NCBI RefSeq assembly: GCF_003967195.1
Contig: NZ_AP018725.1
Location: 558,001 to 622,000, forward strand
DNA from: Sulfuriflexus mobilis
Lineage (GTDB): Bacteria > Pseudomonadota > Gammaproteobacteria > AKS1
Direction of reading: 5' to 3'
Length of the DNA: 64,000 nucleotides
Within the stretch, counting starts at the first letter, position 1, and the number at the start of each line of letters is the position of its first letter. A program made the position numbers and the translations under genes. This document shows positions 1-64,000 of this stretch, in pieces. The notes below the pieces were generated by a model, which ran no database searches, had not been told where the DNA came from, and worked only from the letters and a program-made list of their open reading frames with translations.

Positions 1-288
1 GACCTGATCTTCATGGACCCGCCGACCTTTTCCAACTCCAAGCGCATGGACATGACCTTCGATGTGCAGCGTGACCACGTCATGCTGATCAAATCGGCCA
101 TGTCTATCCTTGCCCCCGGGGGGGAGTTGATGTTCTCCAATAACTTTCGTAAATTCCGCCTCGATGAAAAGGCGCTAAAGGATTTCGAGATAGAAGACAT
201 CTCATCACGCACAATCCCTGAGGACTTTGCCCGACGCACTAACATCCACCGTTGCTGGCGTATTCGTCATGCAAAGCGGGCTGAATGA
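1..288 (+). CDS. rlmL: 23S rRNA methyltransferase RlmL/RlmKL, C-terminal fragment
   Basis: The reading frame is open from the first base, so this is the 3' end of a longer gene cut by the window edge. The visible part carries the MTase motif DPPTFSNSKRM near its start, then FDVQRDH, APGGELMFSNN and the closing FARRTNIHRCW. These match the C-terminal RlmK half of the bifunctional RlmKL enzyme, which makes m7G2069 (RlmK) and m2G2445 (RlmL) in 23S rRNA using S-adenosylmethionine. The THUMP and first MTase domains would lie upstream of the window. A stand-alone RlmI/RlmK-like enzyme is the alternative. Confidence in a 23S rRNA MTase is high. Confidence 0.88.
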   Translation, partial: DLIFMDPPTFSNSKRMDMTFDVQRDHVMLIKSAMSILAPGGELMFSNNFRKFRLDEKALKDFEIEDISSRTIPEDFARRTNIHRCWRIRHAKRAE

Positions 289-314
289 GCGTGGCCATGT
301 GGTAGACTGTGACG

Positions 315-1250
315 ATGACAACGGCGTTATACATAGAAGGTCTGTGCAAGACTTATAATAATGGCTTTGAGGCCCTCAAGGGCATCAGCCTCGAGGTGGC
401 CGAGGGGGACTTTTATGCCCTGCTCGGGCCGAATGGCGCGGGCAAGTCCACTACCATCGGTATCATCAGTTCGCTGGTTAACAAGACCGCCGGCACGATC
501 CGTATCTTCGGTGATGATATCGATGTCGATTTCCCCCGGGCGCGCACCCACCTCGGGCTGGTACCGCAGGAATTTAATTTCAACGTCTTTGAGCCGGTCG
601 AGGAGATCCTGATCAACCAGGCCGGCTTCTATGGCATCCCACGGCATGTTGCGACACCACGTGCCGAACGCTACCTGCGCAAGCTGGGTCTGTGGGAGAA
701 GCGCCACAACATGGCCAGGAATCTCTCCGGGGGCATGAAGCGCCGTCTGATGATCGCGCGTGCCCTCATGCACGAGCCACGCCTGCTGATCCTCGATGAG
801 CCGACCGCTGGCGTCGATATCGAGATCCGTCATACGATGTGGCAGTTCCTGCGCGAGATTAATGCCGCCGGCACGACCATTATTCTCACCACGCACTATC
901 TGGAAGAGGCCGAGAGCCTGTGCCGAAATATAGGCATCATTGATCACGGCACCCTGATCGAGAACACCAGTATGCGCAAGTTACTCGGCCGCCTGCAGCA
1001 GGAGACCTTTGTCCTCGACCTGGGGGACCCGCTGACCAGCGTGCCCGAGGTGAAGGACTGTGAGCTGCATCTTATCGATGACTATACGCTGGAGGTCATA
1101 TTGCCACGTGATCAGGCCGTCAACGAATTGTTCAGCTACCTGACCGAACACGGCATCAAGGTGCTGAGTATGCGCAATAAAACCAATCGCCTCGAACAGT
1201 TGTTCATGGAAATGGTTGAGAACAGCGACGCACGCCAGGAGGCCTCATGA
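315..1250 (+). CDS. yadG: ABC transporter ATP-binding protein, YadG type
   Basis: This is the ATPase subunit of an ABC-2 type exporter. From the ATG at 315 it is 311 residues; a GTG at 309 would add two. I prefer the ATG because the E. coli YadG N-terminus aligns there. Walker A (GPNGAGKST) is at about 38-46, the ABC signature LSGGM at 137-141, Walker B LLILDEP at 157-163, and the switch His lies in TTHYLEEAE. The whole sequence resembles YadG from end to end, including SMRNKTNRLEQLF near the C-terminus. Its stop overlaps the start of the permease gene (ATGA), so the pair is translationally coupled. The substrate is unknown. Confidence 0.93.
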   Translation: MTTALYIEGLCKTYNNGFEALKGISLEVAEGDFYALLGPNGAGKSTTIGIISSLVNKTAGTIRIFGDDIDVDFPRARTHLGLVPQEFNFNVFEPVEEILINQAGFYGIPRHVATPRAERYLRKLGLWEKRHNMARNLSGGMKRRLMIARALMHEPRLLILDEPTAGVDIEIRHTMWQFLREINAAGTTIILTTHYLEEAESLCRNIGIIDHGTLIENTSMRKLLGRLQQETFVLDLGDPLTSVPEVKDCELHLIDDYTLEVILPRDQAVNELFSYLTEHGIKVLSMRNKTNRLEQLFMEMVENSDARQEAS

Positions 1251-2020
1251 CCGGCGTCGAGAAATATATCGCGTTTAAAACCATTGTCATCCGTGAGTTC
1301 CTGCGCTTCATTCGTATCTGGGTGCAGACGGTGCTGCCACCGGCAATTACTACCGTGCTGTACTTTATTATTTTTGGCAATTTGATTGGCGCGCAGATTG
1401 GTGACATGGAAGGCTTTCGCTACATAGACTACATTGTCCCGGGTCTGATCATGATGTCGGTGATCACAAATTCCTATGCCAACGTGGTGTCGTCGTTCTA
1501 CGGTTCGAAGTTTCAGCACAACATCGAAGAAATGCTGGTCTCACCAGTCCCGAATTATATCATCCTCACCGGTTATGTATCCGGCGGTGTGGCGCGCGGC
1601 ATCGTCGTTGGCATGGTGGTGACGGTCGTGTCTTTCTTTTTCAGTGACCTGCAATTACATAATATCTGGGTGTTGTTGAGTGTCTTCGTCCTGACCTCGA
1701 TCCTGTTTTCACTGGCAGGTTTTATCAATGGCGCCTATGCACAGAGCTTTGATGATATCTCCATTATCCCGACCTTTGTCCTCACGCCGTTGACCTATCT
1801 CGGCGGGGTGTTTTATTCCATCAGCCTGTTGCCCGAATTCTGGCAAACCGCCTCGCTGGCGAACCCGATCCTGTATATGGTTAACGCCTTTCGTTACGGT
1901 TTTCTCGGTGTCAGTGATATCAACCTGACGGCCTCCTACGCCATTATTATCAGTTTTATTATTATTCTGTATTTCTACAGCCTGAACCTGCTGAACAAGG
2001 GCCACGGCATCCGTACCTGA
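1247..2020 (+). CDS. yadH: ABC-2 type permease, YadH type
   Basis: This is the 257-residue integral membrane partner of the preceding ATPase. It shows about six hydrophobic segments typical of the ABC2_membrane family, with conserved stretches such as [14 protein letters not shown] and [14 protein letters not shown]. The start codon overlaps the stop of the ATPase gene by four bases, which fixes the start. The two subunits probably form a dimeric exporter in the inner membrane. Neighbouring genes give no clue to the transported compound. Confidence 0.92.
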
Positions 2021-2034
2021 ACAGGAGTTTTGTT

Positions 2035-2418
2035 ATGCGACTCTTACACACCATGCTCCGCGTTGGCGACCTGCCACGTTCTATCAATTTTTATACCGAA
2101 GTGCTGGGGATGAAACTGCTACGCCAGAAAGATTATCCCGAGGGCAAGTTCACCCTGGCCTTTGTCGGTTACGGGGATGAAAAAAACAACACAGCGCTCG
2201 AACTGACCCATAACTGGGAGACGAGTAGTTACGATATCGGTTCGGGTTTTGGTCATTTGGCGATCGAGGTCGATGACGTCTACAAGGCCACCGATGAGAT
2301 CCGTGGCCGTGGTGGAAAAATATTGCGCGACGCAGGACCAATGAATGCCGGCACGACCATCATCGCCTTCGTCGAAGACCCGGATGGTTACCAGATTGAG
2401 CTAATCGGCAAAAAGTAA
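2035..2418 (+). CDS. gloA: lactoylglutathione lyase (glyoxalase I)
   Basis: Glyoxalase I isomerises the hemithioacetal of methylglyoxal and glutathione to S-lactoylglutathione. The 127-residue protein begins [17 protein letters not shown] and contains [22 protein letters not shown] and [11 protein letters not shown], all hallmarks of the Ni-dependent bacterial GloA. Metal ligands expected for the family are visible (His5, Glu in TALELTHN, His in FGHLAI, Glu in YQIELI). An AGGAG ribosome site precedes the ATG. It lies 14 bp after the permease gene and may be in the same transcript. Cytoplasmic detoxification enzyme. Confidence 0.95.
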
Positions 2419-2428
2419 TATCCCCCTG

Positions 2429-2456
2429 ATGACTGTTTCCGACCCAAAGCGGTCAT
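2429..2456. repeat. short intergenic hairpin repeat, copy 1
   Basis: Arms ATGACTGTTT and AAGCGGTCAT pair with two G-U pairs around a CCGACCC-containing loop. The loop-side motif CGACCCAAAGC is repeated exactly at 2955-2965 in a second hairpin. It lies directly after gloA and could also slow or end transcription, although there is no T-run. Confidence 0.5.
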
Positions 2457-2647
2457 TCGTACATGGTGACAACCGGCTTAATACCCTTCTCGCAGCTATC
2501 TCAATTAGAACGAAATATCCCTGATGATGCGTATTGCTACCTATACTAATAATGGGGTAGTAAAACTATAATCCTTATGTAAAACGCAGAAAGATCACTT
2601 CCTATACTCTACTTTCGCCTAATATCACTAACAAGGTGGGATTTAAA

Positions 2648-2845
2648 ATGAACGAATTAGAAGAAGTCCTCAGCGGACATGAAGATGAAATTGCCTCCAA
2701 GCTCAATGAGATTCTACAGAGCTACAATCCACCCAAGCCGCTTTATGTATCTCATATTGAGATTACATCCAATCAACCGACGACAAGAAGGTGGGTAGTG
2801 GTAAGTGGGAACGACCCAAAGAAAGTCACTTTGAAATGGGTTTAA
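2648..2845 (+). CDS. small hypothetical protein
   Basis: Not recognised. This is a 65-residue ORF whose ATG at 2648 is preceded by a good ribosome site (AAGGTGG, about 7 bases upstream). An in-frame GTG at 2636 lies inside that site and is therefore unlikely. The product is mildly acidic at the N-terminus (NELEEVLSGHEDE) and ends in a beta-like stretch with WVVVSGNDPKKVTLKWV. No signal peptide or membrane segment is seen. The surrounding DNA is AT-rich and full of small hairpins, so this may be an acquired orphan gene. Confidence 0.5.
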   Translation: MNELEEVLSGHEDEIASKLNEILQSYNPPKPLYVSHIEITSNQPTTRRWVVVSGNDPKKVTLKWV

Positions 2846-2883
2846 TGAGGATCCGATGAACCCACTTCTTCTGTGGAGTGTTG

Positions 2884-2975
2884 AATGTCGGCTACTGGCC
2901 GATCAGCGACATAATCAGGCAAGAATCGGCTAGAATGAAATGAACGGCTGAAGCCGACCCAAAGCAGCCGGTCAC
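2884..2975. repeat. cluster of intergenic hairpins, includes copy 2 of the CGACCCAAAGC repeat
   Basis: At 2945-2950 and 2965-2970 the arms CGGCTG and CAGCCG enclose CGACCCAAAGC, the motif shared with 2440-2450. Just upstream, the ends ATGTCG and CGACAT form another inverted repeat. Such mosaics of short hairpins are common between gammaproteobacterial genes; no protein is encoded here that I can support. Confidence 0.4.
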
Positions 2976-3160
2976 CACAGTTCCGCAGTCGGCTGGTTGA
3001 TGCTGGAAACGGCCATTTATGAGATAGTGATTTTCTTGCAATTCACCGACATTATAGAGAGTATTATTAAAACATTTGGCGGGATAACACATTATTTGTG
3101 CCATCCGCATAACACTATAAACGTGCCAGCCTCATAATAAACTGTTAGTAGGTAATAGTA

Positions 3161-3511
3161 ATGCTCTACTTTGTAACATCAACGATCGTCGGAATGGCTC
3201 TGGCATTTGTGATCTTTGCAATGGCTTTTAATGGGAATACTAACTTTGCGGTTCCTTTGCTAGCCGAGGGAATATTGATTAGCGCCATAACAGCACTGAG
3301 TGGTGATCGTAAAAAACACTCTACATTGACAATATGTACTCCTGCGATATTGATGTGTTTACTTTTTGGCGGCATCCTATCAATAGGTGGCAGCAATCTC
3401 TTAAATCGGGAATGGCTGTGGCTAGCTGCCGCTATTTTCATGGTGTGGCTAATTGCAAGTTTCATCGGTAGTAGAGTAAGAAATGTTTTAACTATATTGT
3501 TGGCCAAATAG
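3161..3511 (+). CDS. small membrane protein, possible captured gene cassette
   Basis: Not recognised as a family. The 116-residue product has about four hydrophobic segments (around 5-25, 33-50, 60-80 and 86-105) separated by short polar loops such as SGDRKKHS, so it is probably an inner-membrane protein. The gene is AT-richer than its neighbours and stands alone. GTTAG occurs 13 bp before the start and an attC-like block with ACCTAAC at one end and GTTAG at the other follows the stop, which would suit an integron-type cassette outside an integron. Function unknown. Confidence 0.5.
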   Translation: MLYFVTSTIVGMALAFVIFAMAFNGNTNFAVPLLAEGILISAITALSGDRKKHSTLTICTPAILMCLLFGGILSIGGSNLLNREWLWLAAAIFMVWLIASFIGSRVRNVLTILLAK

Positions 3512-3526
3512 TTTATTTGAATATAT

Positions 3527-3627
3527 ACCTAACAATGCACTCGTTCTGACGTTCACTGCGCCATGCCGCACAGCGTGTTCGTTTCTGAGTGGCCGCTAAT
3601 GGCCGCAAACGGACCTGAGGTTAGAAG
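3527..3627 (+). repeat. attC-like block after the small membrane protein gene
   Basis: It begins with ACCTAAC (fits the R'' consensus RYYYAAC) and ends near GTTAGAA (close to the R' consensus GTTRRRY, with the final base off). Between them is about 90 bp of GC-rich sequence with internal dyads such as GGCCGC/GCGGCC-like elements. The size is inside the usual attC range. No integrase gene is in the window, so this is a suggestion only. Confidence 0.3.
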
Positions 3628-3678
3628 CGCGTTTGATATCAGATGGTGTAGCTAGAAAAGAAGTCTTAAAATATTTTT

Positions 3679-4119
3679 TTAAGGAAAACGTGCGACGAGG
3701 ATAGGAGCTTCCTCAACGTGCAGGGCGAGGGTGTCGGATTGCAGGTTGTCCATATCTGCCTGCAGGTTTTCGAGTTTTGCGTTGGCATCGTTGAGTTGTG
3801 ACTTGCGCACGGCAAGGTAGATCAGTCCACCGGGCATGACTGCAGCGACGATGCCGGTCTTGGCCGTGATACGGTTCTCTTCAATATAATCTTCCAGCCT
3901 GTGACTGCGTGCGTGGATCAGGTGCCGGCACTCGGCGAGGGCGTCATCCAGTTCCTGCTGAGAAAGCTTCGGTTCGGCCGTTACCAGGCCATCCGCCATT
4001 CTCACCATATGCAGTTCGAACAGGCCTTCACGCTCAGCGGCCGCGGTTGCGGTGGCCATGGCCCAGAGCAGCCCTGCCAAAAGCATGTGAATTAGTGCAT
4101 GTGTTTTCCGTGTCTTCAT
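3679..4119 (-). CDS. small exported protein with coiled-coil tail
   Basis: Family not recognised. From the ATG at 4119 the product is 146 residues and starts MKTRKTHALIHMLLAGLLWA, a convincing signal peptide ending near ATAAAE. A longer frame upstream to 4290 exists but would overlap the GIY-YIG gene and lacks sense. After a stretch LSQQELDDALAECRHLIHARSHRLEDYI, a hydrophobic segment (TGIVAAVMPGGLIYLAV) could be membrane-inserted. The C-terminus (LNDANAKLENLQADMDNLQSD) is strongly coiled-coil. Probably periplasmic or inner-membrane anchored. It lies downstream of three other minus-strand genes with a gap of about 100 bp. Confidence 0.62.
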   Translation of the reverse strand: MKTRKTHALIHMLLAGLLWAMATATAAAEREGLFELHMVRMADGLVTAEPKLSQQELDDALAECRHLIHARSHRLEDYIEENRITAKTGIVAAVMPGGLIYLAVRKSQLNDANAKLENLQADMDNLQSDTLALHVEEAPILVARFP

Positions 4120-4222
4120 ACATACAAGTATCGACCACTTTGCACAAATTGTTAGGTGATCCGCCGCATATCGGCCAAAACTGGGTGTTGGGTCACACTT
4201 TAGCCGGCACGGGGTCTCTTTT

Positions 4223-4552
4223 TCAGCCCGCGAGGGGGGTGATGGGGGGCGCCTCGGGGTAGAGCCCCTGTAAAAGCTGTTGGCAATCACGGGCCGAGGC
4301 GACGACCAGCTGGCGTTTCGCCGCGGGGCTAAGGCGCTTCAGGGCGTGTTCGCGCTGGCTGGCGGTGGAACGGCAGTCGCTGCATTCGAAATAGACCAGC
4401 TGTACTGGGCGGCGGGCACGTGTATAACGCGCACCGTTGGGGCTGCTGTTATGTTCTTCGATTCGGCGTAACAGCTCCGTGGTGATACCGGTATAGAGGC
4501 TGCGGTCGGCGCATTGAACAATGTAGACAAACCAGTCCGCAGGATCAGGCAT
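4223..4552 (-). CDS. GIY-YIG nuclease family protein
   Basis: A 109-residue single-domain protein with the GIY-YIG core: WFVYIVQCADRSLYTGIT at about 7-24, the conserved Arg in LLRRIEEHN, ARYTRARRPVQLVYFE and the Glu in ASQREHALKRLS. This matches the UPF0213/YhbQ group of small GIY-YIG proteins, linked in E. coli to DNA damage responses. Length is close to the family norm (about 100). It starts 8 bp after the stop of the SseB-like gene, so the two are very likely co-transcribed. Confidence 0.9.
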   Translation of the reverse strand: MPDPADWFVYIVQCADRSLYTGITTELLRRIEEHNSSPNGARYTRARRPVQLVYFECSDCRSTASQREHALKRLSPAAKRQLVVASARDCQQLLQGLYPEAPPITPLAG

Positions 4553-4560
4553 GGACCGGT

Positions 4561-4974
4561 CTACTGCGGGCTAAGCTGGGCAACCATTTCCGGTTCGATA
4601 TCGAGGCCGAAGTCCCAGCCGGGGTTGATACTGATGCCGACGCCGGTGCCGGCGTGTTCGACGATCCAACGGAACGACTCGAGAATGCCGCCAGACTGCC
4701 CCGGGGCCTGCTCGAGAAATTCCCCGGCGCGATCCGGGCTGGTGAAAACGACCATGATCTGGGTGCCGTCTTCGAGTTCTATCGATATGGGCCGGGTCTT
4801 GTCCGAGAGCGGGATACCACTGACGCTGTCGTCATACACCGGCAGGAACAGGGTGGCATCTAGCAGCTCCTGCATAAAGTCCTCGCTGGAGAGGCGACCC
4901 TCCTGGGCATCAACGAGTTTTTTTTCAATCTCGGTCTTCGGGGCAAAATCTTCTGCGTTCATGTTGGTGTCCAT
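4561..4974 (-). CDS. SseB-like protein
   Basis: The 137-residue protein contains an SseB N-terminal-type domain: FLPVYDD, ISIELEDGTQIMVVFTSPDRAGEFL, and the closing GVGISINPGWDFGLDIEPEMV. SseB-domain proteins are cytoplasmic and poorly characterised; the name derives from an enhanced serine sensitivity locus. A second ATG four codons in (MNAEDF) is possible; neither start has a strong ribosome site. It sits between the YchJ-like and GIY-YIG genes in a minus-strand run. Confidence 0.75.
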   Translation of the reverse strand: MDTNMNAEDFAPKTEIEKKLVDAQEGRLSSEDFMQELLDATLFLPVYDDSVSGIPLSDKTRPISIELEDGTQIMVVFTSPDRAGEFLEQAPGQSGGILESFRWIVEHAGTGVGISINPGWDFGLDIEPEMVAQLSPQ

Positions 4975-5007
4975 GAGGAATTCGAGGAATGGGATGAATA
5001 AGATAAA

Positions 5008-5508
5008 TTATTTATTCGTACAGCATTTTTTGTATTTCTTGCCACTGCCACAGGGGCAGGGGTCATTGCGGCCAATCTTTTCGGAACTGACCGGCTCGCC
5101 CTTGCGCTGTTTGCCGTCGACATAAAACCACTGGCCCGCCTCACAGACAAAGTCGCTGACCTCGCGCATTTGGCCCGGGTGTTTGTCGTTGATAAGATAA
5201 TGAGCAATGAATTCAACCGTACCGGTGCTGTCACCCTCCCGGCCGTCCGAGGTGTTCAGTACCTCGAGTGTCGTCCACACCAAGCCATCACCATCGTCGC
5301 CGATCTTGCGGGGCCGGGTCGATGGATGCCAACTCTTCGTGAGGTAGTCGAAATTATCGCTCGAATAGGCGCAAAAGCGCGAGCGCATCAGGGCCTCGGC
5401 ACTGCCGGCAGGGGTTGCGCCCGCCAGTAATGGACCGCAACAATCGGCGTGTTTTTTGCCGCTGCCACACGGGCAGGGGGCCTGGGGGTCGATATTCTTG
5501 CTTGTCAT
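5008..5508 (-). CDS. ychJ: YchJ family protein with two SEC-C zinc motifs
   Basis: A 166-residue protein with a SEC-C motif at each end: [14 protein letters not shown] at about 12-25 and [16 protein letters not shown] at the C-terminus. Between them is the YchJ middle domain ([35 protein letters not shown]). SEC-C motifs bind zinc through CxCx8CC and occur at the end of SecA. The UPF0225/YchJ family has no firm function. It is the first gene of the minus-strand run. Confidence 0.9.
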
Positions 5509-5709
5509 GGGCGTGCATTATACCTTTTCAAAGGGAAAAGTCTGAATGTTCCAAAATAGTGCATTCGTTTCCGGTAATAAATATACTATTACACTTCATG
5601 TATCGTAATTGTGCGCTGGGTGAATCAAAATCAAAATATGCGCTGAAATTACAATAATTATCAGCTTGGGTAGAGTTTTTGCCCAAAGTCGATACAAAAT
5701 TGACAGTTA

Positions 5710-6930
5710 ATGGGGCCCCCAATGGAAAACTTACAAGCAGGCAGTGACGTACTGTTTATCTTGCTCGGTGCGATCATGGTCCTGGCCATGCATTCAGGCT
5801 TTGCCTTTCTCGAAGTCGGCACGGTGCGCAGAAAAAACCAGGTCAATGCGCTGGTCAAGATCATTACCGATTTTGCCATCTCCACCATTGCCTATTTCTT
5901 TATCGGTTACCTGGTCGCCTATGGTGTGGGATTTACCGATGGCGCACGGGTCTTATCAGAAAAGAATGGCTATGAATTGGTTAAATTCTTCTTCCTGCTG
6001 ACCTTCGCCGCCGCCATTCCGGCCATTATCTCGGGTGGTATCGCCGAGCGTGCCCGTTTCTATCCGCAGCTGATGGCCAGCTTCTTTATCGTTGGTCTGG
6101 TCTACCCGCTCTTTGAAGGCATGGTCTGGAACGGCAACTACGGCCTGCAGGCCTGGATCAACCAAAGCTTTGGTGCCGACTTCCATGATTTCGCCGGTTC
6201 CGTGGTGGTGCATGCCGTCGGGGGTTGGATTGCCCTGGCCGCCGTACTCCTGCTCGGTGCCCGCCGGGGCCGTTACACCAAGGATGGCCGCATCGCCGCC
6301 CATCCACCTTCAAGCATCCCCTTCCTTGCCCTCGGTGCCTGGATCCTGACCGTCGGCTGGTTTGGTTTTAATGTCATGTCGGCACAAACCATCGAGGCCG
6401 TCAGCGGCCTGGTGGCGATGAACTCCCTCATGGCCATGGTCGGTGGCATCCTCGCCGCATTGGTGGCCGGCCGGAACGACCCGGGTTTTGTGCACAACGG
6501 TCCACTCGCAGGCCTCGTCGCCGTCTGCGCTGGTTCCGATGTCATGCACCCGCTGGGCGCGCTGGCGACCGGCCTGGTGGCCGGTGGCATGTTTGTCTGG
6601 GCCTTCACCCTGACCCAGAATCGCTGGAAGATCGATGACGTGCTCGGTGTCTGGCCACTGCACGGTCTGTGTGGTGCCTGGGGTGGGATCGCCGCCGGCA
6701 TCTTTGGCCTTGAGGCCTTAGGTGGCATGGGTGGCGTGAGCTTTATGTCCCAGTTGGTCGGTACGGCCATTGGTGTGGTCATTGCCCTTACTGGTGGTTT
6801 TGTTGTTTACGGTGTGATCAAGGTGGTGATCGGGATTCGTCTTAGTGAAGAGGAAGAGTTCCAGGGTGCGGATTTGAGTATTCACAAGATTTCGGCCGAG
6901 CCGGGATATGATGCTAGTAGCTCACTGTAA
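5710..6930 (+). CDS. amt: ammonium transporter, Amt family
   Basis: A 406-residue protein with eleven expected transmembrane helices. It moves ammonium or ammonia across the inner membrane as a trimer. Conserved Amt features seen: MHSGFAFLEVGTVRRKN at the start, AERARF, DFAGSVVVHAVGGW (first pore His), GWFGFN, and HPLGALATG / VWPLHGLCGAWGG (second pore His). An alternative ATG four codons downstream (5722, MENLQAG) has a GGGG tract upstream and may be the true start. No glnK gene adjoins it, which is unusual for amt genes. A clear terminator follows. Confidence 0.93.
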   Translation: MGPPMENLQAGSDVLFILLGAIMVLAMHSGFAFLEVGTVRRKNQVNALVKIITDFAISTIAYFFIGYLVAYGVGFTDGARVLSEKNGYELVKFFFLLTFAAAIPAIISGGIAERARFYPQLMASFFIVGLVYPLFEGMVWNGNYGLQAWINQSFGADFHDFAGSVVVHAVGGWIALAAVLLLGARRGRYTKDGRIAAHPPSSIPFLALGAWILTVGWFGFNVMSAQTIEAVSGLVAMNSLMAMVGGILAALVAGRNDPGFVHNGPLAGLVAVCAGSDVMHPLGALATGLVAGGMFVWAFTLTQNRWKIDDVLGVWPLHGLCGAWGGIAAGIFGLEALGGMGGVSFMSQLVGTAIGVVIALTGGFVVYGVIKVVIGIRLSEEEEFQGADLSIHKISAEPGYDASSSL

Positions 6931-6956
6931 TGTTGTTTTAATTGGTTGTTGAGAGA

Positions 6957-6981
6957 AGCCCGGCATTGCCGGGCTTTTTTT
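6957..6981 (+). terminator. rho-independent terminator of amt
   Basis: Stem AGCCCGGC / GCCGGGCT with a three-base ATT loop, followed by seven T. It lies 27 bp after the amt stop. Confidence 0.9.
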
Positions 6982-7170
6982 GCCTCGAACCATCGGAGGT
7001 GGTTGAGGTACTCATAATGAACCTTGAAGAGGTTTTATGAGTGGTGAATCTGCTTACCCGAGGTGTTTATTCAAGAGTTGAAATTTATAACCTTCTCGAC
7101 CCTGACTCCGGAGGAGTAGGGTACTTACAATGAAATACGAAGTGGGTCTGTGAGAAGTTTTTTCTAAGAG

Positions 7171-7748
7171 CTTTTAAGTTTTTAAGGGCAGCTGTTCTTT
7201 ACACGCCCACCGGGCGCGTGTCACTTTTCTTTACTTGTCTAAAGAAAAGTAACCAAAAGAAAGGACACCCGGATTCCCCGCCCTTCGGGTTCCCTGTGCT
7301 TCTCGCCGAAGCGGGCGCTGCGCAACTCGCGCTGTGCTCCGCACTCTTTAGCGCTCAAACAGTGCTCGCTATGATCCCGCTTCGTCTGCGATGCTCGGCG
7401 AGGAATAACGGGATTCTAAGAGCGCTTTAGAAAAAAGCGTTGACGCTGAATTGGCTCTTAAACCCCTTCGATGCAGCCGAGCCGCGCAGGAAATGGCCGG
7501 ATAGTCACGTGCAGTCGACGCCGTTTGTAGGCGCGACTGGAAGTCGCAGTAAGCCGTTAAGCAAACGGGTGAGTTCTGCGCGTGCCGGACATTTCTGAGC
7601 AGTGAGGGAACTTGTGTATTCAGTGATAACTGAATACACAAGCAAATCGCGGGGCGTGCTTTCTTTGGTTACTTTCTTTGCACGAGCAAAGAAAGTGACA
7701 CGCGCCCGGTGGGCGTGTAAAGAACAGCTGCCCTTAAAAACTTAAAAG
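7171..7748. mobile_element. palindromic repeat element with long inverted ends
   Basis: The outer 54 bp (7171-7224 and 7695-7748) are perfect inverted copies. The next ~35 bp on each side (to 7263 and from 7659) are diverged inverted copies, each holding its own hairpin built on TTTCTTT/AAAGAAA. The ~395-bp interior has no credible ORF, but has another perfect hairpin at 7611-7642. No transposase is present, so it would be non-autonomous. Inverted blocks with TTTGGTTACTTTC-type sequence are familiar between genes in gammaproteobacterial genomes, but I cannot name the family. Confidence 0.7.
7611..7642. repeat. perfect 14-bp hairpin inside the palindromic element
   Basis: Arms CTTGTGTATTCAGT and ACTGAATACACAAG pair perfectly around a GATA loop. 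No T-run follows on either strand, so it is not a simple terminator. Confidence 0.7.
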
Positions 7749-7764
7749 CCTTTTGTTCATAAAT

Positions 7765-7791
7765 GTCGGATTACACTAACACTAATCCGAC
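7765..7791. repeat. GTCGGATTA inverted repeat
   Basis: Arms GTCGGATTA and TAATCCGAC surround nine bases. This GTCGGATTA...TAATCCGACCTAC arrangement is a familiar dispersed intergenic repeat of Gammaproteobacteria. It directly follows the long palindromic element. From here to the miaB start (about 250 bp) I see no gene, only C- and A-rich runs. Confidence 0.55.
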
Positions 7792-8047
7792 CTACAGGAT
7801 CTTCATGTGCGCAGCGCACATAATATCCTCTCATGCTCTCGCACGTCCATGTGCTTCGCAAAATAAGTACTTCCTGTACAAAACCCTAGCCCTCTCCCTC
7901 CGGGGGGGAGGGGACAAAAAACGCCTTGGAAAACCCCAAATAACCCCCCAAATAATACCCATGATAAAGAAGCAAAACACCCATTTAACTGGATAAAATC
8001 CAGCCAAAATGCTAATTTCCACCCCCGTTTTCCAATGTAATGCCCCT

Positions 8048-9382
8048 ATGACACGCAAACTATTTATCAAGACCTTCGGCTGCCAGATGAACGAGTACGA
8101 TACCTCGCGCATGGCCGATGCCCTGCGCGAGTCGCACGGTCTGGAGCGTACGCAGTCGCCGGAAGAGGCGGATGTGCTGCTGTTGAATACCTGCTCGGTG
8201 CGTGACAAGGCACAGGAGAAGGTCTTCTCCGAGCTGGGGCGCTGGAACAAGCTCAAGCTTGAGCGCCCGGAGCTGGTCATCGGCGTCGGCGGTTGCGTCG
8301 CCAGCCAGGAGGGCGAGGCCATCCGCCTGCGCGCGCCGTACGTCGATATGATCTTTGGCCCGCAGACCCTGCATCGCCTGCCGGAGATGCTCAGGCAGAC
8401 CGAGCAGCAGCACAAACCCTGTATCGATGTCAGCTTCCCGGAGATCGAGAAATTCGACAACCTGCCGGAGCCGCGCGCTGAAGGGCCGACGGCCTTTGTC
8501 TCCATCATGGAAGGGTGTAGCAAGTACTGCACCTTCTGCGTGGTGCCGTACACACGTGGCGAGGAGGTCAGCCGGCCGTTTGATGATGTCATCGCCGAGG
8601 TCGCCGGTCTGGCCGCGCAGGGCGTGCGCGAGGTGAACCTGCTCGGCCAGAACGTGAATGCCTACCGCGGGCCGATGCACGACGGCGATGTCGCCGACCT
8701 GGCCTTATTGATTCGTTACGTTGCCGCCATCGACGGTATCGACCGTATCCGCTACACGACCTCGCACCCTCAGGAGGTCAACGATGCCCTCATCGAGGCC
8801 TACCGTGATGTGCCGGAACTGGTCTCGCACCTGCACCTGCCGGTGCAGTCTGGGTCGGACAAGGTGCTGGCGGAGATGAAGCGCAATCACACCGGTGAAG
8901 ACTACCGGACATTGATCGCGCGCCTGCGTGAGGCGCGCCCGGACCTGAGCCTGTCGTCGGATTTCATTATCGGTTTTCCCAACGAGAGCGATGCCGACTT
9001 TGAGGCCACCATGCAGTTGATCGAGGACATCGGCTTTGACCATTCCTTCAGCTTCATCTACAGCCCGCGCCCGGGCACGCCGGCGGCGGACATGCCGGAC
9101 AGCGTTGACCTCATCGTTAAGCAGGCCCGCCTCAGCCGCCTGCAGCGTCGCATCAGCGAGATGGCGGCGGCGATCAGCGAGTCGATGGTCGGCACAACGC
9201 AGAAGGTGCTGGTCACCGGCCCCGCGCGCAAGGACCCCGATGAACTCAGCGGTCGCACCGAGAATAACCGCGTCGCCAACTTCAAGGGCGATGCCTCGTT
9301 AGTCGGCAAGTTCGTTGAGGTACAGGTCACCGAGGCCTTCCCGAATTCCCTGCGCGGCGATTACCTGCGCACGGTAGCCTGA
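8048..9382 (+). CDS. miaB: tRNA-2-methylthio-N6-dimethylallyladenosine synthase MiaB
   Basis: Radical-SAM methylthiotransferase that converts i6A37 to ms2i6A37 in tRNAs reading UNN codons. I chose the ATG at 8048, giving 444 residues beginning [18 protein letters not shown], which matches the E. coli start; a 13-codon extension upstream is unlikely. The N-terminal domain has the three Cys for the auxiliary 4Fe-4S cluster ([23 protein letters not shown]). The radical SAM motif [18 protein letters not shown] is near 155-172. A TRAM domain closes the protein ([30 protein letters not shown]). First gene of the conserved miaB-ybeZ-ybeY-corC-lnt block. Confidence 0.96.
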
Positions 9383-9455
9383 TACCAGGCTGAGCAGCTT
9401 GCACGAACGCGGGCCATTCACTATCTTTTTATATAGTTAGCCACACGGAACGACA

Positions 9456-10451
9456 TTGAGCCCACACCCACAATCGAACCAGTTTGTCCTCGACCCTCCT
9501 GATAACCAGCGGCTGGCCAATCTCTGCGGCCAGTTTGACGAACACCTGCGGCAGATCGAACGCTCGCTGGGGGTGGAGATCAATAACCGCGGCAACCAGT
9601 TCCAGGTCATCGGTGAAGGGGCCTCGGTGCGCGCCGCCGGCGAGGTCCTCAACAGCCTCTACGCAGAATCGGCGACCGAGACCCTCAATCCGGCCAGTGT
9701 GCACCTGTTGTTGCAGGGCACCGGGCTGGCCAATGTGGTGCAACCGGCACTTACCGACGAGCCGATCGTGATCCGTACCAAGCGCGGCCAGGTCAAGCCG
9801 CGCACGCCGAACCAGCAGCTCTATGTGAAGGCCATCCATCAACACGATATCAACTTCGGCGTGGGCCCGGCCGGTACCGGCAAGACCTACCTCGCCGTGG
9901 CCACCGCGGTGGAGGCCCTCGAGCGTGATGAGGTGCGCCGCATCCTGCTGGTACGCCCGGCGGTTGAGGCTGGTGAACGTCTAGGCTTTCTGCCCGGCGA
10001 CCTCGCTCAGAAGGTCGACCCCTACCTGCGCCCGCTCTACGACGCCCTCTATGAAATGATGGGCTTCGAGAAGGTCGCCCGGCTCACTGAGCGCAATGTC
10101 ATCGAGGTCGCACCGCTGGCCTATATGCGCGGCCGCACCCTGAACGAGTCCTTTGTCATCCTCGACGAGGCACAGAACACCAGCATCGAGCAGATGAAGA
10201 TGTTCCTGACCCGCATCGGCTTCGGTTCCAAGGCCGTGATCACCGGGGATGTCACCCAGATCGACCTGCCGGCGCACCAGAAGTCTGGCCTGCGGCATGT
10301 CATCGAGGTGCTCAAGGATGTCGACGGCATCAGCTTCAACTTCTTCCAGTCCCGCGATGTCGTCCGTCACCCGCTGGTGGCCCGCATCGTTAATGCCTAC
10401 GAGGATTACGAGCAGGCTAATCCCGACGCGGGCAATAAGCGTCGTGATTGA
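9456..10451 (+). CDS. ybeZ: PhoH-like ATPase YbeZ
   Basis: A 331-residue PhoH family protein with an N-terminal KH-like region and a P-loop ATPase domain. Walker [12 protein letters not shown] is near 136, Walker [12 protein letters not shown] near 230, and GDVTQIDLP follows. In other bacteria YbeZ works with YbeY in rRNA and ribosome maturation. An in-frame stop six codons upstream (9438) and the absence of an ATG make the TTG at 9456 the likely start, an uncommon choice. Its stop lies inside the start region of ybeY (8-bp overlap). Confidence 0.92.
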
Positions 10452-10929
10452 GGTCAGCCTCGAGGTCGCCAGTACGGCGAAAAACCTGCCCGAGGCGGCG
10501 CAAATCCGCGGCTGGGTCGAGGCGGTCCTGAAGGGCCGCCTGGCAGAGGCCGAACTGGGTATCCGTATCGTCGACGAGGACGAGAGCGCCGAGCTGAACC
10601 AGACCTACCGCGACAAACCCGGGCCGACCAATGTCTTGTCCTTCCCCTTCGAAATGCCCGACCTGCCGGCGGGTTTTGCCGCGGATGAGGCCGACCAGGC
10701 CCCAACTAACCTGTTGGGCGACCTGGTAATTTGTGCCCCGGTGGTGGCCCGCGAGGCGGTCGAGCAGGGCAAGCCGGCGGCGGCGCACTGGGCGCACATG
10801 GTCGTGCACGGTGTGCTGCACCTGCTCGGTTATGACCACCTGGATGCCGCCGAGGCCGCGGAGATGGAAGGCCTGGAACGTCAAATTCTTGCCGGGCTGG
10901 GGCTTGCCGACCCCTATGAGGCGATCTAA
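10444..10929 (+). CDS. ybeY: endoribonuclease YbeY
   Basis: A zinc-dependent RNase needed for 16S rRNA 3'-end maturation and ribosome quality control. The signature [11 protein letters not shown] near 122-132 supplies the three zinc-binding His. Upstream, the conserved Arg lies in [19 protein letters not shown]. The start is inferred to be the GTG at 10444 because the frame overlaps the end of ybeZ and no ATG fits; this gives 161 residues, normal for the family. Translationally coupled with ybeZ. Confidence 0.94.
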
Positions 10930-10943
10930 GCCGATGTAAAGTT

Positions 10944-10973
10944 TGGTCATTTTGTACAAAAAAGCGCTACAAT
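10944..10973 (+). promoter_or_regulatory. possible sigma-70 promoter for corC-lnt
   Basis: TACAAT at 10968-10973 is a good -10 box. A TGGTCA/TTGGTC element 18-19 bp upstream is a weak -35. The site falls in the only gap of the block (83 bp between ybeY and corC). Confidence 0.35.
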
Positions 10974-11012
10974 GCGCGTCCTTTTAGAGACAGGGAGCGA
11001 TTCGACAATCGC

Positions 11013-11876
11013 ATGAACGAAGACCGATCTAGTAACGAGCCCACGCAGCGCTCCTGGTTTGAACGACTGGGGCAGGCGCTGATGGGTGAACCTCAGGACC
11101 GTGAACAACTCGTCGAGTTGTTACGCGACGCCGAACAGCGCAATCTCCTCAACCCCGATGCCCTCTCCATGATTGAAGGTGTCCTGCAGGTGTCTGAAAT
11201 GCAGGTCCGTGACATCATGATCCCGCGTTCGCAAATGGTTATTATCGAACGCGAGGCGAAGTTGCAGGAATTCCTGCCGGTTGTCATTGAGGCCGCGCAC
11301 TCCCGATACCCAGTGATTGGTGATAACAAGGATGAAGTCGTCGGCATGATGCTGGCCAAGGATCTGTTGCCCTTCACCGCCGGTGGCGAGGCCGACAACT
11401 TCAACCTGCGCGACATCCTGCGTCCGGCCGTGTTCGTGCCAGAGAGCAAACGCCTTGATGTATTGCTGAAAGAGTTCCGTTCCAGCCGTAACCACATGGC
11501 CATCGTCGTCGATGAATACGGCGGTGTCGCCGGTCTGGTCACCATCGAAGACGTGCTTGAACAGATCGTCGGCGACATCGAAGACGAGCATGACTTTGAT
11601 GAAAACGCCGCTATCCTCAAGCTCAATAACGACGAGTTTACGGTCAAGGCCTTGACCGAGGTCGATGAGTTTAACGAGTACTTTGGCACTAACTACAGCG
11701 ATGACGAGTTCGATACCATTGGCGGCCTGGTTATGAACAGTTTTGGCCATGTGCCGAAGCGTAATGAGATCGTCATTCTTGGAGAGTGGCAGTTCAGGGT
11801 CATGCGCGCCGACAAGCGTCGTGTGCACCTGCTCAAAGTGATACGTCTGCCGGATCAAGCAGATAGCGACGACTGA
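11013..11876 (+). CDS. corC: CorC/HlyC family CBS-domain protein
   Basis: A 287-residue cytoplasmic protein (YbeX/CorC) with two CBS domains and a C-terminal CorC_HlyC (transporter-associated) domain. Conserved text includes VRDIMIPRSQMVII near 70, RYPVIGDNKDEVVGMMLAKDLL, VVDEYGGVAGLVTIEDVLEQIVGDIEDEHD cut across 165-195, and GGLVMNSFGHVPKRNE near 235. CorC was linked to magnesium and cobalt efflux; newer work ties YbeX to ribosome metabolism, which suits the ybeZ-ybeY neighbourhood. Confidence 0.93.
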   Translation: MNEDRSSNEPTQRSWFERLGQALMGEPQDREQLVELLRDAEQRNLLNPDALSMIEGVLQVSEMQVRDIMIPRSQMVIIEREAKLQEFLPVVIEAAHSRYPVIGDNKDEVVGMMLAKDLLPFTAGGEADNFNLRDILRPAVFVPESKRLDVLLKEFRSSRNHMAIVVDEYGGVAGLVTIEDVLEQIVGDIEDEHDFDENAAILKLNNDEFTVKALTEVDEFNEYFGTNYSDDEFDTIGGLVMNSFGHVPKRNEIVILGEWQFRVMRADKRRVHLLKVIRLPDQADSDD

Positions 11877-11884
11877 GCCAGCCT

Positions 11885-13414
11885 ATGCACGCAGTGAGCA
11901 AGAGGGCTCAGGCACTCGGTAACAAGCTGCAGAACCTGTTAGCGATGTTGGCGGGGGCACTGAGCGTCGCGGCCTTTGCGCCCTTGAGCCTCTCCGTACT
12001 GGCCGTGCTTGGCCTGCTCGGCCTTTTCCTTCTCATCCCCTATGAACAACCCCGTCGTGCCGCCTGGCGGGGTTTTTACTTTGGCCTTGGCCTGTTCGGC
12101 GTCGGGACCTCCTGGGTCGTGATCAGCATTCACGAGTTCGGCCATTCACCCCTGCCGTTGGCCGTGGTCATGACACTGTTAATGGTCGTCTATCTGGCGC
12201 TGTTTCCGGCGTTGTTTGCCTGGGCCATGGCACGCACGCATGTCAACACCCACCCCTGGCGTTTTGTCCTGCTGGCGCCGGCATTATGGGTGGTGGGTGA
12301 ATGGCTGCGTGGCAGCCTGTTCACCGGCTTCCCATGGCTGAACATCGGCTACAGCCAGATGGATACCTGGCTGGCGGGTTATGCCCCGCTGCTGGGTATT
12401 TATGGCCTCGGTGCCCTGGTGGTCACCACGGCGGCCCTGCTGTTTGTGGTCCGGCAACGGCCCGTACGGGCAACGGTCTGCCTGCTGGCCCTTTGGGGCG
12501 GGGGCCTGGCCCTGCAGTCGCAGGAATGGGTCGGCCCTAGCGGTGCGCCGATCCGCGTCAGTCTCTTGCAGGGCAATGTCTCGCAACACGAGAAGTGGCA
12601 GCCCGAGGTGCGCGCGCGCACACTCAGCCTCTACGAGCAACTGACCGAGCAGCACCTGGACAGCGACCTGATCATCTGGCCGGAGACGGCCGTGCCGGCG
12701 TTTTATCACGCCGTGGCCGAGAATTACCTCGCCGATATCCTCAATAGAGCAGGCGAGAGCCAGACCGACCTGCTCATAGGCGTGCCCATCAGGCAGGCCA
12801 GTGCCGACCCGGAACGGCCGCGTTACTACAATAGCGTGGTCGCACTCGGCGGCCAGTTTGCGGTCTACCACAAACAACATCTGGTACCGTTTGGTGAGTA
12901 CGTGCCGCTGGGTGATGTGCTGCGCAGTATCGGTGGTGTCTTCAACCTGCCGATGTCGGATTTTTCGTCCGGTGGCCTGCAGGCCCCGCTGAATGTCGCC
13001 GGGCAACAGGCGGCGATCACGATCTGTTACGAGATCATCTTTGCTGAAGAAGTGCGCAAAAATATCGCCGCGGCGACGCTGCTAGTGAACGTCAGTAACG
13101 ACGCCTGGTTTGGCCGCTCGCTGGCACCGCCGCAGCACTTTGAGATGGCACGCATGCGCGCCCTGGAAACCGGTCGGCCGCTGTTACGGGCCACCAATAC
13201 GGGTATCACTGCCTTTGTCGATCACCGTGGCCGGGTGCAACAACAGGCACCGACCTTTAGCGTGCAGGTTCTCAGCGGCAGTGTGCAGCCTATGCAGGGC
13301 GTCACGCCTTATGTGCGTTATGGCAATGCCCCGGTCATGGCGCTGGCGCTGTTGTCCCTGCTCAGCGTCCTTAGCCTGGCGGCCTGGCGCGAACGCCACC
13401 GGGCAATGCAATAA
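11885..13414 (+). CDS. lnt: apolipoprotein N-acyltransferase
   Basis: Inner-membrane enzyme that adds the third acyl chain to lipoproteins. The 509-residue protein starts with about six transmembrane helices (to about 205), then a periplasmic nitrilase-like domain, then one C-terminal helix. The Glu-Lys-Cys triad is visible: Glu in IIWPETAVP (near 267), Lys in YHKQHLVPFGEYVP (near 330) and Cys in ITICYEIIF (near 380). Family motif NVSNDAWFG follows. Last gene of the block, 8 bp after corC. Confidence 0.95.
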   Translation: MHAVSKRAQALGNKLQNLLAMLAGALSVAAFAPLSLSVLAVLGLLGLFLLIPYEQPRRAAWRGFYFGLGLFGVGTSWVVISIHEFGHSPLPLAVVMTLLMVVYLALFPALFAWAMARTHVNTHPWRFVLLAPALWVVGEWLRGSLFTGFPWLNIGYSQMDTWLAGYAPLLGIYGLGALVVTTAALLFVVRQRPVRATVCLLALWGGGLALQSQEWVGPSGAPIRVSLLQGNVSQHEKWQPEVRARTLSLYEQLTEQHLDSDLIIWPETAVPAFYHAVAENYLADILNRAGESQTDLLIGVPIRQASADPERPRYYNSVVALGGQFAVYHKQHLVPFGEYVPLGDVLRSIGGVFNLPMSDFSSGGLQAPLNVAGQQAAITICYEIIFAEEVRKNIAAATLLVNVSNDAWFGRSLAPPQHFEMARMRALETGRPLLRATNTGITAFVDHRGRVQQQAPTFSVQVLSGSVQPMQGVTPYVRYGNAPVMALALLSLLSVLSLAAWRERHRAMQ

Positions 13415-13502
13415 TCCGCCATACGCGAGCTTGCACTTTTATGCCTGTGGCATAAGCTGTATAAATAACAACAAGATTATAAATTATTAAAGAGGGCGGG
13501 AT

Positions 13503-14234
13503 ATGACTCCGGAAGCAATGGGTTTGTCACCAGTAATGATGGTACTGATAGGCGTGCTTGGCATTGTCACGCTGGTGAGCTTTATCTGGACCGTGGTGAT
13601 CGCCTTCAAGGAACACGTCCTCTGGGGCTTTGGTGTGCTGTTCGTGCCACTGGTCATAGTCGTCTTCGGTATCATGTACTGGGACAAGGCCAAAAAACCC
13701 TTCCTGACCTATATCATCGCCTCCATCATCATGGGCGTGGTGTACTTCAGGATCTTCTACGCCATGTTTCAGCAGGCCGGGGTCATGGACCTGAATAGCC
13801 AGGTGCAGAGTGGCCAGATCACCGAGCAGGAGGCCAAGCAACGCATCCAGCAGCGCATGGCCGAGATGTTCGGTGTCGATGCCGGGCAGCCGCCCGCCAC
13901 CGGGCAAGCACCTTCGGCCGAAGGTCAAATCAGCACCCTCACCGAGCAGATGAACGAACGCACCCAGCAGGCCGAACGCGAGGCCGCCGCCGCGGCACAG
14001 GCCCCGCAACGCATCAAGGTCTTTAATGCCTTCCGCGTCTCACAGGCGCGCCAGTATATCGGCGAAAAGGTCCGCGTCGTCACCAACAGTGGTATTGAAA
14101 AGCAGGGCAAGCTCAGGGAAGTGAAAAACGATCGTCTGGTGCTGGAGCGCAACCTGCGTGGCGGGGATTTTTCCTTTGAGGTGCTGTTTAAAGATATCAA
14201 TACGCTAGAGGTGGAGAAGTGGGAGATGTTTTAA
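13503..14234 (+). CDS. membrane protein with cytoplasmic Sm-like tail, unknown function
   Basis: Not assigned to a named family. The 243-residue product has three hydrophobic helices (about 10-32, 38-58, 67-88), then a Gln/Ala-rich, probably helical linker (about 95-175, with EQEAKQRIQQRMAEMFG), and a compact beta-rich C-terminus from about 185. That last part (YIGEKVRVVTNSGIEKQGKL, NDRLVLERNLRGGDFSFEVLF) has the alternation expected of a small beta-barrel, reminiscent of Sm/LSm folds. A GAGGGCGGG ribosome site precedes the ATG. It starts 88 bp after lnt, on the same strand. Confidence 0.7.
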   Translation: MTPEAMGLSPVMMVLIGVLGIVTLVSFIWTVVIAFKEHVLWGFGVLFVPLVIVVFGIMYWDKAKKPFLTYIIASIIMGVVYFRIFYAMFQQAGVMDLNSQVQSGQITEQEAKQRIQQRMAEMFGVDAGQPPATGQAPSAEGQISTLTEQMNERTQQAEREAAAAAQAPQRIKVFNAFRVSQARQYIGEKVRVVTNSGIEKQGKLREVKNDRLVLERNLRGGDFSFEVLFKDINTLEVEKWEMF

Positions 14235-14278
14235 AAACAGGTCATTCGCACACTCGTCACGACGCGGGCTAACATACT

Positions 14279-14613
14279 GTTATGTGTAGTAGATATTAAG
14301 CATATTAATAAAATGCAATCGGAAGTCTTCGAAATAATTAAGTTTTATTCACTGGATATTATTTTGTTAATAGTTCCAGTAAGTTATATTATTGGTTCCA
14401 CAATTAAAGGCTTTGAAACTAAAACCATCGTAATGTATGGCGCTGTTATTTCAATAGTGACAGGCCTTATTGTTCAAGTTCGTTACCCTGGCCATGCACA
14501 TGTCCCGGGCTCTGAAGTATTTTTTGTGGTTTTAGTGTCGCTTGTTTGCTTTGCTGTTATGGCCATATGTATATTACTTAGAAAGTTATATTTAAATGGT
14601 AAAAACACATAAC
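14279..14613 (+). other. possible orphan integron cassette bounded by complementary core sites
   Basis: GTTATGTG at 14279-14286 and CACATAAC at 14606-14613 are exact inverted copies on either side of one AT-rich ORF. A cassette that has integrated at its attC is expected to look like this: the R' core half at its 5' end and the matching R'' at its 3' end. The sequence after the ORF (ATAACAAGCGGGTCAAGTTC) resembles the beginning of many attC sites, but the rest of an attC is not evident, so the site may be truncated. Confidence 0.35.
14313..14612 (+). CDS. small membrane protein, AT-rich orphan
   Basis: Not recognised. The 99-residue product has about three hydrophobic segments (8-28, 40-58, 68-92) and is likely an inner-membrane protein. 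Base composition is much more AT-rich than lnt upstream and tag downstream, which suggests acquisition. No strong ribosome site is seen; the ATG is preceded by an A/T-rich leader. Flanking cassette-like core sites are described separately. Confidence 0.5.
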   Translation: MQSEVFEIIKFYSLDIILLIVPVSYIIGSTIKGFETKTIVMYGAVISIVTGLIVQVRYPGHAHVPGSEVFFVVLVSLVCFAVMAICILLRKLYLNGKNT

Positions 14614-14659
14614 AAGCGGGTCAAGTTCGCTCTCTGCGATTACTGGGAGAAAATCCTCG

Positions 14660-14947
14660 ATGTTTATCGTACTACTTAAGTTTTCTGACAACAAAGGCCA
14701 GGCCGGCCAATTCATGGAAGGCCACAACGATTGGGTCAAACGCGGGGTTGATGACGGCGTATTTTTGTTGGTCGGCAGCCTTCAGCCTAATTTGGGTGGT
14801 GGGATCGTGGCGCATAATACCTCGTTGTCAGACCTTCAAAGCCGGGTGAAGGCTGATCCGTTTGTGGCGGAAAATGTGGTCAGTGCGGAAATTCTTGAAA
14901 TCACGCCGGCACAGGCCGATGAGCGGCTGAAATTCTTGCTCGACTGA
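14660..14947 (+). CDS. YciI family protein
   Basis: A 95-residue single-domain protein of the YCII family (ferredoxin-like alpha-beta fold). Visible traits are the N-terminal beta strand MFIVLLKFS, the conserved His in MEGHNDWVKRGVDDGVFLLVGSLQP, and DPFVAENVVSAEILEITP. Family members are small cytoplasmic proteins, some with dehydrochlorinase-like activity, but most lack a known role. It lies 28 bp before tag on the same strand, so the two may be co-transcribed. Confidence 0.82.
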   Translation: MFIVLLKFSDNKGQAGQFMEGHNDWVKRGVDDGVFLLVGSLQPNLGGGIVAHNTSLSDLQSRVKADPFVAENVVSAEILEITPAQADERLKFLLD

Positions 14948-14975
14948 ATAAATTCAAACTGGGGACGGCAGACGC

Positions 14976-15590
14976 ATGACCGCAGAGATAATAGTGGCTC
15001 CCGACGGCAAATCACGTTGCCGCTGGTGCAGTGCCGCACCGGAGTTTCTAGCCTATCACGACACCGAGTGGGGCTTTCCGGTCAGCGATGATCATCGTTT
15101 ATTCGAGAAATTGAGTCTGGAGGCTTTCCAGTCCGGACTGAGCTGGCGCACCATCCTCGCCAAGCGCGAAAATTTCCGCGCCGCCTTCCGTGACTTCGAT
15201 TTTGACAGGATAGCGCGCTTTTCCCAGCGTGACATCACTCGTTTACTCAAGGACGAAGGCATCGTCCGCCACCGTGGCAAGATCGAGGCGGTCATCAACA
15301 ACGCGCGACAGGCGCGGGAACTCGTTAAACAGGAGGGCTCACTGGCCGCCTATATCTGGCGTTACGAACCTGAGGCGAAACAACTTGCCGCGCCGCAGAC
15401 GGCCTCGACCTCGGCGGAATCGATTGCCTTGTCGAAGGACCTGAAAAAACGTGGCTGGAAATTCATCGGCCCCACCACGGTGTATGCCTTCATGCAAGCG
15501 ATGGGGCTGATCAACGATCATGTTGAAGGCTGTGTGATCAGGGCCAAGGTTGGGCGCGCCCGCAAAAACTTTAAACGCCCCGGGCGCTGA
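14976..15590 (+). CDS. tag: DNA-3-methyladenine glycosylase I
   Basis: Base-excision repair enzyme that removes 3-methyladenine from alkylated DNA. The 204-residue protein shows the zinc-snap and Tag family text: CRWCSAAPEFLAYHDTEWGFP at 15-35, LFEKLSLEAFQSGLSW, GIVRHRGKIEAVINNA, KKRGWKFIGPTTVYAFMQAMGLINDH and the closing C in EGCVIR. Length matches the family (about 190). Confidence 0.95.
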   Translation: MTAEIIVAPDGKSRCRWCSAAPEFLAYHDTEWGFPVSDDHRLFEKLSLEAFQSGLSWRTILAKRENFRAAFRDFDFDRIARFSQRDITRLLKDEGIVRHRGKIEAVINNARQARELVKQEGSLAAYIWRYEPEAKQLAAPQTASTSAESIALSKDLKKRGWKFIGPTTVYAFMQAMGLINDHVEGCVIRAKVGRARKNFKRPGR

Positions 15591-15622
15591 CATACGGCGC
15601 ATTCTGAGAAGTGGATAAAACC

Positions 15623-16177
15623 ATGAAACTAGAGTACTCGGTGTCTAGAAATGAGATGGGCGCTATCACACGCAGCATTACACATGCCATATGGAAACGG
15701 CCCGAGAATAACAAACGAAAGTATTTTCTCCAGGCGATAAGCATCCTGCTATGGATTCCCGTAGGTATTTTCATTGCCTATTCGTTCAGGGCCAAGGGTG
15801 ATGAGTTTGCAAGCTGGGCCATATATGCTGTGGCTATGACGGTTGCTGTCGTCTGGGGTTATCGACTCTTGGAAAGATACATATTGAATACCCTGCCTGC
15901 AGAACCGGGCTCGTCACTTGGGCCAATGAACCTGAAAGCAGATGCTAGTGGCGTGACCGTGGAGACAAGTAACACCGCTAGCTTTACAAAATGGTCGGGC
16001 ATAAAGGCGATCGAGGCGTCGGGAGAGTATGTGCTGCTCTTTATTGACAACCATGCGGCGCATTATCTTCCGCAAAGGGCGATTGGTAGTGAAACTGAAG
16101 TCAGCAGTTTTATAACCGCACTACAATCACTCAAGAATGATTACGCTACGAATTCCATAGGCTCAGAGAGCACGTAG
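15623..16177 (+). CDS. membrane protein with YcxB-like C-terminal domain
   Basis: From the ATG at 15623 the product is 184 residues; a GTG four codons upstream is possible. Two hydrophobic helices lie near 40-57 and 66-84. The C-terminal part (ASGVTVETSNTASFTKWSGIKAIEASGEYVLLFIDN and later LPQRAI) is typical of YcxB-like proteins, which carry a small PH-like domain after two membrane helices. Function unknown. Cytoplasmic-facing tail expected. Confidence 0.65.
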   Translation: MKLEYSVSRNEMGAITRSITHAIWKRPENNKRKYFLQAISILLWIPVGIFIAYSFRAKGDEFASWAIYAVAMTVAVVWGYRLLERYILNTLPAEPGSSLGPMNLKADASGVTVETSNTASFTKWSGIKAIEASGEYVLLFIDNHAAHYLPQRAIGSETEVSSFITALQSLKNDYATNSIGSEST

Positions 16178-16352
16178 AATCGCCGATGACATTTACCCAG
16201 AACAGCACGCGCGCGGGTCGTATTTTGCACGTTCGGTCCCTGGCGCCAGCCAACGCATGGTGTTTGTTCTGGACGTCTTGTCTCTAAACTATGCGATAAT
16301 AATTTTTTGAGCCAAAATTTGTTTCAATGACCCTTTTAAGCAGGAAAACTTT

Positions 16353-16820
16353 GTGACCAATAACGACGTGTTACGCCGTATCCGCTATACCTTCGACTAT
16401 AGCGATCCGAAGATGGTGGAAATCTTTGCCCTCGCCGACCATGTGGTGACGCGCGAACAGCTCAGCGGCTGGTTGAAAAAAGAGGATGACCCGGCCTTCC
16501 AGCCCTGCAGTGATACGGATCTGGCATCCTTCCTCAATGGCCTGATCAATGAACGCCGCGGCAAAAAAGAAGGCGCGCAGCCCGAGCCGGAACGGCGTTT
16601 AACCAACAACATTATCTTCAGGAAATTAAAAATCGCCCTGGACTTGCAGGCCGAGGATGTTGTGGAGATCCTGGCGCTGGCCGATGTAGAGATAAGCAAA
16701 CACGAATTAAGCGCGTTTTTTCGCAAGCCCGGGCATAAGAACTACCGTGGTTGCCAGGACCAGATCCTGCGTAATTTTCTGAAAGGCATTCAGCTCATGT
16801 ATCGCGATAGCGGTGGTTGA
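16353..16820 (+). CDS. DUF1456 family protein (YehS-like)
   Basis: A 155-residue protein made of two similar halves: NNDVLRRIRYTFDYSDPKMVEIFALAD at 3-29 and NNIIFRKLKIALDLQAEDVVEILALAD near 85-111, each followed by an 'F-L-G' type segment. This tandem arrangement defines DUF1456 (E. coli YehS). The start is a GTG, with AGG upstream. Cytoplasmic; no known function. Confidence 0.88.
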   Translation: MTNNDVLRRIRYTFDYSDPKMVEIFALADHVVTREQLSGWLKKEDDPAFQPCSDTDLASFLNGLINERRGKKEGAQPEPERRLTNNIIFRKLKIALDLQAEDVVEILALADVEISKHELSAFFRKPGHKNYRGCQDQILRNFLKGIQLMYRDSGG

Positions 16821-17195
16821 GCCGTATGGAGAGCATATAGAGTCCTCTCTCGTTGATGGGTAAACAAGGTAAGCCCCTTCGGAAATAGTAATCTTTTCCC
16901 CGCCGGGTGTTAGTTTGACATCAAATCTGGCCTCACCGTCGCGGCCGTTGTTTACAATCTACGCAAACCCTGCCACTACCGTGTTTCGTTCGGCCATACC
17001 CTCCTGTTTTTTGCTCGAAAATAGTCAATTGCATAGTTCTGCGCAAATGCCTACCTGTTTTATCGTCCAGTGTGAAGTAAAAGGGAAACCGGATAGGTTA
17101 AACCAAACAACAGCACGACTATCGGCGGGCAGTTGACGTTCAGGCAAGAAAGCAAGGCGCTGTCGCTATGCCGGTGAATTCCTGTGAGTTTATAA
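16821..17195. other. intergenic region without a supported gene
   Basis: 375 bp between the DUF1456 gene and the molybdenum hydroxylase. A 73-codon frame at 16915-17136 has no ribosome site and an implausible composition. I see no clear promoter or terminator. Confidence 0.5.
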
Positions 17196-17663
17196 ATGAT
17201 TGACTTATCTATCAATGGCCGCCAATACAGCCTCCAGGTCGATGCAGATACCCCCCTATTGTGGGTACTTCGCGATCATCTGGGATTGACCGGCACTAAA
17301 TTTGGTTGCGGCGTTGCACAGTGTGGCGCCTGCACGGTACACGTTGACGGCAAACCCGTGCGTACCTGTGTGACACCCATTGGGGCATTGGCGGGCAGCC
17401 ATGTCTTGACCATAGAAGGCCTGGCGTCGGACGGCCTGCACCCCGTGCAGCAGGCCTGGCAGGAGATGGATGTGCCACAGTGTGGTTACTGTCAGTCGGG
17501 GCAAATTATGTCAGCAGTTGCCTTACTGCAAGAGACGGTGCTGCCGACCGATGCCGCCATCAATACCGCCATGAAGGGTAATCTTTGCCGTTGTGGTACT
17601 TACAAGAATATCCGCGCGGCCATTCATCGCGCCGCGCAGCTACAGGCACAGGCTAAGAAGTGA
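17196..17663 (+). CDS. 2Fe-2S subunit of a molybdenum hydroxylase (isoquinoline 1-oxidoreductase alpha type)
   Basis: Electron-transfer subunit with two 2Fe-2S domains in 155 residues. The plant-type ferredoxin cluster is bound by C38, C43, C46 and C58 ([17 protein letters not shown]). The second, helical domain uses C96, C99, C131 and C133 ([10 protein letters not shown] and NLCRCGTY). Length and arrangement match IorA and the small subunits of related aldehyde dehydrogenases. The gene is 22 bp before the large subunit. It has no signal of its own and would be exported with the Tat-targeted partner. Confidence 0.9.
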
Positions 17664-17685
17664 CGAACTGTGAGTATCTGATTCG

Positions 17686-19872
17686 ATGAACAGGCGAACA
17701 TTCATCAAGGTGTCATTGGCGGCCGCGTCCGTTAGCGGAGGGCTGCTGCTCGGTTTCAATCTTGTTCAGCGTACACGTTTGGCATCTTCATCACCGACTG
17801 CATCAACGAAGGCCAGCCAGCAGGACGGCGTAGCGCTTGCGCCGAATGCATTTCTTCGAATTGGCACAGACAACACCGTAACCGTCATACTGCATAAGGC
17901 CGAGATGGGACAGGGCGTTTATACATCCCTGCCCATGCTTGTGGCGGAAGAACTTGAGGCGGATTGGGAGTCGATACGGGTTGAGATGGCGCCCGCGCAC
18001 CCTGATTTTTACCATACCGCATGGGGGCCCTTTCAGGGTACCGGGGCAAGTACCAGTGTCACCTCCACCTGGGAGCAGCTGCGCACCACGGGGGCGGTCG
18101 CCCGGGAGATGTTGATCGCGGCGGCCGCTCGCCAATGGGGGATACCGATGGAGCGCTGCCAGGCCCGTCAGGGGCTGGTACGCGACAAGGCGACGGGCAG
18201 ACAGCTGAGCTATGGTGAGCTGGCCATACTGGCCGCACAGATGCCGGTACCGGAAGTGGTCGCCCTGAAGGAACCAAAGGACTTCAAGATTATTGGTTCA
18301 TCGGTAAAGCGACTGGATAGCGAAGCCAAAATCACCGGCACGGCTGAATACGGTATTGATGTAACCCTGCCGGGCATGCTGACCGCGGTCATCTTACGGC
18401 CACCGGTTTTCGGGGCAAAGGCAAAGTCACTTGAAACCGGGGCGGCCATGGCCGTCAAGGGTGTGCGCCATGTTGTGGTTATCAATGAGGGGGTTGCGGT
18501 GGTGGCCGATAATTTCTGGGCGGCGAAAAAAGGCCGAGACGCACTGGATGTCAAATGGGACCCGGAATTCAACCACAACCTGTCGACACAGGTCTTACGG
18601 GAAAAATATGCGGCCTTAGCCAGAACCCCGGGACGCCTTGCGCACGAACAAGGGCACACACAAACAACGAATGCCGCGACAAACCGACATTTGATGGCTG
18701 AGTACGAGTTGCCGTATTTAGCGCATGCGCCAATGGAGCCGTTGAACTGCGTCGCCCACGTGCAAGCCGACGGTTGTGATATCTGGACCGGCACGCAGAT
18801 GCAAACCACCGATCAAAAGGCTGCAGCAGAGATAACGGGTCACGATATTAACGATGTCCGTATCCACACGACATTTCTTGGTGGCAGTTTTGGGCGTCGG
18901 GCGAATCCGCACGCTGACTATGTTCGTGAGGCGGTGCAGGTTTCCAAGACGATAGGAAATCTGCCGGTAAAGGTCATCTGGACCCGGGAGGATGATATAC
19001 GTGGTGGCTATTACCGCCCCATGCATTTTAGCCGACTGGAAGCGGAATTGGACAAGGACGGCTATCCGGTTGTTTGGCGCCACCGCCTGATCGGTGAGTC
19101 CATCGTCAAGGGGACGCCATTCGAAAAGGCACTGACACATGACGGTATTGACCATCTATCTGTGGAAGGCGCCGCCGATCACCCTTATCACATAGCGAAT
19201 CAACGCATCGAGTATCATCCCGTGGACAATGGCGTGCCGGTCCTCTGGTGGCGTTCCGTGGGTCACAGCTTTACGGCCTTTGCGGTGGAATCGTTTATCG
19301 ACGAGATCGCGACGGCGGCCGGGCATGATCCCTATACGCTGCGCATGCACCTGCTCAAGGGACATAGCCGTCATCAACGAGTATTGAAAATGGCTGCAGA
19401 GAAGGCCGGCTGGGGAGGCAAACACCCGGCGGGCATGGCACAGGGGCTTGCGCTTCACAAGTCTTTCAAGAGTATCGTCGCCCAGGTGGCCGAGGTAAAG
19501 ATTGAAGCCGATGGTTCGCCAACAGTCACGCGGGTGGTCTGTGTGGTGGATTGCGGTCTGGCTGTCGACCCACAGAATATACGCGCGCAGATGCAATCAG
19601 GAATTGTCTATGGGCTATCGGCGTTGTATGAGGAAATCACATTCAAGGAGGGACGTGTTCAACAGAGTAATTTTCATGATTATCCTGCCTTACGAATGGA
19701 TAAGATGCCGAAGATCGAGGTGTATATTCTGGAAACCGGTACTGAAATGGGCGGTATCGGCGAAGTCGGGACCCCGCCTGTGGCGCCGGCCGTATGTAAT
19801 GCCATCTATGCGGCGACGGGAAAGCGCCTGCGTCGTCTACCCATTAACCAGTCATTGCATACAGAAGCATAA
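17686..19872 (+). CDS. molybdopterin-binding large subunit of a xanthine dehydrogenase family enzyme (isoquinoline 1-oxidoreductase beta type)
   Basis: 728-residue catalytic subunit that would hydroxylate an N-heterocycle or aldehyde using a molybdenum cofactor. The N-terminus MNRRTFIKVSLAAASVSGG carries a twin-arginine signal, so the enzyme is probably periplasmic. The molybdopterin domains include GTGASTSVTSTW, FLGGSFGRRANP near 400 and the conserved catalytic Glu (about E693) in GGIGEVGTPP. IorB-type enzymes differ from classical xanthine dehydrogenases in lacking an FAD subunit. No cytochrome c subunit gene adjoins it, so the electron acceptor is unclear. The substrate cannot be read from sequence. 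Confidence 0.9.
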   Translation: MNRRTFIKVSLAAASVSGGLLLGFNLVQRTRLASSSPTASTKASQQDGVALAPNAFLRIGTDNTVTVILHKAEMGQGVYTSLPMLVAEELEADWESIRVEMAPAHPDFYHTAWGPFQGTGASTSVTSTWEQLRTTGAVAREMLIAAAARQWGIPMERCQARQGLVRDKATGRQLSYGELAILAAQMPVPEVVALKEPKDFKIIGSSVKRLDSEAKITGTAEYGIDVTLPGMLTAVILRPPVFGAKAKSLETGAAMAVKGVRHVVVINEGVAVVADNFWAAKKGRDALDVKWDPEFNHNLSTQVLREKYAALARTPGRLAHEQGHTQTTNAATNRHLMAEYELPYLAHAPMEPLNCVAHVQADGCDIWTGTQMQTTDQKAAAEITGHDINDVRIHTTFLGGSFGRRANPHADYVREAVQVSKTIGNLPVKVIWTREDDIRGGYYRPMHFSRLEAELDKDGYPVVWRHRLIGESIVKGTPFEKALTHDGIDHLSVEGAADHPYHIANQRIEYHPVDNGVPVLWWRSVGHSFTAFAVESFIDEIATAAGHDPYTLRMHLLKGHSRHQRVLKMAAEKAGWGGKHPAGMAQGLALHKSFKSIVAQVAEVKIEADGSPTVTRVVCVVDCGLAVDPQNIRAQMQSGIVYGLSALYEEITFKEGRVQQSNFHDYPALRMDKMPKIEVYILETGTEMGGIGEVGTPPVAPAVCNAIYAATGKRLRRLPINQSLHTEA

Positions 19873-20245
19873 GAAATATGTAGTACACATCAGCTCTGCC
19901 AACTTCCCGTGTCCATCGGCGGCCACCTCTGCGCACAATTAAAATTAATGTGAGCCGTACAAAGATGCTCATGTCTGCGCCAAATTTCCCTGCGTGTCAC
20001 GCCCTCATGCATGCCACTGTCCAGTCGTCCAGTATACGGTGTGGGGCCGATAAGATTTAATCAAACAACGTAAAGCCGGGCCATTTCGATGCCAGATTAT
20101 ATGGCATTGACGGCGTGGCGCTGCGTGGTAACGAATGGCAGGGAAAAGAAGTGTACGGGTTAGGTTTAAGCACTATCGACCGATGCTAGTGCCTTTATCC
20201 AAAATCGAATCAATATTAGTACAACGTTAAGGGAAGGAGACTCAA
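19873..20245. other. intergenic region with a possible gene remnant
   Basis: 373 bp. A 42-codon stretch at 20061-20189 is open to a stop and reads like protein (GHFDARLYGIDGVALRGNE), but it has no start codon with a ribosome site. It may be a leftover coding fragment. The last 30 bp hold the strong ribosome site of the next gene (GGGAAGGAGA). Confidence 0.3.
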
Positions 20246-21433
20246 ATGCGTTACAGACAATTTTTAGCTATGGCACTATTGGCGTTAGGCATGATGACAG
20301 GCCTCGTGGCCAATGCGAGTGATGATTATCACTGGTTGAGCAAGTCCGGAGGGGTATTTGCGGCAACTAACTCTCCAGAGGATAACGAAATCCTCTTCTA
20401 TCGTCGGGCATATGACGGCAGCCTGACATTCGTTGATAGATATTCGACAGGTGGACTAGGCACACCCATACAGACGCAGTTCGCCGGCCTGCCGGATCCA
20501 CTGGCCTCGCAGGGCTCGGTAATTCTAAGTGACGACAAGCGCTGGCTGCTTGTTACTAACGCCGGCAGCAGTGAGCTGAGCCTCTTCCGAGTGTATCGGG
20601 ATCGCCTGAAGCTTAGTGCCACGGTGGATTCAGGGGGTAAATTCCCGGTGAGTGTCACCGTGCATGATGACCTGGTTTATGTCATGAATGTGGGTGGCAC
20701 CGGCAACATTGTGGGTTTTGAACTGGATGACGGGACGCTGCGAAAGATCCCCAATTCTGTGCGCACATTGAACCTGAACGGCCCGGATGTCCCTGATACG
20801 CTGACGACGCCGAGCCAGATCGGCTTTACGCCAGAGGGGGACAAAATCATTGTTGCCGCAAAGTCCGATGAGATTCACGTATTCGAGCTGAATGAAGATG
20901 GTACGCCCAGCGATGTGCCCGTTACGTCACCGTCAGGCGGCGTACTGCCATTCTCATTCGACTTCGACAGAGAAGGTAGATTATTTGTTGGTGAGGTATT
21001 CGGTAATGCGCCATTCGGTGTGCTTAATGCCGGCGCCGTGTCTTCATACAATTTGTTAGAAGACGATAGTTTACAGGTCATCAGCAAATCGGTCGATAAC
21101 TTCCAGTTTGCGACGTGTTGGGTAGTGGTAGTTGGACCCTATCTCTATACGACCAACACGGAAAACAGCAATTTATCCGGCTACAAAATTGCGAAGGACG
21201 GTTCGCTTTCATTGTTGACGGCAGACGGCATTATCGCCAGCCCCGGCCCTGATACATTCCCGGCGGATATTGCGACAGCCAAAACCAAGTCGCGTCGCTA
21301 TCTCTTCACGACCAATACGCTTAGTGGGACTATCAGTACCTTCCTTATAAACAAGGACGGTAGTTTGACCTTACTCGGTTCAGTTCCGGGTCTCCCGGTG
21401 GCTGACGGTGCCCAGGGGATTGCTGCCTATTGA
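20246..21433 (+). CDS. exported beta-propeller protein, lactonase-like
   Basis: A 395-residue protein with a clear signal peptide (MRYRQFLAMALLALGMMTG, cleavage near ANA-SD). The mature part consists of repeated blades with motifs such as WLLVTNAGSSELSLFRV, LVYVMNVGGTGNIVGFEL, YLYTTNTENSNLSGYKI and YLFTTNTLSGTISTFLI. These are typical of the seven-bladed propeller of the 6-phosphogluconolactonase/lactonase family. Periplasmic or extracytoplasmic. Lactonase activity is not proven; many family members are only binding proteins. It stands alone, with its own terminator. Confidence 0.8.
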   Translation: MRYRQFLAMALLALGMMTGLVANASDDYHWLSKSGGVFAATNSPEDNEILFYRRAYDGSLTFVDRYSTGGLGTPIQTQFAGLPDPLASQGSVILSDDKRWLLVTNAGSSELSLFRVYRDRLKLSATVDSGGKFPVSVTVHDDLVYVMNVGGTGNIVGFELDDGTLRKIPNSVRTLNLNGPDVPDTLTTPSQIGFTPEGDKIIVAAKSDEIHVFELNEDGTPSDVPVTSPSGGVLPFSFDFDREGRLFVGEVFGNAPFGVLNAGAVSSYNLLEDDSLQVISKSVDNFQFATCWVVVVGPYLYTTNTENSNLSGYKIAKDGSLSLLTADGIIASPGPDTFPADIATAKTKSRRYLFTTNTLSGTISTFLINKDGSLTLLGSVPGLPVADGAQGIAAY

Positions 21434-21459
21434 GGCAGGAGAGAAACTTAGGCATAAGC

Positions 21460-21501
21460 GCGGGGCAGGCATTCTCTTGGATGTCTGTCCCGCTTTTTTT
21501 T
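21460..21501 (+). terminator. terminator of the beta-propeller gene
   Basis: A 13-bp stem (GCGGGGCAGGCAT with ATGTCTGTCCCGC, two G-U pairs) followed by eight T. Confidence 0.88.
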
Positions 21502-21658
21502 GTGTTCTTAGATAGTTAGCCATATCGATTCTGCAATACCATCCAGGTTGAGTCATGCATTCCCCGCATGAATGTAGTGCCGAAGACAGTATGTCAGCAC
21601 ATCTTCATAGTCATTAGAATTTTAGTCCGATAACATTGCATAGCGAGTGAATTCCAAT

Positions 21659-22339
21659 ATGAGTCTTGAGGTGTACTGGATTAGTGGCAGTCCCTATTGC
21701 TGGAGTATTTTATTATTGCTCAAGGCAAAAGGTATCGATTTCGTATCAAAACTGCTCAGCGTTGACAAGCAAGAACACAAATCTGCAGATTTTCTGGAGC
21801 TAAATCCGCGCGGTAGTGTCCCGGTCATCCGTGATGGTGATTTGGTTGTGTCTGAGAGCCTTGCCATCCTGATGTACCTGGATGCCCGGTTTTCGCATGA
21901 GCCAATGTTCGGGCAAGATGCAGTGGCGATTGCAAAGATATGGCAGTCTATATCGGAATTCAATAGCTACGTAGTTGACCCCATGTACACGATGGCCAGT
22001 ATGATATTCCGCAATACCGCGTCGGATAAACCTGACGAATTTGAGAATCTGACGACAAAGGTGACACCAGAATTCCAGCGTCTTGATGCGCTGCTGGATG
22101 ACACATTATTTTTGGCCGGAGAGACTATTACCGCTGCGGATATAGTCGCCTATCCTCGGTTCGCGCATTTTTTATTAGCCATAACCGAACCGGAGGCGCA
22201 GCCACTCGCCCGACAGTTTCTCCCATTTAAGGATCACTATCCTTCTATTAGTCGATGGATGGGGCGGATTGAACGCTTACCGGGTTTTCAAGCTACCTTT
22301 CCCCCGCACTGGCGAGAACTCTCAGCATCTGCGTGCTGA
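21659..22339 (+). CDS. glutathione S-transferase family protein
   Basis: Two-domain GST of 226 residues from the ATG at 21659 (an in-frame GTG at 21647 overlaps the GAG-type ribosome site). The thioredoxin-like N-domain has WISGSPYCWSILLLLKAKGI, then LNPRGSVPVIRDGDLVVSESLAILMYLD, where the cis-Pro and the Glu-Ser glutathione-contact pair lie. The helical C-domain contains FLAGETITAADIVAYPRF. Likely conjugates or reduces electrophiles in the cytoplasm. The next gene starts 23 bp after the stop, suggesting co-transcription. Confidence 0.9.
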   Translation: MSLEVYWISGSPYCWSILLLLKAKGIDFVSKLLSVDKQEHKSADFLELNPRGSVPVIRDGDLVVSESLAILMYLDARFSHEPMFGQDAVAIAKIWQSISEFNSYVVDPMYTMASMIFRNTASDKPDEFENLTTKVTPEFQRLDALLDDTLFLAGETITAADIVAYPRFAHFLLAITEPEAQPLARQFLPFKDHYPSISRWMGRIERLPGFQATFPPHWRELSASAC

Positions 22340-22362
22340 GTAAGTCAAATCAAGGAGTGAAC

Positions 22363-23016
22363 ATGATGACTTTACAAGAGCAACTGGAGCAGGTGACCAA
22401 TGACACATTACCGCAGCTGCCCGCAGCCATTTTACAGAAAGTCGATGGTGGCTATAGGTCAATGCTTGACATGGAGTTGGAGAGTTTTGCGCTTGGCGTC
22501 AATGATATGGCGCCGGATTTCTCATTGCCCAATGCGTACGGTGAGCCCCAACAACTTTCAGAACTCTTGCGTACCGGTAGTGTGGTGTTGACGTTCTACC
22601 GCGGGATCTGGTGCCCATATTGCCAGGTCCAGCTACGTGCCTATCAGAAAATATTGCCTGAGATGCGGGAAAATGGTGCTCATCTTATAGCCATCTCTCC
22701 CCAGGTTCCGGATACATCTCTGCAGACACAGAATGAATGGCAACTGGGCTTCGAAGTGCTGAGTGACGTAAAGAATGTTGTCGCGGGTCGATACGGTATT
22801 TGTTATGACATTCCCCGTGACCATGTCGACTTACTGGAGATCATCGGCTTTTCTCTGGAAAAAAATTATGAAGACGAACGAGCTATATTACCGCTGGCGG
22901 CCACCTTTGTAATCGACAGGGGCGGGTATATCCGCTGGTGTTTCGTCGATCGTAATTACCGCAAGCGAGCCGAGCCTGAAGCAATTCTGGCAGCGATTAA
23001 AGCACTGCGCACATAA
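22363..23016 (+). CDS. peroxiredoxin-like protein, AhpC/TSA family
   Basis: 217 residues from the ATG at 22363, which has AAGGAG 5 bases upstream; longer starts back to 22333 overlap the GST gene. The thioredoxin-fold core has DFSLPNAYGEPQQL, VVLTFYRGIWCPYC (CxxC at C84/C87), LIAISPQ and ATFVIDRGGYIRWCF. The CPYC motif is typical of the peroxiredoxin-like group that reduces peroxides with thiols. Partner of the GST gene in a likely two-gene redox operon. Confidence 0.88.
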   Translation: MMTLQEQLEQVTNDTLPQLPAAILQKVDGGYRSMLDMELESFALGVNDMAPDFSLPNAYGEPQQLSELLRTGSVVLTFYRGIWCPYCQVQLRAYQKILPEMRENGAHLIAISPQVPDTSLQTQNEWQLGFEVLSDVKNVVAGRYGICYDIPRDHVDLLEIIGFSLEKNYEDERAILPLAATFVIDRGGYIRWCFVDRNYRKRAEPEAILAAIKALRT

Positions 23017-23132
23017 TATAGCTGTATGCAATTGGCTGTGACGTATCTCGTTGTGCGTGACGAGTACGATTGCCTGGTGCGGCATGCCATAGCTGACACA
23101 AAGTGATTTCAGTGCCGAGTCATGAGAAGACC

Positions 23133-23152
23133 TACTGTACACCTGGCCAGTA
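23133..23152. promoter_or_regulatory. weak lux-box-like dyad before the alcohol dehydrogenase gene
   Basis: Arms TACTG and CAGTA enclose ten bases, giving a CT-N12-AG pattern like LuxR-type operators. It lies 67 bp before the start codon. It may be chance. Confidence 0.22.
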
Positions 23153-23218
23153 TACGTTACCCGTCATATCCTGTTTTATAGATATTCATGAAGGCATTTC
23201 AGGAATAGGAGAGAATTG

Positions 23219-24319
23219 ATGGCGATGTTGGCAACAGCGGCGGTTGTCCATGAAGCGAATGGACCGTTTTCATTTGAAGACGTTGAAATTGAAGATCTGC
23301 GTAGTGACGAAGTCCTGGTAAGGATCGAAGCCAGCGGTATTTGCCACACGGACCTTGTCGCGCAACGACTGACCCCGTTGCCTGCGGTTTTTGGTCATGA
23401 AGGGGCGGGGATTGTGGAAGCAGTAGGTTCCGCCGTCAGCAGGGTAAAAAAGGGTGAACGGGTAATCATCTCGTATCCATTCTGTGGCATGTGCGCCTCA
23501 TGCATGGAGGGCCATCCGTATCATTGTGACGATCATATGTCATTAGGTTTTGCGGGCACCCGTCATGATGGTAGTCACACCATCAAATCTAGTAGTGGCC
23601 CCATGTCAGGTGCTTTCTTTCAGCAGTCGTCGTTTGCCAGTTATTCGATTACGCCTGAACGAAATGTCATTCCCGTCGGTGCAGATCATATGCCGGCAAT
23701 GCTGGCGGCTATCCCGTGCGGCGTGCAAACGGGTGCAGGGTCTATCTTGAATACGTTGAAGGTGGGCCCAAAAGAAGGCCTGGCTGTATTTGGAGCGGGC
23801 AGTGTAGGTTTGAGTGCAATAATGGCGGGTAAACTGGTCGGTGCGTCACCCTTGATTGCGGTTGATGTTGTTGAAGAACGGCTCAACCTGGCCTATGAGC
23901 TCGGGGCGACCCACGTCATCAATGCCCGTGACGGCGATGTCGTCGCGCGTATTCTGGAAATCGCCCCTAAGGGGGTCAACTTTTCGTTAGAGACGTCGGC
24001 GAATGAACAGGCATTGAACGATGCGATTGGCTGCCTGAGTACGGGAGGGCAATGTGGGATGGTGATCGCGCCACACTTTGGGGAAACCTATCCGTTTTCG
24101 CCGACCGAAATATTCAGGCGGGCAGCCAGTTTGAAAGGCATTATACAGGGCTCATCGGTGCCCAATACATTTTTGCCAAAACTCATTGAATTTAACAGGC
24201 AAGGCAGATTCCCCTATGACCGACTGATAACCACCTATGATTTTTCTGATATTAACCGTGCGATAGACGAAATGAAAAATGGTAAGACTATCAAGCCGGT
24301 GCTTCTAATGGATAAATAG
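23219..24319 (+). CDS. zinc-dependent alcohol dehydrogenase, aryl-alcohol type
   Basis: 366-residue medium-chain dehydrogenase. Catalytic zinc ligands C42 (GICHTD) and H60-E61 (GHEGAG) are present. The structural zinc site has C89, C92, C95 and C103 (CGMCASCMEGHPYHC). The Rossmann motif GAGSVGLSA is near 190. Overall layout (HDGSHTI, FFQQSSFASYSI, CGVQTGAGSIL) matches NAD-dependent aryl/benzyl alcohol dehydrogenases such as XylB. AGGAGAGA precedes the ATG at 23219. The SRPBCC gene follows closely, so the two probably form an operon. Confidence 0.9.
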   Translation: MAMLATAAVVHEANGPFSFEDVEIEDLRSDEVLVRIEASGICHTDLVAQRLTPLPAVFGHEGAGIVEAVGSAVSRVKKGERVIISYPFCGMCASCMEGHPYHCDDHMSLGFAGTRHDGSHTIKSSSGPMSGAFFQQSSFASYSITPERNVIPVGADHMPAMLAAIPCGVQTGAGSILNTLKVGPKEGLAVFGAGSVGLSAIMAGKLVGASPLIAVDVVEERLNLAYELGATHVINARDGDVVARILEIAPKGVNFSLETSANEQALNDAIGCLSTGGQCGMVIAPHFGETYPFSPTEIFRRAASLKGIIQGSSVPNTFLPKLIEFNRQGRFPYDRLITTYDFSDINRAIDEMKNGKTIKPVLLMDK

Positions 24320-24352
24320 AAGTTGTATTCGAAATATGAAGGAGAACAGCAT

Positions 24353-24808
24353 TTGCAAAATGTATCAGTAAAGATTTACGTAAGCGCTATCATCAACGCC
24401 CCTGTGGAACAGGTATGGAATCGTGTAAGGAGTTTCTGTCCAACATGGCACCCGGACGTAGTCGATTGCCATATCGAGAATGACGAGGGGGATACTAGCG
24501 TTGGCTGTATCCGGAATTTCCACGTTCAGGATGGCGGTAATGTGCGCGAGCAATTACTGGCATTAACGGATGTGGGCCGAAGTTATTCATACACCATTAT
24601 TGAATCGCCGATGCCAGTACATGGTTACGTGGCTGAGCTTAAGTTGCAGCCTGTAACAGAAGGGGGTACTACCTATGCGCAGTGGACCGCGGACTTCGAA
24701 TGTCCGGCTGAAGAACGGGAAAACCTCGAAAATCTCATCCAAGGTATATTCAAGCGTGGCTTAGACACCCTGCAAACAAGGGTGCCAAAAAAAACCGCCA
24801 ATATGTAG
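24353..24808 (+). CDS. SRPBCC (START/Bet v1-like) family protein
   Basis: A 151-residue protein with the ligand-binding START-like fold, seen from YVSAIINAPVEQVWNRVRSF at the start, the WHP motif, LLALTDVGRSYSYTIIESPMPVHGY and a long C-terminal helix. No ATG fits; the TTG at 24353 is preceded by AAGGAG with 8-base spacing and is the probable start. Proteins of this type bind hydrophobic small molecules or act as cyclases. Immediately downstream of the alcohol dehydrogenase gene. Confidence 0.78.
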   Translation: MQNVSVKIYVSAIINAPVEQVWNRVRSFCPTWHPDVVDCHIENDEGDTSVGCIRNFHVQDGGNVREQLLALTDVGRSYSYTIIESPMPVHGYVAELKLQPVTEGGTTYAQWTADFECPAEERENLENLIQGIFKRGLDTLQTRVPKKTANM

Positions 24809-24874
24809 ATACCCTGATGAGCACAAGACAACAATCCAGTTTAAAAACAATTCTTTATTGCCGGAGTACATGAC

Positions 24875-26023
24875 ATGGACAGTCAGCGCCGTAAAATACT
24901 ACGTTCAACACTAGCCTTGTCTGCAGGCTCTCTGGTGGGTCAAACCACCCTTGCAGGTGGGCTTGGTTCCTCTGCGCCCCCAACCGGTTTGAGGCGCATC
25001 GCCATTGAAGAGGCATTCGCAACACCCGAGTTATTTGAACAGTGGCAAACTGTACTGGCAGACCCGGCATCCCATGAACCCGGTTTTAAGGCACTGTATC
25101 GCCCATTTCTTAATAGCCCTGCGACCCGACCAATACGCGATAGGCTATTAGACCTAGGCGAGCTGCGTCTGAATGATATGAAAAATGCAGGTGTTGATTT
25201 CCAGGTGCTATCCATCACGGCGCCGGGCCTTCAGGTGTTCTCACCTGCTAAAGCCACATCGTTTGCCCAGAAGACCAACGATCGATTGGCAGAGGTGGTA
25301 CAGGAGCATCCACAGCGTTTTGCCGGGCTGGCCGCAGTGGCGCCACAAGCGCCGGGCCAGGCCGCACGGGAGTTAGAGCGGGCGATCACCTCGCTTGGCC
25401 TTAAAGGGGCGATCATCAATTCACATACGCAGGGCCGCTACCTGGATGATAAATACTATCGTGTGATCTTCGAAACTGCACAGGCACTCGATGTCCCGAT
25501 TTATTTGCATCCACGCACGCCATCGCCCGACATGATGGCCCCCTATTCGAACTATGGCCTTGAGGGAGCAGGGTGGGGATTTGCAGCCGAGACCAGTTTG
25601 CACGCCATGCGCCTAATCCTTAGCGGGCTATTCGATGAATTGCCCAGGTTGAAGATCATCCTGGGACACCTCGGTGAGGGACTGCCATTTTGGTTATCGC
25701 GAATCGATAGTCGTTTTGCTAACAAGACCTGGACAGATTTAGATAGCTCGGGAAGTTTGCGACGCCTGAAGAAGGCGCCAAGCGAATATATCAGGGATAA
25801 CTTTTATATCGCTACCAGCGGTATGCATTGGCACCCTGTGCTGATGTTTGCCCATTCGGTCATTGGTGCCGATCGCCTCTTATTTGCGGCCGATTATCCC
25901 TACGAATCGTCCGCAGAAGCGGTAAGACAACTCGATAGTGCACCAATGAGCGATAAGGATAAAAAGAAGATATATCAAACAAACGCTGAATCTCTATTAA
26001 AACTCTCAACCAGTATATCCTGA
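24875..26023 (+). CDS. Tat-exported amidohydrolase family protein
   Basis: 382 residues. The N-terminus MDSQRRKILRSTLALSAGS is a twin-arginine-like signal, unusual for this fold. The body is an amidohydrolase_2 TIM barrel: RIAIEEAFATPEL (the usual His-x-His is replaced by E-E-A), LHPRTPSP, LKIILGHLGEGLPF and LLFAADYPYES. The layout resembles gamma-resorcylate and other ACMSD-type decarboxylases, where Glu in the first motif is a metal ligand. It may decarboxylate or hydrolyse an aromatic compound in the periplasm. Exact reaction unknown. Confidence 0.82.
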   Translation: MDSQRRKILRSTLALSAGSLVGQTTLAGGLGSSAPPTGLRRIAIEEAFATPELFEQWQTVLADPASHEPGFKALYRPFLNSPATRPIRDRLLDLGELRLNDMKNAGVDFQVLSITAPGLQVFSPAKATSFAQKTNDRLAEVVQEHPQRFAGLAAVAPQAPGQAARELERAITSLGLKGAIINSHTQGRYLDDKYYRVIFETAQALDVPIYLHPRTPSPDMMAPYSNYGLEGAGWGFAAETSLHAMRLILSGLFDELPRLKIILGHLGEGLPFWLSRIDSRFANKTWTDLDSSGSLRRLKKAPSEYIRDNFYIATSGMHWHPVLMFAHSVIGADRLLFAADYPYESSAEAVRQLDSAPMSDKDKKKIYQTNAESLLKLSTSIS

Positions 26024-26409
26024 CCGGCAGTATCAATAACACAGGGCATTTCAGTTGATGGTTGATGCCGAAATCCCATTCTTCAGCCCCGTAGGATGAG
26101 AGAGAGATTAATGCGAGTCACGCACTACTGCCTTGCCCCTGAAGGGGTTTTTGAGTGGTGGTGATGGGCCTAGGCTGTACTTTGACAAGGGATTGTCTAG
26201 GACTAGTCCACCTTATTGTGGGGCATGCGGTGTTGTATAGACGATACCGGGTGCCTTTATGGTCGCGATTGTGTGAACGGCCCCTAGTGAGCAGAGGGAT
26301 TGCATACGATCTTGCGTAAAATGGATGCCGGCGTATTGAAAACTCATGGATTAACCTTGGGTAGATGCCCGGCAATGATTGAGTAGCGTCGTATAGGTAG
26401 GAGACCAGG
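26024..26409. other. intergenic region, no gene seen
   Basis: 386 bp. The only structure noted is CCCCTGAAGGGG followed by TTTTT at 26136-26152, a weak terminator-like hairpin. A 118-codon minus-strand frame here runs into the next gene and is not credible. Confidence 0.45.
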
Positions 26410-27336
26410 ATGATGACAGAAATTGCAGTATTAGGTCTGGGGGCCATGGGTTCACGAATGGCGCGTAAACTCATTGAGGCCGGCTATCGAGTGGTTGGAT
26501 ACAATCGTACCCCGGATAATGCCGGGATTTTAGAGGCAGAGGGCGTGCATTTCGCAAATAGCCCTAGAGAAGCTGCCGCACAGGCTGACATTGTAATCAG
26601 TATGGTTAGCGATGATGCCGCCTCACGTGCTATTTGGTTATCACCAGACTCAGGTGCGGTGCACGGATTGCGCCCTGGTAGTATTGTGATTGAATCGAGC
26701 ACGCTCTCACTTCAGTGGATACACGATCTTGGGACAGTCATTAGACAACATGGCGCGGAATTTCTGGACGCCCCGGTGGCCGGTTCCAGACCTCAGGCTG
26801 AGGCAGGTCAATTAATTTATTTCGTGGGTGGGTCGGAACAGGCCCTTGAAAGAACCCGCGAGGTGCTTTCCACAATGGGCGCTACGGTGCATCATGTTGG
26901 GCCGAATGGTTCCGGTATAATGATGAAACTCGCGGTCAATGCGATTTTTGGGATCCAGGTGGCGGCTTTCGCTGAAATGCTGGGAATGCTTGAAAAATGC
27001 GGTATTGCGATTAAGGATACGGTACAGATATTGAATGAATTGCCTACTACTAGCCCGGCGCTAAAGAATGTTGCGAATCAGATGGCGCAACAAGCCTTCT
27101 CGCCCCTTTTTCCAATTGATTTAGTGGAGAAAGATTTTCGTTATGTGCTGGAAGCCGCAATAGGTGCTGGCGCATTGGTGCCGACATCGAATACCGTCCA
27201 GGAAGTCTTTATGAATGCCAAGCTACAGGGTTACGGCGAGGACAACATTTCTGGCGTCGTCCAACTCTATACTTCTGAGTCGAACGAACAACGGGGAAGA
27301 AATCAAGAGGGCGTCTCGCAGAGTCAGGTTAACTGA
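26410..27336 (+). CDS. NAD(P)-dependent beta-hydroxyacid dehydrogenase
   Basis: 308 residues of the 3-hydroxyisobutyrate/tartronate semialdehyde reductase family. The Rossmann motif LGLGAMGSRMARKLIEAGY is at 8-26, followed by YNRTPDN. The substrate motif DAPVAGSRPQAEAGQL is near 119, and the catalytic Lys lies in GSGIMMKLAVNAIFG near 180. DLVEKDFRYVLEAA follows. GGAGACC precedes the ATG. It would oxidise a hydroxyacid or reduce a semialdehyde or imine. It is convergent with the LysR gene. Confidence 0.88.
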   Translation: MMTEIAVLGLGAMGSRMARKLIEAGYRVVGYNRTPDNAGILEAEGVHFANSPREAAAQADIVISMVSDDAASRAIWLSPDSGAVHGLRPGSIVIESSTLSLQWIHDLGTVIRQHGAEFLDAPVAGSRPQAEAGQLIYFVGGSEQALERTREVLSTMGATVHHVGPNGSGIMMKLAVNAIFGIQVAAFAEMLGMLEKCGIAIKDTVQILNELPTTSPALKNVANQMAQQAFSPLFPIDLVEKDFRYVLEAAIGAGALVPTSNTVQEVFMNAKLQGYGEDNISGVVQLYTSESNEQRGRNQEGVSQSQVN

Positions 27337-27373
27337 CAGGAACTAACCGTGAATACGCCATATCCATAATAGC

Positions 27374-28285
27374 CTACTCCCACGGGAGGCCGGCGCGAAA
27401 CTTGTCCTTCATGAAATTGACAAATACGCGCACCTTAAGGGGCAAATAACTGCGTGATGGATATAACAACCACGCAGAGGAGTCAAATTCTGTGGCGGTA
27501 ACATCATAATCAGGAAACAGGTCTACAAGCGATCCATTTTCCAGTTCTTGCCAGACGACCCAGCGTGGTAATAGTACCAGGCCCATGTCAGCCATGGCAG
27601 ACTGTTTGAGAGAAAATGCATTGGAAATATAGCAACGCCCATGGACAGGTACCTCGTAGACCCGCCCCGTCTTATCACGAAACCGCCAACGGGAACTATA
27701 TCCTGGAAGCGGGAATAGCAGGCAATTGTGCTGCTCAATATTGGCGAGTGTTTCTGGCCTGCCGTATTTTTTAATATAGGCCGGACTTGCGCAAACGACA
27801 AACATGAGCTCGCACAATTGTGTCGCAACAAAGGAAGAATCTGTAAGTGGTCCCAGGCGTAGGGCAACATCTATGCGCTCGGATAGTAAATCCACCATGT
27901 GGTCGTCCATTGAAATTTCGAATGTTAAGTCCGGGTACAAGGTTGATAATTCTGGCAACAGAGGGATAAGGGTGATCTGACCGAAGGTAACAGGTGTGGT
28001 AATTCGTAGCGTACCGCGCGGGTGTTCGCTAAGATCAGCGGCCATCGAGTGCGCGCGTTCGAGCTCATCCACCAATGGCTCGACATGTTCGTAATAAATA
28101 ATACCAGCCTCAGTCGGTTCAAGGCGACGGGTGCTACGCTGGAACAACCTGACACCCAACTCTTCCTCGAGGGAGGAAATGGCGCGCGAAATAGAAGATG
28201 GCGCGACATCCTTCTCCCTAGCGACTGCGGCAAAACTACAACGACGCATGACTTCAACGAAAGTGCGTAATATCTCGATATCCAT
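27374..28285 (-). CDS. LysR family transcriptional regulator
   Basis: 303 residues. The winged helix-turn-helix at 1-60 (MDIEILRTFVEVMRRCSFAA, SSISRAISSLEEELGVRLFQRSTRRLEPTEAG) and the two-lobed effector domain (LSEHPRGTLRITTPVTFGQ onward) are both complete. The group with KVRVFVNFMKD near the end is common among regulators of quinone/azoreductase genes. It is divergent from the azoreductase gene with 105 bp between starts, the usual layout for a LysR and its target. Confidence 0.92.
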   Translation of the reverse strand: MDIEILRTFVEVMRRCSFAAVAREKDVAPSSISRAISSLEEELGVRLFQRSTRRLEPTEAGIIYYEHVEPLVDELERAHSMAADLSEHPRGTLRITTPVTFGQITLIPLLPELSTLYPDLTFEISMDDHMVDLLSERIDVALRLGPLTDSSFVATQLCELMFVVCASPAYIKKYGRPETLANIEQHNCLLFPLPGYSSRWRFRDKTGRVYEVPVHGRCYISNAFSLKQSAMADMGLVLLPRWVVWQELENGSLVDLFPDYDVTATEFDSSAWLLYPSRSYLPLKVRVFVNFMKDKFRAGLPWE

Positions 28286-28289
28286 TCGT

Positions 28290-28318
28290 GCATTATATGC
28301 ACAATTGCAATGTTGTGA
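28290..28318. promoter_or_regulatory. candidate LysR operator between lysR and azoreductase genes
   Basis: TGCATTATATGCA at 28290-28302 is a perfect palindrome, followed by CACAA-N8-TTGTG at 28301-28318. Both lie at the start of the divergent intergenic region, where a LysR protein would bind. Confidence 0.38.
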
Positions 28319-28390
28319 AACGCCTTTCTGTTACAGCACTCATTCACTACAGTCATGCTACATGAGATAACTCAATGGAGGAGAAAACTA

Positions 28391-29044
28391 ATGTCACGAA
28401 TATTACGTATTGATGCCAGTTCACGAAGCCACGGCTCTTTTTCAATGGAGTTTGCGGACTATTTTCAGAAAAAATGGCTGGAGCAGCACCCGGATGATGA
28501 AATCGTCGTACGTAATCTCGCTAAAGACGCGATTCCGCACATTGACGAGAATTGCATTACGGGATTCTATACACCCAAGGAACAGCACACCGATGCATTG
28601 AAAAGTGCGACTCGCTTATCGGATACGCTTATCGACGAATTGCTGTCCGCTGATGTACTGCTAATCAGTACCCCAATGTATAATTTCTCTGTGCCCTCCG
28701 CGCTAAAGGCCTGGATCGACCAGATAGTCAGAATTGGCCACACCTTTAATTTTGATGCGGACAAAGGGCTTTACGGTCTGGTTGAGGGTAAACGTGCCTA
28801 TGTTGTTACAGCAAGTGGCGCTGTGTTTTCTAATCCTGAAATGGCTGCGTATAATTTCCTGGATCCGTATCTTAAAACCCTGCTAGGATTTCTTGGTATC
28901 GGTGATGTGAACTTTATATCAATAGAAGGAACAACCACGGATGAAAAGGCGCTAGAGAAAAGCAAACAACAGGCGATAAAAGAGATAGATGACCTGGTCT
29001 GTCAAGTGCCTGATGAGGCTCGCCTGGCACAGGCAAGCAACTAG
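28391..29044 (+). CDS. azoR: FMN-dependent NADH-azoreductase
   Basis: 217 residues from the ATG at 28391, which has GGAGGAG upstream. The flavodoxin-like fold shows the AzoR motifs: RIDASSRSHGSFSMEFADYF at the FMN-phosphate loop and PMYNFSVPSALKAWIDQIVR near 96, then GHTFNF. These enzymes reduce quinones and azo dyes with NAD(P)H and protect against electrophilic or thiol stress. Probably controlled by the divergent LysR protein. Confidence 0.92.
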   Translation: MSRILRIDASSRSHGSFSMEFADYFQKKWLEQHPDDEIVVRNLAKDAIPHIDENCITGFYTPKEQHTDALKSATRLSDTLIDELLSADVLLISTPMYNFSVPSALKAWIDQIVRIGHTFNFDADKGLYGLVEGKRAYVVTASGAVFSNPEMAAYNFLDPYLKTLLGFLGIGDVNFISIEGTTTDEKALEKSKQQAIKEIDDLVCQVPDEARLAQASN

Positions 29045-29064
29045 CAGAAAACATACCGATAATC

Positions 29065-29099
29065 AGCCTGGCCGCCTCAGCGTGGCCAGGCTTTTTTTT
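29065..29099 (+). terminator. terminator of azoR
   Basis: Stem AGCCTGGCC / GGCCAGGCT with a 10-base loop and eight T, 21 bp after the stop codon. Confidence 0.9.
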
Positions 29100-29207
29100 G
29101 GCTCCTCACCCATTAATGTCAGAACCATTGCCAATGCCGGCACTCATTCAATGTGTGATTACACTATCTTTATGCTTGCACCACAGGCAGGCACATCGCA
29201 AATACGA

Positions 29208-29255
29208 CACTGTCCACATGAACAGCTATCTTACTGACGGTTTTCAGAATAAATT
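29208..29255 (+). promoter_or_regulatory. lux-box-like operator and putative promoter of the unknown operon
   Basis: CTGTCCACATGAACAG at 29210-29225 fits CTGT-N8-ACAG, the core of the classic lux box, and 12 of 16 bases agree with its own reverse complement. A CAGAAT/AGAATA element about 20 bp further on could be the -10 box, so the dyad would cover the -35 position as in known LuxR-activated promoters. It is 100 bp before the first gene. Confidence 0.45.
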
Positions 29256-29324
29256 GAGTCTGTAGAAATATGTAATCGATGTGAAAAGGAATTCAATTTT
29301 ATCTGATGCTAGAGGAGATATGAG

Positions 29325-30881
29325 ATGAACGCTGATACTTTCGTTTTAGATGCTGAGCTAAATAAACTTGCGTTAGAGGCGCTTGATAATGAGGTAACAC
29401 AATCGTCTCCTGGTGAGCATGCAATTGCGCCATCGATTAGCAACAAGCCCTACGACAATCTTGAATCAGATGTGCTGCGTCACGCACATGAGAACGATGG
29501 AATCATCTCGGATTACCTAAATCATGGTGAGACGGTAGTTGGTTATGGATATGGGGGAAGTGAATCCATGACGCTCTTCGTCAAGAAAGAGTCAGGTGCA
29601 ATCATTGTGCGAAAAGTGCTTAGTGAGTTTCTGTTGACGACAAAATGGCATCGTGATGGCACGGATGTAATGCTGCACCCATGTGTCAAGGCAAAACGCC
29701 AAACACGATATCTGATGAATCTGCCGAACGCCGTAAAGTCTCTTTTGCCGGAGGTGTTGGATGTGTTAGAAAGGCAGAAGGTAGTGGCCGAACATGGTAA
29801 CAAATCCTACTATGAATTGTCATATGACATGTCATATATACCGGGTATTGAGTTAAGCAAATTTATACGGGAATATAAGCCTTCTCCAAAAGTTGTGGCG
29901 ATTTTATATGCCGAAATCTTCAGGTATTTGAGAGTCACGTTACATGGTCAGCGGCGTCGAATACCAAAAGGACCGACCCTGGAGCAATCCTATTTTTCCA
30001 AGATTGAAAGACGGCTGGGGCTATGTAAAGAAACATCGCCCATCACATTCTCAGATGCCTTATTAGAGGCTGATGAAATTATTCTGAACGGAAAAAGGCT
30101 GAGAAATGTAAAGACCTTGCTTCGGTGTTTCCGAGGCAATCCGGCATACAATAGAGTATTAGAACCACGATTCCACTCCCTGGTGGTCGGTGACACTAAT
30201 ACAGAGAATATAAAGATAGGCAATATCGAACCCCTGCTGAAAAACCATGAAGATGCAAGTTTTCACAACCCTCCGTTCACAGCAGAAGAACTCGAAGTTA
30301 AATTTCTTGATCCGCGGGCGATTGGGTTTCATGAAGAGGGGATTGACACGGGCCTGGATGACCCGATGTATGACAATAAGCCATGGCACAATAGTCTTGG
30401 GAACTATGACAAAATTCACGGAGAGCACTTTGATCTAACATTCGAGTTGCACGAGGGCGTACCGAAAATAGATATCAATTTCCATGATGAACACCCCTAC
30501 GTTCAATCGTATGATGGTATCGACGAATACTTTGCTGATGCTATAACGGCTGCTTGGGATTTGCATAATCCAGAGTCTGATGTGCTCAAGAATGATCCAT
30601 ATTGGTTGTTCCGTTTCGTCTTTGTAATGGGGACGCATTTTATGGCGATGCCGCCATATCATTTTGGTAAAACCAAGGAAGGTGAATTATTGGACAGTGT
30701 TGACCATCAGAAAAGGCCATTGGCGGTATATGCAGAAGGCATCAAGTGGCTAAACCTGGCGTTGGATATGCTAGAAGGAAAAATAGACAATGTATGGGGT
30801 ATTCCTGTGCCAAGGCTTAACGTAGGCGATGCGATGTCTTCGAATGCCTTCCGTGCTGGTAAGGCGACATTTGTCGCATGA
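29325..30881 (+). CDS. divergent kinase-like (APH-fold) phosphotransferase
   Basis: A 518-residue cytoplasmic protein that I do not recognise as a named enzyme. It has the order of motifs of aminoglycoside-phosphotransferase/protein-kinase-like folds: a glycine-rich turn GYGYGGSE at 73-80, a beta-3 Lys in IIVRKV (K97), a hinge-like YDMSYIPGIELSKFI near 168, and a catalytic loop VVGDTNTEN with D290 and N295. A metal-binding Asp follows in FLDPRA (D329), then DDPMYDNKPWHNSLGNYD, similar to the D-x-x-Y-D-x-A-K-x-x-H-S pattern of sugar-kinase-like relatives. The substrate is probably a small molecule. An AGAGGAG site precedes the ATG. First gene of a three-gene, AT-rich operon. Confidence 0.65.
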   Translation: MNADTFVLDAELNKLALEALDNEVTQSSPGEHAIAPSISNKPYDNLESDVLRHAHENDGIISDYLNHGETVVGYGYGGSESMTLFVKKESGAIIVRKVLSEFLLTTKWHRDGTDVMLHPCVKAKRQTRYLMNLPNAVKSLLPEVLDVLERQKVVAEHGNKSYYELSYDMSYIPGIELSKFIREYKPSPKVVAILYAEIFRYLRVTLHGQRRRIPKGPTLEQSYFSKIERRLGLCKETSPITFSDALLEADEIILNGKRLRNVKTLLRCFRGNPAYNRVLEPRFHSLVVGDTNTENIKIGNIEPLLKNHEDASFHNPPFTAEELEVKFLDPRAIGFHEEGIDTGLDDPMYDNKPWHNSLGNYDKIHGEHFDLTFELHEGVPKIDINFHDEHPYVQSYDGIDEYFADAITAAWDLHNPESDVLKNDPYWLFRFVFVMGTHFMAMPPYHFGKTKEGELLDSVDHQKRPLAVYAEGIKWLNLALDMLEGKIDNVWGIPVPRLNVGDAMSSNAFRAGKATFVA

Positions 30882-30931
30882 GTCACCACCACCCACGAAG
30901 ACCTCGTGAATCATGTATCGGATAAGCAGTT

Positions 30932-32347
30932 ATGCGTCTATTGCGACCAAACCCGTTTCGTGAGGCAGAATATGCCAACTATGAACTACTTCCTTCGTGG
31001 GCGCCTACAACGGCTACGAATGGCTTTGCAAGTCCATGGCATAAATATGTGCACGGCCTTGGTCTTGGGCACGGGATAACTGGCTACGATGCTAATAATG
31101 CTGACAAATTGTGCGCTCTGGATAAGATATTACTGTCCACACACCGAACGCAGTATCAGACATTCATTCACAGACTTCTGAATTGGGTCCTGCTGTGTGT
31201 CGAGACACACAATGCCGGGAGTCGTCGAAGGGAGGGGGAGTTTGTATTCGACAGGATCCTGGACGCACTGTCGGGACTGGATGATGGACTGGAACATGCA
31301 CGAGCATGTAGTTTGTTATTGGAATGTGTTTCGACGTTGAGGCAGGTGGAAACATACAAACATAGACTATTGCCCGCTTTGTTCGCCTCTCTGGCCGGTA
31401 TCGAGGATACGGAATTCGATACTGACAAAATTAGGTATGAAAAACAGCACTTGAGAATGAGTCTACTTCGAGTTGCTGCCAGGTATGAGTGGTCTGTTCT
31501 GCTTTCAAGAGTAAGTAGTGACAGTACTGACTATGTAAAAGAAGCTGTGGAATCACTCTCCAGGATGAGCGACTATTTCTATCAAGTACGATCTGCAGCA
31601 CTTCTTTTTACAACCATGGCCGACATGGGTCTAGGGGAACGAATTATTGGCGGCGGCCGGGATCATTTGTCGTGGATACTGGATGTTGTAGATCAACAGT
31701 TGTTAAAACCATCCATATATGAGCCCGATGGCGTGCATGAGAACAGAGACTATCTATTCTTTCCACTATCTTTGCTGATAAATGCAATAGTGCAAACGGG
31801 ATTGCTGAATTATCTGTCTTACAAACGTGATTGGCTTGAAGAACTAGATATGTTGTATAGATCATTGTCACCACGTTCGAGAGCATCGCAGTCGATGTTT
31901 TATGTTTTGGCATTAGAAAATATAGAGGTGTCAAAGCGCTACATACGGCATTCAAGGAAATTCTTACAAGGTTGCGTTCAAGATTATTTAGAGGTATCAG
32001 ATAGTAGAAGCATGGATGATTATTTGAGGATCAGCTATCTTATACATTTGGCCGGGCATGTGGGGCATTTAGACATTTTGCCGGAGTGCCTATGGGTGCG
32101 ACTAGAGGACAGGCTGAATAGAAATGAAATGAATTGTCAAGGCACGTCCCCATACGGTTCTTACTATATGGTTCTGGCATACACATTATCGTCCTATCAT
32201 CTTACAGGACATCTTAATGAACTGGATCTTGATGGCGCATACAAGAACTTGAAGGCGATAGATGCTAACCGTAATTGTGCCGACCTAAACGTTCCAAAAC
32301 TAGATTATGTAATTATTGATATCGCTTTACAGATGCGAGGCAAGTAG
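30932..32347 (+). CDS. unrecognised all-helical protein
   Basis: A 471-residue protein that matches no family I know. It has no signal peptide. Nearly the whole sequence consists of amphipathic helices of 15-25 residues, as in helical-repeat or alpha/alpha-barrel proteins. One feature stands out: GLGLGHGITG at 42-51, near the N-terminus, resembles the GxxHGxxG turns of LanC-like cyclases, but the WCYG and CHG zinc motifs of LanC are absent. Conserved-looking Trp and Tyr residues are frequent. It starts 50 bp after the kinase-like gene, so it is probably co-expressed with it and may be its partner or a second enzyme of the same path. Confidence 0.6.
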   Translation: MRLLRPNPFREAEYANYELLPSWAPTTATNGFASPWHKYVHGLGLGHGITGYDANNADKLCALDKILLSTHRTQYQTFIHRLLNWVLLCVETHNAGSRRREGEFVFDRILDALSGLDDGLEHARACSLLLECVSTLRQVETYKHRLLPALFASLAGIEDTEFDTDKIRYEKQHLRMSLLRVAARYEWSVLLSRVSSDSTDYVKEAVESLSRMSDYFYQVRSAALLFTTMADMGLGERIIGGGRDHLSWILDVVDQQLLKPSIYEPDGVHENRDYLFFPLSLLINAIVQTGLLNYLSYKRDWLEELDMLYRSLSPRSRASQSMFYVLALENIEVSKRYIRHSRKFLQGCVQDYLEVSDSRSMDDYLRISYLIHLAGHVGHLDILPECLWVRLEDRLNRNEMNCQGTSPYGSYYMVLAYTLSSYHLTGHLNELDLDGAYKNLKAIDANRNCADLNVPKLDYVIIDIALQMRGK

Positions 32348-32405
32348 CGGCCACCTGGTTTCAATATACGATTGAGAATCGATCGACGGAAAAGAGGACT
32401 CCAAG

Positions 32406-32849
32406 ATGGGAATGGGAATGATAATTAGCTTTGCCATAGTTGCAGGGGGGCTGGTTGCCATACAGGGTGCTGTCAATTCACAGCTTGGCACATTACTATC
32501 ACATCCACTTCAGGCCGCGTTCATTTCGTTCCTTGTAGGCACACTGGGGCTATGGATTATGGTATTAATCCTGAATGAGAGTCTGCCTCAATTGTCGCAA
32601 TTAAAAGCGATTCCGATAAAATTATATGTTGGTGGATTGTTGGGGGCAGCATTCATAACGGCTACTATCGTGCTCATTCCGAAGATTGGGGTGGCAAATA
32701 TGCTAATTGCCGCCCTGATAGGGCAAATACTCGGTTCTCTGGTGCTAGATCACTTTGGCCTGTTCGGTGTCCCACAAAAGCCCATAGAAATCAGCCGTAT
32801 GGCTGGTGCCGGATGCGTTGTACTGGGATTGTATTTTATCAATAAATAG
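32406..32849 (+). CDS. small DMT-type transporter (DUF606/YdcZ-like)
   Basis: A 147-residue membrane protein with five likely helices. It shows the DUF606 pattern: AGGLVAIQGAVNSQLGTLLSHPLQAAFISFLVGT near the start, then GGLLGAAFITATIVLIPKIG and IAALIGQILGSLVLDHFGLFG. Such half-size drug/metabolite transporters act as dimers and export small molecules. It is the third gene of the operon, 58 bp after the helical protein, with GAGG upstream of its ATG. It could export the product made by the two upstream proteins (inference). Confidence 0.85.
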   Translation: MGMGMIISFAIVAGGLVAIQGAVNSQLGTLLSHPLQAAFISFLVGTLGLWIMVLILNESLPQLSQLKAIPIKLYVGGLLGAAFITATIVLIPKIGVANMLIAALIGQILGSLVLDHFGLFGVPQKPIEISRMAGAGCVVLGLYFINK

Positions 32850-32856
32850 TGGCAAA

Positions 32857-33600
32857 TCATCCAGAATTGCAGATCTGATATGCGACGGCTCTTGCCACAG
32901 CCTGTTGTCTATTCACTACATCCAGCTTCTGGTAAATATTAGAAAGATGAAACTTTACCGTGCGCTCAGAAATAGACAGTATTGTTGCGATTTCCCAGGC
33001 AGTTTTTCCCTTGGTGGCCCACTCCAGCACCTGGGTTTCTCGATCTGTTAGGGGGCGCTTCAGGAATCGTTGAGTCTGAACGTCCAGGGTATCAGTGTGT
33101 AGCCGATGTAAATCTTTGCAGACATGGTTTAAGAGGATTTCTGTATGCCAAAGTAAGTTAGTTGTTTTTTCGCTGTTAGAAGCATTAACAAGCCTTACAT
33201 CGAACGCAAAGACAAAAAGCATATATTTATCTTGTGTGCCTCTCAGTGGCATCGGGTAAATAACACCCTGTGAATGTCCAAAGTAACGCATCGCACCAAT
33301 GCTAGAAAGGGAATTTTGTGCTGGGAGACGGTCCCAGCTATCGTCCCACATTACTGGCCTTTTATTCAACAACACTGAGCCAATAAGTGGATCGGAATTG
33401 GTGTCGATATTTTGCACATAAGCATGTAACCAATCTGCATCGAAACTGTGATTAATAATCTTTAAGATATCGACATCTTGGTCACTAGTACTAATATATA
33501 GAGCTGCGGCAGAGTGAAATTGGATGATGTTTTTGATAGTCTCAAATAACGAAGAGATGCATCCATCTATGACAGGCTGATAGCCGTTGAAATCGTCCAT
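32857..33600 (-). CDS. LuxR-type regulator with intact acyl-homoserine-lactone pocket
   Basis: 247 residues from the ATG at 33600, which has AAGGAG upstream; the longer frame to 33708 is less likely. The N-terminal autoinducer-binding domain keeps, in TraR spacing, W57, Y61, D70, P71 and W85, plus G112 (G113 in TraR). The C-terminal GerE-type helix-turn-helix has E188, L192 and G198 (LTDRETQVLEWATKGKT). Such a protein normally binds an N-acyl-homoserine lactone and then a lux box. No LuxI gene is in the window, so it may be a solo receptor. It is convergent with the DMT transporter gene (7 bp apart). Confidence 0.9.
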   Translation of the reverse strand: MDDFNGYQPVIDGCISSLFETIKNIIQFHSAAALYISTSDQDVDILKIINHSFDADWLHAYVQNIDTNSDPLIGSVLLNKRPVMWDDSWDRLPAQNSLSSIGAMRYFGHSQGVIYPMPLRGTQDKYMLFVFAFDVRLVNASNSEKTTNLLWHTEILLNHVCKDLHRLHTDTLDVQTQRFLKRPLTDRETQVLEWATKGKTAWEIATILSISERTVKFHLSNIYQKLDVVNRQQAVARAVAYQICNSG

Positions 33601-34172
33601 AATCCTACGCTCCTTGTTGTAAACAACATAATCATTCTTCAGCATTCCGCCAGAAAGCCAGTGGCGCCATCTGGGGGTGACAACACTGGAACTTTTAAAA
33701 CACCTCAATGTGTTCGATCAGTTCCGCCCTGGCTTCAGTAGTAACGACTGCCTTGGTTCGCCTGCGAAAGTAAAAAAGCTAACATAAAGGCCGGTAAAGG
33801 AGAGTGAGTAATCTCACATCGGCAGATAGAATAAGCCGGCGAAAATATCTTCCCTGACATAACGGGTCCTCCTATTTTTGGCACCCCACTATGAGGTATC
33901 GCCAGTACTACAGTGGGCCTGAATGAATAACCTACTTTTACTCGATTCTGGAATGGCTAGTTTCAGAACCAGCCATATGCCAGACTGCTATCGCATCATG
34001 GCTTGATATAGAAATTAATTCTAGTGACCACTTTTAAAGACTATAAGAAATCTTGGTGACAATAATGTGTCAGAGTTCAACTATTGAAACATATCCCAGC
34101 CATAGGCTACATAAGCCAAAATAGGTAGATTCTCTACGGTGGCGGTCGGGTATGAAAATCAGGTCCGGCTAG

Positions 34173-34199
34173 CCTGTACTACCTGTACTACCTGTACTA
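34173..34199. repeat. three tandem copies of CCTGTACTA
   Basis: Three exact 9-bp copies. Each unit carries a lux-box half-site (CCTGTA); the last unit forms the left arm of the dyad at 34192-34207. Confidence 0.85.
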
Positions 34200-34207
34200 T
34201 AGGACAG
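34192..34207. promoter_or_regulatory. strong lux-box-like dyad
   Basis: CTGTACTATAGGACAG: CTGT-N8-ACAG, with 14 of 16 bases equal to its reverse complement. It lies 592 bp before the LuxR start and 309 bp before the XdhC start, which is far for either gene. Confidence 0.5.
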
Positions 34208-34516
34208 CAGTCCAGCAGCAATGTATCCGTGATACTGGTAAAAAAGCAAAATACCCAAGAAAGCCCATACTGACTCTGCACTAAAATAGAGCCGCACTAA
34301 AATAATGAGCTGCACTGAATTCGTATAACAAAATATATACTGTCATATAAAAAACTTGATACTACTCCGACCAGCAACTGAAATGGACAGGCCGAAAAAG
34401 ACCGTTCCGATTACAGGACCAAGCCAGAGACTTCGACCACTTGATAGGTTAGGGTTATTCTCCATGAGGGCGCAAACATGCTGCAACTAAACATCAATAA
34501 CAATTATATATAACGA

Positions 34517-35500
34517 ATGGATCGCAACACCGATAACGAAGTCCTGCATACCGCCATCGGCTGGCTGGACGACGGCGCCGCCGTGACACTGATAACCGTA
34601 GTCCGTACCTGGGGCTCCTCCCCCCGGCGCCCCGGGGCACTGATGGCGATCCAGGCCGAGGGGCGCGTAGTCGGGTCCGTCTCCGGGGGCTGTGTCGAAG
34701 ACGACCTCGTGCAACGGGTCTTGCGCGGCGACTTTGAAGACCCGCGCCCGCAACAGATCGAATACGGCATCAGCACCGGCACCACCCGTCGTGTCGGCCT
34801 GCCGTGTGGGGGCCGCCTGGCGCTGGTAGTCGAGACCCTCCATAACGCCACCCAACTGCGCACCGTCCTGGCGCACATGACCGCCCGCGAGCGCATCGTT
34901 CGCCGGGTCTGTCTACAGACCGGCGCCACCCAACTGCAGCCCCCCAGCGACGACGACGACGCCCTACGCCTTGATGGCGACCACCTCTACAAGGCCTTTG
35001 GCCCCGCCTGGCGCATGCTGATCATAGGTGCCGGCGAACTGGCCCGACGCGTGGCACAACTCGCGCTCATGCTCGATTACGCCGTCACCCTCTGCGATCC
35101 ACGGCCGGAGTACGTCAACGGCTGGGAGGTCGAAGGCACCGTCCAGGTCAGCACCGCCCCGGAGACCTTCCTGCCAGCGTTTGCGCCCGACCCCCAGACC
35201 GTTGTCCTGGCCCTGGCGCACGCGCCACAGTTAGAAGACGCCGCACTGGCCGCGGCACTGCAGACCAAGGCCTTCTATATTGGCGCCCTCGGCTCACAAA
35301 AAAACCAGCAGGCCCGGCTGCAGCGCTTGCAACGCATGGGACTCAGCCCCCAGCAACGCGCACGTCTGCATGGACCGGTGGGCCTCGATATCGGCAGTCG
35401 TACACCGGCCGAAATTGCCATTGCCATTACCGCGGCACTGATCGCGGCGCGCAATACGGCCGCGCAAACACTACCACAGACCGCGCGTCAGCATGGCTGA
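34517..35500 (+). CDS. XdhC family molybdenum-cofactor maturation factor
   Basis: 327 residues. The N-terminal XdhC/CoxI domain has VRTWGSSPRRPGALMAI and GSVSGGCVEDDLVQ near 28-62. The C-terminal Rossmann domain has MLIIGAGELARRVAQLA near 170 and YIGALGSQKNQQARLQRL near 253. XdhC proteins bind molybdenum cofactor, help its sulfuration and insert it into xanthine-dehydrogenase-type enzymes. The likely client is the hydroxylase 14.6 kb upstream. GC-rich, unlike the AT-rich block just before it. A MocA-like remnant overlaps its stop. Confidence 0.92.
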   Translation: MDRNTDNEVLHTAIGWLDDGAAVTLITVVRTWGSSPRRPGALMAIQAEGRVVGSVSGGCVEDDLVQRVLRGDFEDPRPQQIEYGISTGTTRRVGLPCGGRLALVVETLHNATQLRTVLAHMTARERIVRRVCLQTGATQLQPPSDDDDALRLDGDHLYKAFGPAWRMLIIGAGELARRVAQLALMLDYAVTLCDPRPEYVNGWEVEGTVQVSTAPETFLPAFAPDPQTVVLALAHAPQLEDAALAAALQTKAFYIGALGSQKNQQARLQRLQRMGLSPQQRARLHGPVGLDIGSRTPAEIAIAITAALIAARNTAAQTLPQTARQHG

Positions 35501-35623
35501 CATAACCGGCCTCCTGCTGGCCGCCGGTTTGGTGCCAACAAGCTCCTTGTAGAGATAAACGGTCAGCCGCTCAGTAACTTACCCTGTATCAAGGACTACG
35601 CCCCCACCATGAAAGCCTCCTAG
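35493..35623 (+). pseudogene. frameshifted fragment of a MocA-like molybdenum-cofactor nucleotidyltransferase
   Basis: An ATG overlapping the XdhC stop opens MADITGLLLAAG, the start of MobA/MocA-like NTP transferases. The frame then shifts at about 35528, where the RSRRF part of the LLAAGxSxRxGxxK motif is missing. It continues in another frame as GANKLLVEINGQPLSN and stops at 35623. A complete MocA is about 200 residues. The position next to xdhC is the normal one for mocA, so this is a decayed copy. Confidence 0.75.
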
Positions 35624-35840
35624 CGTGTCTTATGCGTCGATTGACAGCTTTTACCTAAATAGGTATTAATGATGCGGTAGGTAGTATCGGTTGACTCTTT
35701 TGAAGCGTAGACACTTTCTATAACGATCATATGCATCGGTGCATGTCTACCCTTTAACACCATACAAGCTGCATTTTGATTGCTGTGTTGTAGGGAGCCT
35801 TTAAGGTTAGACCTTATTGATTCTTGTACAAGGTAAATAA
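35624..35840. other. intergenic, nothing supported
   Basis: AT-rich sequence between the MocA-like remnant and the DUF2237 gene. No terminator or promoter stands out. Confidence 0.4.
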
Positions 35841-36221
35841 ATGATGGACATGTTTGAATCAGTCAATGTGCTTGGTGAGCCACTGGTATTATGTGGGGAC
35901 GACCCGGTGACGGGGTTTTACCGAGACGGTAAATGTAATACGTGTAAAGAAGATGTGGGTTCACATACGGTCTGTATTGAGGCCTCAAAGGAATTTCTCG
36001 AATACTCCCGATCTAAAGGCAATGATCTGTCAACGCCCATGCCTGAACATGGGTTCGAGGGCCTGATACCGGGTGATGGCTGGTGCCTGTGTGCGGCGCG
36101 CTGGCTGGAGGCCTATGAAAACAATATGGCACCCAGAGTTCACCTGACAAAAACTCATATAAAGGCCTTAGAGGTTGTCCCTATAGCGCTGCTGAAAAAA
36201 TATGCAGTGGATCTAAATTAG
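35841..36221 (+). CDS. DUF2237 family protein
   Basis: A 126-residue protein that matches DUF2237 along its full length: NVLGEPLVLCGDDPVTGFYRDGKCNTC at 9-35, EDVGSHTVCIEAS, FLEYSRSKGNDLSTPMPEHGF and GDGWCLCAARWLEAYENNMAP, then ALEVVP. Many conserved Cys suggest metal binding or a disulfide-poor redox role, but no function is known. Cytoplasmic. Confidence 0.9.
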   Translation: MMDMFESVNVLGEPLVLCGDDPVTGFYRDGKCNTCKEDVGSHTVCIEASKEFLEYSRSKGNDLSTPMPEHGFEGLIPGDGWCLCAARWLEAYENNMAPRVHLTKTHIKALEVVPIALLKKYAVDLN

Positions 36222-36259
36222 CGCCATTGAAAAGTGGCTATCAGGGCAGAATTACGCGA

Positions 36260-36538
36260 ATGAAAATGCTATTACGAACTCTATTCTCTCCCATCCTGAA
36301 TCGCTTTGAGACCGGCACAAGTCCCTTCGTCTATAAACCGTCACATCGGAAAATTCTTGTGTTCATGGGTTGCCTGTTTTCGACCCTGGCCGGGCTGGTG
36401 TTGTTTTTTGCACAAGGAAAAGACCTCGGGTATTTATTGCCGGTACTGATATTTGGTGGTGGGGGCCTACTCAGTCTGCTGATCGGGTTTATTGGTAGCG
36501 ATCGGGCCGTTGCAAAAGTATGGGGTTCGCGTAAATGA
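36260..36538 (+). CDS. small membrane protein
   Basis: Not recognised. From the ATG at 36260 the product is 92 residues; a TTG at 36227 would add eleven. Two hydrophobic helices (about 33-53 and 60-80) follow a basic N-terminus and end in SDRAVAKVWGSRK. It starts 38 bp after the DUF2237 gene. Inner-membrane location likely. Confidence 0.5.
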   Translation: MKMLLRTLFSPILNRFETGTSPFVYKPSHRKILVFMGCLFSTLAGLVLFFAQGKDLGYLLPVLIFGGGGLLSLLIGFIGSDRAVAKVWGSRK

Positions 36539-36604
36539 ATGGAAAAATGGCAGTAAGCTTTCTAAAATAGTTCAATTAAGTAAACCTGTAGGAAATTTAG
36601 CAAA

Positions 36605-36835
36605 ATGTCGAAAGCCAAAAAATACGATTATCGAGTAGTCCGGGATGATACTTCCTGGACTGTAGAAATCATAAGGCGTATCACCTCGAAGGAAACCGTG
36701 GTTTCAAAGAGTCAAGGTGGGTTTGCTACTGAGGCGGAGGCACAAGAGTGGGGGCAAACAGAGCTAAAGTCTTTTTTGCAGAACCTTACTGAACGCAACA
36801 GGCGTCGTTCCAGACAGCGCGAGCAAGGGCAGTAA
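36605..36835 (+). CDS. DUF3622 family protein
   Basis: A 76-residue basic protein. The text KKYDYRVVRDDTSWTVEIIRRIT followed by VVSKSQGGFATEAEAQEWG matches DUF3622, a small family of marine and aquatic Gammaproteobacteria. The C-terminus is Arg-rich (RNRRRSRQREQ) and might bind nucleic acid (inference). No known function. Confidence 0.75.
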   Translation: MSKAKKYDYRVVRDDTSWTVEIIRRITSKETVVSKSQGGFATEAEAQEWGQTELKSFLQNLTERNRRRSRQREQGQ

Positions 36836-36932
36836 GAACTTACTTCCTGTTCATTTTAATGTTGAAAAGATGCCCTGGCCGACCGCCAAGGCGTCGACTG
36901 GGATAAGTTGTTAGAAACAGGAAGTCCTATTA

Positions 36933-37886
36933 ATGTACGCATTGCATAATCTTGTGAATGCCGTTCTCGTCATTGTGTTTATTTATGCGCTGGCCATTTT
37001 TCTGCGGCGCAAGGGGACATTAAAAGAAGAACATTCCCTGACGCTTGCCCGCATTGTTACCGACTTGTGTTTGCCAGCCATTATTTTCGTTACCCTGGCA
37101 AAGCAGTCAATCCAGTTGGATCAAATGGCCCCGGCACTGGTCATGCTGGGCCTGGAACTGTTTTGCATTGCCCTGGCATGGGGGATTAGCGTCTTACTGA
37201 AGTTTAACAAGGCACAGCAAGGTGCCATTGTTTTCTGCTCTGCATTCGGATCCTCAACGTTTCTGGGGTACTCGATTATTATACAAATGTTTCCGCACAC
37301 GCCTGAAGCGCTCAGCGAGGCCGTGCTTATTTCAGAAATAGGCGTTGGCTACCCAATCTTTATTTTAGGCCCCATCCTTGCTGCCTATTTTGGTTCAGAA
37401 ACGATAGACGTAAAATCACAATGGAAATCATCTCTGGGGTTTTTCAAGTCCCCCGTGTTTTTCGCATTACTCATTGGGCTTTTTTGGGGAGGTTTTCAAC
37501 TACCTGGTGAAGAGAATGTCTATCTGGCCCCGCTATTTCAGCTAAGCAATATATTGGCCTCGGCGCTGACGCCGCTTGCCATTTTATCGGTTGGGCTTAT
37601 GTTCAAATTGCCCGACCCACGCAAGATAATAGCAGCGCTGACAATTGTCATTCTCCTGAAATTAATTATTAAACCCCTGCTTGCCAGTTCTCTCGCTATC
37701 CAATTTGGTTTTCCTGAACTCTGGCAAGAGGTCTTGGTTCTTCTTGCCGCAATGCCACCAGCTGTTCTTGGCGTGGTTTTTCTGAGGCGTCATGGTGGAG
37801 ATGCTTCACTGGCATCAGCTCTGCTGCTGATCGCAAGTCTGGTAAGCATCGTGACCCTTGTGGGGGTCTTCTGGACGATCGGATAG
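36933..37886 (+). CDS. AEC family transporter
   Basis: 317 residues with about ten transmembrane helices, of the auxin efflux carrier family (Mem_trans). Characteristic segments are LARIVTDLCLPAIIFVTLA near 40, FGSSTFLGYSII near 112, and LTPLAILSVGLMFKLP and AMPPAVLGVVFLRRHGGDASLAS in the second half. Bacterial members carry organic acids such as malate or malonate; the substrate here is unknown. AGGAAG lies upstream of the start. Confidence 0.88.
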   Translation: MYALHNLVNAVLVIVFIYALAIFLRRKGTLKEEHSLTLARIVTDLCLPAIIFVTLAKQSIQLDQMAPALVMLGLELFCIALAWGISVLLKFNKAQQGAIVFCSAFGSSTFLGYSIIIQMFPHTPEALSEAVLISEIGVGYPIFILGPILAAYFGSETIDVKSQWKSSLGFFKSPVFFALLIGLFWGGFQLPGEENVYLAPLFQLSNILASALTPLAILSVGLMFKLPDPRKIIAALTIVILLKLIIKPLLASSLAIQFGFPELWQEVLVLLAAMPPAVLGVVFLRRHGGDASLASALLLIASLVSIVTLVGVFWTIG

Positions 37887-37947
37887 TGGTTTTATTTTGA
37901 TACGAATCTTATAACAAGAAAATGCAACGAAGATGCTGAGATAAGGG

Positions 37948-38292
37948 ATGGCGATGAGCTACGAGGATATTTACGCAATGGTGCGCAGGGTCCCGCGTGG
38001 CCGCGTTGCAACCTATGGCCAGATCGCACGCCTGGTCAACCGACCTCGTGGCGCGCGACAGATCGGTTACGCACTGGCGGCCCTGGCCAGGGCCACCAGC
38101 GAGGCTCAGGTCCCATGGCACCGGGTCGTCAACGCACGTGGTGAAGTCAGTCCACGGACAAAGGCAGGTTACGAAGAATTTCAAAGGATTTTACTGGAAG
38201 ATGAAGGTGTCACATTTGACCTAAATGGTCGAATAAATTTAGCGCGATTCTTATGGCGGCCACGTGACAGAAATACCACGGTACCGGATTAA
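37948..38292 (+). CDS. alkyltransferase-like protein (MGMT family)
   Basis: A 114-residue protein with the DNA-binding domain of O6-alkylguanine transferases: RVPRGRVATYGQIARLVNRPRGARQIGYAL. The reactive Cys of PCHRV is Trp here (VPWHRVVNARGEVS), the hallmark of alkyltransferase-like (ATL/YbaZ) proteins. These bind alkylated guanine without repairing it and flag it for nucleotide excision repair. The first ATG or the one two codons on (MSYED) may be used. Confidence 0.92.
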   Translation: MAMSYEDIYAMVRRVPRGRVATYGQIARLVNRPRGARQIGYALAALARATSEAQVPWHRVVNARGEVSPRTKAGYEEFQRILLEDEGVTFDLNGRINLARFLWRPRDRNTTVPD

Positions 38293-38392
38293 TCGCCGCA
38301 ATCTATGAAAATCATCTTAAAGCTTAGACATACCATCCCGTTCATATCTATACTGGGGCTGTTTTCAACAACATCTAAAAGTACTCTTAGAG

Positions 38393-40258
38393 ATGAATGA
38401 AACGATCGTTCTGAGTCTCGCCGGGATTGGTATTCTGGCCCTGGCCTGTCAATGGCTTGCCTGGTGGGTAAAGCTGCCCGCTATTCTGTTTTTATTACTG
38501 GCAGGCATTCTGGTGGGACCGGTAGCCGGCTGGATTCATCCGGATGCGCTGTTTGGCGATTTACTCTTCCCCATGGTGTCGCTATCGGTGGCCGTGGTCC
38601 TCTTTGAAGGCAGTCTGACGCTGAAGTTCAGCGAGATAAAAGGCCTCGAACGTATCGTGCAACGCATGGTTAGCACGGGCGTGCTGACAACCTGGGCCGT
38701 TACCACACTGGCTGCTTACGCCTTGCTCGATATTTCATTGCAACTTGCCTTGCTGTTTGGCGCGCTAACAGTGGTGACCGGACCAACTGTGATTGTGCCG
38801 ATGTTACGCAGTGTGCGTCCTACTGCGCATTTATCAAGTATTTTGCGTTGGGAAGGTATTGTGATTGACCCCATCGGTGCCTTGCTCGCCGTGTTGGTGT
38901 ATGAGTTCATTGTCTCGGGTAGTGGTGGTGTTGCCCTGGGACATATCCTACTGCTGTTTGCCGAACAGATACTGACCGGTTTGGTGTTTGGCGCGATAGC
39001 GGGTTATGCATTGGGCGTGGTGTTACGCCGGCACCTGTTACCGGAGTATTTACGCAGTGTTGCCACGCTGATGCTGGTTTTTGGTGTCTTCGCGCTGTCG
39101 AATTATATCCGCGAAGAATCCGGTTTGCTCACCGTCACCATCATGGGGATATGGCTGGCAAACATGAAAAATGTGGATATGAGGGATATCCTCAATTTCA
39201 AGGAGACATTGAGCATTGTCCTGATCTCAGGCTTGTTCATTATTCTCGCCGCACGGGTTGACTTTAATCTGGTTGCACAACTGGGCTGGGGTGCGCTGGG
39301 TGTATTGTTGATCATGCAGTTTGTGGCGCGGCCATTAAAAATACTGCTGTCAACCTGGGGTTCTTCACTGAGCTGGCGTGAGCGTGCCTTGCTTGCCTGG
39401 ATTGCGCCGCGCGGTATCGTTGCCGCTGCGGTAGCGGCCTTGTTTGCCCTGCAATTACAACAGCGGGGCTTTGCACAAGCCGAGTTACTGGTGCCTATGA
39501 CCTTTATTGTCATTATCGGCACGGTGGCCCTGCAAAGCTCAACGGCACGTCTGTTGGCAGTATGGTTAGGTGTGGCTGAACCGGATCCGAAAGGATTTTT
39601 GATTGCCGGTGCCAGCCCACTGGCGCGCGCAATTGCGTTGGTCCTGCAAGAGCATGACTTTCGGGTGTTACTGGCCGATTCCAGTTGGGACAACATCCGC
39701 GCCGCGAAGATGGATAACCTGCCGACCTTCTATGGCAATGTCGTCTCTGAGCACGCGGATCGCCGCCTGGACCTGGTGGGCATCGGTCGGCTGCTCGCCC
39801 TGTCTGGTGTACGGGAAGAGAATGCGCTGGCGGCCATGCGCTACCGGGCGGAGTTTGGTGCCGCCAATGTCTTTACTCTGCAAGTAGCCGCGGACAAAGA
39901 AGGTGACACCAAGACCGACAGGCCACCAGAGGGGCATATGGCATTTGCCGAAGATGTCAGTTTTACTCAGTTATCGACGATGCTGGCCGAAGGCGCGACG
40001 ATTCGAAGCACGGGCCTGACGGATGAGTTTGGCTTCGATGAGTACCACAAGAAATATTATCGCCGTGCCATACCGTTATTCGCGATTAATCCGCGCGGCC
40101 AGTTGTCAGTCTATAGCGCTGACAGAGATATCAAACCGGGACCCGGCTGGACAATCATCAGTCTGATCGCACAACCCGTGGAAAAGCCGGTAGCTAAAGC
40201 AGAAGACCAAACCCGGCAGGGGACAGAAGATGGGGACAAGCCGGAGACGAGCGCCTAA
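38393..40258 (+). CDS. Na+/H+ antiporter, CPA1 type with NAD-binding-like tail
   Basis: 621 residues. The first ~395 form the sodium/proton exchanger domain with about twelve helices: LAGILVGPVAGW near 36, FEGSLTLKF, GALTVVTGPTVIVPML near 122, EGIVIDPIGALLAV (the ion-binding Asp) and ERALLAWIAPRGIVAAAVAALFA near 330. After 400 comes a TrkA-N/RCK-like regulatory part (FLIAGASPLARAIALVL) and a second soluble portion. Inner-membrane protein for pH and sodium homeostasis. Confidence 0.9.
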   Translation: MNETIVLSLAGIGILALACQWLAWWVKLPAILFLLLAGILVGPVAGWIHPDALFGDLLFPMVSLSVAVVLFEGSLTLKFSEIKGLERIVQRMVSTGVLTTWAVTTLAAYALLDISLQLALLFGALTVVTGPTVIVPMLRSVRPTAHLSSILRWEGIVIDPIGALLAVLVYEFIVSGSGGVALGHILLLFAEQILTGLVFGAIAGYALGVVLRRHLLPEYLRSVATLMLVFGVFALSNYIREESGLLTVTIMGIWLANMKNVDMRDILNFKETLSIVLISGLFIILAARVDFNLVAQLGWGALGVLLIMQFVARPLKILLSTWGSSLSWRERALLAWIAPRGIVAAAVAALFALQLQQRGFAQAELLVPMTFIVIIGTVALQSSTARLLAVWLGVAEPDPKGFLIAGASPLARAIALVLQEHDFRVLLADSSWDNIRAAKMDNLPTFYGNVVSEHADRRLDLVGIGRLLALSGVREENALAAMRYRAEFGAANVFTLQVAADKEGDTKTDRPPEGHMAFAEDVSFTQLSTMLAEGATIRSTGLTDEFGFDEYHKKYYRRAIPLFAINPRGQLSVYSADRDIKPGPGWTIISLIAQPVEKPVAKAEDQTRQGTEDGDKPETSA

Positions 40259-40334
40259 CACGTCTTCTCTGGTCGACTGCAAAGCTCCCGGTATTGTGCC
40301 GTTTCTGCCGCCTGATTTTTCTCCGGTGAATATT

Positions 40335-40859
40335 TTAATCCGCCGAGTGACTCACACGCTTGAAACGGGTGCCGTGGCACTTTGGGCAGGGCGGGATGTG
40401 ACCACTGGTGTGAAAATGCAGCAATTCACCACAGCCTTCGCAGGTCAGCGTGCCGATGCCGGTGATCTCGCCGGTCTTCCATTCACCGACCAGGCCGGCC
40501 TGTTCTTCAAGCGCCTGTAGCTCGATGCGCGTCTTGTCGGCCACGGAGTTCATGGCCTCGAACAGGCGATCTTCAACCTGCTCGATATCAAAGCGTAACC
40601 AGTCTTTCAGTTCATCGCCGTTGTCGGCCAGCCACTGCGCGGCATCCTGGATATCGCGTTTCAGATAGGTGGCAATCTCCTCGGCCTCTTCGCGACCGAG
40701 TTCGCCAAGCTCGGAGGCCTTTTCGGCGGCCTGCTTGAGTTGTTCCTGGAGGGCGGGGCGGGCATGGCGGCCGACCTCTTCCATCGCCACATTCAGGCGT
40801 TCAAGCATGCGGTTGTAGGCATCGACGAGTTTCTGGTTGAGGGAATCATGTTCGGGCAT
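40335..40859 (-). CDS. zinc-ribbon protein, DUF1451/YbeL type
   Basis: 174 residues from the ATG at 40859, which has GGAGAG seven bases upstream; an ATG five codons earlier is less likely. The N-terminal part is helical and acidic (YNRMLERLNVAMEEVG, ELGREEAEEIATYLKRDI). The C-terminus is a zinc ribbon with CEGCGELLHFH and PPCPKCHGTRFKR. E. coli ybeL also adjoins leuS, and here the gene is divergent from leuS. Function unknown. Confidence 0.85.
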   Translation of the reverse strand: MPEHDSLNQKLVDAYNRMLERLNVAMEEVGRHARPALQEQLKQAAEKASELGELGREEAEEIATYLKRDIQDAAQWLADNGDELKDWLRFDIEQVEDRLFEAMNSVADKTRIELQALEEQAGLVGEWKTGEITGIGTLTCEGCGELLHFHTSGHIPPCPKCHGTRFKRVSHSAD

Positions 40860-41044
40860 TGCGGCACTCTCCATACAGATGTTAGTTCATATTCCCAGAA
40901 TGCCTTATCCGGCGGGGCCTGGCTAGCCCCGCATCAGCCCTGAATTGCGGCGAGTAATAGTGGGGAATAAGCCCAGATAAGGTTGTGAGGCCTGCGCGCG
41001 CTGCGGTATCCTTACGCCCTTTCACCAGCGGTATATAAAGAATA

Positions 41045-43570
41045 ATGGATAAGGCTCAGTATCACCCTGAAAGTATTGAAGAAGCGGCCCGCCAGTACTG
41101 GCAGGAGCACGATTGTTTTCGCGCCGTTGAAGACGAGAGTCGCGAGAAGTTCTACTGCCTGTCCATGTTCCCCTATCCAAGTGGCCGTCTGCACATGGGC
41201 CACGTACGCAACTACACCATCGGTGATGTGATCAGCCGCTACCAGCGCATGCTGGGCAAGAACGTCATGCAGCCGATGGGCTGGGATGCCTTTGGCCTGC
41301 CGGCCGAGAATGCCGCGATCAAGAACAAGGTACCGCCGGCGAAGTGGACCTACGAGAACATCGACTACATGCGTGGCCAGTTTCAGAGCCTCGGCTTCGG
41401 TTTCGACTGGAGCCGCGAACTCGCCACTTGCCACCCGAAGTACTACCGCTGGGAGCAGTGGCTGTTCACCAGGCTGTTCAATAAGGGACTGATCTACAAG
41501 AAGACCGCGCCGGTGAACTGGTGCCCGAACGACCTGACCGTGCTCGCCAACGAGCAGGTCATCGACGGTTGCTGCTGGCGTTGTGATACGCCGGTCGAGC
41601 GTAAGGAGATCCCGCAGTATTTCATGAAGATCACGGCATATGCCGACGAGTTACTCGAAGAACTCGACAAACTCGAGGGTTGGCCGGAACGGGTACGCAC
41701 CATGCAGCGCAACTGGATCGGCCGCTCCGAGGGTGTAGAGGTGGTCTTCGAGGTCGACGGCGAGCCGCTGAAAGTCTTCACCACCCGTCCGGACACGCTC
41801 ATGGGCGTGACCTATGTCGCCGTGGCGCCGGAGCACTCGCTGGCCGCCCGTGCCGCCGCGAACAACGCCGCGCTGGCCACCTTTATCGAAGAGTGCAAGG
41901 TCATGGAGACCTCCGAGGCCGCCATGGAGACCATGGAGAAGAAGGGCATCGATACCGGCCTCAAGGCCATCCACCCGATCACGGGTGAAGAAGTCCCTGT
42001 GTTCGCGGCCAACTTCGTGCTCATGGGCTATGGTGAGGGTGCGGTCATGGCTGTGCCGGCGCACGACCAGCGTGACTTTGAATTTGCCCGCAAATACGGC
42101 CTGCCGCTGAAGCGGGTCATCCGTCCTGCCGAGGATAGTGACGCCGAGCTTGCCCATGCGGAAACTTATACTGCCCTGGCCGACAAGGCCTACACCGACA
42201 AGGGTGTGTGTGTGAATTCCGGCCAGTTCGATGGCATGGACTTCGCGACCGCGCTGAGCGCGATCGCCGAACACCTCGAAGGGCAGGGCAAGGGCAGCAA
42301 GCAGGTTAATTTCCGTCTGCGTGACTGGGGGGTCTCCCGTCAGCGTTACTGGGGCACACCGATCCCGATGATCAACTGCCCGAGCTGTGGCGAGGTCACG
42401 GTGCCGGAAGAGCAGCTGCCGGTGGTGTTGCCGACCGATATCGAATTCGACGGCGTCGGTTCCCCGATCAAGAAGATGCCGGAATTTTACCAGACCACCT
42501 GCCCGCAATGTGGCGGCAAGGCCGAGCGCGAGACGGACACCTTCGATACCTTTATGGAATCGTCCTGGTACTACGCCCGCTACGCCTGTGCCGATAATGA
42601 CAAGGCCATGCTCGACGAGCGCGCCAATTACTGGCTGCCGGTTGACCAGTACGTTGGCGGTATCGAGCATGCCATCCTGCACCTTTTATATGCGCGCTTT
42701 TATCAGAAGCTGATGCGCGACGTAGAGGGTGTACTCGTGCCGCGTGAGGCAGGGATGCCGGGAGCGGCAGATGTCGGCCGCTTAAAAGTCGACGAGCCGT
42801 TCAAGAACCTGCTCACCCAGGGTATGGTGCTGAAGGACGGCACCAAGATGTCGAAGTCGAAGGGCAACACCGTCGACCCGCAGGACCTGATTAAGAAGTA
42901 CGGGGCCGACACGGTGCGTCTGTTCACCATGTTCGCCGCACCCCCCGAGCAGTCGCTGGAGTGGAATGACGATGCCGTGGAGGGGGCGTTTCGTTTCCTC
43001 AAGCGCCTGTGGAAACTGGCGCAGTCTGCGCCGACCCGGTTTGAAGGCTTTGACTGGTCGGTCCTGGAGGGGGATTTGCGGGCCCAGCGTGGCGAGTTAC
43101 ATAGCCAGCTCGAACAGATCAACCGCGATGTCGAACGTTACCAGTTCAACACCGTGGTCGCCGCCTGCATGAAGATCGTCAATGTGCTCAGCGAGGTCGA
43201 GAAACAACCGGTCGCGGCCGCTCGCGATGCCGTCTATGCCGAGGGCATCGACATGGTGTTGCGCGTGCTGGCACCGATCGTGCCACACATCAGCCACGCG
43301 CTGTGGCAGTCGCGCGGTAATACCGCACCGATCCTCGATGCCCACTGGCCGAGTGTCGATGCGCAGGCCATGGTCAAGGACTCGCTGGAGATCGTCGTTC
43401 AGGTCAATGGCAAACTGCGCGGACGGATTACCGTTGCCGCCGATGCCAGCCGTGAGGCCATCGAGGCCGCCGCGCTGGCCGATGAAAATGTGCAACGCAA
43501 TATGGACGGCAAGACCGTTCGCAAGGTGATTGTCGTGCCCGGCAAGCTGGTGAATATCGTTGTGGCATGA
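41045..43570 (+). CDS. leuS: leucyl-tRNA synthetase
   Basis: Class I aminoacyl-tRNA synthetase of 841 residues. The HIGH motif appears as HMGH at 50-53 ([11 protein letters not shown]) and KMSKS at 601-605 ([14 protein letters not shown]). The CP1 editing domain contains [15 protein letters not shown] zinc-binding insert has [19 protein letters not shown] and [25 protein letters not shown]. The anticodon-binding and C-terminal domains are complete (VQVNGKLRG). Length is slightly below the E. coli enzyme (860). It heads the leuS-lptE-holA operon. Confidence 0.97.
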
Positions 43571-43595
43571 TAAATTTTACCGCTATGGGGGACCT

Positions 43596-44099
43596 ATGAC
43601 TGCATTACGCCTGACAATTTTATTTCTGTTCGCCAGCCTCTTGAGTGGCTGCGGTTTTCACCTGCGTGGCGGTGTCGACCTGCCGGCGGCCTACCAGCGC
43701 ATGGCCATTGAGGGCGTGTCGCCATATTCCCCGCTGGGCCTGGACCTGAAGCGCACCCTGCAGGGCAACGGTATCGACGTGGTGGAACTCGCCGACGCCC
43801 AGGTCATCCTCAAACTGGGGCAGGTCAATTACCAGCGTCGCCTGTTGTCGGTATCGGCTGTGTCCGGCAAGACCGCCGAGTATGAACTGCACTACAGCGT
43901 GAATCTGTCGCTACGTGACCGTCAGGGCAAGGTGCTGTTGCCAGAACAGCCCCTGCAACAGCTGCGTGACTACGTATTCGACCAGAACAATGTGCTCGGC
44001 ACGGATAACGAGGAAGTGCAGCTTCGTAAGGACATGGAGCGTGATCTGGTTGGCCAGATCCTGCGACGCCTGCAGGCAAGCACCCGCACCCGTGGCTGA
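43596..44099 (+). CDS. lptE: LPS-assembly lipoprotein LptE
   Basis: 167 residues from the ATG at 43596, which sits 25 bp after leuS. The signal peptide MTALRLTILFLFASLLSGC ends in a lipobox (LSGC), so the mature protein is an outer-membrane lipoprotein. It continues GFHLRGGVDLPAAYQRM, the LptE signature. It plugs the LptD barrel during lipopolysaccharide export. The leuS-lptE-holA order is conserved in Gammaproteobacteria. Confidence 0.93.
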   Translation: MTALRLTILFLFASLLSGCGFHLRGGVDLPAAYQRMAIEGVSPYSPLGLDLKRTLQGNGIDVVELADAQVILKLGQVNYQRRLLSVSAVSGKTAEYELHYSVNLSLRDRQGKVLLPEQPLQQLRDYVFDQNNVLGTDNEEVQLRKDMERDLVGQILRRLQASTRTRG

Positions 44100-44109
44100 T
44101 GGATGAGGC

Positions 44110-45177
44110 GTGAAGCTTAACGCCTCACAACTCGAGTCCCACCTACAGGGCGGGCTCGCGCCCCTTTATTTCCTCAGTGGTGATGAAATCCTGCTTGTGC
44201 AGGAGGCCGCCGATACCATCCGCGCGGCGGCACGTGCGCAGGGCTATAGTGAACGCGAGGTTATGCACGTCGACCGCAGTTTCGACTGGGCGGCCCTTAA
44301 CGATGCCAGTGATACGCTATCGCTGTTCGCTGAACGGCGCATTGTTGAGTTGCGTATGCCAACCGGCAAACCCGGCGATGCGGGTCGCAAGGCGCTGTTG
44401 CACTGGGTCGAGCGTCCCCCCGAAGACACCCTGTTACTCATTATTACCGGCAAGCTTGAGGCCTCGGTACCGAAGACCAAGTGGTTCAAGACGCTGGAGG
44501 CTGCCGGTGCCAGCCTGACCATCTGGCCGCTTGAACCGGCGCGTCTGCCGGGTTGGGTCGGGGCGCGGATGCGTGAGCGTGGCCTGCAACCCGATGTCGC
44601 CGCCGTGGAGTTATTGTCTCAGCGTGTCGAGGGCAACCTGCTGGCCGCCGCCCAGGAGATCGACAAGCTGCAACTGTTGCACGGCAGCGGCCAGATCACG
44701 GTTGAAGACATCGACGAGGCCGTGGTCGATAATGCTCGCTTTGATATCTACCGTCTCGTCGATACCGCCCTCGACGGGGATGCCGCCCAGACCCAGCGTA
44801 TGTTCAATCGCCTGCAGGATGAGGGCATCGAGCCGGTGCTGCTGCTGTGGGTGCTGGGCCGTGAACTGCGCAGCCTGGCCAGTATGGCCGCCGAATGTGC
44901 CGGCAGTGGCGGGCCACCGGGGGACGCCGCGGTGGAACAGGTAATGACCCGTTACCGTGTCTGGCAGAAGCGCAAGCCATTGATTAAAAAGGCCTTGCAG
45001 CGCAGCGGGCCACGTCGTTGGCAGGGTCTGGTGTTGGTCGCGGCACGTATCGATCGTGTCATCAAGGGACAACTGGCGGGCAATGTGCGAGATGAATTGT
45101 TACAATTGTGCCTTGCCTTGGCGGGTATGGCGGTCGCCACCGGCTTGCAGCGTCGTGTCGCGCAAGCCCGCGGTTAA
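44110..45177 (+). CDS. holA: DNA polymerase III delta subunit
   Basis: Clamp-loader subunit that opens the beta clamp; 355 residues. Seen: [24 protein letters not shown] near 17, [36 protein letters not shown] near 116 and [16 protein letters not shown] near 210. The start is the GTG at 44110, 10 bp after lptE; it reads [12 protein letters not shown], typical of HolA. Confidence 0.95.
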
Positions 45178-45203
45178 GCTACCCGCTACTCAAACAAAGT
45201 GTG

Positions 45204-46493
45204 ATGACGATGCAAACCACTATGAAACAGCAACAGATGGATGTTGTGGCCTACATGCAGGAGGTCGGCGTGCGTGCCCGTGCCGCCTCGCGGGCGACGG
45301 CGCGTGCTACCACGGCGCAGAAGAATGCGGCCCTGAACGCGATTGCCGATGCGATCCTGTCCGGTCGTGCGGCGCTGCTTGACGCCAACAAACGCGATAT
45401 GGATGCTGGTCGCAAAGGCGGCCTTGATGATGCCTTACTGGATCGCCTCGAACTCAACGATGCGCGTATCGACGGCATGGCCGAGGGGTTGCGCCAGATC
45501 GCCAGCCTGCCTGATCCGGTTGGTGAGATCGAGGATATGCACTACCGCCCAAGTGGTATTCAGGTCGGCAAGATGCGCGTGCCGCTCGGCGTCATTGGTA
45601 TCATTTATGAATCCCGTCCGAATGTGACCGCCGATGCCGCCGGCCTGTGCCTGAAGTCGGGCAATGCCGCGATCCTGCGTGGTGGTTCCGAGGCCCTGCA
45701 TTCCAACCAGGCGATTGCCACCTGTGTGCGTGAAGGGCTGGACGTGGCTGGCCTGCCACAAACCGCCGTACAGGTAATCGAGATCACCGACCGCGCCGCG
45801 GTGGGGGAACTGATCCGTATGCGTGACTATGTCGATGTCATTGTGCCACGCGGTGGCAAGGGTCTGATTGAACGCATCTCTGAAGAGGCGCGCGTGCCGG
45901 TCATCAAACACCTGCACGGGGTTTGTCATGTCTATGTGGATGACAAGGCCGACTTCGACAAGGCCGTGGCCGTGGCCTTTAACGCCAAGACCCAGCGTTA
46001 CGGTACCTGTAATACGATGGAGACCCTGCTGGTCGCCGAGGGCATTGCCGCGACGTTCCTGCCGCCACTGGCAAAGCTATATGCCGAGGCCGGGGTTGAG
46101 TTGCGCGGTTGTGACAAGACCTGCGCGATCCTGTCCGATGCCAGGGCCGCAACCGAGGCCGACTGGGATGAGGAATACCTCGCGCCGATCCTGTCGATTC
46201 GCGTGGTCGCCGATATGGATGCCGCGATCGAACATATTCACGCACACAGCTCGCAGCATACGGAGTCGATCATGACCGAAGACCTCAGCCGCGCGCGCCG
46301 CTTCATCAGCGAGGTAGATTCGAGCTCGGTGATGATCAACGCCTCAACACGTTTTGCCGATGGCTTTGAGTATGGCCTCGGTGCCGAGATTGGTATTAGT
46401 ACCGACAAGATCCACGCTCGTGGCCCGGTCGGGCTGGAAGGCCTCACCTCACAGAAGTACATCGTTATCGGTGACGGACATATTCGTACGTAG
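45204..46493 (+). CDS. proA: gamma-glutamyl phosphate reductase
   Basis: Second step of proline biosynthesis: NADPH reduction of glutamyl-5-phosphate to the semialdehyde. 429 residues from the ATG at 45204 (another at 45210); frames further upstream overlap holA. Aldehyde-dehydrogenase fold with [22 protein letters not shown] near 133, [11 protein letters not shown], and the catalytic Cys region [15 protein letters not shown] near 270. [25 protein letters not shown] lies near the end. No proB adjoins it. Confidence 0.95.
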
Positions 46494-46532
46494 GCAACGG
46501 GGCCTCGGGCTGCTTGCCCTTTCTGGCACGCG

Positions 46533-47168
46533 ATGAAACCGATTGGCATTCTTGGCGGTACCTTCGACCCTGTGCATTGCGGGCACCTGCGTATCGCGCT
46601 GGATGCCCTGCAGCAGCTGGGCTTGCAGGAGGTCCGCCTGTTGCCTTGCCGACAATCACCCTTACGCGATGCACCCCGGGTTACGGCCGGGCAAAGGTTG
46701 GCCATGCTCGAGGCGGCGATTGCCGGTGAACCGGGGCTGGTCGCCGATGGCCGTGAACTGCAGCGTGAAGGGCCGTCCTTTAGCGTCGATACATTACGGA
46801 CGCTGCGCGCTGACTACCCGGACACCCCCCTGTGCCTGATTGTGGGTATGGATGCCTTTATCGGTTTTGCGCAGTGGAAAGACTGGCGACAGATTTTCGC
46901 GTTGGCGCATATTGTGGTCGTGCAGCGGCCGGGCAGTGCATTACAATTCCATGATGCAGGGCTGCAACAAGAGTTTGAACAACGGCGTTGTCAGCAGGCG
47001 ACGGAACTGGCCGGCGATTATGCCGGCAAGATATTCCTGCTCGAAGCTACATACCTTGATATTTCGGCGACCCAGATTCGTGCCCTGGTCGCTGCCGGCA
47101 ACAGTGCACGTTATCTCCTGCCAGACGCGGTCTGGCAATACATTCAGCAACACGGGCTTTATCAATGA
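46533..47168 (+). CDS. nadD: nicotinate-nucleotide adenylyltransferase
   Basis: NAD biosynthesis enzyme joining nicotinate mononucleotide with AMP from ATP. 211 residues. The nucleotidyl-transferase motif [15 protein letters not shown] at 6-20, [17 protein letters not shown] near 76 and [28 protein letters not shown] at the C-terminus are complete. The stop overlaps the rsfS start by four bases, a standard nadD-rsfS-rlmH arrangement. Confidence 0.95.
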
Positions 47169-47533
47169 GTGAAACAGTAAACATAGACGCTGAGGCGTTA
47201 TGCAAGATCGTCATCGCGGCGTTGGAAGATGTGAAGGCACAGGATATCCGTGTCATTGATGTCCGCGACAAGACCAGCATCACCGACATCATGGTTATCG
47301 CCAGTGGTACCTCGAGCCGCCAGGTCCGGTCGCTGGCCAATAATGTCGTCGTCAAGGCCAAGGAAAATGGTGTGACGCCAATTGGCACCGAAGGTGAGAC
47401 CGATGGCGAGTGGGTGTTGATTGACCTCGGTGACGTGGTCGTCCATGTCATGGTGCCGCAGGTGCGTGATTTTTATAATCTTGAAAAACTCTGGAGTACG
47501 GAGATGGGCGCGGAAGCAGACGCCGGCAGCTGA
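47165..47533 (+). CDS. rsfS: ribosomal silencing factor RsfS
   Basis: 122-residue Iojap-like protein that binds uL14 on the 50S subunit and blocks subunit joining under starvation. Key text: [35 protein letters not shown] and [18 protein letters not shown] then [10 protein letters not shown]. Its stop overlaps the rlmH start by one base. Confidence 0.95.
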
Positions 47534-48003
47534 TGCGCATTCACCTCATCGCGGTGGGTCAGCGCATGCCGGGCTGGGTCACTACGGCCTACCAGGATTT
47601 TGCCAAGCGTCTGCCCAGCGAGTATCGCCTCAACCTTGTTGAACTTGCTGCCGGTAAGCGTGGCAAGAACGCCGACATCACCCGCGCCATCGCCGATGAA
47701 GGCAAACGCATGCTCGATGCCCTGCCCAGGGATTGCCGGGTTATAGCCCTTGATGAACAGGGTCATGCCTGGGGTACCCAGGACCTCGCCGCGCAGTTAT
47801 CGGACTGGAGCCAGGGTGGTCGTGATGTGGCCCTGCTCATCGGTGGTGCCGACGGTCTGGCCCCGGAGGTCAAGCAACGTGCCGATATGAGCTGGTCACT
47901 CTCCAACCTGACCCTGCCACATGCGCTGGTGCGGGTGGTGTTGGCCGAGCAGCTCTACCGTGCCTGGTCGTTACTGAATAACCATCCCTATCACCGCGCC
48001 TAG
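47533..48003 (+). CDS. rlmH: 23S rRNA pseudouridine1915 N3-methyltransferase RlmH
   Basis: SPOUT-class methyltransferase of 156 residues acting on helix 69 of 23S rRNA. Typical text: [16 protein letters not shown] at the start, VIALDEQGHAWGTQDLA near 70, LLIGGADGLAP near 101 and LTLPHALVRVVLAEQLYRAWSLLNNHPYHR at the end, which forms the knot. Confidence 0.96.
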   Translation: MRIHLIAVGQRMPGWVTTAYQDFAKRLPSEYRLNLVELAAGKRGKNADITRAIADEGKRMLDALPRDCRVIALDEQGHAWGTQDLAAQLSDWSQGGRDVALLIGGADGLAPEVKQRADMSWSLSNLTLPHALVRVVLAEQLYRAWSLLNNHPYHRA

Positions 48004-48077
48004 TGATGGGACTGTAAATCCTGTCCAATTATGGGTGTGTAGGCTTTTTAACGCATAACACAGGATTAACGACGAAT

Positions 48078-48659
48078 ATGGCTATTTACCTCGCCTCCCA
48101 ATCGCCGCGCCGCCGCGAACTGCTGGGGCAAATCGGTGTCCCTTTCGATGTGATCTCGGTCGATGTGCCGGAACAGCGTCGGCCCGCTGAGGTGGCGGCG
48201 CAATTTGTCGAGCGCCTGGCGCTCGCCAAGGCCCGCGCCGGCTGGCAACACAGTGCTCAGGACCGGCCCGTGCTAGGCGCCGATACCATTGTCGTGCTCG
48301 ATGACGAGGTATTGGGTAAACCTGCCGATCGCGCCGATGCCGAGGCCATGTTGGCGCGGCTTTCCGGTCGTGAGCACCGGGTAATGACTGCCGTGGCGCT
48401 GGTCGGGGACCTGGCCGGCGAGGGGCATGAGGCCATGCGCCTGAGTATCAGCCGGGTGCGGTTCCGTGTGATCACGGCTGCCGAGCGCCAGGCCTACTGT
48501 GCGACGGGTGAGCCCGACGACAAGGCCGGCGCTTATGCCATCCAGGGGCGGGCGGCGGTATTTGTCGAGCACCTCGAGGGCAGTTATAGCGGGGTGATGG
48601 GCCTGCCGGTGTTTGAAACCGCCGATTTGCTTATGGAATTTGCGGTCCCTGTCATCTGA
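48078..48659 (+). CDS. maf: Maf family nucleoside triphosphate pyrophosphatase
   Basis: 193 residues. Maf proteins hydrolyse dTTP/UTP or modified nucleotides and were first linked to septum formation. Motifs: [22 protein letters not shown] at 5-26, [19 protein letters not shown] near 63, [18 protein letters not shown] and [33 protein letters not shown] near 150. The dTTP/UTP type (YhdE) seems the best match. It lies just upstream of rng, the usual context. Confidence 0.94.
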
Positions 48660-48667
48660 AAGTCCTT

Positions 48668-48697
48668 TTGACGGTGGTATGATGCACATTGTAATAA
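48668..48697 (+). promoter_or_regulatory. possible sigma-70 promoter for rng
   Basis: TTGACG (48668-48673) and TAATAA (48692-48697) are separated by 18 bp. Transcription would begin near 48704, which favours the later start codon of rng. Confidence 0.42.
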
Positions 48698-48730
48698 TAA
48701 TAAGGAATGCCTGCAGGGACGGGCAATGGC

Positions 48731-50200
48731 ATGATGAGTAGTGAGATATTAATCAATATAACGCCTAACGAGACCCGGGTCGCCTTGGTGGAAAACGGTG
48801 TGTTGCAAGAGGTTTATATCGAGCGCGAGCGCAAGCGTGGGCTGGTCGGTAATGTCTACAAGGGCAAGGTCTCACGGGTCCTGCCGGGTATGCAGGCGGC
48901 GTTTATCGATATGGGCCTGGAACGCGCGGCCTTCCTGCATGCCTCGGATATTGTTACCGAAAATGGCAACGGCAACGGCAATGAAGAGCGGAATGATACC
49001 ATTTCCGAACTCGTGCATGAGGGCCAGGATGTGTGCGTACAGGTGATCAAGGACCCACTGGGTACCAAGGGCGCGCGCCTGACCACGCAAATATCGATCC
49101 CCTCGCGTTTCCTCGTCTTCATGCCGGGCACCTCGCATATCGGCGTGTCGCAAAAGATCGAGGGTGAGGAGGAACGCGCACGTCTGCGTGAGCACATGGA
49201 AAATATCATCACCGAGGAATATGCCGGTGGTTACATCCTGCGTACCGCGGCCGAGGGTATCAGCGAGGCCGAGTTGAATGCCGATGTTAAGTTCCTCAAC
49301 CGTATGTGGGATTCGATACGTGAGCGCATGCGTTCCGAGCCGACCAAGTCGGTGATCCATGAAGACCTGCCACTGGCCATGCGCATGATGCGCGACCTGG
49401 TCAGCCCGGAGATTGAAAAGATCCGCATTGACTCACGTGAGACCTTTGAGCGTGCCGCCAAGTTTGCGCGCAAGTTTATCCCCGAGGTCGCCGAGCGTAT
49501 TGAATACTACCCCGGGGAACGGCCGATCTTTGACCTCTACTCGGTAGAGGATGAGATTCACAAGGCCCTGGAGAAAAAGGCCCAGTTGAAGTCGGGTGGT
49601 TACCTGATCATCGATCAGACTGAGGCCCTGACCACCATTGATGTCAACACCGGTGCCTTTGTCGGCCACCGCAATCTCGAAGAAACCATTTTCAAGACCA
49701 ACCTCGAGGCGACCCAGGCGATTGCCCGACAACTGCGCCTGCGTAACCTGGGTGGCATCATTATTCTCGATTTTATCGACATGCAGGATGAAGAGCATAA
49801 GCGCCAGGTGCTGCGCGCGCTGGAAAAGGGTCTCGAGCGTGATCATGCCAAGTGCCACATCAGCCAGGTCTCGGCCCTTGGCCTGGTAGAGATGACACGC
49901 AAGCGTACGCGTGAATCGCTCGAACATGTGCTGTGTGAGGCCTGTCCGACCTGTGGCGGGCGCGGTTCACTGCGCACGGCCGAGACCGTGTGTTATGAGA
50001 TATTTCGCGAAATCTTGCGTGAGGCCCGCCAGTATGATGCACAAACCTTTCTCGTGCTGGCCGCGCAGGAGGTGGTGGACCGCCTGCTCGATGAAGAGTC
50101 AGACAGTATCGCCGAGCTTGAGGAATTCATTGGCAAACCGATCAAATTACAGGTTGAATCGCTCTACACCCAGGAGCAGTACGACGTGGTTCTTATGTAA
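48731..50200 (+). CDS. rng: ribonuclease G
   Basis: Endoribonuclease that matures the 5' end of 16S rRNA and degrades mRNAs. From the ATG at 48731 it is 489 residues, like E. coli RNase G, and begins MMSSEILINITPNETRVALV; an upstream ATG at 48707 is poorly placed. The S1 domain (GNVYKGKVSRVLPGMQAAFIDMG) is at about 38-120. The catalytic DNase I-like region has TTIDVNTGAFVG and IILDFIDM, whose Asp residues bind magnesium. The zinc link CPTCGGRGSL lies near 410. Confidence 0.95.
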   Translation: MMSSEILINITPNETRVALVENGVLQEVYIERERKRGLVGNVYKGKVSRVLPGMQAAFIDMGLERAAFLHASDIVTENGNGNGNEERNDTISELVHEGQDVCVQVIKDPLGTKGARLTTQISIPSRFLVFMPGTSHIGVSQKIEGEEERARLREHMENIITEEYAGGYILRTAAEGISEAELNADVKFLNRMWDSIRERMRSEPTKSVIHEDLPLAMRMMRDLVSPEIEKIRIDSRETFERAAKFARKFIPEVAERIEYYPGERPIFDLYSVEDEIHKALEKKAQLKSGGYLIIDQTEALTTIDVNTGAFVGHRNLEETIFKTNLEATQAIARQLRLRNLGGIIILDFIDMQDEEHKRQVLRALEKGLERDHAKCHISQVSALGLVEMTRKRTRESLEHVLCEACPTCGGRGSLRTAETVCYEIFREILREARQYDAQTFLVLAAQEVVDRLLDEESDSIAELEEFIGKPIKLQVESLYTQEQYDVVLM

Positions 50201-50218
50201 CAGGGCGCAGAACTGAAC

Positions 50219-53200
50219 GTGAAATTTAAACACCCCCTTATCCGTGCAGCCTTTGCGACCCTCTGGTACAGCGTTGCCTCGTTTGTTGTGCTTGCCGCCA
50301 TCCTCGTCACCCTGGCACGCCTGGTCCTGCCACTGGCAACTGATTACAGGGATGAGGCCGAGCAACTGCTGAGTCGTTATTCCGGGCAGACCATACGTAT
50401 TTCATCCCTGCATGCCGACTGGAGCGGACTCGGCCCGCATATCTTCCTGGAGGATGTGCGTCTCTATGACACCGAAGGCAAGAAGGTGCGTCTGCAGTTT
50501 GCCGAGGCCCGCATCGGTATCGATATCCTGGCCTCCATATTGAGACAGGATTTAGTGCCGTCCAGCCTGACTATCAGTGGCGTCCAACTGTCGTTCACCC
50601 GCCACCTTGATGGCAGCGTCAGTGTGCATGGCCTGACAGATGGAGAAGATAAATCTGAAAGCCGTGAAGATTACTCGGGGTTAATCGCGGCCTGGTTATT
50701 CCGCCAGCCGGAGATCGGGGTCACTACCAGTTCATTGTACTGGAGTGATGAAAAGAGTGGCGTTAAGGACCTGTTCTTTAAAGATGTCTACCTGCGCCTG
50801 CGTAACGATCAAAGCAGACACCAGATCGAGGGCAGCCTGATCCTGCCGGAAGACCTCGGTGATGCCTTCTCCTTTGCCATCGACCTGCAAGGCGACCTGC
50901 TCGACCCACTAGGCTGGATTGGTAACCTTTATGTCAAGGGCAAGAACTTTGTTATCCCACAGTGGTGGCCACGTTCCATCCTCAAGGATATTAGCCTTGC
51001 CAACGGGGTAGCCAACTTTGAACTCTGGGCAGATTGGAAAGAGGGCCGCCTGCAGCTGGCGGAAGGTAATGTACAGACAGAGAGACTCGACTTTGCCGGG
51101 ACACGCGGTGAAGGCATCCCGCTGACGGCCTTGCAGAGTGAGTTTTCCTGGCAGCGGCTTGAGCACGGCTGGACGGTACAGCTTGATGGTTTCTCGCCGC
51201 GCATGGGTGAGCAGGCATGGCCAGAATCGAGACTGTCGCTGATCACCTATACGGATGAAGACCGTTACGAACTGAGTGCGGGTTATATGCGCGTCGGCGA
51301 TGTCATCAACCTGTCACGTGTGTTGGGCTTTGTCGACGACAAACAGTATGCCCCGCTACTCGGTTTACAGCCGCAGGCCGAACTGAGAAATTTGGTTGCC
51401 AATTATTCACCGCGGAGTGTCGCCGGGCACCGCCTGCATATTGAATCAGACTTTACCGATCTGCAGACCAAACCGTGGCGAGACTTGCCAGCCGCCGTTG
51501 ACTTCTCCGGGCACCTGGTCACCGACCTGGAGAAGGGCCACCTGCATCTCGATAGCCGCGCGGCGCGTCTCGATTACCCGACCATGTTCCGTGACAGCCT
51601 TGCCCTGGATGTCCTGCAGGGTGATGTCTACTGGCGGGATACCGAGGCCGGTTGGCAGATCGATGCGCCGGGCCTGCTCGCAAAGAACCAGGACATCAGC
51701 CTGGACGTACGCCTGAGCATGTTATTACCCCTTGAGGGGGCAGCGTATGTCGACCTGGTTGGATACTTCAGGGACGGCAACGGCAAGCAGGCCGGCAAGT
51801 ATCTGCCCGTGGCCGTGATCCCGGATAATGCCGTGGCCTGGCTGGATAAGGCCATCGTTGGCGGTTACATCCCCGCGGGTGGCCTGGTCCTGCATGGGCC
51901 GATGGATAAATTTCCCTTCGAGGGAGGCGAAGGCAAGTTCGAGGTCCGTTTCGATGTCGAAGGCGGTGTACTCGATTACCAGCCAGGCTGGCCGGTCTTT
52001 AATGAGGTCAATGCCGAGGTCGTGTTCAGTGGCCGAGGCATGCAGATTAATGGCCACAGCGGCCGTATCCTCGGTTCGACGGTGAAGAGTGTGCGGGTAG
52101 AGTTCGCAGACCTGAGTGCCGATATCCCTGATCTCTATATCCATGGCCTCATGGATGTACAAACCCCCGATGTACTGGACTATGTTGTGCGTAGCGGGCT
52201 GGGCAAGGAATATGAAAAGACCCTGCAACGTCTGCAGACCAGTGGTACCGGGGAGCTGGAGTTGGCGTTGCGTCTGTCCCTGGGCCATGGCAAGGATCAT
52301 CTCAGTGGCCGCATGCGCTTTGATGACAATACCGTTGCCCTGCGTGACCAGGACATTTCTTTACAGAAATTGCATGGGCAGGTCAGTGTGGTGGACGGGC
52401 AATTTCGGGGCGAGGGTCTGCATGCCCAGTTAATGGGGGCACCACTGGACATCCGTGTACAGCCTGGTAAGAAAAATGACATCGCCCTGAATATCCAGGC
52501 GCGTGCCCGCCTGGACCTGAATGCGCGTCTGCGTCAGCATCTTGGCAAGTCGATCCCAGACATCATGCCGGGTACATCAGACTGGTTACTCGAACTGCAT
52601 ATTCCCAATGCCGGGGCGAAGAAGCGGGAAGAGGCCAAGCTTGTACTCAGCTCGGATCTGCAGGGGGTCTCCATCGCCGCGCCTACGCCACTCGGTAAAA
52701 CTGCAAAACAAAAACGCCCGCTCACCCTCAGTATGGGTGTCGGTGATACCCGGCTCTACCCACTGGCACTGACCTATGACGATGTACTCAATGCCGAGGT
52801 CGAACTCGGTCAGGATTTTTCCCTGCAACGTGGGGAACTGGCCATCGGCAGGGCGAGTACGGGTTTGCCCGACAAGCCAGGGTTGTTGGTCAGTGCCCGG
52901 CTCGAAAAACTGGCGATTAATGAATGGCGTGATTACGCCAGGGGTCTGGGTTTGCTCGGTGACCGGGCTAAGCAATCGCCGACGACACACTGGCTATCGG
53001 CACTGCAACTGGAAGTGGAACAACTGGAGGCCTTCAATATGTTATTCAGGCAGGTCAGGCTTGATGGCATGCACGAGGACGACCGTTGGCAATTCGACAT
53101 CCATTCTGATCGCCTGGCAGGGCGGGTATCACTCGAGGATGGGGCACCGCTTCAACAATCCCTGAAGCTGGAGCTTGCCTATCTGAAACTGCAACGTACG

Positions 53201-54058
53201 CAATCTGATAGCGTGACTACACAGTATGACCCGCGAGATATTCCCGGTTTTGAACTGACAGTGGAGAAATTCCTTTTTGATGAAATGGAACTTGGTCGCC
53301 TGACGGCCAATGTAAAGCATATACCTGAAGGCTTATACATGGAGCACCTGCAGCTAGAGGGAAAACATGTATCCCTGGGCGCCAGTGGTGAGTGGGCGGT
53401 GAGCAATGATGAGCAAAACACCCGTCTGCAGGTAAAACTGAACAGTGATGCCTTCAGTGAATTCCTTGAGGGGCTGGGTTACGAGAGTGGTTTTCAGGCG
53501 GGTAAGAGTAAAGGTGACGCACAGCTCCAGTGGCCGGGTGATCCTATGCAGTTTTCAGTCGGCAGGCTCAATGGCAATCTCTCGCTGGATATCCGCGACG
53601 GCCAGTTACGGGATTTGAGCCCCGGGGCCGGTCGTGTCTTTGGCCTGCTTAGCCTGCAAACCCTGCCACGTCGCCTGAGCCTGGACTTCAGTGACGTCTT
53701 TAAAAAGGGCTTTAGTTTTGATCGGATCAAAGGCAACTTCCAGTTGGAGAAAGGTGATGCCTATACCACAAATCTGTATATGGATGGCCCGGCCGCGCGC
53801 ATCGATGTCTCGGGGCGCACTGGACTGGTCGTTCAGGACTATGATCAGTTAGTCACGGTCACACCAAAACTGACGTCCAGCCTGCCTCTGGCAGGGGCCC
53901 TGGTGGGCGGCCCGGTGGCTGGCGGCGTGTTGTATGCCATCGATAAATTGTTCAAGCCGGCCATCGACAAGATCACACGCTATCAGTACACGATTACGGG
54001 CAGCTGGGAGGAACCGGAGATTGTCAAACTGGACAAGGCAGACGTAAAAGCGCAGTAA
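50219..54058 (+). CDS. yhdP: YhdP family AsmA-like protein
   Basis: A very large envelope protein of 1279 residues with a single N-terminal membrane helix (about 17-40). The rest is a long periplasmic, beta-rich region of the AsmA/DUF3971 type. YhdP, with TamB and YdbH, moves phospholipids from inner to outer membrane in E. coli (1266 residues there). Start is a GTG at 50219, 18 bp after rng. The C-terminus (AGALVGGPVAGGVLYAIDKLFKP) matches the family. Conserved rng-yhdP order supports the call. Confidence 0.92.
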   Translation: MKFKHPLIRAAFATLWYSVASFVVLAAILVTLARLVLPLATDYRDEAEQLLSRYSGQTIRISSLHADWSGLGPHIFLEDVRLYDTEGKKVRLQFAEARIGIDILASILRQDLVPSSLTISGVQLSFTRHLDGSVSVHGLTDGEDKSESREDYSGLIAAWLFRQPEIGVTTSSLYWSDEKSGVKDLFFKDVYLRLRNDQSRHQIEGSLILPEDLGDAFSFAIDLQGDLLDPLGWIGNLYVKGKNFVIPQWWPRSILKDISLANGVANFELWADWKEGRLQLAEGNVQTERLDFAGTRGEGIPLTALQSEFSWQRLEHGWTVQLDGFSPRMGEQAWPESRLSLITYTDEDRYELSAGYMRVGDVINLSRVLGFVDDKQYAPLLGLQPQAELRNLVANYSPRSVAGHRLHIESDFTDLQTKPWRDLPAAVDFSGHLVTDLEKGHLHLDSRAARLDYPTMFRDSLALDVLQGDVYWRDTEAGWQIDAPGLLAKNQDISLDVRLSMLLPLEGAAYVDLVGYFRDGNGKQAGKYLPVAVIPDNAVAWLDKAIVGGYIPAGGLVLHGPMDKFPFEGGEGKFEVRFDVEGGVLDYQPGWPVFNEVNAEVVFSGRGMQINGHSGRILGSTVKSVRVEFADLSADIPDLYIHGLMDVQTPDVLDYVVRSGLGKEYEKTLQRLQTSGTGELELALRLSLGHGKDHLSGRMRFDDNTVALRDQDISLQKLHGQVSVVDGQFRGEGLHAQLMGAPLDIRVQPGKKNDIALNIQARARLDLNARLRQHLGKSIPDIMPGTSDWLLELHIPNAGAKKREEAKLVLSSDLQGVSIAAPTPLGKTAKQKRPLTLSMGVGDTRLYPLALTYDDVLNAEVELGQDFSLQRGELAIGRASTGLPDKPGLLVSARLEKLAINEWRDYARGLGLLGDRAKQSPTTHWLSALQLEVEQLEAFNMLFRQVRLDGMHEDDRWQFDIHSDRLAGRVSLEDGAPLQQSLKLELAYLKLQRTQSDSVTTQYDPRDIPGFELTVEKFLFDEMELGRLTANVKHIPEGLYMEHLQLEGKHVSLGASGEWAVSNDEQNTRLQVKLNSDAFSEFLEGLGYESGFQAGKSKGDAQLQWPGDPMQFSVGRLNGNLSLDIRDGQLRDLSPGAGRVFGLLSLQTLPRRLSLDFSDVFKKGFSFDRIKGNFQLEKGDAYTTNLYMDGPAARIDVSGRTGLVVQDYDQLVTVTPKLTSSLPLAGALVGGPVAGGVLYAIDKLFKPAIDKITRYQYTITGSWEEPEIVKLDKADVKAQ

Positions 54059-54110
54059 TCCACGTGTCTTGGCGTCGGGCCAGGCAGGCTTTGTGTTATG
54101 ATTAAAAACG

Positions 54111-54491
54111 ATGAAAATACTATTATCGCTGTTACTTTCGCTGTTTGTTGGTCCCTCACTCGCCGTAGAATCGGCCACGTCGCTATTTGAAAATACAGCG
54201 GCCACAGGGCATTACGTATTGAGCGCTGAGCAGTGGGCCCGCCCCCGCAGTGGTCAGGCGGTATTGGCCATGCCGCCGGTACGGGCTGCGGTACAGCAAT
54301 TGCTCAACACACCGGGTGGCCAACTGCTGATACGCTATCCGGGTGGCGATGAAGGCAGTATCTGGGCAGAAGAATTACAGAATTGGTTGATTTCATTGGG
54401 GATAGAACCCACATTAATTGAGATGCGTCCCGGCAGTATACCTGCACAAATTGAATTACAGATAATGACGACAGCGAGTGTGAAGGAATGA
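54111..54491 (+). CDS. small exported protein
   Basis: Family not recognised. 126 residues with a signal peptide MKILLSLLLSLFVGPSLAVE. The mature part (YVLSAEQWARPRSGQAVLAMPPVRAAVQQLL) ends in an alpha-beta segment LLIRYPGGDEGSIWAEELQNWLISLGIEP that recalls periplasmic OmpA-like or peptidoglycan-binding folds, but no defining motif is seen. The stop overlaps the next start (ATGA), so it belongs to the yhdP-nitrilase-tldD transcript. Confidence 0.68.
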   Translation: MKILLSLLLSLFVGPSLAVESATSLFENTAATGHYVLSAEQWARPRSGQAVLAMPPVRAAVQQLLNTPGGQLLIRYPGGDEGSIWAEELQNWLISLGIEPTLIEMRPGSIPAQIELQIMTTASVKE

Positions 54492-55324
54492 GTCAGATTG
54501 CCGCTATCCAGATGGCCTCAGGGCCGAACGTGAACTCCAACCTGATCGAGGCGGGACGCCTGATTGCCGATGCGGTCAAGGCCGGGGCGAAATTGATCGT
54601 GTTGCCGGAAAACTTTGCCTTTCTGGGGCAGAGTGAAGCCGACAAGTTTGCCCACGCCGAGAATGATGGCGAGGGGCCCATGCAGGATTTCCTTGCCAAG
54701 CAGGCGAAAAAGCATGCTGTCTGGATCGTCGGTGGCACAGTGCCCATGCGCGGTACGGACGAAAAGCGTGTGCGTCAGGTGTGCCTGCTGTTCAATGACC
54801 AGGGTCAACGGGTTGCCCGTTACGACAAGATCCACTTGTTCGATGTGCGTATCGATGCCACCGGTGAGAACTATAATGAATCCGAGACCATCGAGCCGGG
54901 TGATGAGGTGGTGGTGGTCGATACACCGTTTGGCAAACTCGGTATCGCGATTTGTTACGACCTGCGCTTCCCGGAACTGTTTCGCCGCATGCTCGATGAA
55001 GGGGTGGAGATCATCGCCCTGCCTTCGGCCTTTACCGCGATCACCGGCAGGGCGCACTGGGAACCCTTGGTGCGTGCCCGCGCCATCGAAAACCTGTGCT
55101 ATTTAATTGCCGCCGATCAGGGGGGCTACCACGTCAGCGGCCGTGAGACCCATGGTGACAGCATGATCGTCGACCCTTGGGGGCAGGTGCTGGATCGTTT
55201 GCCGAGCGGCTCCGGTTACATCATCGCCGAGGTTGAGCGTGGTCACGTCAGCAAGGTACGCAAGAATTTTCCAGCCACCACGCATCGCCGTATTTCATGC
55301 AGCCTCTCAGGGGATGCCTCATGA
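54488..55324 (+). CDS. carbon-nitrogen hydrolase, deaminated-glutathione amidase type
   Basis: 278-residue nitrilase-superfamily enzyme. The Glu-Lys-Cys triad is visible in [20 protein letters not shown] and [12 protein letters not shown]. The GETHGDS and [19 protein letters not shown] segments match the Nit1/NitB group, which repairs the side product deaminated glutathione. It overlaps the preceding gene by four bases and the tldD start by four. Confidence 0.9.
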
Positions 55325-56763
55325 GCCAGCAACTTGAACAGGCCCGTGAGCAGTTACTGGCACCGGCCGGTCTTGGCGAGGCCGAACTGCAAAAGGTTCT
55401 CGACCATTTGATGTCACATGATGTCGATAATGCCGACCTGTATTTCCAATTAAGTCGCCACGAGTCCTGGTCACTCGAAGACGGTATCGTCAAGGACGGT
55501 CATTTTAATATTGATCAGGGTGTGGGGGTTCGCGCCATCAGTGGCGAGAAGACCGGCTTTGCCTACTCCGATGCGATCATGTTACCGGCCCTGACCCAGG
55601 CCGCCGATGCGGCGCGCACAATCGCCCGCCGTGGAGGCAATAATGGGGTCAAGGCCTGGTCGGGTACCCAGGGTCGCGATCTCTATACCCCACGGGACCC
55701 CTTGGCGAGTATCCCTGCCGAGGCCAAGATCGCCCTCTTGCAAAGTGTGGATGCCGCGGCACGTGCCGCTGACCCACGCGTGGTGCAGGTCATGGCAAGC
55801 ATTGCCGCCGTGCACGATACGATCCTGGTGGCGGCCAGTGATGGCACGCTGGCCGGTGATGTGCGTCCGCTGGTGCGCCTGAATGTGAATGTTATTGTCG
55901 AGCAAAACGGCAAACGTGAGCAGGGCAGCCACGGTGGTGGCGGTCGCTTTGGTTACGATTATTTCCTTGATAACGCGCTGGCCAAAGACTATGCCGAAGA
56001 GGCCGTGCGCCAGGCCTTGGTCAACCTCGAGGCGATTGAGGCACCGGCCGGCACCATGGACGTCGTGCTTGGCCCGGGTTGGCCGGGTGTGTTGTTACAC
56101 GAGGCCGTGGGTCACGGGCTGGAAGGGGATTTCAACCGCAAGGGCAGCTCGGCCTTCTCCGGACGCGTCGGTGAGCAGGTTGCCGCCAAGGGTGTGACCG
56201 TGGTCGATGACGGCAGCATGACGGACCGTCGTGGCTCCCTGAACGTCGATGACGAGGGCACGCTGACGCAGGAGAATATCCTCATCGAAGACGGCATCCT
56301 GTGCGGTTACATGCAGGACAAGATGAATGCCCGCCTGATGGGCGTGGCCGCGACCGGCAACGGTCGTCGCGAATCCTACGCGCACCTGCCGATGCCGCGC
56401 ATGACCAACACCTTTATGCGTGCCGGTGAACACGACCCGGAAGAGATCCTCGCCTCGGTGAATAATGGCCTGTACGCCGTGAATTTTGGTGGTGGTCAGG
56501 TCGATATTACCTCGGGCAAGTTTGTCTTCTCGGCCAGTGAGGCCTACCTGATTGAAAACGGCAAGGTCACCGCACCGGTGAAGGGCGCGACCCTGATCGG
56601 TAATGGCCCGGACGTCATGAACCGTATCAGGATGATCGGCAACGACCTGGCGCTGGATTCCGGGGTTGGCACCTGTGGCAAGGAAGGCCAGAGTATCCCC
56701 GTTGGTGTGGGCCAGCCAACCCTGCGCGTCGATGCCCTGACTGTCGGTGGCACGAATGCCTGA
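55321..56763 (+). CDS. tldD: metalloprotease TldD
   Basis: 480 residues from the ATG at 55321. The zinc motif HEAVGH (H260, E261, H265) is followed by [20 protein letters not shown]. TldD forms a heterodimer with PmbA/TldE, encoded 1.4 kb downstream, and degrades unfolded peptides; in E. coli it trims microcin B17 and CcdA. Other family text: [16 protein letters not shown] near 62, and [37 protein letters not shown] near 330. The start overlaps the nitrilase stop (ATGA). Confidence 0.96.
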
Positions 56764-56771
56764 GGCCTGAG

Positions 56772-57017
56772 ATGAGCACGTATCCCGGTCTTAAAGGGGG
56801 TCACTTCCTGCAAGGTGTCGAAGAGGGCGGGGCGATCGTGTCCCTCGATGATGGCGCGCGCTTTAAGGTGTATGAAGGTTTTGTCTGTTTTACCCGTGAC
56901 TGGCAACAGGGCCACATGCTGCGTGTCAAGGAGAACCCGAAGAACGGGGCGTTTCCTTACAAGCTTATTAACATCCACGCGAATAACTCGGCCGAGGCCG
57001 AGTGGTTGGTGGACTGA
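56772..57017 (+). CDS. small hypothetical protein between tldD and pmbA
   Basis: Not recognised. 81 residues, no signal peptide or membrane segment. The pattern GAIVSLDDGARFKVYEGFVCFTRDW suggests a small beta-rich cytoplasmic protein. It starts 8 bp after tldD, and its end is followed 5 bp later by the next start, so it is in the same transcript. Confidence 0.65.
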   Translation: MSTYPGLKGGHFLQGVEEGGAIVSLDDGARFKVYEGFVCFTRDWQQGHMLRVKENPKNGAFPYKLINIHANNSAEAEWLVD

Positions 57018-57022
57018 GCGGC

Positions 57023-57610
57023 ATGAAAAAGTGGTTTTTCATCGCCGCGCTGGCCATCGCCGGCTACTGGCAGTATGACCAGAACCGCGAGGTGCAACAG
57101 GCCGATGGTGTCGTCGCCAAGGCCGCGCCGCTACAGCGGGCGTTAGTAAACGCCGCAGTCTTCACGCATGAGGGTTATAGTGTTACACCACTGGCAAATT
57201 TTGCCCTCGAGGCACGGGTGTTATCACGCAAGCAATACAGTCTTGGCCGCGAGGCCGACCTCTCGCCCGTGGACCTGGCGCTGGGCTGGGGACCAATGTC
57301 GGATAACCACGTGCTGGAGAAGATTGATATTAGTCAGGGTAACCGTTTTTATTACTGGCGTGTTGAGCAGTTTCCGATCCCGCAAGACGAGATCATCCGC
57401 CACAGCTCGAATATGCACATGATCCCGGCCAATACACACGTGGCCAAACAGCTTGCCGGGGTCCGCAAGGGCAATGTGGTGGCCATCACCGGGCAGCTGG
57501 TAAAGGTCAATGCAGCGGATGGCTGGCACTGGCAGAGTTCGCTGTCACGAACCGATACCGGCAGTGGTGCCTGTGAGTTGGTGTGGGTAAAAGAGGTCTC
57601 GGTGCTTTAG
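57023..57610 (+). CDS. exported hypothetical protein
   Basis: Family without a known function. From the ATG at 57023 it is 195 residues with an N-terminal membrane segment or signal (MKKWFFIAALAIAGYW). Conserved-looking parts are LGREADLSPVDLALGWGPMSD and HSSNMHMIPAN, which I have seen in uncharacterised gammaproteobacterial proteins. It is probably anchored to the inner membrane and faces the periplasm. It overlaps the convergent darP gene by 4 bp. Confidence 0.7.
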   Translation: MKKWFFIAALAIAGYWQYDQNREVQQADGVVAKAAPLQRALVNAAVFTHEGYSVTPLANFALEARVLSRKQYSLGREADLSPVDLALGWGPMSDNHVLEKIDISQGNRFYYWRVEQFPIPQDEIIRHSSNMHMIPANTHVAKQLAGVRKGNVVAITGQLVKVNAADGWHWQSSLSRTDTGSGACELVWVKEVSVL

Positions 57611-58122
57611 TGACCGATGATCAACTTGCGCAGAACCTGAAAGATCTCGCGTGAGTGACGTTTAAGACGTTCTTCGCTTTGTTTTTTATTACGGGCATTG
57701 CGTACCAGTTGACGTAGTTGCTGACGGTCGGCGTCCGGGTACTCGGCCAATAGCTCGGTGAGTGCGGCGTCACCTTCCTCGATGAGGCGCTCACGCCAGC
57801 GTTCCACAGAGTGGAACTCGGCAATCGCCTCGCGCTTGGGTGCAAGGAGTGATTCGAAGGCATCGCGAATGGCCTCACCGTCGGCATGGCGCAGTAGTTT
57901 GCCGATAAATTTTAACTGGCGCTTGCGGGCGCCATGTTTGGGTGTTGCCTGACACTCGTGAATGGCATCGAGTAGTTGCTCGTCTAGTGGTATTTTTTTT
58001 AGCTGCGAGTCGGGCAGCTCAACAAGCTGCGCCCCCATATCGGAGAGCGCGTGCATATCGCGTTTGATTTGCGACTTGCTGATAATTTGCAGTTCGTCGT
58101 CTTCGTTGTCGTGATCAGTCAT
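57607..58122 (-). CDS. darP: ribosome-associated protein DarP (YjgA)
   Basis: 171 residues, rich in charged helices. The YjgA/DUF615 signature is clear: SKSQIKRDMHALSDMGAQLVELPDSQLKKIPLDEQLLDAI near the start, KRQLKFIGKLLRHAD near 68, and QQLRQLVRNARNKKQ near 134. DarP acts in late 50S assembly. It lies opposite and next to pmbA, as in E. coli. Confidence 0.95.
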   Translation of the reverse strand: MTDHDNEDDELQIISKSQIKRDMHALSDMGAQLVELPDSQLKKIPLDEQLLDAIHECQATPKHGARKRQLKFIGKLLRHADGEAIRDAFESLLAPKREAIAEFHSVERWRERLIEEGDAALTELLAEYPDADRQQLRQLVRNARNKKQSEERLKRHSREIFQVLRKLIIGH

Positions 58123-58205
58123 GATGAATAATTACAGGTCTGGAACAAGAGGCCTAATGATAGAGATTTAATGCCGTCTTTGACAGCATAACGGGAAAAC
58201 AGTCT

Positions 58206-59567
58206 ATGTCACAGCCAGCAGTACAGAATGGGCAGGGTGGTTTGCCTGCCAAAGTCGAACTGGAACGCGCCATTAGCGCCGCCCTCGATGAGGCCCGGAC
58301 ACGCGGCGCGAGTGCCGCAGAGGCCGCCATTACCGCCGAAAACGGCTATTCCGTGACAGTGCGACTCGGTGAGGTCGAGACCGTCGAGCACAATCGTGAT
58401 AACAGCATGGGCATTACGGTTTATTTTGGCCAGCGCAAAGGCACGGCCAGCACCACCGATACCTCGAGCGAGGCCATCCGCCGTACGGTCGAGGCCGCCT
58501 GCGATATCGCCAGGCACACGGCCGAGGATGAATATGCCGGGCTGGCTGATGCCGGCCTCATGGCCACCGCATTTCCCGACCTCGACATGACCCATCCCTG
58601 GGCCGTCGACGCCAAGGCGGCGATCGAACTGGCGCGTGAGGCCGAGGCCGCCGCACTCGACTATGACAAGCGCATCAACAACTCCGAAGGCGGTTCGGTG
58701 TCGAGTCACACCGGCATGCGCGTCTACGGCAATACGCACGGCTTTCTGAATGGCTACGGCAGTAGCTATCACAGTGCCAGTGTCGCCGTGATCGCCGAGG
58801 ATGATGGTGCCATGGAACGCGACTACTGGTACAGCTCGGCACGTAATGCCACTGACCTTGAGGCCATGGCCAGCATCGGTCGCCATGCCGCCGAGCGCAC
58901 CGTGTCACGCCTCGGTGCCCGGCAGTTAAGCACGCGCAAGGTGCCGGTGTTGTACGCGGCCGAGACCGCCGCCAGTCTGCTCGGTCACTTTACCAGTGCC
59001 GCGCGTGGTTCGAGCCTGTATCGCAAGGCCTCCTTCCTGCTGGATCGTCTCGGTGAGCCAGTATTTGCCGATGACATAAATATCTACGAGCAACCGCATC
59101 TTTCTGGTGGTCTGGGCAGCGCGCCCTTTGACCACGAGGGGGTGGCAACGGCCCCGCGCCGCGAGCTGATCACAAACGGTGTGTTACAGAGTTATGTGCT
59201 CGACAGTTATTCAGCGCGCCGTCTCGGTTTGCAGACCACAGCCAATGCCGGCGGTACACACAACCTGACCATCGAACCGGGCACGCTCGATGCCCAGGGC
59301 CTGTTACGGAAGATGGATACTGGTTTGCTGGTGACTGAACTGATGGGTTCATCGGTGAATAATATTACCGGTGACTATTCACGTGGCGCGGCCGGTTTCT
59401 GGGTGCAGGGTGGCGAGATTCAATACCCGGTTGCCGAGATCACCATCGCCGGTAACCTGAATACGATGTATAGGCAAATGCTCGAGGTCGGTAACGATGT
59501 TGACCTGCGTCGCAGCACACGCACCGGCTCTATCCTGATTGAAGAAATGATGATCGCCGGAGAATAA
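58206..59567 (+). CDS. pmbA: metalloprotease PmbA (TldE)
   Basis: 453-residue partner of TldD. It lacks the HExxxH motif, as expected. Typical text: ENGYSVTVRLGEVETVEHNRDNSMGITVYFGQRKGTASTTD near 40, LLGHFTSAARGSSLYRKASFLLDRLGEPVF near 260, and GTHNLTIEPG then GLLVTELMGSSVNNITGDYSRGAAGFWVQ near 375. Divergent from darP with an 83-bp gap. Confidence 0.95.
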   Translation: MSQPAVQNGQGGLPAKVELERAISAALDEARTRGASAAEAAITAENGYSVTVRLGEVETVEHNRDNSMGITVYFGQRKGTASTTDTSSEAIRRTVEAACDIARHTAEDEYAGLADAGLMATAFPDLDMTHPWAVDAKAAIELAREAEAAALDYDKRINNSEGGSVSSHTGMRVYGNTHGFLNGYGSSYHSASVAVIAEDDGAMERDYWYSSARNATDLEAMASIGRHAAERTVSRLGARQLSTRKVPVLYAAETAASLLGHFTSAARGSSLYRKASFLLDRLGEPVFADDINIYEQPHLSGGLGSAPFDHEGVATAPRRELITNGVLQSYVLDSYSARRLGLQTTANAGGTHNLTIEPGTLDAQGLLRKMDTGLLVTELMGSSVNNITGDYSRGAAGFWVQGGEIQYPVAEITIAGNLNTMYRQMLEVGNDVDLRRSTRTGSILIEEMMIAGE

Positions 59568-59580
59568 TAAGGAGGCTTCC

Positions 59581-60000
59581 ATGTATAAAGGGGCATGTTT
59601 GTGTGGTGCGGTGCGTTTTGAACTGCACGGTGGTATCAGCGATATCGTTTATTGTCATTGCTCCCTGTGCCGCAAGGCCCAGGGCAGTGCCTATGCGACG
59701 AATGGCTTTGCCGAGCGGGACGAGTTCAGGTTTATCAGTGGAGAGGATAACCTCACGGCCTATGAATCCCCACCGCACAACATCAAGTATTTCTGCAAGA
59801 CCTGTGGTTCACCGATCATGGCCAGGAACGCCAAGCTGTACCCGGAGCGGGTGCGTGTGCGATTGGGCACGTTCGAGTCCGAGGTCAGTGAGCGCCCCGT
59901 GGCGCATATCTTTGCAACATCGAAGGCGGAGTGGGATGTGATCTGTGATGGTTTACCCGAGTACGAAGGCACTATGCCAAAGCCGGACCAGGCTAGGTAA
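59581..60000 (+). CDS. GFA family protein
   Basis: 139 residues with the CENP-V/GFA zinc fold: CLCGAVRFEL at 6-15, YCHCSLCRKAQGSAYAT near 24 and YFCKTCGSPIMAR near 66. The family is named for glutathione-dependent formaldehyde activation, but the true role of most members is uncertain. A strong AAGGAGG precedes the ATG. 13 bp after pmbA. Confidence 0.9.
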   Translation: MYKGACLCGAVRFELHGGISDIVYCHCSLCRKAQGSAYATNGFAERDEFRFISGEDNLTAYESPPHNIKYFCKTCGSPIMARNAKLYPERVRVRLGTFESEVSERPVAHIFATSKAEWDVICDGLPEYEGTMPKPDQAR

Positions 60001-60019
60001 AATATGCGACTTAAATATC

Positions 60020-60787
60020 TCAGGGAAACAGCAACTTGCGGCCGAGGAAGCCGATCGCGACAAGGATGATCAGGCCAAGGACCTTCTCCATCTTCTCTGA
60101 CGAGAAGCGGGTCGAGCCCATATAAGAACCCAACCCGCCGCCAAGCAGCACGGCGATGATCAGGGGCACATATTCACTCAGGTCGATGGCGTTATATTGC
60201 AGGCGTGAGGTCAGTCCGGCGGCCGAATTCAGCCAGACAAAAATCGCCCCGCAGGCCGCCGCCTGTTGATGGCTACCGAGGCCAAGGATAATGATCAGTG
60301 GCACGAGGTAGATCCCGCCACCGATGCCGACGATGCCTGCCAGCAGCCCGAGCAGTGACCCAGCCAGCAGCGAGACGAGAAACTTCCCGCGTGCGGAAAG
60401 ATTCAAATGCATACTGGTGTCCCGCCACAGATAAATCCGCGCGGCGACAAACAACAGTGAGACCAGCAGCAACCAGTAAAACACTATCTTTGGCAGATTC
60501 AGTGCCCCACCGAGGTAGGCCATCGGCATCGAGGTGAGCAGGAAGGGCAGGATCATGGGCCAACTGGCATGTTTCTTACGAATAAAATTAAAACTGCCAA
60601 TAGTGGTAACCAGAAGATTCAGGCTCAGTGATACGAGGGGGATCGCCAGGGTACTAAAGCCGAGTATGGCCATCAGGGCGGTATAAGACGAGCCACCGCC
60701 GAGGCCAACCGAGGAATAGATAAAGGCGATAATAAAAAACAGCCCGGCGATCAACCAGGGTGAGATCAGTAGTTCAGTAAACGCCAT
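60020..60787 (-). CDS. TauE/SafE family permease
   Basis: 255 residues from the ATG at 60787; a TTG two codons upstream is less likely. About eight transmembrane helices. Typical repeats: SSVGLGGGSSYTALMAILGFS near 26 and GIVGIGGGIYLVPLIIILG near 154. Members export sulfite, sulfoacetate or other organosulfur anions; substrate unknown. It is convergent with the GFA gene and divergent from the MFS gene. Confidence 0.9.
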   Translation of the reverse strand: MAFTELLISPWLIAGLFFIIAFIYSSVGLGGGSSYTALMAILGFSTLAIPLVSLSLNLLVTTIGSFNFIRKKHASWPMILPFLLTSMPMAYLGGALNLPKIVFYWLLLVSLLFVAARIYLWRDTSMHLNLSARGKFLVSLLAGSLLGLLAGIVGIGGGIYLVPLIIILGLGSHQQAAACGAIFVWLNSAAGLTSRLQYNAIDLSEYVPLIIAVLLGGGLGSYMGSTRFSSEKMEKVLGLIILVAIGFLGRKLLFP

Positions 60788-60839
60788 CGGCAAAGTATAA
60801 CAGCAACACAGGCGCGCATTTCAGCAGCAGAGACAGGCA

Positions 60840-62075
60840 TTGTATTGTATGCTTGCCGCCATGAGTGTAATGACTAGAAATGTTCCCCTGCTGGCAACCT
60901 GCCAGGCCCTGATGATGAGTGGCAACTCGTTGCTGATTGCGACCTCGGCACTGGTCGGATTTGCCCTGGCCGAAGACAAGGCCCTGGCAACCCTGCCACT
61001 GGCGGCGCAGTTTATCGCCACCATGCTGACGAGTATCCCCGCGGCCCTGCTCATGGAACGTATTGGCCGCAAGCCGGGTTTTATGCTGGCGACCCTGCTT
61101 GGCCTGGCAGGCGGGGTGATCGCCACCCTTGCGATCCTCAATGGCGAATTCTGGTGGTTCCTACTCGGTGCGGTATTGTTCGGTAGCTTCAACGGTTTCG
61201 GCATCTACTACCGGTTTGCTGCGGCTGACGCGGTCGATGTTGAGCACAAGAGCCGTGCCATCTCCTACGTCATGGCCGGTGGTGTGGTTGCAGCGGTGGT
61301 CGGGCCGAACCTCGCCCGCTTCACCCGGGAATCCGTCGAAGGTGCCCTGTTTGCCGGCAGCTATGCCTCGATGATTGTGATCTATATGCTCGCCTTGTTC
61401 ACGCTCAGCTTTATCAAACTACCGCCGAAACCCGCTGCACATGCCGGGCAGAAGGCCGCGCGGCCATTGAAACAGATCGCCGCGCAACCGAAGTTCATCG
61501 TTGCTATTACGGGTGCCACGCTAGGCTATGCGGTGATGTCGCTGGTCATGACAGCAACGCCGCTGGCCATGCATAATCACGCCTATGCCTTCGCTGATAC
61601 CTCTTTCGTCATTCAGTGGCACGTGCTTGGCATGTTTGCGCCGTCATTTTTCACCGGGCAGATCATCAGGCGCTTCGGAGTGCTTAATGTCATGTTTACA
61701 GGTGGTCTGTTAGGCGTGGCCTGTATTGTCATCAATCTGCTGGGCACCAGTCTCTGGCACTTCTGGGGGGCATTGTTACTGCTCGGCATTAGCTGGAACT
61801 TCCTGTTCGTCGGCGCCACCACATTGCTGACGGAGACCTACCGCCCCAATGAACGTGCCAAGACCCAGGCGATGAATGACTTTACCGTCTTTACCACGGT
61901 TTCCATTGCCATTCTCTCCGCCGGTGCCCTGCAACATAATCTGGGCTGGGAGGTGGTGAATATCGGCGCCTTGCCAATGTTGGCGATAGTCCTGGCGAGT
62001 ATCGTTTGGCTGAGAAACAAGACGGCTAATGAAGTGAAAATACCGACTGACGCCGTTCAGGACGCAGAGGTCTGA
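60840..62075 (+). CDS. MFS transporter
   Basis: 411 residues with about twelve transmembrane helices. An MFS loop motif (LLMERIGRKPGFML) lies between helices 2 and 3, and GQIIRRFGVL occupies the equivalent position in the second half. ETYRPNERAKTQAMNDFTVF is typical of the group related to the YfcJ/YnfM-like or 'riboflavin/drug' MFS carriers. Several in-frame ATG codons near the start make the exact N-terminus uncertain. Substrate unknown. Confidence 0.88.
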   Translation: MYCMLAAMSVMTRNVPLLATCQALMMSGNSLLIATSALVGFALAEDKALATLPLAAQFIATMLTSIPAALLMERIGRKPGFMLATLLGLAGGVIATLAILNGEFWWFLLGAVLFGSFNGFGIYYRFAAADAVDVEHKSRAISYVMAGGVVAAVVGPNLARFTRESVEGALFAGSYASMIVIYMLALFTLSFIKLPPKPAAHAGQKAARPLKQIAAQPKFIVAITGATLGYAVMSLVMTATPLAMHNHAYAFADTSFVIQWHVLGMFAPSFFTGQIIRRFGVLNVMFTGGLLGVACIVINLLGTSLWHFWGALLLLGISWNFLFVGATTLLTETYRPNERAKTQAMNDFTVFTTVSIAILSAGALQHNLGWEVVNIGALPMLAIVLASIVWLRNKTANEVKIPTDAVQDAEV

Positions 62076-62167
62076 GGGCACCCGGCAAGATCAGTCGTTC
62101 GAGGTGATGAAGAGAGCGGCCGGCTGTTGCGTGAGTAAGGCTTTGCCGCCGCAGGTTCCTTATGAAT

Positions 62168-62193
62168 ACCGCCCTGTGCATGGACAGGGCGGT
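62168..62193. other. perfect 10-bp hairpin between convergent genes
   Basis: ACCGCCCTGT and ACAGGGCGGT pair around a six-base loop, between the MFS gene and the convergent small gene. No clear T-run on either side, so it may be a weak bidirectional terminator. Confidence 0.5.
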
Positions 62194-62216
62194 GCTTGCA
62201 AAACACAGGATGCCGT

Positions 62217-62399
62217 TTAGTAGTCTGTAAAGTCATCCAGCAGTTTACGCAGACGCTGGGCATCCAGCCGATCTTCCAGCTTGCGGCGTGTGCGGTAATT
62301 ATTCTTCTGCTTGGCCTTGCTCTTCACAGGGCTTTCAGAGAAGTAATTGTCATCAAAATACTCGTCTTCAGCCTCGTACATATCAACACGATGGTGCAT
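62217..62399 (-). CDS. small charged protein, PA3496-like
   Basis: 60 residues. An acidic N-terminus (DMYEAEDEYFDDNYF) is followed by a basic patch (KSKAKQKNNYRTRRKLED) and a helical end (RLDAQRLRKLLDDF). This layout resembles the small 'PA3496 family putative envelope integrity' proteins of Pseudomonas. The match is by eye only. Convergent with the MFS gene. Confidence 0.5.
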   Translation of the reverse strand: MHHRVDMYEAEDEYFDDNYFSESPVKSKAKQKNNYRTRRKLEDRLDAQRLRKLLDDFTDY

Positions 62400-62516
62400 G
62401 TGCCTTTCCTCGTAAATACCTTTGTGGTAATTGCGATTGTCATTTATAGGGCGGAAAACACCAACGAATTTTTTCGATGGTCAGTATCGAAGTTTTCACT
62501 CTAGGCGCGCAGGCTG

Positions 62517-62741
62517 TCAGGATTCCATTTCCCGTACATATTCCTGCAAGTCGATATTAAGCCGCCTGGCGTCCTCGCGGATTTTATGGATTTTTTCAGA
62601 TATCTGCTCGGCGTGGTCAAAATTATCGTCACTGACATCCTGGTGAATACGGTGTACGGCCTCATGGGCCAGACGCAGCAGGTCTTCTACATCGGCCGCC
62701 GCCTCGAGGATCCTTGCGCCTTGTTCAGCCAGGTTGGACAT
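62517..62741 (-). CDS. small helical protein
   Basis: Not recognised. 74 residues, entirely helical in appearance, with heptad-like spacing (LAEQGARILEAAADVEDLLRLAHEAVHRI and later EQISEKIHKIREDARRLN). Probably cytoplasmic. No ribosome site of note and no adjacent operon partner; coding is plausible because composition and third-base usage match the neighbours. Confidence 0.5.
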   Translation of the reverse strand: MSNLAEQGARILEAAADVEDLLRLAHEAVHRIHQDVSDDNFDHAEQISEKIHKIREDARRLNIDLQEYVREMES

Positions 62742-62937
62742 TACTCTATTCCTTATTATCTATTCTGAACTATCGCTGCCAGCGAGGAAATTCATGGGGC
62801 ATTTCGGCAAGATTTACGAATAATTGATTACCAGAGAAATTATAGGCTAATTCACATACAGGTCAAGAAAACCCGGGCGGACACTGTGTGCTGGGTCAAA
62901 AAGGTGTAAGCAGAAGCCTGCCGGTGTGTGCAGGGGG

Positions 62938-63480
62938 CTACGGACGGATGCGCCTTTCGTTACCCTCGGTATCACGGATATAGACCTCGCCCTTGACGCG
63001 GAAGGAATTGGCCTCTTTGATCAGCTTCGCGAAGACGATCGTATTCGAGGGTAGCTTGTCCAATAAATATTCACTGTTATTGGCATCCTTGTGCAGCAAG
63101 CTGTCACCACGGTCATGCTGGAATTCATACAGCCCGCCACGTTTGTTCACTACATCGTCCCGTGGCAGGTCCTGATGGAAATAGAGCAGGGTCTTACCGT
63201 CTGCGGAGAGGGCATAACCATTCTGGCGCGGGGCGTACTTGGAAAACTTGACCAGACCAATCTGCACCTTCTTGCCGTTTTCGTGGTGAAAGGTTTCCAG
63301 TAGCCTGGGCCGGAAGATACCGCCCGACAGCATGATTGAAAAATAGGGGGAGAGCCGGGTTTCGCCTTCCTCAACCTTTTCGTGTAGCGGGGCGTAGGCT
63401 GATGTTTTCAGTTCCAGCGCCGCGGCCAGCGGGCTCAGAGCCAGGGCCAGAATCATCAGGAGTAGTCGGGTTTTAATCAT
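62938..63480 (-). CDS. exported hypothetical protein
   Basis: 180 residues from the ATG at 63480, which has GAGGAAG upstream; the frame extends to 63573 but only this start gives a proper signal peptide (MIKTRLLLMILALALSPLAAA). The mature part is beta-rich (RLSPYFSIMLSGGIFRP, NGYALSADGKTLLYFHQDLP, GEVYIRDTEGNERRIRP). No family recognised. Likely periplasmic. Confidence 0.68.
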   Translation of the reverse strand: MIKTRLLLMILALALSPLAAALELKTSAYAPLHEKVEEGETRLSPYFSIMLSGGIFRPRLLETFHHENGKKVQIGLVKFSKYAPRQNGYALSADGKTLLYFHQDLPRDDVVNKRGGLYEFQHDRGDSLLHKDANNSEYLLDKLPSNTIVFAKLIKEANSFRVKGEVYIRDTEGNERRIRP

Positions 63481-63625
63481 GGCTTCCTCGGTGTGTGAGC
63501 GATAACGATAGCCTGTTGTTATCTTATCGGCCCCGCCAAGTATCTCATAAATAGCCATATTGGGGGGGTCCATAAGACATAGTCGCCGTCACCACAGGGG
63601 ATAAGCATGGAATGGGGTCATCGTA

Positions 63626-63655
63626 AATAAAAAAGGGCGGTCAAAAGACCGCCCT
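63626..63655 (-). terminator. rho-independent terminator of the PhoX-like gene
   Basis: Read on the minus strand: stem AGGGCGGTC / GACCGCCCT with a TTTT loop, followed by a T-rich run. It lies 36 bp after the stop of the minus-strand gene at 63691. Confidence 0.88.
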
Positions 63656-63690
63656 GATAATAAAGCTTACTTCCCCCTCACTCTCCCCGG

Positions 63691-64000
63691 TTATTTTGGC
63701 ATTTTACTAATGGCCCAGGTGCCGTCACCGTCTTTACTGGTAGAATGCTGGATATTCACGTACAGGGTACGTGAGTCAGTCGGACTGAAGTAAATGCCGG
63801 TACCTTCTGCATCTGGGTCTGTCAGTGATGCAAACAGGCGTACTTTTTTTGAGGCACCAAAATCATTGGTGCGGGTACTGGCTACCCAGATATCCGAGGG
63901 TTTGTTGTCTTCAATGAGCATGAGGTTACCGTCGGGCATTTCAGCAAGATTATCGATACTGTCAAAACCGGATTGATGCCCCTCATCGCCAGGCTTGCCG
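63691..64000 (-). CDS. PhoX/DUF839-like protein, C-terminal fragment
   Basis: The frame is open to the window edge, so only about 103 C-terminal residues are visible. DSIDNLAEMPDGNLMLIED, then WVASTRTND and RLFASLTDPDAEGTGIYFSPTDSRTLYVNIQHS, are typical of the last propeller blade of PhoX-type (DUF839) proteins: PDN near the start of a blade, E-x-T-G and the TLYVNIQHP-like end. PhoX enzymes are calcium/iron alkaline phosphatases exported by Tat, but many relatives have no shown activity. Confidence 0.78.
   Translation of the reverse strand, partial: GKPGDEGHQSGFDSIDNLAEMPDGNLMLIEDNKPSDIWVASTRTNDFGASKKVRLFASLTDPDAEGTGIYFSPTDSRTLYVNIQHSTSKDGDGTWAISKMPK

Follow-up and report, generated by a model that had tools for sequence, protein, structure and literature searches.

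What do two proteins that fall outside the family libraries searched, encoded one behind the other and followed by a small transporter gene, do together in Sulfuriflexus mobilis? A preliminary description of the window (the whole stretch of 64,000 nucleotides that was analysed) had read the three genes as a minimal make-and-export path for a phosphorylated or phosphate-activated small molecule. The explanation that we find best, with a probability of roughly 0.45, is that the first two genes, ORF1 and ORF2, encode an enzyme unit within a biosynthesis-and-export cluster that is uncharacterised and whose set of parts is new. Searches of the open-licence literature found no paper on these genes.

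Gene layout and predicted folds of the two proteins

The genes and the signal that precedes them are as follows.

29065..29092, + strand: intrinsic-terminator-like hairpin, 11-bp stem and T run, between the preceding gene and ORF1
29325..30881, + strand: ORF1 (518 aa), predicted APH/choline-kinase fold; K97, G289-D290-T-N-T-E-N295, D329-P-R
30932..32347, + strand: ORF2 (471 aa), predicted closed alpha/alpha toroid, partner of ORF1
32406..32849, + strand: ORF3 (147 aa), small inner-membrane exporter of the DMT_YdcZ (DUF606) type; PF04657 E 9.6e-43

The three co-directional genes span 29325-32849 and are spaced by 50 and 58 nt, as first described, and the assignment of the third to the DUF606-type transporters was borne out with 146 bits against a PF04657 cut-off of 24. 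A GAGGAG ribosome site precedes the ORF1 start and the strong hairpin parts this gene from the preceding one, so that ORF1-3 likely form a separate transcript. The AT-richness attributed to this DNA is real but mild, with a GC content of 0.448 compared with 0.53 +/- 0.04 for 85 stretches of 3.5 kb sampled from this genome, 5.9% of which are equally low. The label of housekeeping genes given to the flanks was wrong, because the left-hand neighbours are members of the conserved cluster described below.

The motif order of an APH-type small-molecule kinase, which had been noticed in the first protein, proved exact: K97, D290, N295 and D329, corresponding to the N-lobe Lys, the catalytic Asp with its Asn and the metal-binding Asp, are invariant in 49 aligned sequences. 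The AF2 model of ORF1 (pLDDT 81.5) has the bilobal kinase fold that had been suggested, matching 3ats (Rv3168) with a VIA Z of 17.0 over 312 residues at 4.0 A, 7nb2 (choline kinase) with 16.6 and 8zic (PsiK) with 16.3, while many choline kinases and APHs match at Z 14-16.6. Judged by this model, ORF1 is nearest to the choline/APH-type small-molecule kinases. The gathering score of PF01636 was not reached by ORF1, and two of 52 family members matched it weakly (best E 0.025); we therefore file the protein as having a kinase-like fold, not as a PF01636 member. Neither ORF1 nor ORF2 has a family in Pfam, NCBIfam or PADLOC, and single-sequence PDB searches were also empty for both. A PHROGs search of ORF1 gave one weak match, to a family of unknown function; despite this match a phage origin is not supported, because none of the phage records or viral contigs searched encodes a relative.

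ORF2, described at the outset as a helical protein of no known family, is modelled (pLDDT 87.4) as a closed alpha/alpha toroid of about nine hairpins; plasmid-derived rows were left out of the alignments used for structure prediction. The model matches the designed toroid 6xr1 with a Z of 16.5 over 375 residues and natural proteins, namely LanCL1, GH105 and transcobalamin, with Z 8-9, the LanCL1 match (Z 8.2, 268 residues) being weak when taken alone. Conservation peaks at the N-terminal ends of the inner helices and is higher at these ends than in the outer helices (permutation p 0.003), and Y169, R220, G233, P278, Y369 and G378 are invariant in 46 rows. An early guess at a LanC or terpenoid-cyclase fold was thus right as to fold class, but membership of the LanC or class II terpene cyclase families is not supported: the 46 rows contain no conserved Cys and hence no Cys-Cys-His zinc site, and the alignments lack a DxDD motif or conserved Asp cluster. 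Within the clade, identity is about 33% for ORF2 against about 60% for ORF1, and this much weaker conservation, which counts against our preferred explanation, could mean that ORF2 serves as a binding or scaffold protein instead of a catalyst.

Pairing, fusions and the acyltransferase of relatives

The kinase-toroid pair is rare and is co-inherited across at least four phyla. ORF2 adjoins or lies near ORF1 in nearly all of 54 loci from Actinomycetota, Pseudomonadota, Cyanobacteriota and Omnitrophota, so the homologues of the two proteins do occur together. For two loci that apparently lacked ORF2 it turned up when the genome was inspected; one Crocosphaera assembly, however, has ORF1 and no ORF2, which counts against our preferred explanation. 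The ORF2 of Cedecea looked interrupted, but what breaks it is a string of N in the database sequence. ORF1 was found in one of 398 Pseudomonadota genomes and ORF2 in one of 369 genomes of the class, in both cases the S. mobilis genome itself. The clade that contains the window, clade B, is recovered in the trees of both proteins (SH-aLRT 100 for ORF1 and 99 for ORF2).

Outside clade B, a FabD-like acyltransferase stands before ORF1, either as a separate gene or as the leading part of a fusion, which is one reason why the word minimal no longer fits the proposed path. Giant proteins of Omnitrophota carry acyltransferase, kinase and toroid in a single chain, and in a Thiotrichaceae locus the toroid is fused to the acyltransferase. 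On an Acinetobacter plasmid of 12 kb, the cassette is accompanied by little besides replication and toxin-antitoxin genes. The acyltransferase profile matches FabD with E 4e-12, and the Ser-His dyad, S124 in a GxSxG context (GES) and H261 in HSxxM, is invariant in 44 rows. Position 25 after the serine, which we take to be that of the Arg binding the malonyl carboxylate in FabD, is F149 (more than 90% conserved), so the acyltransferase of the relatives is probably not a malonyl enzyme. Searches of the window genome and of clade B genomes for a hidden acyltransferase gave only weak FabD-like matches, among them a 317-aa FabD-like protein in the window genome.

Two exporter families recur beside the pair: the DMT type in clade B, where an ORF3 homologue lies within the same cluster in five loci (L007-L010 and L015), and an MFS drug-efflux type in clade A, near the pair in 28 of its 48 loci. 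This recurrence upholds the exporter of the path first proposed.

The conserved cluster and explanations of its function

In clade B the pair is embedded among about ten genes that are conserved as a cluster, which is the other reason against a minimal path. This cluster includes oxidation and decarboxylation enzymes, an SRPBCC protein, a hydroxyacid dehydrogenase, a LysR regulator and the DMT exporter. One locus (L010) has a ten-gene order nearly identical to that of the window, and L005, L007-L009 and L015 have most of the genes. The window genes concerned, with their neighbours, are listed below.

17196..17663, + strand: 2Fe-2S subunit of a molybdenum aldehyde oxidoreductase; NCBIfam aldehyde/xanthine DH small subunits E 1e-36 to 2e-45; homologues of 61-66% in the clusters of L005, L007-L010 and L015
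17686..19872, + strand: molybdenum subunit of aldehyde oxidase with Tat-type signal (RRTF); 8gy3 aldehyde dehydrogenase large subunit E 1.6e-76; in-cluster homologues 55-63%
23216..24319, + strand: benzyl-alcohol-type Zn alcohol dehydrogenase; 1f8f benzyl alcohol DH E 5.7e-94; 62-74% identity in seven other clade B loci
24323..24808, + strand: SRPBCC/polyketide_cyc2 protein, kept in the cluster; PF10604 E 2.5e-25
24875..26023, + strand: LigW-like amidohydrolase_2 decarboxylase with twin-arginine-like N-terminus; 5-carboxyvanillate decarboxylase 4inf E 7.5e-86
26410..27336, + strand: 3-hydroxyisobutyrate/tartronate-semialdehyde-type dehydrogenase; TIGR01505 (NCBIfam) E 8e-53; also in the L005 and L010 clusters
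27374..28285, - strand: LysR regulator; PF00126/PF03466; same position in L010, present in L005
28355..29044, + strand: FMN-dependent azoreductase/quinone reductase (Flavodoxin_2); PF02525 E 8e-48; 53% homologue in the L005 cluster
32857..33708, - strand: LuxR-type regulator with weak autoinducer-binding domain; GerE E 1.3e-22, Autoind_bind E 1.6e-5; not seen as a cluster member in other loci
34517..35500, + strand: XdhC-family Mo-enzyme maturation factor; NF045664 E 2e-47; homologue ends two Nostoc clusters (L008, L015)

Genes for a GST and a peroxiredoxin lie in the same stretch. In the LigW-like decarboxylase, E45, H212, H265 and D340 align to the metal site of 4inf and are invariant in four cluster copies; by analogy with 5-carboxyvanillate decarboxylase we presume them to be metal ligands. 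Taken together, these enzyme families predict that a hydroxymethyl group is oxidised to the acid stage and then lost by decarboxylation.

We infer that the whole is biosynthetic and that the cluster probably makes, trims and exports a small molecule. ORF1 and ORF2 would act as one enzyme unit, in which ORF1 would phosphorylate a small molecule at the expense of ATP, like choline kinase, PsiK or APH, and the phosphorylated or a neighbouring intermediate would enter the ring mouth of ORF2, with its conserved Tyr, Arg and Glu, and be transformed there, most likely with loss of phosphate in an elimination, cyclisation or condensation. The remaining enzymes would convert a hydroxymethyl (benzyl-alcohol-like) group to the aldehyde, the acid and finally the decarboxylated product, and ORF3 would export the product. 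Since aldehyde oxidase and decarboxylase carry twin-arginine-like signals, oxidation and decarboxylation may take place in the periplasm, after export.

The oxidase, dehydrogenase and decarboxylase families are common in catabolism too, which counts against this explanation, and the window cluster contains no recognisable scaffold-making synthase. The same stretch, with its benzyl alcohol dehydrogenase, aldehyde oxidase, LigW-like decarboxylase, azoreductase, GST and peroxiredoxin, might instead oxidise and decarboxylate an aromatic alcohol or aldehyde that the cell imports or encounters and that ORF1 and ORF2 activate by phosphorylation, with the DMT transporter, GST, peroxiredoxin and azoreductase relieving stress. 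We consider such a catabolic or detoxifying role less likely, however, as the stretch read has no recognisable ring-cleavage dioxygenase and the pair of the larger clade A is accompanied by an acyltransferase, in many cases also by an MFS exporter, but not by such catabolic-type genes. It is improbable that ORF1 inactivates an antibiotic, as APH or macrolide kinases do, while the exporter pumps the drug out: the APH fold, the drug-efflux type of the clade A exporters and plasmid carriage would suit such a cassette, but clade B has a chromosomal ten-gene cluster, and we know of no resistance kinase with a constant toroid partner or an in-frame fusion to a FabD-like acyltransferase. Least probable is a peptide-modifying system in which ORF1 acts as kinase on a precursor peptide and ORF2 as cyclase, for although LanKC/LanL enzymes likewise combine a kinase with an alpha/alpha toroid and LanCL1 is among the fold matches, ORF2 has no zinc site, ORF1 is closest to small-molecule kinases, and the small ORFs of the window match none beside the homologues, a comparison that is only suggestive, its all-against-all list being dominated by shadow frames of neighbouring genes.

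Two families absent from the libraries searched prove to be parts of one putative enzyme unit in unrelated bacteria, paired with hardly an exception and in places fused. Such a unit, with its clear catalytic signatures, is a compact target for new phosphorylation-dependent small-molecule chemistry, and its neighbours lead to a prediction that can be tested, namely oxidation and decarboxylation of its product or substrate. More tentatively, the FabD-like acyltransferase with its degenerate second copy, the choline-kinase-like kinase and the toroid may constitute a new natural-product enzyme system, one machine without a ketosynthase, found in at least four phyla and in some cases on plasmids, as a cassette of two genes; the branch of the window would then be one that lacks the acyltransferase and is joined to a molybdenum oxidase/decarboxylase module.

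Comparison with known systems

ORF1 shares with APH, choline kinase and PsiK (PF01636 clan) the predicted fold over some 300 residues, the catalytic Asp-Asn, the metal Asp and the beta-3 Lys, whereas identity is only about 12%; its family differs from them in having its own blocks (the catalytic loop GDTNTEN and DPRAIG...YDNKPWHNS..YD) and, for the majority of lineages, in its link to an acyltransferase. That fusion partner resembles the malonyl-CoA:ACP transacylase FabD in profile and in its invariant Ser and His, and unlike FabD it carries a degenerate second copy followed by the kinase. The window decarboxylase retains the metal-site residues of LigW 5-carboxyvanillate decarboxylase but has a twin-arginine-like N-terminus, and its neighbours are the aldehyde oxidase and the kinase-toroid pair, not lignin catabolism genes. 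Finally, ORF2 has in common with alpha/alpha toroid enzymes (LanC, GH105, cellobiose epimerase-type enzymes and terpene cyclases) a predicted ring, closed and built from helical hairpins, that has conserved residues at one mouth, while, unlike these enzymes, it matches none of them in sequence and has a conserved Tyr/Arg/Glu/Trp set of its own.

Organization and base composition of the three-gene unit

The window sequence bears out the positions and the 50- and 58-bp gaps that a preliminary description had assigned to three genes:

29325-30881 (+), ORF1, 518 aa, predicted APH/choline-kinase fold
30932-32347 (+), ORF2, 471 aa, predicted toroid
32406-32849 (+), ORF3, 147 aa, DMT_YdcZ exporter

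A strong terminator-like hairpin (29065-29092) and a ribosome site upstream of 29325 suggest that ORF1-3 form a separate single transcript. Their GC content is indeed low, 0.448 versus 0.53 ± 0.04 in 3.5-kb stretches from the rest of the genome (5.9% of the sampled stretches are equally low). The genes left of ORF1 grade from 0.57 to 0.46, so no abrupt island boundary falls at 29 kb. The XdhC gene (34517-35500; GC 0.667, GC3 0.762) lies among low-GC neighbours far below these values, as if it differed in origin from ORF1-3. A LuxR-type regulator gene (32857-33708), with a weak autoinducer-binding domain, is convergent to the exporter gene; no homologue of it was seen in related clusters.

Predicted folds and co-occurrence of ORF1 and ORF2

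ORF1 matched no family in Pfam, NCBIfam or PADLOC. In its AlphaFold2 model, built on an alignment of 49 sequences (pLDDT 81.5), the kinase-like fold previously read from motifs was recovered: top Foldseek matches were protein-kinase-like folds, including a long match to 5-methylthioribose kinase, and a second fold comparison placed Rv3168, choline kinases, PsiK, APHs and macrolide kinases at Z 14 to 17. K97, D290, N295 and D329 are invariant across the alignment, and a glycine-rich GGSES motif is nearly so.

ORF2, also without a family match, was modeled as a closed alpha/alpha toroid (pLDDT 87.4); a designed single-chain toroid ranks first among its matches (Z 16.5 over 375 residues, 4.3 Å). 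Natural toroids (cellobiose epimerase, GH105, transcobalamin, LanCL1, C3d) lie far lower in Z and are weak matches, because Z under about 13 may reflect just a common helical-protein arrangement. With helices numbered by order and their inner/outer alternation taken from the toroid fold, conservation at N-terminal ends was 2.63 bits in even-numbered (inner) versus 1.73 in odd-numbered (outer) helices (permutation p 0.003); conserved candidates are W36, Y169, E170, R220, Y369 and Y417. Within clade B, the window's branch, ORF2 evolves far faster than ORF1 (about 33% versus 60% identity; end branches 1.71 for the toroid versus 0.58 for the kinase), and the window copy deviates at the otherwise near-invariant residues 28, 47, 135 and 332.

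A scan of 84,980 species, one genome each, found ORF1 relatives at 54 loci (43-63% identity), and a toroid gene adjoins or lies near nearly all of them. Toroid genes seemingly absent for loci L029 and L052 were located elsewhere in their genome data, the absence at L032 is an assembly gap, and one Crocosphaera is the sole ORF1 assembly without a toroid gene. The window genome is the only carrier of ORF1 among 398 Pseudomonadota genomes and of ORF2 among 369 genomes of its class; ORF1 is absent from three congeners. In Omnitrophota a single chain of >3000 residues unites acyltransferase, kinase and at least two toroid domains, and on a Thiotrichaceae contig the acyltransferase and toroid are fused; such fusions provide the strongest evidence that these parts act jointly.

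These Omnitrophota proteins (L012:5285-14674, L014:4991-14665; >3100 residues) run from an N-terminal unknown domain through acyltransferase and kinase to two or more toroid domains. Myceligenerans salitolerans (L049:13609-15327, minus strand) has a second toroid homologue beside the first, on the opposite strand, and in a Xenococcaceae cluster a gene for a 758-aa protein (L009:3164-5440), judged by eye possibly a spondin-type secreted protein, sits between ORF1 and ORF2.

Two clades and their gene neighbourhoods

Clade A, the larger branch, includes Actinomycetota, enterics, acetic acid bacteria, Halomonas, Chromobacterium and a 12-kb Acinetobacter plasmid. Here ORF1 makes up the C-terminal portion of a ~1240-residue protein, or is a separate gene placed after the one for the N-terminal portion. 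That N-terminal portion is a FabD-like acyltransferase (profile E 4e-12) in which Ser and His are invariant; behind it lies another acyltransferase-like stretch, degenerate and of weak resemblance. An MFS exporter is nearby in 28 of the 48 loci. The plasmid, pRW1 of the insect isolate Acinetobacter larvae (L004; NZ_CP018141.1), carries fused acyltransferase-kinase and toroid genes and, beyond this cassette, little except genes of replication and toxin-antitoxin systems; its acyltransferase-kinase gene spans the record start and is missing from the plasmid gene table.

Clade B (SH-aLRT 100 in the ORF1 tree, 99 in the ORF2 tree) comprises the window, six cyanobacteria, and one gamma- and one alphaproteobacterial assembly. 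Weak matches aside, no acyltransferase adjoins the pair or occurs elsewhere in these genomes. Because the acyltransferase-bearing Omnitrophota group with clade B under midpoint rooting, a root that may not be the true one, loss in clade B would be the simplest reading.

Locus L010 shares the window's gene order: 2Fe-2S subunit, Mo subunit, alcohol dehydrogenase, SRPBCC, decarboxylase, hydroxyacid dehydrogenase, LysR, ORF1, ORF2, DMT exporter. Most of these genes are also present, differently ordered, in Nostoc, Scytonema and Xenococcaceae, and an XdhC homologue is found in two of the Nostoc clusters. The alcohol dehydrogenase falls close to benzyl alcohol dehydrogenase (E 6e-94), the Mo enzyme is nearest a bacterial aldehyde dehydrogenase and the amidohydrolase is nearest LigW 5-carboxyvanillate decarboxylase; from these assignments, we predict the chemistry R-CH2OH -> R-CHO -> R-COOH -> R-H. 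Decarboxylases encoded in the related clusters share 58-62% identity with the window copy, and no match listed for other genomes or plasmids exceeds 47%. Twin-arginine-like signals at the start of the Mo subunit and decarboxylase suggest that their steps may be periplasmic. The genome has a second molybdenum aldehyde-oxidase-like large subunit (L064; G000:C1:2786292-2788421), 47% identical to the cluster copy.

Proposed biosynthetic reading and comparison with known systems

The make-and-export idea of the preliminary description is retained, but in a form wider than three genes. We favour biosynthesis over catabolism because in clade A the pair is accompanied by an acyltransferase and frequently by an efflux pump, but not by the oxidation genes, and because two exporter families appear repeatedly; any reaction assigned to the ORF1-ORF2 pair would be inferred. 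Our search of the open-licence literature found no paper on this gene set, whose novelty lies in two families absent from the family libraries searched and in their architecture.

ORF1 differs from APHs in the block DPRAIG...DDPMYDNKPWHNS.G.YD.IH, which is among its most conserved parts and unusual for APHs. For ORF2, the LanC/terpenoid-cyclase comparison held as to the toroid, but neither LanC zinc ligands nor a DxDD motif was found in the alignment. The window amidohydrolase, in turn, keeps the metal-site residues of LigW, and the clade A acyltransferase has Phe at the position of the malonate-binding Arg of FabD.
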